DNA from: Candidatus Cloacimonadota bacterium
GTDB lineage: Bacteria > Cloacimonadota > Cloacimonadia > Cloacimonadales > JAFGVF01
DNA length: 33,902 nt
Direction of reading: 5' to 3'
Assembly: GCA_016838885.1 (NCBI GenBank)
Contig: JAEKNW010000303.1
Location: 1 to 33,902, forward strand
The position numbers were made by a program, and so were the translations under genes. Below the pieces are notes generated by a model. The model did not search any database, was not told where the DNA came from, and saw nothing but the letters and a program-made list of their open reading frames with translations. This document shows positions 1-33,902 of this stretch, one piece after another (position 1 is the first letter of the stretch; every line of letters begins with the position of its first letter).

Positions 1-110
1 AATTTGAAGGCATATAATATATATATTCCTGAAAATTATGGAAGTTACTTTTGCAAAAGAATATAGTGCTATTCTCAAAGATCTACTGCATTATTTGGGA
101 TAAATTATGA
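1..110. repeat. left arm of a diverged terminal inverted repeat
   Basis: The reverse complement of this stretch resembles the right end of the window. For example, tgcagtagatctttgagaata (here, reverse complement of 71-91) pairs with a copy at 33802-33822 differing at two of 21 positions. A second block around attctttt-gcaaaa matches around 33861-33880. The right copy has an extra stretch of about 25-37 bases between the blocks. The first 16 bases (aatttgaaggcatata) also recur in direct orientation at 33887-33902. This looks like a palindromic intergenic repeat at which the contig ends; no ORF of note covers it. Confidence 0.6.
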
Positions 111-119
111 ATTACGCAT

Positions 120-440
120 TAGAAGAATATATATCGCCCCTGTAGGGCTCATCTGTGGTTGTGATCTCCGAACAGTGTCTTGAGAACACTGCCTATTATA
201 TGGCATCCCTTTGGGATTTTTAAGAATAACCAAGCTTTTCAGCTTGGAGAATCTGGCGGCAAGATGCCCCCAGTCCATATCCCCTCGCTTCAGCTAGTTG
301 GAGAGTGATAGCTTAGTTATGAATCTGCCAACAGGTGCCATGGAGTGGAAGCACCCTTGCTTCCACAAGCAAGCTGGAAGCTTGGTTTGTCTTAAAATTC
401 TAGCTTGGTGAAGATATAGGTTGCCCGCTGACCGACAGAA
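120..440. repeat. hairpin-rich non-coding stretch, REP-like or structured RNA
   Basis: No credible gene lies here. Several short perfect stems follow one another: CAGTGT/ACACTG (173-178 with 186-191), ATCCC/GGGAT around 205-217, CCAAGC/GCTTGG (230-235 with 242-247), GTGGAAGC/GCTTCCAC (345-352 with 359-366) and CAAGCT/AGCTTG (370-375 with 379-384). A short GCCCCTGTAGGGC element sits near 136-148. The density of small stems fits a mosaic of REP-like palindromes or a structured RNA; the sequence alone does not decide. The strand is unknown, although the terminator that follows at 501-530 works on the plus strand. Confidence 0.45.
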
Positions 441-500
441 GAGGCTTTCTTCCTCAAAAGCTAAAAGATATTATCACCATTAAAGTTTTAATATGTAAAC

Positions 501-530
501 ATACCGTTCGGTATTTTTTTTATTTTTTTT
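501..530 (+). terminator. intrinsic terminator
   Basis: ATACC (501-505), loop GTTC, GGTAT (510-514), followed by a long T-rich run to 530. It would end any plus-strand transcript that crosses the hairpin-rich stretch at 120-440. It also insulates the promoter at 612. Confidence 0.6.
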
Positions 531-611
531 TAAAAACCGGGACAATTTTAAAAAAGTGGACCCTATATATAAGTGAAAGGTGAATAAATTTACTGTTTTT
601 TTAAAAAAAAA

Positions 612-639
612 TTGACAGAAATATATTTAAACCTATATT
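612..639 (+). promoter_or_regulatory. sigma70-type promoter of the secreted propeller gene
   Basis: TTGACA at 612-617, a 16-bp spacer, then TATATT at 634-639. It lies just upstream of a strong GGAGGAG ribosome binding site (about 656-662) and the ATG at 666. The TTG at 612, readable as an in-frame start, is better explained as the -35 box. Confidence 0.55.
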
Positions 640-665
640 TTGTATATATATTCTTCGGAGGAGAA

Positions 666-2297
666 ATGAAAAAAATAATCTTATTTGTTATATTGCTAGT
701 TATCTATAAGATAGGTTTTGGATTAATCCATCTTGATATAAATGGATATACTGCTACCAATGCACTTAATCCTTTAGATATAGAATCTTATATAGCAGAT
801 AACGATGAAGTTGTTCATCCTGATGTAATCTACATAGAAAATGGTTGGAATGGATATGAATATTGGATGGTATTTACACCTTTCCCTAACTCAGAACCTC
901 AATTTGAAAATCCCAGTATTGTTGCTTCTCATGATGGTATTAATTGGGAACTACCTCAAGGACTTACAAATCCGATTATTACACCTTATGATGAGTCCTT
1001 TAACTCCAATAATTATTATCACTCTGATCCTGATCTTATCATGTCCGAGGATAATTCTACCATGTATGTATTTTGGCGAGACCACGCAGGATGGCGTTAT
1101 GAAAAGCTTAAATATGTCTATTCGACAGATGGTATTAATTGGAGTCTTACACAAGAAGTTTTTTCTGTTGATGGTAATATAGAAAGAATTCTCTCCCCAG
1201 CCATAGTTAGAGACAGCATAAGCTATAAAATGTGGACTGTAGACACAAAAACAAACCCTAGAACAATTAGAATGAGAACATCTAATGATCCAACAGCAAG
1301 TTGGTCACCAGCAATTGCTACAGATCTATCTCTAATAACCCCAAACACTGCAATTTGGCATTTAGATGTTACCTATATTGAGGGAAAATACTATATGCTT
1401 GCTTCAGTAGGAGTAGCTACTGAGCCACGCGGTGGGAAACTTTATCTAGCACTATCCAATAATGGGATAAATTGGGAGGTAGCTGCAAATCCTGTTTTAG
1501 AAGGAGTCAGTACTTCTTGGGATAGATTAATCTACCGGTCTTCCATTTTACTAGCTCCAGTTGAAGACTATGTAAATTTCAAAGTATGGTATTCTTCAGA
1601 TGGAGGAACTCCATCTGATAATCTTTTTTGGAAAATTGGTTATACTGAGTTCAACCATGAAGATATCCCTGAAGATGAAACCCTTCCGGTTCAGCTTTCA
1701 TCTTTTTCAACTTCTAACTACCAAAATGGAAAAATAAAGATTCAGTGGATTAGTGAATCCGAAAGCAACTTAAATGGTTACAGATTATATCGTAATAATA
1801 CCAACTCACTAGAAAACTCAGAGATGTTAGAAGTATTCATCTCTGCTTCTAACTCAAGTCAAACCCAGCATTATTCATATATTGATGAAAGTATTCAAAA
1901 TAATGGACTTTATTACTATTGGATCAAAATGATAGATTATGATGGCAGCTCATCTTACTATGGACCATCTTTCATAGAAATTGATAATGATAACCTTGAT
2001 AACACCATAGTTCCTCCAGTGATAACAGGTTTTACCTCTATTTATCCAAACCCAAGTAACCCAACAACGACATTAAGCTATTCACTAGAATCAAAATCAC
2101 AGGTTACCATTGAGATTTTCAATCTAAAAGGTCAATTAGTAAAACTTTTTGATTTAGGAATTAAAGAACAGGGTCATCATAAAATTGTTTGGAATGGTCT
2201 TAGCGATAATGATGTAAGATTACCCTCAGGTATCTATTTTAGCCGTATGAAAACTCCTGATACATTTGACATAAAGAAAATTATCTTGATGAAGTAA
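666..2297 (+). CDS. secreted beta-propeller protein with FlgD-like C-terminal sorting domain
   Basis: 543 residues from ATG 666, chosen because GGAGGAG sits directly upstream and the product then opens with a signal peptide (MKKIILFVILLVIY...). Residues about 20-340 carry repeated blade-like motifs (SHDGINWE, STDGINWS, SNNGINWE and a DPDL motif). They suggest a five-bladed propeller of the GH43/GH32 structural type, but no catalytic triad can be assigned, so enzyme activity is unproven. Residues about 345-450 look like a fibronectin-III-like domain (GYRLYRN ... YYYWIKMIDYDG). The last 85 or so residues (YPNPSNPTT ... SGIYF ... KKIILMK) are a FlgD-Ig-like tail. In FCB bacteria such tails commonly act as secretion/anchoring signals. 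Likely exported or surface-bound; substrate unknown. Confidence 0.75.
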   Translation: MKKIILFVILLVIYKIGFGLIHLDINGYTATNALNPLDIESYIADNDEVVHPDVIYIENGWNGYEYWMVFTPFPNSEPQFENPSIVASHDGINWELPQGLTNPIITPYDESFNSNNYYHSDPDLIMSEDNSTMYVFWRDHAGWRYEKLKYVYSTDGINWSLTQEVFSVDGNIERILSPAIVRDSISYKMWTVDTKTNPRTIRMRTSNDPTASWSPAIATDLSLITPNTAIWHLDVTYIEGKYYMLASVGVATEPRGGKLYLALSNNGINWEVAANPVLEGVSTSWDRLIYRSSILLAPVEDYVNFKVWYSSDGGTPSDNLFWKIGYTEFNHEDIPEDETLPVQLSSFSTSNYQNGKIKIQWISESESNLNGYRLYRNNTNSLENSEMLEVFISASNSSQTQHYSYIDESIQNNGLYYYWIKMIDYDGSSSYYGPSFIEIDNDNLDNTIVPPVITGFTSIYPNPSNPTTTLSYSLESKSQVTIEIFNLKGQLVKLFDLGIKEQGHHKIVWNGLSDNDVRLPSGIYFSRMKTPDTFDIKKIILMK

Positions 2298-2365
2298 ACA
2301 GTTAAAATCAAACATAAAGAGTAAAGCTAAATTTTTGATTACATAGAAAATAAGACTTTTTCTCA

Positions 2366-2395
2366 TTGACAGAAAGCTACTGCTATTCTTTTATT
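2366..2395 (+). promoter_or_regulatory. possible promoter giving a leaderless mRNA
   Basis: TTGACA at 2366-2371, then an 18-bp spacer and a weak TTTATT at 2390-2395. A start point six or seven bases after the -10 would fall on the ATG at 2401. No purine-rich ribosome binding site precedes that ATG. An alternative extended -10, TGCTATTCT, lies at 2381-2389 but is badly spaced from this -35. Confidence 0.3.
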
Positions 2396-2400
2396 AATTC

Positions 2401-3558
2401 ATGATAAGAAAGCATTATAAAGAAGTAAAGAAGGTCTTAAGAAAAGGTTCTCATTTAGACACCTATTTCGTGAGCAAGTATTCCTTTTCACCCTATATGG
2501 CCTGCCAGCATGGTTGTAAATACTGTGATGGTAGAGCAGAGTGTTATTATGTTGAGGGTGATTTTGAGAAGGATATAGTTGTTCGCAGAAATACAGCTGA
2601 GCAGTTAGACCAAGATCTGGCAAAAGAGCGAGATTGGGGAGTAATTTTAGTAGGTTCTGGCATTTCGGATGCTTATCAACCTTGTGAATTAGATGAAAAG
2701 ATTATGACAGAGACTCTCAAAGTTTTAATCAAGTATAGGTATCCACTTTTTATCATCACTAAATCTGCTAATATATTACGAGATCTTGACTTACTGACTG
2801 AGTTAAATCAGGTGGCAGGAGTAACAGTATCTTCTTCTTTAACATTCCCTGATGACACTCATCGCAAGATTATTGAGCCAAATGCTTCTTCTATAGAGGA
2901 GAGGGTAAACTCTCTTAAAATACTCAAAGACCGGGGAATCGCCATCGGTATTACGGCTATGCCCATTCTCCCACAGATAGTCGATAATGCAGTTGATTTA
3001 GAGAGATTGTTTGATTCATACTCATCATTAAAAGCAAGTTTTGTTTTGCCTGGAGGATTAACCTTACGACCCGGGAAAAATAAGACAATCTTTATGAATA
3101 TTCTAAAAGAAAATTATCCTCAATATCTTGAGATTTATGAGAAAATGTATAGTAGAGATTTCACTTCAGGCTCTCCCCTACGAGAGTTTTCAAATCCCTT
3201 TTATGCACGGGTATATCAGCAGATGGAAAAGAGAGGTTTGAATGATTCGATTCCTTATCAAATATATAAAGATAGATTTCCCATCTATGAAGTAGTCTAT
3301 ATCTATTTAAAGCATTTAAAACATAGGTACAGAAATCATCAAGATATTAGAAGATTATTAGAATCATATCAGAGATACAAAGACTGGTATTTAGATTTCA
3401 AAAATAAAATGAGCATAAGTAAGAAAATCACTTATCATACCTTAGAAGAGGAGTTTTTCTTTCTTTTAGAGACTGGGGTAATAGAGCAATTCATAGATAA
3501 TTCAACCCTCTATGAGCATATCTTAGGAAGAATTAAGGAAATTGAGAGGATAAGATGA
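2401..3558 (+). CDS. radical SAM protein, spore photoproduct lyase-like family
   Basis: 385 residues. The CxxxCxxC cluster motif (C35, C39, C42; CQHGCKYC) binds the 4Fe-4S cluster that cleaves S-adenosylmethionine. The N-terminal context (YSFSPYMACQHGCKYCDGR) and the later GSGISDAYQPCE and LFIITKS motifs match the SplB-like radical SAM group (COG1533). Most members outside spore formers are of unknown function, and some act on DNA lesions. The start has no Shine-Dalgarno sequence, but no better start lies between it and the cysteine motif. The gene overlaps the next one by ATGA, so the two are probably translationally coupled. The substrate cannot be called from sequence. Confidence 0.8.
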   Translation: MIRKHYKEVKKVLRKGSHLDTYFVSKYSFSPYMACQHGCKYCDGRAECYYVEGDFEKDIVVRRNTAEQLDQDLAKERDWGVILVGSGISDAYQPCELDEKIMTETLKVLIKYRYPLFIITKSANILRDLDLLTELNQVAGVTVSSSLTFPDDTHRKIIEPNASSIEERVNSLKILKDRGIAIGITAMPILPQIVDNAVDLERLFDSYSSLKASFVLPGGLTLRPGKNKTIFMNILKENYPQYLEIYEKMYSRDFTSGSPLREFSNPFYARVYQQMEKRGLNDSIPYQIYKDRFPIYEVVYIYLKHLKHRYRNHQDIRRLLESYQRYKDWYLDFKNKMSISKKITYHTLEEEFFFLLETGVIEQFIDNSTLYEHILGRIKEIERIR

Positions 3559-4376
3559 AATTTTTATTATTAGTATTGTGTATTATGCTGTGTTTATCAG
3601 GTTGTTCTCACTTCTTTTTTGGGTCTAGAGAAAAAGACAAGGATGAAAAAATAATGCAGGAAAGAACTTCTCTTCAAGATTTAACTTTGAGTAAGGATGA
3701 GATAGTCAGATTTCATAAAGCCACTTCCCCTAATTATCAACAAATTATTTCCAACAACAGGGCTATTCTACCACCCTATCCCTTAGGTTTATCATCTGAT
3801 TTTAATAAGCATTGGCCTCTTATTCAAGCTGATTTGGACTATCTCATCTCTACAGAAGTTAAAAATTATATTAACCCCCAAGCTGATGCTCAAAAATATC
3901 TTAACTTGATGCTATCTTTGATAGATGAAAAAAATGAATATCAAGCAATAGTATTAGAAAGCAAGAAAGAAGTCCCCTATTTTATCGGCAAGTATATTTT
4001 TATCAGTCGGCAAGAGATAGAAGGATGCCAAGATGAGGGTGATTTGCTGAAAATATTAGTCTATCGGCTGATTAGAAATAATTTACTAAATAATCAAATT
4101 GATTTTTCTCAGATTAAGAACAATATCACCCTTGAGTTGATTTCAACAATTAATCAAGAGGTAAGTAAAAGTTGGGAGAAGTATGCTACTTCGGATCTTT
4201 ATTTCCCAAATTTGGAGATAAGAATTCAAACAGCCTTGATTATGAATAGAGCAGCTTTCAAACCAGAGAATGATGAGCCTGGGAATCAGACTTCAGATCT
4301 AACTCTTGATTCTAAAGATCAAGCAAATTTGATGTTTATCACCCCTCTGCAAAGACATAAGAAAGTTTTTGATTAA
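3555..4376 (+). CDS. lipoprotein resembling an inactive M48-type metallopeptidase
   Basis: 273 residues with a lipoprotein signal peptide and lipobox LSGC (C17). Residues about 144-175 (GKYIFISRQEIEGCQDEGD followed by LLKILVYRLIRN) align by eye with the M48 peptidase signature, where an 'I..GLL..L..E.EL' stretch leads into the zinc helix HExxH. Here the HExxH positions read Y170-R171-x-x-R174, so zinc binding should be lost. The rest is not recognised. It is coupled to the upstream radical SAM gene (4-base overlap) and followed by a strong hairpin at 4385-4419. The M48 resemblance is my inference from pattern and could be chance. The lipoprotein call is firmer. Confidence 0.6.
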   Translation: MKFLLLVLCIMLCLSGCSHFFFGSREKDKDEKIMQERTSLQDLTLSKDEIVRFHKATSPNYQQIISNNRAILPPYPLGLSSDFNKHWPLIQADLDYLISTEVKNYINPQADAQKYLNLMLSLIDEKNEYQAIVLESKKEVPYFIGKYIFISRQEIEGCQDEGDLLKILVYRLIRNNLLNNQIDFSQIKNNITLELISTINQEVSKSWEKYATSDLYFPNLEIRIQTALIMNRAAFKPENDEPGNQTSDLTLDSKDQANLMFITPLQRHKKVFD

Positions 4377-4384
4377 TTATTCGG

Positions 4385-4419
4385 GCGAAACCCCGGATAG
4401 TTGATACCCGGGGTTTCGC
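4385..4419. terminator. hairpin between convergent genes
   Basis: A perfect 12-bp stem GCGAAACCCCGG (4385-4396) / CCGGGGTTTCGC (4408-4419) with an 11-base loop. It lies between the ends of the plus-strand lipoprotein gene and the minus-strand oxidoreductase gene. The flanking T-runs are weak on both sides, but position and stem strength fit a shared bidirectional terminator. Confidence 0.7.
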
Positions 4420-4428
4420 GTATAAGTT

Positions 4429-5784
4429 TTACTTCTTTAGCATATTATAAACAGCCATTTCTGCTGCTTTAATTAGAGGGAAACCCGCTGGAGAAGCTGT
4501 CATTAGTGGATGTGAGCCAACCTGTGCAGTAAGTAAGCTGCTTATGTTCATTCTGTTTTGGATCATCATTCCAATAGTGTTAGTAAGTTCACCGGTAGAT
4601 AAACCTCCGGCAACTTCACCACCCAATATAACACCTGAGTCTTTAGCAACTATAAATTTAACAAATTGTTTTTGAGTATCTGCTAAACTTGCAGGATGTC
4701 TATCAGCACCTTCAAAAGAACCACATACATAGTTTATTCCAATAGCTTTTGCTTCCTTTTCGGTAATTCCCGCAACACCAAAACCCCTACTCCCTAAAGC
4801 AGTTGAGAAAATAGAAATTGTTCCGGTAAAGGTCTTAATAGCTGAAATACCAAAAAGATTCAAACCTACTAATCTAGCTTCAGCACATGCTGTTGAAGCT
4901 AACATCATAGGCACTGATTCTCCGGTAATGAAATGCTTCTTCTCAGCACAATCACCTACAGCAAAAATATCAGAATGAGAAGTTCTCATATATTCATCAA
5001 CTTTAATAAATCCGGCATCGTTAATCCCTAAATGAGCTTTTATAGCCAATTCGCTATTGGGTTTATAACCCATGGAAAGAATTACAGCATCGGCATCTAT
5101 TTTAGTCCCATCATCTAACAAGACTCCATCAGCCCTATCTAAACCGGTAATTTCTTTAACTGTAGTATTAGTTAAAACTTTAACTCCATTATCTTTGAGA
5201 ATAACTTCAGCTCTGTCAGAAATATCAGCATCGAAAGCAAGACTAAGAATATTTGGTAATCTCTCTAATAAAGTAACATCTTTGCCAGCTTTATGAAGCT
5301 CATCAGACATTTCAACACCAATAAAACCGGCTCCGATTACCACAATCTTATCTGCCTGCTCTAACTTTTCTTGCATGGCATCTAAATAAATCTTATTTTT
5401 AGGAACAGCATAGACATTGTTAAAATCAGCTCCTTTTAACCATAGTGGCTTAAAAGGCAAAGAACCGGTTGCAATAATAAGCTTATCAAAAGCAATATCT
5501 TGGCCATTTTTTAATAATACTTTCTTCTCTTCTTTAATAATTTCGAGTACTTCATCATTAATAAACTCAATTCCCATCTTAGCAAAGTTCTCGGCTACCG
5601 GGATAATATTCTTGTTAGTAGTACCAAGTGTTCCAAACACATAAGGGATACCACATGGTACTAATGTTTTCTCATTAATAGTAACTACAGTAAACTTCTT
5701 ATCCGGGTTAATTCTCTTACCTGTAACAGCAGCTACCATTCCACCGGCAGAACTTCCAATCACTAATACATCTGTCTTTAACAT
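4429..5784 (-). CDS. FAD/NAD(P) pyridine nucleotide-disulfide oxidoreductase, CoA-disulfide reductase/NADH oxidase type
   Basis: 451 residues. The N-terminal FAD-binding motif is slightly altered (VIGSSAGG, residues 8-15). A single redox cysteine, C44 in VPCGIPYVFG, sits where CoA-disulfide reductases and NADH oxidases/peroxidases keep theirs. A second Rossmann motif (VIGAGFIGVE) marks the NAD(P)H site, and FAVGDCAE is the second FAD contact. A C-terminal dimerisation domain follows; no rhodanese domain is present. The single-cysteine arrangement rules out classical dithiol reductases. Reduction of CoA disulfide, oxygen, peroxide or polysulfide are all possible. AGAGGAG precedes the ATG. It lies downstream of the ATP synthase unit but is separated from it by a terminator and a tandem repeat, so it is probably independent. 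Confidence 0.8.
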   Translation of the reverse strand: MLKTDVLVIGSSAGGMVAAVTGKRINPDKKFTVVTINEKTLVPCGIPYVFGTLGTTNKNIIPVAENFAKMGIEFINDEVLEIIKEEKKVLLKNGQDIAFDKLIIATGSLPFKPLWLKGADFNNVYAVPKNKIYLDAMQEKLEQADKIVVIGAGFIGVEMSDELHKAGKDVTLLERLPNILSLAFDADISDRAEVILKDNGVKVLTNTTVKEITGLDRADGVLLDDGTKIDADAVILSMGYKPNSELAIKAHLGINDAGFIKVDEYMRTSHSDIFAVGDCAEKKHFITGESVPMMLASTACAEARLVGLNLFGISAIKTFTGTISIFSTALGSRGFGVAGITEKEAKAIGINYVCGSFEGADRHPASLADTQKQFVKFIVAKDSGVILGGEVAGGLSTGELTNTIGMMIQNRMNISSLLTAQVGSHPLMTASPAGFPLIKAAEMAVYNMLKK

Positions 5785-5907
5785 ATTTACTCCTCTGATT
5801 TACATCATTCTTATTTTTGAGATATAATAAGCAATTTGCTTATTTTGTCAAGTAGTATTTGCTATAAAGCGCAATTGGGAGATTAATTTTTTCGCTAGTC
5901 GCGAAAA

Positions 5908-5950
5908 GACGGGGAGAAAGGGAGACGGGGAGAAAGGGAGACGGGGAGAA
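5908..5950. repeat. tandem 16-bp repeat, 2.7 copies
   Basis: gacggggagaaaggga at 5908-5923 and 5924-5939, with a partial third copy at 5940-5950. It is purine-only apart from one C per unit, so it could form unusual DNA or RNA structure. It lies between the ATP synthase terminator and the oxidoreductase gene. No spacers, so it is not CRISPR. Confidence 0.9.
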
Positions 5951-5965
5951 TTTCGTTAGTGTGGT

Positions 5966-5995
5966 AAAAAAAGCTCCCCACTATGTAGGGAGCTC
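5966..5995 (-). terminator. intrinsic terminator of the ATP synthase transcription unit
   Basis: Read on the minus strand, AGCTCCC and GGGAGCT (5994-5988 with 5978-5972) form a 7-bp stem, extended by one base pair, around a short loop. A run of seven T follows (A-run at 5966-5972 on the plus strand). It sits 17 bases past the atpC stop codon, the classic place and form for Rho-independent termination. Confidence 0.85.
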
Positions 5996-6012
5996 TATAT
6001 TTGATATTTCTA

Positions 6013-7810
<1,798 letters not shown>

Positions 7811-8665
7811 TTAATTATTAATAGCTTCAGCACCTGAAGAGACTTCAATAATCTCGGTGGTGATGGAAGCTTGTCGTTCTCTATTATATTCTAAAGAGAG
7901 AGTATTGATAAGCTCAGAAGCATTTTCTGTAGCATTATCCATAGCCGTCATTCTGGAAGCATTCTCAGCAGCGAAGGACTCGGCTAAAGCTCTCTTAACT
8001 TCAATAAATGTATATTTGTTCACTAATTCTTCAATAATAGTATCTTCATCAGGTTCATACAAGTATTCCAGTTTTTTAACCTCTAACTCATCGTTATTAG
8101 CAACAGGAAGAATAGTTTTATGAACAATTTCGCTTTCAATCGCAGATTTAAAAGCATTATAGATAAAGACTACTTCTTTATAATCTTCATTAAGATATTT
8201 ATGCTCTAGTTCTTGGGCAATCTCGGTAATGAGCTTATGATTTAATTCTTGGAAGATACCTGTGAAAGTATCAATCACATTAGCTTTATGCTTTTTGAAG
8301 AAATCATTACCTTTTTTGCCAATTGAGATAATATCACAATTTGGATGTTTTTTTAAGAAGCTTTCTGTTTTCTTGAGAATTTGAGAGTTAAATGAACCGC
8401 AAAGACCTTTATCACCTGTCAGAACAACTAATAGAATCTTCTCTTTTTTAGGTCTTAGAGATAAAAATGGATGATCAATAATTGTCTGTTTAGCACGCAA
8501 AGTCTGAATCATCTTGGCAGTTTCATCAGCATAAGGGCGTAGATTTACAGCACTTGCTTGGGCTTTACGTAGTTTAGCAGCAGCAACCATCTTCATCGCA
8601 TTAGTGATCTGACGAGTGTTAGTAATACTAGAAATTCTTTGCTTCAGGTCTTTAATATTTGCCAT
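7811..8665 (-). CDS. atpG: F-type ATP synthase gamma subunit
   Basis: 284 residues, usual length. The conserved N-terminal coiled-coil helix (IKDLKQRISSITNTRQITNAMKMV, read here in two parts) and the matching C-terminal helix (ENASRMTAMDNATENA ... NRERQASIT) make the rotating central shaft. The internal Rossmann-like domain contains LTGDKGLCGSFN, typical of the family. It lies between atpA and atpD, with gaps of 13 and 15 bases. AGAAGG precedes the ATG. Confidence 0.97.
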   Translation of the reverse strand: MANIKDLKQRISSITNTRQITNAMKMVAAAKLRKAQASAVNLRPYADETAKMIQTLRAKQTIIDHPFLSLRPKKEKILLVVLTGDKGLCGSFNSQILKKTESFLKKHPNCDIISIGKKGNDFFKKHKANVIDTFTGIFQELNHKLITEIAQELEHKYLNEDYKEVVFIYNAFKSAIESEIVHKTILPVANNDELEVKKLEYLYEPDEDTIIEELVNKYTFIEVKRALAESFAAENASRMTAMDNATENASELINTLSLEYNRERQASITTEIIEVSSGAEAINN

Positions 8666-8678
8666 CTTAACCTTCTAC

Positions 8679-10181
8679 TTAACTTCTAAATTTCATGGCG
8701 ACGTGCTCACAGATTTCAGCCATTTTAGCTTTCTTCTCATCTGTTATTCCACCATCAGCAAGAGATTTGGTAAAGTCTTTAAATTCAGTATCTAAGGTTA
8801 TATAAAGTTCTTTTTCAATCTCTTCAATCTTGTCAATTTCGAATTCATCCAAATAGCCTTCATTAGCCATAAAGATAATCATAATCTGCTGTTGAACAGA
8901 GAGAGGAGAGAACTGACCTTGTTTAAGAATCTCAACAATTGATTGTCCTCTTCTTAATTGAGCCAGGGTAGCTTTATCTAAATCTGAGCCAAACTTAGCA
9001 AATGATTCAAGTTCTGTATATTGAGCTAGAGCGAATCTTAGCTGCCCCACAACTTGTTTCATAGCTTTAATTTGAGCAGCACCACCCACACGTGATACAG
9101 AGAGTCCGGCATTAATAGCAGGTCTTCTACCTGAATAAAATAATCTACTAGAAAGATAGATCTGTCCGTCTGTAATAGAAATCACGTTAGTAGGAATATA
9201 GGCTGAGATATCTTCTGCTTTGGTTTCGATAATAGGGAGAGCTGTTAATGAACCACCACCCAACTTATCGCTGAGTTTAGATGCTCTTTCCAAAAGTCTG
9301 GAGTGAAGATAGAAAACATCACCCGGATAGGCTTCGCGTCCCGGTGGTCTTCTCAAGAGAAGGGAAATCTCACGGTAAGCAACAGCATGTTTGGAGAGAT
9401 CATCGTAAATAATTAAGGCATGTTTGCCATTATCTCTGAAATATTCACCTATGGAGCAACCGGCATAAGGAGCCATATACTGCATTGCGGGTGGTTCACT
9501 TGAGCCTGCCATAACAACTGTTGTATATGCCATAGCACCGTACTCTTCTAGAGTTCTTACGAATTTAGCAACTGAGGACTCTTTTTGTCCAATTGCTACA
9601 TAAATACAAAAAACATCTTTACCTTTTTGGTTTATAATAGTATCTAAGGCAATAGCAGTTTTACCAGTTTGTCTATCACCGATAATTAATTCACGTTGTC
9701 CTCTACCGATAGGAATCATCGAGTCTATAGCTTTGATTCCGGTTTGAAGAGGTTCTACCACAGGCTGACGGGCAATAACACCTAGGGCTTTTCTTTCCAT
9801 TTCGTAGAATTCAGTCTGCTTAATCTCACCTTTACCATCTAAAGGTTGTCCAAGAGTATTAACAACTCTTCCCAGCAAGGCTTCACCTACCGGAACTTCC
9901 AAGATTCTTTTAGTTCTTTTGGCAATATCGCCCTCTTTAACTTTGGTAGTATCGCCGAATAAGACACAACCGACGCTATCCTCTTCCAAGTTAAGAGCCA
10001 TTCCAAAGACATCATTAGGGAAGAGCAACATCTCATTGTACATCACATTTTTCAAGCCATATACACGAGCAATACCATCACCAACTTGAATAACTTTGCC
10101 TGTTTCGGCAATATCTTGGTCTAAGGTAAACTTCTTTATTCTATCTCTTATTATTGAACTAATTTCTTCAGGTCTTATCAT
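8679..10181 (-). CDS. atpA: F-type ATP synthase alpha subunit
   Basis: 500 residues, usual length. The nucleotide-binding P-loop GDRQTGKT is at residues 168-175. The family motifs [21 protein letters not shown] and SITDGQIYL are present. It forms the non-catalytic nucleotide sites and alternates with beta in the F1 head. AAGGAATT precedes the ATG, with a 10-base gap to atpH. Confidence 0.98.
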
Positions 10182-10191
10182 ATTTAATTCC

Positions 10192-10731
10192 TTACATTTT
10201 AATTAAGCTTAGCCTGAATTGCTCTAAGCTTCGTTTTACTGAAGAATCGACAATGAAGTTATCTGATTCAGCAATAAATCCACCTAGGACTTCAGGGTCA
10301 ACAACAAAAGAGGATTCAACTTCTTTCTTAATCTTATCAGATAGGAAGTTAACAATTTTCTCTTTCATCTCTCCTGCCAGTTCATGAGCGGTATTTATCG
10401 TAATTTTCACTATGTTTAATTCCCGTAATATGTATTGTTCCAAGAAATAGATAATTTCATCGATAAGGTTTAATCTATTCTTTTCAGACAATAACTTAAT
10501 TAGGTTTTGCCAATAATCACTGAATTTACTTTCAGTTGAGAAGGGGTCCAAAATAGATAATTTATCCTTCTCTTTGATTACGTGGGACGCGAGTATTTCT
10601 GAGATTTCAGGTTCAACATGCAATACTTCTTTGAGAACTCTAACCTCTACTAAAAGCTCTGGCAAATCATCTGTTTGAAATGCATCTATAAAGCCGTTAG
10701 CATAGCGTTCTGCAGCCTTAGTATCTTTCAT
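10192..10731 (-). CDS. atpH: F-type ATP synthase delta subunit
   Basis: 179 residues, the usual length for bacterial delta (OSCP). The N-terminal helical domain ([12 protein letters not shown]) binds the top of F1. The C-terminal part ends in the conserved pattern [20 protein letters not shown] and holds the b-subunit stalk. It starts one base into the atpF stop (TAATG), a sign of tight translational coupling. Confidence 0.95.
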
Positions 10732-11210
10732 TATTCACTCCGAGCATCGATGATAGAGTTTATAAGCTCTAAATCTTTGTCAGAATCAATCTTCTGAGCT
10801 AATACCATACCAGTCAATCTTGAGACTAGTCCGGCTAACTCAGCTCGAAGCTGTTGCTCTACCTTCTTTTTCTCATGAACAAGCTGGTCTTCTGTTTCGG
10901 AAACTATTGACTTACGGTTCTCATAGGCCTGCTGAAGAATCTTCTCTGCGTCAAATTCAGCTTCCTTTCTGATTTTATCCCGTAACTTTCTTGCCTCCAA
11001 GACAGCTTGTTTATACTCTTCTTCTTTGGTCAAGACCAATTTCTTAGCCTCTTCCTTTGATTTATTGGCATCATCAATATCAGCAGCAACTTTACTTTCT
11101 CTTTCATTAAGCATATCTTTAATTGGTTTATAAAGAACAATTTTTAAGATAAACATGAGAAGTAGAAAGTTTATCATTACTACTACCATTGAGATATCTA
11201 TACTAATCAT
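10731..11210 (-). CDS. atpF: F-type ATP synthase b subunit (peripheral stalk)
   Basis: 159 residues. One N-terminal membrane segment (about residues 6-27) ends in the typical LYKPIKDMLNERE turn. A long charged helix with heptad-like spacing follows and would dimerise to form the stator. Only one b gene is present, so a homodimer is expected rather than the b/b' pair of phototrophs. It is preceded by GGAGA and coupled to atpH. Confidence 0.95.
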   Translation of the reverse strand: MISIDISMVVVMINFLLLMFILKIVLYKPIKDMLNERESKVAADIDDANKSKEEAKKLVLTKEEEYKQAVLEARKLRDKIRKEAEFDAEKILQQAYENRKSIVSETEDQLVHEKKKVEQQLRAELAGLVSRLTGMVLAQKIDSDKDLELINSIIDARSE

Positions 11211-11232
11211 TTTTTCTCCATTATCTTGAGAA

Positions 11233-11478
11233 TTAAGCAGTAAATATTAATAATAATGCTACCACTAAAGAATAGATACCTGTTGATTCAGATACAGCCT
11301 GACCGATAAGCATTGTTCTGGTAATTAAACCTGCGTTTTCTGGAGTTCTTGCAATACCTTCACATGCCTTTCCTGCTGTGAAACCTTCACCAAGTCCTGG
11401 TCCTAAAGCACCGATTCCCATTGCGATTCCTGCGCCTAACAAAGCTGCAGCCTTTACTATTGCTTGATTAAGATCCAT
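11233..11478 (-). CDS. atpE: F-type ATP synthase c subunit, single hairpin, two-carboxylate Na+-type motif
   Basis: 81 residues forming one helical hairpin with the polar loop ARTPENA. The ion-binding Glu is E64 in [10 protein letters not shown]. The ESxxxY pattern (E64, S65, Y69, with V62) is the established Na+-coordinating set of the Ilyobacter tartaricus c ring. The position held there by Gln32 is Glu here (E31, in GPGLGEGF). That gives the two-carboxylate motif described for the Na+-driven Fusobacterium nucleatum ring. Na+ use is therefore likely but not proved by sequence. It lies just downstream of the triple-hairpin c gene, with its own GGAGG site. Confidence 0.93.
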
Positions 11479-11524
11479 TTTTCCTCCAACGGATTTTTAT
11501 TTTATTTTTATATTTGTATTCTCA

Positions 11525-12277
11525 TTATGAGAAGAAAATTAACAAAAAGGCTATTACTAATGCATAAATAGCAGTAGATTCTGAAACAGCAGCACCTAAG
11601 AACATTGTTCTAGAGATAGCACCTCTTTCACGTGGGAATCTACCCAACATATTAGAGGCTCTTCCTGTTACAAATCCAATACCCATCCCTGGTCCCATTG
11701 TACCAATTCCAATAGCTATTGAAGCTCCTAGAAAGGCAGAAATCTTAACTACAAAATGTCCAAGAGTAGTTGAAGCGGTAGGGTTAGGAACACTATATAA
11801 TAGAAGTAAGGACACAACTAAAGCAAAAATTGCATCAGTTTGTGCCAAAGCTTGACCGATTAACATATTTGTGGTTACTCTGTTTGATTCTTTTGGAAGT
11901 CTGGAAATCACACTACAGGCTTGCCCTCCGGTATAACCGGCTCCAAATCCGGGTCCGATACTACCCAATCCCATGGATAATCCGGCAGCTAAGAGAGCTC
12001 CGACTTTGAACCAGCTCCCGGCTATATGTCCTGCTCCTCCAAAAATTAAAAGGAGAGAAATAACTAAGCCAAAGATAGCCCCTGTTTCAGTAACAGCTTG
12101 ACTAATGAGCATAGTTCTAAGAAGACCATCTCCGGATTTTGGTTGTTTTGCAAGGGCTTTTGCTGCTTCACCGGCAGCATAGCCTTCACCAATTCCGGCA
12201 CTGATTGAAGCTAAACCTGTACTTAATGCAGCACCTAAGTAGGCACTGATTAGTAAAAAACTATCTGCTTGCATCAT
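11525..12277 (-). CDS. atpE: fused triple-hairpin F-type c subunit with one inactive ion site
   Basis: 250 residues made of three c-type hairpins in one chain (about 1-80, 88-161 and 172-250), so six membrane helices. Each keeps the glycine-rich helix (GIGEGYAAG, GFGAGYTGG, GMGIGFVTG) and a polar loop like the F-type RQP loop (AKQPKSG, SRLPKES, GRFPRER). The ion-site positions differ: hairpin 1 has E31 and E64 with F69; hairpin 2 has Q146 instead of the essential Glu, with D148 two residues on; hairpin 3 has E233, S234 and Y238. So two of three sites are intact. Fused c units are known for V/A-type K subunits, and a duplicated one in the Na+ F-type enzyme of Acetobacterium woodii. AGGAGG precedes ATGATG; either Met may start. 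Confidence 0.93.
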   Translation of the reverse strand: MMQADSFLLISAYLGAALSTGLASISAGIGEGYAAGEAAKALAKQPKSGDGLLRTMLISQAVTETGAIFGLVISLLLIFGGAGHIAGSWFKVGALLAAGLSMGLGSIGPGFGAGYTGGQACSVISRLPKESNRVTTNMLIGQALAQTDAIFALVVSLLLLYSVPNPTASTTLGHFVVKISAFLGASIAIGIGTMGPGMGIGFVTGRASNMLGRFPRERGAISRTMFLGAAVSESTAIYALVIAFLLIFFS

Positions 12278-12286
12278 CTTATCCTC

Positions 12287-13294
12287 CTACTCTTCTGTAT
12301 TAATTTCAACTGCAAGGTAACTCATGGCTAACATTGTGAAAACAAATGCTTGCACTGACCCTGCAAAGAGTCCGAAGAACCCTGATAATACGATTGGCAC
12401 CATAATATATCGAACCAATTCAGACACCACTAAGATAATAATAGCTCCACCCATAATATTACCGAAAAGACGGAAAGCAATAGAGACTACTTTTGATAGT
12501 TCACCAATGATATTGAGGGGAGCTAAAAAGAACATTGGTTCAGCGAAACTCTTTAGATGAGTCCACAAACCTTTCTTCTTAATAGCGTTGTATTGTACGA
12601 CTATAATGGCAATGATACCAAGACCGATTGTGACATTTAAATTCCTAGTTGGCTCACTTATTCCCGGGATAGGAACTAACCCAATCATGTTACTAATCCA
12701 GATAAAAAGGAAAAGTGTTAACAGGTATGGGGTAAAGTGTTTATTCTCTTTACCTAGAGATTCACCAACTAAACCTTCAAAAGAATCGTAAATCCACTCA
12801 GTGGCGACTTGTAGTTTACCTGGTTTAAACTGAATCTTTCTGCGGACCATAAGGGCTAAGATTATGAGGATTAAATCAACTATAAACATCATGCGAATCA
12901 TGCGAATAGCATTAATAGTTTTCCCATCACCAAGGAATTTATGGAAGAAGAGATAAACAGAAGTGCTACCCCAAGGTAGATGTTCTTTAATATGCTCTAA
13001 ATCCTCCTCAGCTTGAGTTGATTCAATTTTTTCGATAACATTAGCGATAGTCCAGTCCGGATTATCAGCTTTGTACTTAGTAACTACTTCAGAATCCATT
13101 AAATACTGATCGGGTTGAGTCTCCTCATTAATCTTGTCCTGCATAGGAACTACCTCTTCAGTAAAATATAGACCGAACTTCCCTGTTTCGGGATTAGTGC
13201 CAATATTTAAACTGAAATTTAGATAGAATGAGAGTACAAGCTCAACAGCAAAGACAATTCCGATAGCAATTAAAATAATTTTCTTTTTTGTCAT
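12287..13294 (-). CDS. atpB: F-type ATP synthase a subunit with long N-terminal insertion
   Basis: 335 residues, longer than the roughly 230-270 of many bacteria. A first hydrophobic segment (about 5-27) is followed by an acidic, soluble-looking stretch of about 100 residues (30-130), then the conserved core. The essential Arg is R275 in SIAFRLFGN, and Q315 lies in the last conserved helix (AGSVQAFVFTMLAMSYL). These line the ion path against the c ring. Long N-terminal regions are known in a subunits of some FCB bacteria. It directly precedes the triple c gene. Confidence 0.95.
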   Translation of the reverse strand: MTKKKIILIAIGIVFAVELVLSFYLNFSLNIGTNPETGKFGLYFTEEVVPMQDKINEETQPDQYLMDSEVVTKYKADNPDWTIANVIEKIESTQAEEDLEHIKEHLPWGSTSVYLFFHKFLGDGKTINAIRMIRMMFIVDLILIILALMVRRKIQFKPGKLQVATEWIYDSFEGLVGESLGKENKHFTPYLLTLFLFIWISNMIGLVPIPGISEPTRNLNVTIGLGIIAIIVVQYNAIKKKGLWTHLKSFAEPMFFLAPLNIIGELSKVVSIAFRLFGNIMGGAIIILVVSELVRYIMVPIVLSGFFGLFAGSVQAFVFTMLAMSYLAVEINTEE

Positions 13295-13297
13295 AGT

Positions 13298-13684
13298 TTA
13301 CTCGATTCTTAAGTATTTTTTTATTATATTCCAAATAGTATCTAAATAGATAGATATCTGGGCAGATAATAATCCAAATCCAAACCAGATTATATCAATC
13401 TGATTCTTGAACACAAAGGCTATAATGAAAGCATAAAGGACAAATACGACATAGCGTAAATAAAATCCTTTAACTACTCTTAGTTTAGTCGCATTTTCGT
13501 TCATTGACAGTGCATTTAGCACAACATAGCTATGCCAGATAAAATTACCTGCACTTGCTACTGAACCTAAAATATAACTATAACTAACCCATGCTTTATT
13601 AGATATAAATATCGATATAACCAGGGGAATATTTGTCAAGATAATTATTTGAATAATTTTACGAGTGTATTTATTTATTTCCAT
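13298..13684 (-). CDS. atpI: AtpI-like membrane protein of the ATP synthase operon
   Basis: 128 residues with about four hydrophobic segments and short Lys/Arg-rich ends. No catalytic motif is visible. The place right before atpB, the size and the helix count fit AtpI (UncI), which helps in assembly or stability of the c ring in several bacteria. Sequence conservation in AtpI is poor, so the call rests mainly on context. It overlaps the upstream AtpZ gene by 14 bases and is 3 bases from atpB. Confidence 0.65.
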   Translation of the reverse strand: MEINKYTRKIIQIIILTNIPLVISIFISNKAWVSYSYILGSVASAGNFIWHSYVVLNALSMNENATKLRVVKGFYLRYVVFVLYAFIIAFVFKNQIDIIWFGFGLLSAQISIYLDTIWNIIKKYLRIE

Positions 13685-13904
13685 AAAATTTCCGTAAAAG
13701 CATGTAATTAGTTAAGATACCACTAATTATTCCACTAATTATTCCGATAATTAAAAACAAATTAGCTGTTTGAAGCAATTTATCAATCCAGCGTCCAATC
13801 AATAAAAATATAACGATTGAACTAATCATAGATAAACCTAATTGGGTTATAAGGCTTAAGTATTTTAACAGGGTGGGGTCAAATCCATCATATTTTTTAA
13901 ACAT
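13671..13904 (-). CDS. atpZ: AtpZ/AtpI-family small membrane protein
   Basis: 77 residues with two membrane helices (about 20-40 and 47-68), joined by GRWIDKLLQT and followed by a basic tail (LLRKFYGNK). This is the pattern of the ATPase_gene1 family (AtpZ), found at the head of many F-ATP synthase operons. AtpZ and AtpI have been proposed to work together in c-ring assembly or ion handling. The start overlaps the parB stop by one base (TAATG), so the chromosome-partition and ATP synthase genes are translated in one coupled run. Confidence 0.75.
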   Translation of the reverse strand: MFKKYDGFDPTLLKYLSLITQLGLSMISSIVIFLLIGRWIDKLLQTANLFLIIGIISGIISGILTNYMLLRKFYGNK

Positions 13905-14746
13905 TATTTATTAGTTTCCAGAGTTTTTAACAACCGGTTTAGTTCATCTTCATTATTGTATTGAATAAGAACTTTACCCTTACCGTTTTTCTCTTCCACT
14001 TTAACTTTAAGATTAAGCTGTTCTTTTAGAACGTTTTCCACATCTTTTCTTCTCTGAGAAGTAAGTTTTTTTGCTTTAGTCTTATTTTGCCAAGTTTTTG
14101 CTAACTCTTCTGCATTTCTGACTGAGAGAGAATCCTTGACTATCTTCTCAGCAAATGTGGTTTGATCCTGGTCCGGAAGTTGGAGAATAGCCCGACAATG
14201 GCCGGCTGAGATATCGTTATTGAGCAAAAGCTTCTGGACTGGAGGTGTTAGTTTAAGCATTCTCAAAGTGTTGGTTATGGTAGATCTATCTTTCCCCATC
14301 ATCTCAGCTACTTGAGCTTGAGACATGCCAAAATCATTAATTAGTTGATTATAGGCTAAAGCTTCTTCGATAGCGTTCAAATCTTCACGTTGTACATTTT
14401 CGATAATAGCATAGAGTAATTTTTCTTTGGGAGAAATTGATCTAATGATAACCGGGATTTCATCAAAGCCTGCTAATTTAGAGGCTTCTAATCTTCTTTC
14501 TCCTGCCACAAGTTCATAACCTTCTTCATCTATACTTTTTGTAACGATGATAGGCTGGATTATCCCATTTTCTCTGATAGAGTTGGCCAGCTCTTCTAAT
14601 TTTTCACGATCAAAGAGCTTTCTCGGTTGTAGCCTGTTTGGATGAATAAACTCAATTTTGACAGTAGTAATTCCTGTTTCAGTACTGGTTGATTCAGGAA
14701 GTTTGGAGATTAAAGAATCTAATCCGCGACCTAATTCAAAACTCAT
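13904..14746 (-). CDS. parB: chromosome-partitioning protein ParB
   Basis: 280 residues. The N-terminal ParB/Sulfiredoxin-type nucleotide-binding domain has HPNRLQPRKLFD and GERRLEA (82-88, the CTP-contact motif). A central helix-turn-helix region follows (MSQAQVAEMMGKDRSTITNT), which would bind parS. The C-terminal part (about 230-280) is a dimerisation domain. It acts with ParA in origin segregation. The ATG overlaps the parA stop (ATGA). No full parS site (TGTTTCACGTGAAACA) was noticed in the window. Confidence 0.95.
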   Translation of the reverse strand: MSFELGRGLDSLISKLPESTSTETGITTVKIEFIHPNRLQPRKLFDREKLEELANSIRENGIIQPIIVTKSIDEEGYELVAGERRLEASKLAGFDEIPVIIRSISPKEKLLYAIIENVQREDLNAIEEALAYNQLINDFGMSQAQVAEMMGKDRSTITNTLRMLKLTPPVQKLLLNNDISAGHCRAILQLPDQDQTTFAEKIVKDSLSVRNAEELAKTWQNKTKAKKLTSQRRKDVENVLKEQLNLKVKVEEKNGKGKVLIQYNNEDELNRLLKTLETNK

Positions 14747-15501
14747 TTTTTTACCACCTCTGAAGCTAATTCCAGATAATTTTGAGAACCTACTGATTTA
14801 ATATCATATTCAAAAATTGATTTCCCATAACTTGGGGCTTCGCATAGTTTTACATTACGATATATCATAGTTTCAAAGACCTGTTCCTTGAAGTAACGCT
14901 TTACTTCAGAAACAACTTGATTAGCTAAATTAAGTCTTTTATCATACATTGTTAGAAGAATCCCAAAGATATTCAAGTTAGGATTTAGATTTTGCTGAAT
15001 CAAACGGATAGTATTTAGTAATTGACTAACCCCTTCAAGAGCGAAATATTCACATTGAATGGGGATTATTACATCTGTACATGCTGTTAAGGCATTGACA
15101 GATAAAAGCCCTAAAGAGGGTGGACAGTCTATTATAATATATTCATATTTATCTTTAATACTTTTCAGGGCTTCCTTTAGTTTTTGTTCTCTGGCGAACT
15201 CCTTGACCAGCTCAATTTCAGCTCCGGTAAGATTGATATTTGCCGGGATTATCTCTAAATTATCCATAGAGGTAGCTAGAATGGTATCCCCTATCTCAGC
15301 TTTACCGATAATCACTTGATAGATATGTTTTTCAATATCATTTTTGTTAATCCCTAAGCCACTACTTGAATTCCCTTGTGGATCTAAGTCTATTAGGAGA
15401 GTCTTCTTCTCCAAAACAGCTAATCCTGCAGCTAAATTCATAGCTGTTGTGGTTTTACCTACACCACCTTTTTGATTTACTATTGAAATTATTCTATTCA
15501 T
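14743..15501 (-). CDS. parA: chromosome-partitioning ATPase ParA (Soj)
   Basis: 252 residues, the length of chromosomal ParA/Soj without the N-terminal HTH of plasmid type Ia proteins. The deviant Walker A motif KGGVGKTT is at 11-18 with its signature Lys. DLDPQGNSSSGLG and IIDCPPSLG follow as the Walker A' and B regions. It binds DNA non-specifically as an ATP dimer and is released by ParB. It overlaps rsmG by 8 bases and parB by 4. Confidence 0.96.
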   Translation of the reverse strand: MNRIISIVNQKGGVGKTTTAMNLAAGLAVLEKKTLLIDLDPQGNSSSGLGINKNDIEKHIYQVIIGKAEIGDTILATSMDNLEIIPANINLTGAEIELVKEFAREQKLKEALKSIKDKYEYIIIDCPPSLGLLSVNALTACTDVIIPIQCEYFALEGVSQLLNTIRLIQQNLNPNLNIFGILLTMYDKRLNLANQVVSEVKRYFKEQVFETMIYRNVKLCEAPSYGKSIFEYDIKSVGSQNYLELASEVVKK

Positions 15502-16108
15502 AATTTATCTCAACGATGTTCCTCGTACCTAATATTTCATTGCTAAAGTTATGTATTTTATAGTTATCAAACTGCACCACATCATCTAAGATCTTACTTT
15601 TATAGAGAATGACTTTCCCTTTGGGAGCAAGAATATTCATTAGTGGTTGTTTGAATTGGGGGATAATTTTGACAGAACGACTAATAATGTAGTCATATTT
15701 ATTGATTGTATTATACTCTTCGATTCTTGTCCAAAGGGTATTAACATTTGCGAGTTCAAGAATTTCTATCATCTCATCAATTACCATAATCTTCTTCTTA
15801 GTTCCATCTAAAAGATTAACCTGCATTTCCGGGAAAATAATCGCCATAGGGATACCCGGCAATCCTCCCCCTGTGCCAAAATCTAAGATCCTCTTCTTCT
15901 TCTTATCTATTAATTTATGTGGAAGTAGCGAATCATAAAAATGGGTTGTCCAAATCTCCTCTAAAGGCATCTTTCTTGAGAAAAGATTAATTTTAGCATT
16001 AGCTTCAACCAATACGTCATAATATTGTTCAAATTTAGTTTTAAGTTCCTCACTTCTCTCAGAAAAGTTATTTTCAAGATATGTAAAGAAAATCTCTTGA
16101 TTATTCAT
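15494..16108 (-). CDS. rsmG: 16S rRNA (guanine527-N7)-methyltransferase RsmG
   Basis: 204 residues from the ATG at 16108 (MNNQEIFF). A longer reading from 16141 would overlap the small upstream gene, while AAAGGAAA lies before 16108. The SAM-binding motif is DFGTGGGLPGIPMAI, followed by LLDGTKKKIMVIDEM, both typical of GidB/RsmG, and SRSVKIIPQF later. It methylates G527 of 16S rRNA in the streptomycin-sensitive region. In E. coli and many other bacteria rsmG lies next to the atp operon, and often next to parAB near oriC, as here. Confidence 0.94.
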   Translation of the reverse strand: MNNQEIFFTYLENNFSERSEELKTKFEQYYDVLVEANAKINLFSRKMPLEEIWTTHFYDSLLPHKLIDKKKKRILDFGTGGGLPGIPMAIIFPEMQVNLLDGTKKKIMVIDEMIEILELANVNTLWTRIEEYNTINKYDYIISRSVKIIPQFKQPLMNILAPKGKVILYKSKILDDVVQFDNYKIHNFSNEILGTRNIVEINYE

Positions 16109-16109
16109 T

Positions 16110-16250
16110 TTAATTATTTTTTCCTTTTGCTTTCTTAACAAATATTCTATCTAAGCCGGTTATAATCCCATAGAAAAGAAACATAAAAGCAAAAATACCC
16201 AGCATCCCCTTCCAAAGAAATTCAACAGCTAACATTACTGTCTCACTCAT
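16110..16250 (-). CDS. 46-residue single-pass membrane peptide
   Basis: Reads MSETVMLAVEFLWKGMLGIF then a hydrophobic run, ending in a Lys-rich tail (RIFVKKAKGKNN). One membrane helix, N-terminus acidic, C-terminus basic, so probably C-in. GAGGTG lies six bases before the ATG, in the 11-base gap after rlmH. The stop is one base from the rsmG start. This tight fit on both sides, plus codon-sized spacing, makes it a genuine gene. The pattern EFLWKGMLGIF recalls small proteins of the OadG/sodium-pump decarboxylase gamma type, but that likeness is weak and rests on memory. Function unknown. Confidence 0.7.
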   Translation of the reverse strand: MSETVMLAVEFLWKGMLGIFAFMFLFYGIITGLDRIFVKKAKGKNN

Positions 16251-16261
16251 AATCACCTCTT

Positions 16262-16726
16262 TTAATAATGATATTTCTTACCATTTAAAATACAAAAACT
16301 ACGATAAAGTTGCTCTACTAAAAGCATCCTTATCATCCGATGGGTAAAGGTCATCTTAGAAAAACTAAGCAGTAAATCAGCTCTCTGCCTTAATTCATCA
16401 GCTAAACCATAAACTCCACCTATTAAGAAGTCAATATTTCTGCTTCCCCTTAAATTGTCAATAAATCCTGCAAAATCGACAGAAGTAAAGAGCTTACCAT
16501 GTTCATCTAAGCCAATAATAAAATTATCATTTTTAAGATATTTACCAATTATTTCTGCTTCTTTTTGCTTAACTATTTCAATATTATTCGAAGAGGATAA
16601 TTTAACATCTGCGGTTTCGATTATCTCTAACTTGCAGAAGGAAGATAACCTTTTTGTATATTCAGCTATCCCCTCTTCAATAAACTTTTGCTTGGTTTTT
16701 CCCGGACATATCACTCTTATATTCAT
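16262..16726 (-). CDS. rlmH: 23S rRNA (pseudouridine1915-N3)-methyltransferase RlmH
   Basis: 154 residues, the normal size. It has the SPOUT-fold signature: FLIGGVYGLADELRQRAD (SAM-binding knot), then SFSKMTFTHRMIRMLLVEQLYRSFCI and the characteristic C-terminal KYHY. It methylates a pseudouridine in helix 69 of 23S rRNA. First gene of the long minus-strand unit, with GGAAAG before the ATG and a good promoter at 16745-16774. Confidence 0.96.
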   Translation of the reverse strand: MNIRVICPGKTKQKFIEEGIAEYTKRLSSFCKLEIIETADVKLSSSNNIEIVKQKEAEIIGKYLKNDNFIIGLDEHGKLFTSVDFAGFIDNLRGSRNIDFLIGGVYGLADELRQRADLLLSFSKMTFTHRMIRMLLVEQLYRSFCILNGKKYHY

Positions 16727-16744
16727 AACTTTCTTTCCTTTATT

Positions 16745-16774
16745 TTAGTATGAATATACCTTGTTTGATGTCAA
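16745..16774 (-). promoter_or_regulatory. promoter of the rlmH-rsmG-parAB-atp unit
   Basis: On the minus strand, TTGACA (16774-16769), an 18-bp spacer and TACTAA (16750-16745). The ATG of rlmH is at 16726. No other promoter-like gap longer than about 50 bases occurs before atpC, so much of the 10.7-kb unit may depend on it, although internal promoters cannot be excluded. Confidence 0.5.
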
Positions 16775-16891
16775 TAAAAAGAATTAAAATCTTTATAATC
16801 ATCCTATGATTAACACCTTTAGCAAATTTTTCTTTACAAAATTCATAATAAAAAAAACTAATAACTAAAAATAATATTAGAGGATAAACAA

Positions 16892-18283
16892 ATGAGTAAA
16901 ATTGGTTTTGATTTTCCTACTCAACCTCGTAAAACAATACTAAGCGAAGTTGAAGAACAATGGTATATGCCCTTTCTTGCTAAAAAATTAAATAGAGAAA
17001 TGACATCAATGAAGAAGAGTAATTTTGGACAGTATGATATGGCTGTTAATTACTTAACATCAGTAATTGAAGAAGCTCAAGCTGTAGAAAAAGTTGCAGT
17101 TTATAATATTGACCACATGGCTCAAGTTAGATTTACAGGAAAGGACAGTGTAGCTTTATTGGACAGAACCCTTCCGGCCAATGTTGCATCAATGAAGATT
17201 GGACAGTGCAAATACACTCTTCTCTTAAATGAAGAGGGTGGAGTTCAAGATGATCTTATCATTATGAGAGTTACAGAAGAAGAATTTATCTTAGTTATTA
17301 ATGCCGGACATGATTTAACCGGAAGAGGTATTGATCATGGTCATGAAGTCCAAGTAATCTCAGATGCAGATAGAATTCTTAACTATAAAAAAGATGATGA
17401 AGATGTAATAGTTGAAGATATTTCAGCTGATTTAGCCAAGATAGATGTCCAAGGGCCATACTCTTATAAACTAATCAGCGAATTATATGGAAAAGATGTT
17501 TTAAGAAATAGAAGTAATCCTGACAAGAACATGGGATTTTTTACTTTTAATGAATTTGATTATGAAGGCCAACATTATTTTATTAGTAGAACAGGCTACA
17601 CCAATAGATGGGGATGGGAATTATATGTTCCAGCTAAAGTAGCTGTAGAGCAGTATAAACGCATAATCGAAAAAGCTGTAGAATTAGGTGGATTATTAGT
17701 AGGTTTAGGTGGAAGAGACGAGAATAGACTTTCTGCGGGCAATGTAGGACTTCCTTTAATGGGACAAGAATACAAACCTGAATGGTCTCCGGTAAACGCA
17801 CCGCTTTTCAACGCTGCTTTTGATTTAAACAAAGAGTATTTTGTAGGTAAAGAAGCTATAATGAAAGTTATAGATGAGGGATGCACTCGCAAAATGGTTT
17901 TAGTAATCTCTGAAGGTATCGTAGTAGATAGAGATGTATTCTTGGCTGGAAAAAGAGTTGGTATCTGTACTTCAAGTATAAACTCACCAAATGTCAGTCA
18001 AGAGAAACGCGAGTTTATCGGTTCTAAGAGAGGCTCTGTTAATGGTCAAGATGGTCTGGCAGCTATCGGCTTATGCTGGTTGGATATTAATCCTTTTGAA
18101 GTTGATTCTGAAGGCAATGACATCTTAGAAATTGATGGAAAAGCTGTAAGAATCCCAGTTGAATTCTTCAAAACAGATGCTGAGGGAAACCCTAAAGGTA
18201 AGGCAGTTTTAGGTTATATCTCAGGAGATGGTGTTACTCCGGGAACTGCGCCGAGACCTTTGAAGAAAATAGAGAATTTGTAA
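16892..18283 (+). CDS. GcvT-fold aminomethyl/methyltransferase family protein, stand-alone
   Basis: 463 residues, longer than the roughly 360-residue glycine-cleavage T-protein because of an N-terminal extension of about 45-60 residues and inserts. Folate-binding signature LLNEEGGVQDDLII (112-124, with the conserved Asp D120), then INAGHD, SRTGYTNRWGWELYVP, and GGRDENRLSAGNVGLPL. The last matches the 'RLEAG..LYG' region of T-proteins. The C-terminal barrel follows (about 340-463). No gcvH, gcvP or lpd genes are near. It may be the T-protein working with subunits encoded elsewhere, or a folate-dependent demethylase of the same fold. AGAGGA precedes the ATG. Confidence 0.8.
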   Translation: MSKIGFDFPTQPRKTILSEVEEQWYMPFLAKKLNREMTSMKKSNFGQYDMAVNYLTSVIEEAQAVEKVAVYNIDHMAQVRFTGKDSVALLDRTLPANVASMKIGQCKYTLLLNEEGGVQDDLIIMRVTEEEFILVINAGHDLTGRGIDHGHEVQVISDADRILNYKKDDEDVIVEDISADLAKIDVQGPYSYKLISELYGKDVLRNRSNPDKNMGFFTFNEFDYEGQHYFISRTGYTNRWGWELYVPAKVAVEQYKRIIEKAVELGGLLVGLGGRDENRLSAGNVGLPLMGQEYKPEWSPVNAPLFNAAFDLNKEYFVGKEAIMKVIDEGCTRKMVLVISEGIVVDRDVFLAGKRVGICTSSINSPNVSQEKREFIGSKRGSVNGQDGLAAIGLCWLDINPFEVDSEGNDILEIDGKAVRIPVEFFKTDAEGNPKGKAVLGYISGDGVTPGTAPRPLKKIENL

Positions 18284-18309
18284 TTATAAAAAGACTTTAA
18301 CCCGAAAAT

Positions 18310-18336
18310 GAAGGGGAAGTTTTTAGCTTCCCCTTC
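18310..18336. terminator. bidirectional terminator between convergent genes
   Basis: GAAGGGGAAG (18310-18319), loop of seven bases, CTTCCCCTTC (18327-18336); 10-bp perfect stem. It stands between the ends of the GcvT-family gene and the giant gene. T-runs on either side are short. Confidence 0.75.
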
Positions 18337-18352
18337 TTTCACATCATAAGAG

Positions 18353-21300
18353 TTATTTTAGGACTTCGTTAGAAGCTTTGACTTTGTAGAAACTACGTTG
18401 ATATTCTTCTATTCCTGTCCAAGTAGGGTCTGTAGTGGTGGCGATTGGAGAACCCCAATCAGTTGCATAAGGATCTGAACTGCGATAAATCTTGTAAGAT
18501 ATTGCATTTGGTACTGCAGTCCATGTTAAAGAAACCAACCCTTCCGAGATTACTATATTCAGGTTTTGAGGAGCAGATAAACTCATCATCTCAGTGGTGA
18601 ATGAGACTTGGTTACCATAGGTTATTCCTGCTTGGTTTATGGCGAATGCCCTTACATAATAGTTTGTATTAGGGTTCAATTCTTCCATCCATAAAGAGTA
18701 ATCCCAGACAAGAGGACTGATTGTATCAATATAGTCGTCAATTGTAGGTAAAGGATTTTCGCTCCAGCAAATACCTGCTTGAGTGATACTACTATTTCCA
18801 TCAGCGGAGATATTTCCACCAACTCTGGCAGAAGTAGGACCTATATCGCTTACAAGCTGGGTAGTAATCGAAGGTAGTGCTATGCCTGATCCACTAAGGG
18901 CAATATATTCAGGATTAGCCAGACTTGTTTCAAGGCTAATATTCCCTGAATAAGTAGTTAGATCAATAGGATGGAAGTAAACATTGATAATAGTTTCAGC
19001 AATGTTTCCATCTTGAGGCTCTAGCATAATTTGGTTTGTTTGTCGGCTTGTGGTTAGTCGAGCATCTAATTCCAGACTAAATCCTTCCGGAGCAGTGATT
19101 AAGACGTTATCAAGCAAATAAGCAGCAGAGATTGTAAAGCTCTGAGCAAGAGATATTGAATTGATAAGAACAGGACCAAAATCAGGTAAGGCAGTATGTG
19201 AGATAGTTAGCTCAGGTCCTATGGTATTAAATGATACCACATCTCCCCAAGCTCTACCTCTTGGATTGTCTGCATAGGCTAGATAAAAATACTGACTTGC
19301 AGGTTCAAGTTCTTGGACTAAAGTTGAGAAATCATTCCCTGTAGAATCAGAACTTATCTGAATACCTTCAGTTAAAGGATCAGGATCGGTCCCAAAGAAA
19401 AATCCTTTTCCCAATATGGGAAGATCCCCATCAGAAATAATTTGAGCATTTAGTTGGCTTGTATATTGTGTTACATTAGAGGCATTCTGAGTAATTACCG
19501 AAGCATTTTCTCCCCCCATAATGATATCATCTATATACCAACCACTGATGTTATGACTATTTCCATCAAAGATAAATGCTAAACGTAGGTTATCAGCTCC
19601 AACTCCATGACTCTCAAAAGTTAATTGATAGTTAAGAGTTTGACTAACGATATCAGCATCAATATTTAACCATTCTTCGATTAGATAGCTATTTGTTCCA
19701 ACCATAGAGAAAAGTTTGAGGTCAAAGCTTTGGTCAATATACTCAACTTTATGTTTAAAGGTAAGCTGGATTTCTTGGAGCCCGGAAGTGTCAAACATAG
19801 GTGAGAGCAGAGTAACTTCACCATCATTATGAGGATCGAAACTAAAATACAGTTCAGGGCTGACAGCTCCGGCTTGACTGCTTCCATTAACAGTCCAATT
19901 TGGGTGGCTAGTCTCCCAACCAGATGGTAAGACACCTTCATCAGCTAAACTGAATCCTTCATAATAAGGGATATTTTCGGTTATAAGCTGGTATCCGAAA
20001 CCAGAAACTTGAATCACTTGTCCATCTCTGCTCCTTGTCTTACTTTGATTTAGTAAAGAAGTGCTTCTGGCAGGTATGTTACCGGCTTGAATAGTAATCA
20101 TAGCCTGCTTACTTCCTACACTTTCAGGAGTGAAATTAATTCCGATCTGAGTAGTCTGACCACTACTTAACTCTACAGGATTACTAAGATTCAACAACTC
20201 GAAATTAGTTTGATTTAAACCTGTAAGTAAAATATCTTGTGGATCAAGTGAAAGAATTCCTCCACCCACATTAGAAATTTCGAAGAATTGAGTGTTAGAA
20301 CTAGTTGCCACTTCTACCCTTCCAAAATCATAAGAGACAGGATTTACAGCAATAAGAGGTAACTCGCGATTCCAAATACTTACATCGTCTATAGCAAAAC
20401 CTTCATCAGTATTCAGGTTGTTTGCCACAAACCTAAAACGCAATCTAACTTGAGAATTATAGGCAATACTGAGCAAGGATGTGCTGAATTTAGTCCAGCC
20501 ATTACTATTACCGTTCCATCTAGGGACTTGTAGAGGACCCATTTGACTTGTAACGTTATATAGACCAGTATCACCTTCAATATATTGCCAACTATTGCCT
20601 CCGTCAATACTAGCCTCAAGAATCATACTGTCGTTATCAACTTCACTCTTATGGTTAATCCACACACTAAACATAGGGTCATCTAGTTCGCTTAGATCAA
20701 TTAACGGTGAACGAAGCCATATATTTGAGTTATTCATATAGTTTTGGCTAAGATTTGTCATCCAACTTAAGTTACCACTATGAGCAGAGTTTAGACTACT
20801 TTGAGCCGGACTACCGTGTTGCCAAATATTCAGGCCGGTGATACTTCCACCTTTGAATCCTCCATCTCCACTCTCGAAATCTTCAAAATATGGGAAGGAG
20901 GTTATAACTAAGCCATCTACAACAGTGAAGCTCCAAATCGGGCAGTTTTCTGCTGTATCCCTAAGTGTGGAAACTTTGTCATTTACCTGCTTGGTTAGCT
21001 TTTTAGAAGGACCTTCTATATTCCTAAACTCATCACTATTGGCAGATGGAATAACCTGCCAGTAATATGTTTCATTATTAACAAGATCAAGCCAAGGCAA
21101 TATGCTATGTGTTCCAACTCCTCCCCAAACTATTCTGCTTTCATAGCTTGTCATAGTTGGATCTGTACCTAACTTGATATGGTAAAGTAGCGGATCCGTA
21201 AATCCTTCCTGAGAAGTATATGACCAGCCCAGATGGTTTTCCACGGGGACATCAATACTGCCATTAGTAGGATAAGGAGTATGAGCTGTCGCAGGTGGTA

Positions 21301-24300
21301 AAATAGTGTTCCAAATCCTGATATCATCAAGAGCTATGCCTTCATCAACATAGCTTGCTCCATAATCATTATCAGAATAGAATCTGAAACGAAGCCAAAC
21401 TTGAGGTTGGTGAGCCAGTGCTGATAAACTAGTAGTGAATTGAGTCCAGACCCCCTCTTGATTAGGTATTCTTCCACTCCAATTTGGATGACTTGGATTT
21501 GTGTGGCTCATATTGTTGTAGAATCCACTATCACCTTGAACTTGTTGCCAAAGGCTTTCATCAAGGGAGTATTCTAAAATCATCCCATCATAAGATGCTT
21601 CAGTCCAAATGTTTAGCATTAAGGAGATGTTTGGGTCATTGAGATTGCTAAAATCATACATTGGAGATTGAAGCCAAGTATTGGCATTATTTTCATAATC
21701 TTGGCTAAGATAGGTCATCCAAGAATTTGATCCGTAAGGAGTATTTATTACTTCTTGAGATGGCCAGCCCAATTCCCAATGATCATTACCTGTAATGGCG
21801 CCGCTTGTCCAACCTCCGGAACCATTTTCGAAATCCTCATAATATGGATAAATGGTTATAGGAGGTGAAGGCAAGGTACTGAAAGACCAAATTGGACTAT
21901 TAAAAGCATCGTTCCTTCTTGCATTGCTTGTTTTATGATGATTTATTTCGTGTGGATTTGTTCCTAATAGTGCTCTTGATTCTTCAAAGGTACTAGGAAT
22001 CACCTGCCAGAAGTATGTGCTTCCATATTGCAGACTAATAGGACTATCTATTGTGTAAAGACCTGGTCCACCAGAGATATAAACTTGAGAATAAGATATC
22101 ATTGAGGAAGAGTTTCCAATTCTAAGGGTATAACCTGTTGGATCTGGGTGTCCATACTGAGAAGTATAAGCCCATGATAATTGAGTATTCAACTGGACAT
22201 CAACCGCTCCCTCATAAGGGGCAGGAGAATCAGCATATCCAGGGCTTTCCCCAGGAGATTTAAGCAAGACATCATCTATCATCCAGGAATTCAGATGGTT
22301 TGAATTCCCAGAGAAAACCCAAGCTAGTTGCAAATTAGATGCACCTGCACCTTGAGCCCATGTGATAGACTGTCTTACAGTTTCTGCCTCAATATGTCCG
22401 TTTGGATTAACCCACTCTCTTAAGAGGTATTCGTTTAAACCAACAATTGAGATTAATTTCAAGCTATAAGCCCCATATTGATGATCAAGTTTATGCCTAA
22501 AAGATAAAGTTAGTTCACTAAATTCACTTGTATCTAAAGCAGGAGTTTTCAGATATAAATCACCTGTTGATTCAGGAGTCCAGAAGAATTGCATTACAGG
22601 AGCTGAGACTCCGATATTAGTATATATCTCTGCACCCCAATTCGCAACATCTCTTTGCCAGCCTGCCGGAATAGTGCCATAGGACAAGCCTGTGAAATCC
22701 TCTGACCATTCAAAGGTTGGGATATAATCAGCATCCCAAATCTCAACATCTTCAATAGCAATACCTTGATATGACAAAGAGTGGTCAGAAGCAAAACGGA
22801 AACGGAGATAGGCTTGAGCTTGATTTGCTAATTCTGGTATGGCAGTAGTGTATTGAGACCAAGTGCCTATATTTCCAGACCACTTTGGGCTTGCCAAAGG
22901 TCCAGAATCACTATTATTATTATAAAAACCTGGATCACCGGTAACTTTTGCCCAAGTGCTTCCATTAGTGGAGTATTCCAAAATCATGCCATCATAGTTG
23001 TTCTCAGTCCTAAGGTTCAGCCAGACTGAAAAAGTGGGAGCAGTAACTTGACTAAAATCCAAAGAGGGAGAACGTAGCCAGCTATTAGTATTGTGTGGAT
23101 AGTTTTGATCTAGATGGGTAGCCCATACTTTTTCATCGCTGTATGGTAAGAATTGGTCTGGACTTGGGTCTCCCCATTCCCAGATATTAGATCCTGTTAT
23201 TAGTCCCCCAAACCAACCACCGGGACCAATTTCAAAATCTTGATAGTAAGGGAATGAGTTGACCAGAGTTTCGCTAACGCTGAAGCTCCAGATTGGACAG
23301 TTTGTTGCAGGGCCACGTGTAAGACTATTGTTTTCTAGAGTTAACTCACCCCTTCTTGCTTGTAACTCAGTCGTAGGAATCACTTGCCAATAGTAGGTAT
23401 TCCCAGCACTGAGTGCTATCATTGGAGTTATTGTATAAGTTCCAGGTCCACCAGAGACATAGGTCTCACTGTATGTATTCATACTAGGGTCACTTCCCAT
23501 CTTGACAATGAAACCATTAGGGTTAGCAAAGTTTTGATGAGCAGTGTAAGTCCATCTAATATTCGTTGCAGGTTCAACACCAGTTTCATTGTTACCAGGC
23601 ACCGGTGAATGAGCCCAATAAGGATTATTACTGTAGAAAGTCCAAATGATATTGTCATCTGAATCGTTTTCATAAGCTGTTCCTGAAAATTCTCCTGTGG
23701 CAGTTCTGAAGATTAGATGTCCTTCTCCGGGAGCGTGATAAACGTTGTAATCTCCACTCCAAGTGTTAGCTGGGAAGACAGCTTCTTCTACCACCAAGCC
23801 CTGTGTGTTATATTTTTTTAGTAAGGTACCACCACTAGCTCCATTTCTAAAAGTGCAATAACTAAAGGGATAATTTGTATCTACGATGCTACCCAGAGCG
23901 AGGTTAATCCCCTCTGCATTCATTTTTTCAAATACACAGTATTGAGCACTTAGCTGAGAACCGCTTGTTGCCTGGAAACTGTAAAAGCCATTATCGGCTG
24001 TGATTGTTACAGGTTCAGAAGGTGTACCCACTGCATATAACTGGCCACTGGATCCAACTATCAGGTTGGCATTGTTGTTTATTTTCAAGGTGGAAGCAGG
24101 GCTTAGAATAAGCTTACGGAAGGCGATATTGAGGTTACCTTTCACCCCTATAGTTGCTCCTTCAGGTAACTCAGCATGATATCCTACTGCTTTGGCAATA
24201 GTTAAGTTATGAAAATTATCACTGTTTATTACGGAGTTGTAGTTTCCCGTATCAATGAATTGCACTGTTCCGTTACCTTCTTCAAAAGCACTGCTACCTG

Positions 24301-27300
24301 CTTGGTTATTCCAGTTACGGCCAACATGCATAAAATCTCCACTATTAGGCATTGAAAGCCTACCACCTTCGATTTTGACATCACGAAGAACGCGGATCAA
24401 GTTGTTCATTGGGGCCAATACTCCACCCTGGATAATCAGATCCCGCTCTACCTGAACCTGGCTTGATAGGTATGTGGCATAAGCAAGACCAGGCTTATTA
24501 ATAACTAAGTCATTAAAACTATTGGTGCTGTGCATTTGGATGTCTCCTGCCCGAGCTCCGGTTAATTCCACTCTACCTGTACCACCATCAAAAGTATTAG
24601 CATTCATAGCTTTAAATGCCCAACCTACTTTAATAGTTCCACCCTCTAATAAAATGTTATCTGAAGCGATCTGCAATCCATTGTGATGTACTTCCAGACA
24701 AGCCGTTTCATAGATAGCAACGTAACCTGCTAAACTATAATATGTTCCGACATAGGGGCGACTAAGTCTTAAGCAACCATTGGTATCTATTTCCATTTCT
24801 GTACCAAGTTGATGGTCAAAATTACCTAAACAACCCAAAGAAGAATTGCCTCCAATATAGGTGTAACCTAAACTGTTAACAACATTACCATTAACTTCCA
24901 AGCTAGTGTTGTTCACCAATTTCAAAGTAGAACCATTGTTCATATTGCCATTAACGTTCATATTGATAGAATCCAGTGTTACTTCACTTTGCCCCATAAT
25001 TGTCATATTTCCTAAAACTGTTAGAATCTGACTACCCACAATCTGAAAATCTGTCCAATCAACTTTATCAATTATCAGGTTTCCGAAACGGGTCCCAACA
25101 GCATCATTTTGAATCCTTGAATAATTAATACTTCCATCAATATCAGAACTTTCACCTGGAGCTGAACTGATCCCAAAAAACCGTAGATTAGCATTTGGGC
25201 CCATCTGGAACACTGAGGTTGATGCCAGATCTAACCCGTTTTGCATCTCTATTGTACCAACATAGAGCCTTGAACTTCCATCATTTTTCCAATAAAGGGT
25301 TCTCTTGACTATAAACTTAGATGAAGCTTGACTTAGAACCAGTTTCCCGATAATCTCAGCTTCTCCTTCAACATTAAAAGTTGCATCTCCTATTAGTAGT
25401 TCACCATTTTGATGCAATAGATTACCGCTTATGCTACTGTTAGTAGTAATAAAGACTCTGCTGTTATAAGTTGTCCTTTCTTCGTCATTGTCGACGTAAA
25501 GGTCATTGCCAGATCGGTCTTGCTTATTGATGAGAAGATTATTAATAGAACTTTGAGGGTGAACTGAAAAATTTGTATCTGCTGTACCCGAAAGCTCAAT
25601 AACACCAGATCCTTGGTGTACTCCCGGTCTTAAACACCGAAAGTTTCCCGCTGTACGAATAAGGCCACCATCAATTGCTAATTCCAAAGTGTTTGGTGAA
25701 TTAGGTATATTGATACCACTAGTCCCGAAATCTAGAACACCACCGGTCATTGTCAATCGCGCATTTCCATCTTGAGCCCAGTAACTAGTTGAGTGAGTGC
25801 CCCATACCCGCATTTCACCTCCATGAATCGTAACATCTGCATTCATATTAACTGAACCAGATGTTTGGATGATAATAATCTCTCCATTGTTAATCACGTA
25901 TTTTCCGGTAATGCTTGATGAAAATAGATCCATGATCTGCACTGTTCCCCCATCAAGATGCAAAGCCCCTGAATACCATTGATAATTATCAATAATCGTA
26001 GTGGAATTCTCTACAAAATGAACATCATTTTGAATGGTAAGGATATTAAAAAAATCTCCATAACAATACTGAGCTTCTGTTCCATTGAAGATTACATTGC
26101 TACTTCCTTTAACAAACATGCCATTGTTAGTCCAATCTCCTTTAATATAAATGCTATTGGCTCCCGGACTTAAAGAACCGGAACTAATTAAGATATCGCC
26201 ATTTATAGTAAGGTCTCTAGATAGAGTAATAACACCGGTGGTAGCAATTTCTACATTATGGAAATAGTCTCCGGCATTGTTAGGGAAGATACCAAAACCT
26301 CCAACAAGTTTTAAGCTTCCTTTTTGCATTTGAAATATCCCGTTATTTACTACATTTGTTACAGCTAACACTCCATCAGTTTCCGAATATAGCGTGGATC
26401 CAGCATGAATTTCTAAGCTCCCTAATACATTAATCTCACCTGTTGCAAGACCATGTAAAGTAACCGACCCCCCTGAGTAGTTACTAATGACTAGATTAAC
26501 AACGTTGAAATCGGTTGAACCATTAAAAATAATGGAATGATGGTAACTTCCAAGTTTTAGCTCCGAGTTCTGAGCAAACATAACCTGGGAACCTGGCGAA
26601 GATGACCAATCATTCTTGCAATTAAACCTTGAATCATCAGTTGCCATTAATGTGGCATTTGGACTTATATTTACTGTTCCATTACAGGTAACTTGTGACC
26701 TCGCGTTAGGGGAGTTTATTACCATATTTCCTTCGATATGAATATCTTCAGATACTGATAAAACACCACTACTTATAGCAAGGGTAGCACCAGCTTCAAT
26801 GTAAAGTGTTTTGGCATTTGCTAAAACTCCTCCACTTATAAGTGGCTGATGAAGTGCAGAAGCTGAAATTGAAACATCATAATGCTCAGTTGGCGCAATC
26901 GGACTTGTCCAGTTTGCAGCATCAAACCAATCAGTAGAAACTGCACCAGTCCAAGACACTTGGTCCTTTATCTCTACCTTGTAGCTATGTAATCCCCAAA
27001 CAGTGGGATTTACAACCAAAGCATACCAGCCAGCTGTGCTAATGTTACAAGCAAAGGACTTTGGTCCGTAAGATCTTTCTCTACTCCATGCTTTAGCCTC
27101 GTTAAAGGCATAATATCCTTGCCCCTCAGCTTCAAAAAAAGCAAAATTCAATGATGATGAACCAAAATCAAAATACCATGTGTTTTCACTTAAATAAACT
27201 TCATAGATATCAACGACTTTATTGGAGGGATGGGTTTTGTTGTATAAAGTCTCTGTCTGAATAATTTTTGGAGTAAAACCTTCTGCACTATAATCAGCAA

Positions 27301-29137
27301 ATACCCCATCTAAAATGCGAAATTTAAAACCCATATCCTGAGCAGGTGATTCTTGCCGATTAATTAGGATATAATTTGTTCTATCTTGGTATTGACTTTG
27401 TTTAACCATGTTAGTGTAGTTAATATCATCATAAAGTTCCATATTCAATTGACCTAGATTGCTCTTCAAGCCTAGAACTTGCCAATTTGCTTCCGGATCA
27501 TATTCTAATCCGGCAAAGCTAACATCTCTTTCAATTATCTGACTGTAAGTCTGAGTCCAAGGAAGACTTGGACCATTGTCTGTTATGATAAAATTACCAC
27601 AACTACCATCCTCTGCTAATAATTCGTTAGTGCTACTGTCTATGAGGCGGAGCCTGACCCGACACATTTCGGAAGTACTGCCTGTTGATGAAACTATATC
27701 CGGTACCATCCAATTGAATGTTCCATTATTTGTAGCATTTGAAGTAACTACTTCCCAAGTTTCAGGTAAATGAGAACCTCCTTCAATATGATACCATATC
27801 TCTAAATGGGTATTAGGCTGACTGTGGGGTGTCCAGATAATTTCATAAGGGTAACCTGAAACCAACTCTTCAGGTGGATTCCATCTTCCCCATGAAATAC
27901 TACCCTGAGGTTGCAATAATCTTAAGTAAGCAGGATTTGGGACTTGAACTTGGGGCCAATATACACCACACAGTTGGGACCTATGTAATAATCGCATGGT
28001 GGGCCAGTTTGAATCGTAAGCTAACCAGGAATCAAAGCCCTGCCTATAGCCTACAATAGTAACAGAGTGCGAGTTATCATCGATATTTGCCAATCCCGGA
28101 ATACCAGCATCAATTATATCCTTCAATCTGTTAAAGAGAGATTCAGTGCTATGGTGATGAGCCCACATTGAGCCGGTATTACAACTATAACCCCATACCT
28201 CTGCTGCTTCATCAATACCATCAGCAATATTTCCAATAAAGGTGCCTCCTGTTTCATTATAGTTAGTCCCCATCTCGTGAGCTAAAATCCGGACAAGGTT
28301 CGTAGTATAAGGACTTACATAATCAATAACAGGATCATATCTTGTAAACTGATAAGCACTCATCTTTCCTGCGCCAGCATAATTATCCCACCAAGCTAAA
28401 ATCATGGCAGCTGCTGTAGGACTACAACCATAGGTCCAAGGTATAAAGGGCATTTTATCTAAGCCTGGAATTAATACGTCGTTTACTGAGCGATCCGGAA
28501 TAGTATCCCACACTAAATCCCATTCTTCATCAAACTCCTCTTTATCCCAAAAATAGACTCCATCATTAAGCTTTTTATGGAAATCAACTTCAGATAACTT
28601 CACTGGAAAAGGTACAGGGTTAATGTAGATATTTTCCTTGCCATTAGTAACCATAGTCCATATTTGAGATGTTCCTAGATAATAGGAACGCACAATCCTA
28701 AAGTCATCCTGAAAAAACTTTCTAGCTTCCTGTTCAATTACTTTTGCTTTCATAATGTTGGGAGATAGACTCTGGGAGGATTCGATAATCACCGGCATAT
28801 CGCGAGTGGCACCCATAATTATATAAGCATAATCATTAATCCCAAACCTAGCATTGCTACTAGTGTTTAAATCACTGCCCAATGAGTTTTTTAGGATTTC
28901 TAGATCTGGAAACTCCCCTTTAACTGAGAAATTGATTTCCCAAGCATTGATTTTGTTATCTAGTCCATAAAGAGCAATTGCTTCAGCCGGGTAGAGTGTT
29001 TCTTCCTTCCATATCGCTGAAGTGTGTTCCTTGGCAATCCTCATAATATCTTCCATGCTCACTGCACGATCTTGCCCTTGAGCAAATAGAAAACTACTCA
29101 ATATTAAAAATATAGTAATCATACTCACACTTTTCAT
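18353..29137 (-). CDS. giant secreted C39-like cysteine peptidase / beta-helix / adhesin-like protein
   Basis: 3594 residues with a signal peptide (cleavage near FLFA|QGQ, residue 19). Layout by eye: prodomain-like 25-225; C39-like peptidase about 228-400 with C238 (WTYGCSPTAAA), H357 (SHSVTIVGY) and D375/N377 (AYDSNW); an Ig-like part to about 520; a long glycine/valine-rich beta-helix-like region, about 730-1830. After that come three repeats of a fibronectin-like module (ending YYWQVIP or YFWQVIP) with a MAM/jelly-roll-like module (P-Y-x-x-DFE ... LRFRF ... IDDV), plus two cleaved-adhesin-like modules, an Ig-like DFG module near 2930-3020, and FN3 domains to the end. No FlgD-like tail. ATG overlaps the preceding small gene (ATGA). 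Likely surface-exposed or secreted; substrate unknown. Confidence 0.85.
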   Translation of the reverse strand: MKSVSMITIFLILSSFLFAQGQDRAVSMEDIMRIAKEHTSAIWKEETLYPAEAIALYGLDNKINAWEINFSVKGEFPDLEILKNSLGSDLNTSSNARFGINDYAYIIMGATRDMPVIIESSQSLSPNIMKAKVIEQEARKFFQDDFRIVRSYYLGTSQIWTMVTNGKENIYINPVPFPVKLSEVDFHKKLNDGVYFWDKEEFDEEWDLVWDTIPDRSVNDVLIPGLDKMPFIPWTYGCSPTAAAMILAWWDNYAGAGKMSAYQFTRYDPVIDYVSPYTTNLVRILAHEMGTNYNETGGTFIGNIADGIDEAAEVWGYSCNTGSMWAHHHSTESLFNRLKDIIDAGIPGLANIDDNSHSVTIVGYRQGFDSWLAYDSNWPTMRLLHRSQLCGVYWPQVQVPNPAYLRLLQPQGSISWGRWNPPEELVSGYPYEIIWTPHSQPNTHLEIWYHIEGGSHLPETWEVVTSNATNNGTFNWMVPDIVSSTGSTSEMCRVRLRLIDSSTNELLAEDGSCGNFIITDNGPSLPWTQTYSQIIERDVSFAGLEYDPEANWQVLGLKSNLGQLNMELYDDINYTNMVKQSQYQDRTNYILINRQESPAQDMGFKFRILDGVFADYSAEGFTPKIIQTETLYNKTHPSNKVVDIYEVYLSENTWYFDFGSSSLNFAFFEAEGQGYYAFNEAKAWSRERSYGPKSFACNISTAGWYALVVNPTVWGLHSYKVEIKDQVSWTGAVSTDWFDAANWTSPIAPTEHYDVSISASALHQPLISGGVLANAKTLYIEAGATLAISSGVLSVSEDIHIEGNMVINSPNARSQVTCNGTVNISPNATLMATDDSRFNCKNDWSSSPGSQVMFAQNSELKLGSYHHSIIFNGSTDFNVVNLVISNYSGGSVTLHGLATGEINVLGSLEIHAGSTLYSETDGVLAVTNVVNNGIFQMQKGSLKLVGGFGIFPNNAGDYFHNVEIATTGVITLSRDLTINGDILISSGSLSPGANSIYIKGDWTNNGMFVKGSSNVIFNGTEAQYCYGDFFNILTIQNDVHFVENSTTIIDNYQWYSGALHLDGGTVQIMDLFSSSITGKYVINNGEIIIIQTSGSVNMNADVTIHGGEMRVWGTHSTSYWAQDGNARLTMTGGVLDFGTSGINIPNSPNTLELAIDGGLIRTAGNFRCLRPGVHQGSGVIELSGTADTNFSVHPQSSINNLLINKQDRSGNDLYVDNDEERTTYNSRVFITTNSSISGNLLHQNGELLIGDATFNVEGEAEIIGKLVLSQASSKFIVKRTLYWKNDGSSRLYVGTIEMQNGLDLASTSVFQMGPNANLRFFGISSAPGESSDIDGSINYSRIQNDAVGTRFGNLIIDKVDWTDFQIVGSQILTVLGNMTIMGQSEVTLDSINMNVNGNMNNGSTLKLVNNTSLEVNGNVVNSLGYTYIGGNSSLGCLGNFDHQLGTEMEIDTNGCLRLSRPYVGTYYSLAGYVAIYETACLEVHHNGLQIASDNILLEGGTIKVGWAFKAMNANTFDGGTGRVELTGARAGDIQMHSTNSFNDLVINKPGLAYATYLSSQVQVERDLIIQGGVLAPMNNLIRVLRDVKIEGGRLSMPNSGDFMHVGRNWNNQAGSSAFEEGNGTVQFIDTGNYNSVINSDNFHNLTIAKAVGYHAELPEGATIGVKGNLNIAFRKLILSPASTLKINNNANLIVGSSGQLYAVGTPSEPVTITADNGFYSFQATSGSQLSAQYCVFEKMNAEGINLALGSIVDTNYPFSYCTFRNGASGGTLLKKYNTQGLVVEEAVFPANTWSGDYNVYHAPGEGHLIFRTATGEFSGTAYENDSDDNIIWTFYSNNPYWAHSPVPGNNETGVEPATNIRWTYTAHQNFANPNGFIVKMGSDPSMNTYSETYVSGGPGTYTITPMIALSAGNTYYWQVIPTTELQARRGELTLENNSLTRGPATNCPIWSFSVSETLVNSFPYYQDFEIGPGGWFGGLITGSNIWEWGDPSPDQFLPYSDEKVWATHLDQNYPHNTNSWLRSPSLDFSQVTAPTFSVWLNLRTENNYDGMILEYSTNGSTWAKVTGDPGFYNNNSDSGPLASPKWSGNIGTWSQYTTAIPELANQAQAYLRFRFASDHSLSYQGIAIEDVEIWDADYIPTFEWSEDFTGLSYGTIPAGWQRDVANWGAEIYTNIGVSAPVMQFFWTPESTGDLYLKTPALDTSEFSELTLSFRHKLDHQYGAYSLKLISIVGLNEYLLREWVNPNGHIEAETVRQSITWAQGAGASNLQLAWVFSGNSNHLNSWMIDDVLLKSPGESPGYADSPAPYEGAVDVQLNTQLSWAYTSQYGHPDPTGYTLRIGNSSSMISYSQVYISGGPGLYTIDSPISLQYGSTYFWQVIPSTFEESRALLGTNPHEINHHKTSNARRNDAFNSPIWSFSTLPSPPITIYPYYEDFENGSGGWTSGAITGNDHWELGWPSQEVINTPYGSNSWMTYLSQDYENNANTWLQSPMYDFSNLNDPNISLMLNIWTEASYDGMILEYSLDESLWQQVQGDSGFYNNMSHTNPSHPNWSGRIPNQEGVWTQFTTSLSALAHQPQVWLRFRFYSDNDYGASYVDEGIALDDIRIWNTILPPATAHTPYPTNGSIDVPVENHLGWSYTSQEGFTDPLLYHIKLGTDPTMTSYESRIVWGGVGTHSILPWLDLVNNETYYWQVIPSANSDEFRNIEGPSKKLTKQVNDKVSTLRDTAENCPIWSFTVVDGLVITSFPYFEDFESGDGGFKGGSITGLNIWQHGSPAQSSLNSAHSGNLSWMTNLSQNYMNNSNIWLRSPLIDLSELDDPMFSVWINHKSEVDNDSMILEASIDGGNSWQYIEGDTGLYNVTSQMGPLQVPRWNGNSNGWTKFSTSLLSIAYNSQVRLRFRFVANNLNTDEGFAIDDVSIWNRELPLIAVNPVSYDFGRVEVATSSNTQFFEISNVGGGILSLDPQDILLTGLNQTNFELLNLSNPVELSSGQTTQIGINFTPESVGSKQAMITIQAGNIPARSTSLLNQSKTRSRDGQVIQVSGFGYQLITENIPYYEGFSLADEGVLPSGWETSHPNWTVNGSSQAGAVSPELYFSFDPHNDGEVTLLSPMFDTSGLQEIQLTFKHKVEYIDQSFDLKLFSMVGTNSYLIEEWLNIDADIVSQTLNYQLTFESHGVGADNLRLAFIFDGNSHNISGWYIDDIIMGGENASVITQNASNVTQYTSQLNAQIISDGDLPILGKGFFFGTDPDPLTEGIQISSDSTGNDFSTLVQELEPASQYFYLAYADNPRGRAWGDVVSFNTIGPELTISHTALPDFGPVLINSISLAQSFTISAAYLLDNVLITAPEGFSLELDARLTTSRQTNQIMLEPQDGNIAETIINVYFHPIDLTTYSGNISLETSLANPEYIALSGSGIALPSITTQLVSDIGPTSARVGGNISADGNSSITQAGICWSENPLPTIDDYIDTISPLVWDYSLWMEELNPNTNYYVRAFAINQAGITYGNQVSFTTEMMSLSAPQNLNIVISEGLVSLTWTAVPNAISYKIYRSSDPYATDWGSPIATTTDPTWTGIEEYQRSFYKVKASNEVLK

Positions 29138-29361
29138 AATTTCTCCTCATTTAAATATTTGTTAATTTGTGGATATCTATTAAATAGATACTTGATTTTG
29201 TTATAATTAGTTGCTGATGATATACTTTGATTAGCTAGTTTTATTAGAAGAGATTCCCGGCTTACAGATAAATAAAAGCTTATAATATTAATCCTCGTAT
29301 TATTGGTTTGATATTTTCTTGTTGCTTCCCTGCTGGTTTCAGTTTTATTTTGCTCTATCAT
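29134..29361 (-). CDS. 75-residue coupled protein of unknown function
   Basis: Not recognised. It is polar, Asn/Ser/Lys-rich, without a signal peptide or membrane helix. GAGG lies before its ATG, the start overlaps the pseudo-receiver gene by 17 bases, and the stop overlaps the giant gene's ATG (ATGA). The giant gene's Shine-Dalgarno GAGGAG is formed by its last codons (Glu-Glu). This nested arrangement supports real translation. It may be a leader cistron that couples translation of the giant gene, or a partner of the pseudo-receiver. It could also be the split-off output part of a once longer response regulator. Confidence 0.55.
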   Translation of the reverse strand: MIEQNKTETSREATRKYQTNNTRINIISFYLSVSRESLLIKLANQSISSATNYNKIKYLFNRYPQINKYLNEEKL

Positions 29362-29716
29362 TTAAAGCCTCGCCACTAGATTTAAAATTGCAACACAGTC
29401 TTAGATCCGTTAAACTGAAAGGTCTTCTTAATGTTTGAAAATCTCCTGAACGTATTTTTTCAATTGCTGAACATAAACTGTTTTCCATGCTCACTATCAC
29501 CTTAATCTGAGGCCAATAGTGATTGATATAAGAAATCTGAGCAAAGTCATCCATCCCGTCAGCGTTATAGAGCACGAGGTCTATCCCAGACTTATCCAAA
29601 ATACGGCTTAGTTCAAGACGGTTATACACGATTTCTACTAGGAAGCTCTGAGCTATAAAATACTCGATCAGTTCAGCTTCTTCCAAAGGGTTAGGTTTTA
29701 CTATTAATATTCTCAT
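29345..29716 (-). CDS. pseudo-receiver (response-regulator-like) domain protein
   Basis: 123 residues with the fold pattern of a CheY-like receiver: MRILIV at the start, GIDLVLYNADGM at beta-3, IKVIVSMEN at beta-4 and LRRPFSLTDL at beta-5. All four key phosphorylation positions are changed. The acidic pair after beta-1 is K7-P8, the phospho-acceptor Asp is N51, the Thr/Ser switch is S76 (kept), and the invariant Lys is R98 in RPF. It should therefore not be phosphorylated in the usual way and may act by binding. No output domain is fused. GAGGTG precedes the ATG. It heads the three-gene unit with the 75-residue protein and the giant protein. Confidence 0.75.
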   Translation of the reverse strand: MRILIVKPNPLEEAELIEYFIAQSFLVEIVYNRLELSRILDKSGIDLVLYNADGMDDFAQISYINHYWPQIKVIVSMENSLCSAIEKIRSGDFQTLRRPFSLTDLRLCCNFKSSGEALNDRAK

Positions 29717-29739
29717 TTTACACCTCAGAACACATATAT

Positions 29740-29757
29740 ATCAATTTTCATTCCAAA
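29740..29757 (-). promoter_or_regulatory. weak sigma54-like promoter (candidate)
   Basis: On the minus strand TTTGGAATGAAAATTGAT follows the -24/-12 pattern TTGG-CACG-N4-TTGC. The -24 GG and the TTG of the -12 box are kept, but the -12 GC reads GA, a serious mismatch. A start about 12 bases on would give a short leader before GAGGTG and ATG 29716. The neighbouring gene encodes a sigma54 activator, which raises the prior. Still a weak call. Confidence 0.3.
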
Positions 29758-29820
29758 GGACTAAGTGTCTGAAATACATATGCTTAAGTAATATTTTAGT
29801 TTTGTTTGCTGGTAAGATTA

Positions 29821-29923
29821 TATCCGTTTCCGGATAGTGGTTTTCTTATAAGTAAGCATATCCATTGATATAAGGGTGGTTTGAGCTATCTATCCGTTTT
29901 CGGGTACTATCCGTTATCGTAGA
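29821..29923. promoter_or_regulatory. three palindromic TATCCG-N4-CGGATA-type sites, candidate upstream activating sites
   Basis: Site 1 at 29821-29836 is a perfect palindrome, TATCCG TTTC CGGATA. Site 2 at 29891-29906 is TATCCG TTTT CGGGTA, one mismatch in the right half. Site 3 at 29908-29923 is TATCCG TTAT CGTAGA, right half degenerate. All lie in the 232-bp gap between the sigma54 activator gene and the pseudo-receiver gene, about 70-170 bases upstream of the candidate -24/-12 element. That is where NtrC-type activators usually bind. The activator's Fis-type HTH is the likely reader. Confidence 0.6.
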
Positions 29924-29948
29924 GAAGTCTGCTGATCACCTAATAGGA

Positions 29949-31310
29949 CTATAGTTTCTTTAATCTCCTATCGAGGGCTTGCCATGTAATATTGAGCAGT
30001 TTAGCAGCTTTTAATTTGTTATTGTTAGTTTTTTTCATAGCTTTTTTTATTGTTCTATTTTCGACCTCTCTCAAATCATAGATCTCATCACAATCGGAGT
30101 TTATTATTGACTCATTGCAAAAAAGATCAGACCGAAAATGTTGCAAACATAGATGCTTGTTATTACATAGAATAATTGCTCTTTCCATCATATTTTTTAA
30201 CTCACGTACGTTTCCGGGATAGTGGTAGGCCATTAGTCTTGCTAGTGCTGAGTTTTCAATCCCAACAATATTTTTCCCTATTTTATGATTAAAGAAATCG
30301 AGATAGTGGCGTATTAATTCAGGAATATCTTGAGTTCTTTCGCGAAGTGGAGGTATATAGATTTGATATGTATTGAGTCGGTGATAAAGATCTGTTCTAA
30401 AACTTCCAGAGCTAACCATTTCTTCGATGGAGCGGTTTGTAGCAGTGATAATTCTAACATCCACTGTTTTGTCAACATTCGCTCCAATTCTACGAACCTT
30501 ACCATCTTCAGTGATACGTAGGAGTTTAGCCTGCATGAGAGCATTCATATCTCCAATTTCATCTAAGAAGAGAGTTCCTTTATGTGCAGTTTCAAACCAG
30601 CCCGGTTTTCCATTAATAGCACCTGTAAAAGCACCTTTTTCAAAACCAAAGAATTCGCTTTCAAATAGATTATCTGGTATAGCTGCACAATTTACCGCAT
30701 TAAAGTAATACTTGTTTCTACTGCTTAAATGATGAATGCTTCGAGCAACAAGCTCTTTTCCTGTGCCGCTTTCCCCATAAATCATGACTGGTGTATCAGA
30801 GCTTTGAGCAATTGTTTTTATATCATGTAAGATTTTCTGGCTTTGTGGGCTATGTCCAATAAATTCAAGACCCAATTGTTGCCTAAGTTCTTTACTCACT
30901 CTTTCATAACTATTTTTAATGCTAGTAACTTGGCGATTTAAATACACGAATCTTGAGCTTCTTTGAATAGCAATAAGAACCTCTTTCATGTGAATAGGCT
31001 TGTTAAAAAAGTCAGCCGCCCCTAATCGCATGGCCTTGATAGCTGTCTCCATATCTCCTTGTCCAGTAATAATTAAAACTTCTATGTCAGGAAATTTCTC
31101 TTTAATAGCTTCCAAAACCTTTAAGCCATGCCTACCAGGAAGATTTAAATCAACAATCGCAATATCAATCTGGTGTTTATCAAGCACTGGTAATGCCTCA
31201 TTATATGAACCTGCTTCATAAACCTTAAATGCATTATCTTCTAAGTAGTCTCGTAATTCTTCTCGAATACGAGGCTCATCGTCCAAGATTAAGATACTCA
31301 GTTCATACAT
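29949..31310 (-). CDS. NtrC-family sigma54-dependent response regulator
   Basis: 453 residues in three domains. Receiver 1-120 has the acidic D10/D11, phospho-acceptor D54, T82 and K104, so it is intact. The AAA+ sigma54-interaction domain (about 150-380) has Walker A GESGTGKE (179-186), the sigma54-contact loop GAFTGA (226-231) and Walker B GTLFLDEIGD (245-254). The C-terminal Fis-type helix-turn-helix is at about 412-453. Phosphorylation by the adjacent kinase should allow it to open sigma54 promoters. The likely nearby target is the pseudo-receiver/giant unit. The gene starts two bases after the kinase stop, and its AAGGAG site lies within the kinase's last codons. Confidence 0.95.
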   Translation of the reverse strand: MYELSILILDDEPRIREELRDYLEDNAFKVYEAGSYNEALPVLDKHQIDIAIVDLNLPGRHGLKVLEAIKEKFPDIEVLIITGQGDMETAIKAMRLGAADFFNKPIHMKEVLIAIQRSSRFVYLNRQVTSIKNSYERVSKELRQQLGLEFIGHSPQSQKILHDIKTIAQSSDTPVMIYGESGTGKELVARSIHHLSSRNKYYFNAVNCAAIPDNLFESEFFGFEKGAFTGAINGKPGWFETAHKGTLFLDEIGDMNALMQAKLLRITEDGKVRRIGANVDKTVDVRIITATNRSIEEMVSSGSFRTDLYHRLNTYQIYIPPLRERTQDIPELIRHYLDFFNHKIGKNIVGIENSALARLMAYHYPGNVRELKNMMERAIILCNNKHLCLQHFRSDLFCNESIINSDCDEIYDLREVENRTIKKAMKKTNNNKLKAAKLLNITWQALDRRLKKL

Positions 31311-31312
31311 AT

Positions 31313-33652
31313 TTAACTCCTTATTAAGGGGATAGTTATCTCAAAAGTACTTCCCTCGTTTGGTGTGCTGGTAACACTCAGCGTTCCTTCCATATCTACC
31401 ACAATGCTATAGCTGATGGCAAGTCCAAGACCGGTTCCTTTGTCTGGATTTTTTGTTGTAAAGAAGGGATCGAATATCTTTCCGATTGTTTCATCAGAAA
31501 TCCCCATACCATAATCAATAACTGCGATAGAAACCTGTTTGTTAATAATTTTAACAACCACTTCAATGCTGGGAGATTCTACATCACCTATTTTTTGGAT
31601 TCTATCTAGGGTAGTATCTTTGGCATTGCTTAACAGATTTATTATTACCTGTTCAAGCTTTACCCTGTTGCCTAACACGATTGGTTTTCCACTCGAAAAA
31701 GTAGTTTTTAGACTAATATTGCATTTTTTTAGAACTGGTTCGAAGATACTTATAGCTTCATTTATGACTCCATATATATCGATTTGTTCTAAATCATCAT
31801 CTGTTTGGAATCTGGAAAACACCCGAACATGCTCAATGATTTTCCTGATTCGGTCAACATCTGTTTGCATACTATCGTTTTTTCTTCCAAGGTAACTTGA
31901 ATCAAGTTTATTTAGCTCTGTTTTGTTTTTAATGTTATCAAGACTCATAGATATAGCAGAAAGTGGTTGGTTGATTTCGTGGGCAATACCAGCAGCAAGA
32001 ACTCCCAAAGATTCCAATTTGGATTTTCTATTTACAAGTAACTGTTGCTGTTTGAATTTATCCATTTCTTCAGCAATCCGTTCTTCCAACTTTGAGTTTA
32101 GATCCTCCAATTCAGCACTCAATTTTTTGCTTTTATCGCTTTCTCGTTTTTTTTGTCGGTAAAGTACAATCATAGCTATAGTAAAGAATGACCCAACAAA
32201 GACAATCAAGATGAAAAGAAGTCTTTGTTTGATAAGTTTTTTCATTTCCGCTTCTCTTTGTTCACTTGTAGTACGTAGATTTTTAATCTCTTCAATTCTC
32301 TCTTTATTGTCAAGACGGTCCATCATTTCGGCAATAGCTTTTAGGCTTTTGTCTTCATGAAGTTCTTGATCGAGTTCAAAATACTTCATCAATGCCCCAT
32401 AAGCTTGTTGGAAATCACCCATTTCTGCTTGGATTTTGCTAAGTTGCAGGTAACTATGAAGCATTAGGAGTTTCTTATTTAGTTCTTTCCCGATTTCTAA
32501 CGAATACTCTGTATGCTTTAAAGCAGTTTCCCAATCTTGTATTAAGAAGTGGACTTCCCCTATGTTTTTTTCAGTTATACCTAAACCCTCTAGATCCTTT
32601 AGCTCTTGCTTGATAATTTTCGATTCATTATAGTAAGAAACTGCTTTAGTATAGTCCGCCATATTCTGATATACATTTCCTATATTATTGAGAGTTTTAG
32701 AAACTTCTTGCTTAAGTCCTTGCTTTCGATAGTAATTCAAAACTGACTGGTGGAATTCCAAAGATTTTGAGTATTCTCCTAAGGCATTGTAGAGTACTCC
32801 AAGATTTCCATCAACAATAGTGATGCTAGCAGGATCAGAAGTCTTAACAAATAATTCTCTAGCATTAAGGTAGTAGTGTTTAGCTCGTTCATATTGATTT
32901 ATTCTATAAAACAAGTTACCAATATTGAGAGAAGCCACTGCTAGTTCACTATCTGATCCTATTTCTGTCTTAATCTCCAAGGATTTAATGAATACTTCCA
33001 GGGCTGGAAGAATCTTTCCTAATTTTACATAGGTATTACCCATGTTGTTATAGTTGGCTGCAGTGAGTTTAGGGTTATCAGTTTTCTGTAAGAGATTAGC
33101 AGCAGTTTGGTATTGTAGAAGGGCTTGTTGATAATCTTGTTTTAGCCAATAGATTTGTCCCAAGCTAATCATTGTAGAGATTTCATCATCGTGAAAGCTC
33201 AGTCTATTCCTGTATTGTAGGGCTTGTAAAAGGTAATCTTCTCCTTGACCCAATTCACCCAATTGAAGAAAGCTTTGACCAATATTATTGTAGATATCGC
33301 CAATTAATTTAATATTTTGAGTTTCAAGAGCATATTGAAGTGCTTCTTGGTATGATTGTAGAGATTGCGAGTAGTTTTTTCCATTGTAATAATAATTCCC
33401 TTTTAGACGTATAGCGTCTGCAATTTCAAAATTATTATTGTGCTTCTTTGCTGATTCAAAAGCAAGTTCAGCATTTAACAAGGCGCTTTCTCTATCATTT
33501 TTCATTAATTCTCTAGAAATTTGATTATGAATACGCGCTTTTTCTTCACTTGGAGTATTTTTAAGCACCACTTGTAAGCTATCAACAAGCCCCAATAGAT
33601 TAGAACTCAACGAAATAAAGAGATAAATCATGAAAATCTTTCTAATATCCAT
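31313..33652 (-). CDS. TPR-repeat sensor histidine kinase
   Basis: 779 residues from ATG 33652, preferred to the GTG three bases upstream because GGAG then has a five-base spacer. A hydrophobic N-terminus (signal or anchor, about 5-21), then about nine to ten tetratricopeptide repeats (roughly 40-435) that would lie outside the cytoplasm. A membrane helix at about 478-498 and a coiled coil to 545 follow. Next the H box GIAHEINQPL with His558, the N box (NLLSNAKD, N676), G1 (DYGMGIS), F (FDPFFTTK) and G2 (GTGLGLAIS). All catalytic parts are intact. The TPR part suggests sensing through protein or peptide contact. Operon partner of the sigma54 activator. Confidence 0.93.
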   Translation of the reverse strand: MDIRKIFMIYLFISLSSNLLGLVDSLQVVLKNTPSEEKARIHNQISRELMKNDRESALLNAELAFESAKKHNNNFEIADAIRLKGNYYYNGKNYSQSLQSYQEALQYALETQNIKLIGDIYNNIGQSFLQLGELGQGEDYLLQALQYRNRLSFHDDEISTMISLGQIYWLKQDYQQALLQYQTAANLLQKTDNPKLTAANYNNMGNTYVKLGKILPALEVFIKSLEIKTEIGSDSELAVASLNIGNLFYRINQYERAKHYYLNARELFVKTSDPASITIVDGNLGVLYNALGEYSKSLEFHQSVLNYYRKQGLKQEVSKTLNNIGNVYQNMADYTKAVSYYNESKIIKQELKDLEGLGITEKNIGEVHFLIQDWETALKHTEYSLEIGKELNKKLLMLHSYLQLSKIQAEMGDFQQAYGALMKYFELDQELHEDKSLKAIAEMMDRLDNKERIEEIKNLRTTSEQREAEMKKLIKQRLLFILIVFVGSFFTIAMIVLYRQKKRESDKSKKLSAELEDLNSKLEERIAEEMDKFKQQQLLVNRKSKLESLGVLAAGIAHEINQPLSAISMSLDNIKNKTELNKLDSSYLGRKNDSMQTDVDRIRKIIEHVRVFSRFQTDDDLEQIDIYGVINEAISIFEPVLKKCNISLKTTFSSGKPIVLGNRVKLEQVIINLLSNAKDTTLDRIQKIGDVESPSIEVVVKIINKQVSIAVIDYGMGISDETIGKIFDPFFTTKNPDKGTGLGLAISYSIVVDMEGTLSVTSTPNEGSTFEITIPLIRS

Positions 33653-33712
33653 CACAACTCCAGCTTGAATGAGAATAAAACAGAGTTTATATTATTAAAT
33701 AACTCTTATCAC

Positions 33713-33745
33713 CTTTTTTGAAAATCGCTTAGATTTCCAAAAAAG
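33713..33745. repeat. 14-bp inverted repeat upstream of the kinase gene
   Basis: CTTTTTTGAAAATC (33713-33726) and GATTTCCAAAAAAG (33732-33745) are reverse complements except for one position, around a 5-base loop. It lies about 60 bases upstream of the kinase start. It may be an operator for the kinase-regulator operon or part of the intergenic repeat at the window end. AT-rich and without a clean T-run after a GC stem, so a poor terminator. Confidence 0.6.
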
Positions 33746-33797
33746 AGCATACACATTCTACAAACCACTTACTGTTATTAGACACAAGTTAAACCCG

Positions 33798-33902
33798 AAT
33801 GGTGCAGTAGAACTTTGATAATACTTCGCTAAAGCTACGTATCACAGGTGAAGAGTGCTAGATTCTTTTAGCAAAATAAGTTACAGAATTTGAAGGCATA
33901 TA
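33798..33902. repeat. right arm of the terminal inverted repeat and 16-bp terminal direct repeat
   Basis: The block around gtgcagtagaactttgataata (33801-33822, read in two parts) and the block around gctagattcttttagcaaaa match the reverse complement of the left end with a few changes. The last 16 bases, aatttgaaggcatata, equal bases 1-16 exactly. Apart from this and the 14-bp inverted repeat, the 250 bases upstream of the kinase hold no gene. Confidence 0.6.

Follow-up and report, generated by a model that had tools for sequence, protein, structure and literature searches.

What is the role of three short palindromes that lie between the gene for a sigma-54-dependent regulator and the gene that follows it? 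This question is raised by a locus of a Candidatus Cloacimonadota bacterium, contained in a window (the whole stretch of DNA that was analysed) of 33,902 nucleotides. The sites most probably constitute an upstream activator sequence (enhancer) of a sigma-54 promoter, with the adjacent NtrC-family regulator as the predicted binder, and would be dedicated to one operon. The preliminary description had regarded them as the neighboring NtrC-family regulator's enhancer sites for a sigma-54 promoter, and this reading is supported in kind. It is based on the sites themselves and on how nearly unique they are in the genome, on the order of the genes, on a promoter-like element and its recurrence together with dyads in related cassettes, on an intact regulator and on the presence of rpoN; counted against it are the weakness of the promoter, which is the weakest of the set compared, the absence of the exact motif from every relative and the distance of the large downstream gene, 207 bases beyond the small one.

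Palindromes and promoter-like element at the locus

All four genes of the locus are encoded on the minus strand, in the order kinase, regulator, 232-base gap, 123-aa gene and 3594-aa gene. Domain scans identify a TPR histidine kinase (31313–33655), the presumed partner of the regulator, and an NtrC-family sigma-54 response regulator (29949–31310; C-terminus ...ITWQALDRRLKKL), the presumed binder, which consists of a receiver with an intact Asp54, a sigma-54 AAA+ domain (PF00158, 2e-64), a lid and an HTH_8 domain (PF02954, 1.4e-09). The genome contains a single rpoN (one PF04552 match, 4.4e-50). The first target gene (29345–29716) encodes a stand-alone receiver-like protein that is devoid of the acidic pair, the phospho-acceptor Asp and the Lys, and the second likely target (18353–29137) encodes a protein that begins, as judged by eye, with a signal-like hydrophobic stretch and contains a C39-like peptidase domain. 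MAM-like and choice-of-anchor-D-like stretches, partly below curated cut-offs, are also seen in the latter. The spacer between the two target genes (29138–29344) is 207 bases long; of the 14 other cassettes in which the corresponding spacer was measured (L220 included, L215 left out), 10 have one of at most 26 bases, and L206 and L212 have one longer than that of this locus.

The three sites share a 6-4-6 geometry (arms of 6, loop of 4) and have no assigned strand. The promoter-proximal site 1 (29821–29836; TATCCGTTTCCGGATA) is a perfect palindrome, TATCCG-TTTC-CGGATA, whereas site 2 (29891–29906; TATCCGTTTTCGGGTA) and site 3 (29908–29923; TATCCGTTATCGTAGA), which is one base from site 2, deviate from TATCCG-N4-CGGATA by one and two mismatches, respectively. 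Start-to-start spacings are 70 and then 17 bases, and the minus-strand string AACGGATA is common to all three. In sites 2 and 3, the half-site CGGATA (minus strand) is intact and the other half is partly lost; these two sites may be named either decayed palindromes or half-site direct repeats. The positions, the shared TATCCG and half-site spacing, the 17-base interval and the account of one perfect 16-bp palindrome with two decayed copies, all given in the preliminary description, are thus confirmed.

A loose form of the pattern with three mismatches allowed matches 10 times in the whole window against 7.79 expected, which is not significant alone. Unlike this loose pattern, the cluster of tight copies is significant: one 8-mer occurs three times in the 232-bp gap in 12 of 2000 dinucleotide shuffles, and jointly with a palindrome with 6-bp arms in 6 of 2000, while such a palindrome alone turns up often (911 of 2000). 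Across the 3.34 Mb of the genome, TATCCGTTTTCGGATA, a 16-mer, has two matches with at most one mismatch, both in this gap, and its sole two-mismatch match sits within an ORF elsewhere. The 11-mer TATCCGTTWYC, a pattern derived from the three copies themselves, is found on both strands at seven places genome-wide (reversed control pattern, 19), three in this gap and the remaining four within other ORFs. The motif thus belongs to one place and is not a scattered repeat, nor, as far as these searches see, a box common to many promoters. Random scattering, which had been named as an outcome adverse to the enhancer reading, is therefore not what the genome-wide search returned.

A -24/-12-like element, TGGAATGAAAATTGAT (29740–29755, minus strand), begins 39 bases upstream of the 123-aa gene. 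The GG is kept, and GA replaces GC at -12 (TTGA for TTGC at -12, TGGAAT for TGGCAC at -24). By a weighting of the -24/-12 consensus (maximum 22.5), it scores 18.0, a value that 3 of 300 simulated sequences attain and the lowest of the set. The element would place the transcription start near 29729, and the centers of sites 1, 2 and 3 would then lie at about -100, -170 and -187, within the range of roughly 80–200 bases upstream that had been expected for such activators. The location claimed for the sites, between a sigma-54 activator and its likely target, likewise holds: an NtrC-type gene lies upstream, and the next gene is preceded by this element.

We infer a mechanism of the following type. 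The TPR kinase would phosphorylate the adjacent regulator, which would bind the palindromes as a dimer via its HTH_8 domain and assemble into an active AAA+ ring at the strong site and the weak pair. DNA looping would then allow the ring to remodel sigma-54 polymerase waiting at TGGAATGAAAATTGAT, so that the small receiver-like gene might be switched on, and the 3594-aa gene might be co-transcribed by read-through.

Related cassettes, their promoters and their dyads

A search of 98 genomes sampled evenly across the order, using an eight-member alignment of the small family, gives at least 15 strong matches (E ≤5e-17) in frames of 108–212 aa among the matches listed, the gene of this locus included; weaker matches are mostly in longer frames. 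The 15 consist of the eight alignment members and seven new ones (the gene of this locus, L203–L214, L215 and L216), so the small family is present in at least 14 other cassettes of the same order. The related cassettes repeat the layout of this locus, with dyads of the same geometry and a -24/-12 element between the sigma-54 regulator and a small-family gene. A regulator ORF lies beside 11 of the 15 small genes, that of this locus included; L210 and L214, which have none, are near a contig end, and none was found in L204 (about 6 kb upstream searched) or L216 (about 2.9 kb). The 16 regulators compared are 41–51% identical to that of this locus. In six named genomes, the small family has no strong match in a short frame (best 5.3e-6), and in two genomes of the same family the regulator has no close counterpart (best E 2.5e-82). 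The gene behind the small gene varies; most such genes have a signal-like hydrophobic start (by eye) and their sequences differ, and in L215 a receiver protein is encoded there.

The promoter element recurs with the small gene. Elements of the 14 relatives score 19.0–21.5 and begin 31–62 bases upstream of the small gene (counted in L208 and L214 from the in-frame ATG used in the family alignment). Among 126 ORFs tested in all, with controls that included regulator regions of the genome under study, an element scoring at least 18 is present near the start of 14 of 14 small-family genes versus 4 of 112 other ORFs, namely the gene after the sigma-54 regulator in L217, L218 and L220 and one ORF of L274; at a threshold of 19.5, there are 13 matches, every one a small-family gene. 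The L215 small gene is missing among the 126 because it was displaced by a longer ORF on the opposite strand; read separately, it has an element of 19.0, 52 bases before the likely ATG. As 8 of the 15 small genes were known before the promoter test, a cleaner test is provided by the seven found later (L205 and L211–L216), all of which have the element. L209 and L213 share an identical block, TTAACAAGCGTTTAGC, which closely precedes the -24/-12 element at about 46–65 bases upstream of the small gene, in gaps that are only 57% identical overall; this block may be another protein site.

Dyads were sought in 14 relatives' gaps (L203–L214, L216 and L220) as matches with 5 of 6 pairs and a CG-N4-CG core. 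Thirteen are found against 0.44 expected, although this is not a clean independent test, as the CG core was fixed after gaps of relatives had been viewed. At least one dyad is present in 10 of the 14 gaps, or in 10 of 13 when only small-family cassettes are counted (without L220). The preliminary description had considered absence of the motif from the same gap of relatives to be adverse to its reading, and the outcome is divided: TATCCG and CGGATA occur together in no relative's gap, whereas dyads of the same geometry recur, and the 16 regulators compared have other recognition helices. A dyad of the tested form was not found in the gaps of L206, L210, L216 and L220; L206 contains the repeats TTCTCGTT...TTGAGAATATT, and L210 repeats AAAATCGGCG. 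The L215 gap, left out of the scan because of a wrong mechanical start and examined separately, also has no dyad with 5 of 6 pairs and the CG-N4-CG core.

The dyad count overstates independence, since L204/L205, L207/L211 and L209/L213 are related pairs. These pairs inform on site conservation. In L204/L205 (79% identical gaps), the arms of both dyads are kept and the central bases are changed, and in L209/L213, 12 and 11 of 14 site bases are kept. In L207/L211 (79%), one site is whole; another keeps 11 of 16 bases and the promoter string 12 of 16, which is no better than background. The dyad form is found in none of the gaps of five regulators of the order that have no small gene (L217–L219, L221 and L222), of which L217 and L218 have -24/-12 matches of at least 18 and, by eye, the strings CCGAAATCGG and the similar CCAAAATCGG. 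It is likewise found in none of the regions behind regulators of eight named genomes (L094–L097, L099, L121, L122 and L146; up to 450 bases downstream scanned, only about 130 for L094), where L096 and L097 have -24/-12 matches of 19.0.

The arms of the dyads change with the recognition helix of the adjacent regulator, and therefore this regulator, rather than a shared factor, is indicated as the binder. An ACG-N4-CGTTC site accompanies all six regulators with RTSLNR or RTGLNR (L207, L208, L209, L211, L212 and L213), which form one group in a quick tree and hence represent few independent cases. The helix TWQALDRR of this locus occurs with TATCCG-N4-CGGATA and the L205 helix TRQALDRR with CCCG-N4-CGGG, both sites containing CCG-N4-CGG. 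A strict rule by which a helix Asp or Asn would select C or A of the half-site was rejected: most cassettes fit it, but L203 has an LDR helix with TCG arms. Forty other regulator ends gave 36 readable frames; in 14 of these, the 700 bases downstream contain a -24/-12 match that scores 18 or more, and the dyads of these 14 yielded no site code. Eight of the 14 best matches (L244, L251, L256, L260, L263, L267, L272 and L273) begin 167–177 bases after the regulator stop, a narrow range although the regulators differ.

These comparisons bear on three other explanations. Binding of a different regulator, either an activator or a repressor, upstream of a promoter of sigma-70 type is improbable. A TTGATA-N18-TAAAAT match (10 of 12) does overlap the -24/-12 place, where the sigma-54 element is imperfect, but sigma-70-like matches number 5 versus 4.0 expected in the 900 bases scanned, in the relatives, the corresponding place before the small gene holds a better -24/-12 element, and a foreign binder is not suggested by site arms that differ with the adjacent regulator's helix.

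Formation of an RNA hairpin or terminator that ends the kinase–regulator transcript is very unlikely. Site 1 scored terminator-like on the plus strand, and on the minus strand gives a six-pair stem with a GAAA loop; however, both flanking genes lie on the minus strand, and in that orientation site 1 is not followed by a T-run. The gap does not fold unusually well (z -1.43; 13 of 200 shuffles do as well), and in copies 2 and 3 pairing is lost while one half-site is kept. Chance, or a repeat element without a regulatory role, has a slighter probability still: the ease with which shuffled gaps produce a palindrome with 6-bp arms would suit it, but not the rarity of one 8-mer in three copies, the lack of genome-wide scattering or the recurrence of dyads in related cassettes.

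Comparison with known sigma-54 systems

The NtrC–glnA system has an NtrC-type enhancer with a sigma-54 promoter. LuxO, as far as the consulted portion of the source describes, uses a pair of cooperative sites that lie about 100 bp upstream of a sigma-54 site (PMC11407668). Like such NtrC/LuxO-type enhancers in these partial accounts, the locus has paired sites about 100–190 bases upstream of a -24/-12 element, an HTH_8 regulator and a partner kinase; the differences are that the letters of the sites are others, that one adjacent operon is served as far as found, and that binding is predicted. In the PrsK–PrsR system, according to the excerpted source, transcription of a PEP-CTERM gene for which an enhancer is predicted depends on RpoN (PMC9850573). 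The PrsR model (TIGR02915) is the best-scoring NCBIfam model for the regulator of this locus, and its 368.3 bits are below the curated cut-off of 502.6, which leaves the regulator outside PrsR. A receiver-like first gene is found here and none in that excerpt on PrsK–PrsR; PEP-CTERM signals were looked for here by family scans only. For the sigma-54 regulons of Desulfovibrio vulgaris, binding motifs upstream of promoters were assigned to each activator by comparative genomics, and in the part of that work considered here, resemblance between motifs does not in every case track that of the DNA-binding domain (PMC4641369), whereas in the small sample of the present cassettes, the arms follow the helix type.

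The palindromes and the mechanism are thus of a known, textbook kind, and the less ordinary part is a cassette with a pocket-less receiver as its first gene. The palindromes matter in that they would tie one regulator to one operon in a probably uncultured lineage, and the cassettes, which pair regulator helices with site arms, could serve the study of site choice by HTH_8 domains.

The receiver-like first gene

The 123-aa protein matches no Pfam family at E 0.001 and scores 16.9 bits against the receiver model PF00072 (cut-off 30.2); five of eight small-family members match PF00072 at E up to 1. Profile comparison of the small family with the regulators' alignment gives 98.4% probability over the receiver part. 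A single-sequence AlphaFold model of the protein (pLDDT 41) is too poor for use.

The acidic pair, the phospho-Asp and the Lys are present in each of the 16 regulators whose N-terminus is complete. In contrast to these, the 123-aa protein has Lys-Pro for the acidic pair, Asn at the phospho-Asp place and Arg for Lys; the alignment is gapped at the phospho-Asp place, and residues there were read in the profile-comparison register. Among 14 aligned members (L215 left out), both Asp of the acidic pair are present in none and one is present in L206, and the Lys is present in none. At the phospho-Asp place, twelve other members have Phe, Arg, Tyr, Glu, Ser or Gln, and L216 has Asp, which L215 seemingly also keeps. 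The acceptor Asp is accordingly absent in 13 of 14 members, and the pocket is incomplete in 14 of 14. L220, first picked with the small family, keeps a full pocket and was dropped, though it was left in the dyad count.

Comparison of the cassettes thus exposes a small receiver-like family whose members lack the usual phosphorylation pocket and whose genes, wherever examined, come first after a sigma-54-type promoter. The preliminary description had not foreseen such a protein as the product of the first target gene. Aspartate-less receiver (ALR) domains, as characterized in the available section of their description, are receivers without the phospho-acceptor Asp (PMC4395418), and the 123-aa protein is like them in this respect; it differs from the ALR domains covered there in that it is stand-alone, is also without the acidic pair and Lys, and has a gene that comes first after a sigma-54-type promoter next to a kinase–regulator pair. 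The position of pocket-less receivers first behind such promoters suggests a possible feedback on two-component systems. Speculatively, the enhancer of the regulator might first direct synthesis of a receiver copy without normal phosphorylation, which might contact the regulator receiver or the kinase and thereby act as a feedback limit or lock on the secreted protein, with the cargo exchanged between cassettes and the regulatory head kept. Such a device is doubtful, and slightly more so because L216 and apparently L215 keep the Asp. Titles and the beginnings of abstracts in a limited literature collection describe no such cassette. In some receivers, Glu at the phospho-Asp place can mimic phosphorylated Asp, and the small proteins of L209, L213 and L214 have Glu at this place in the profile-comparison register.
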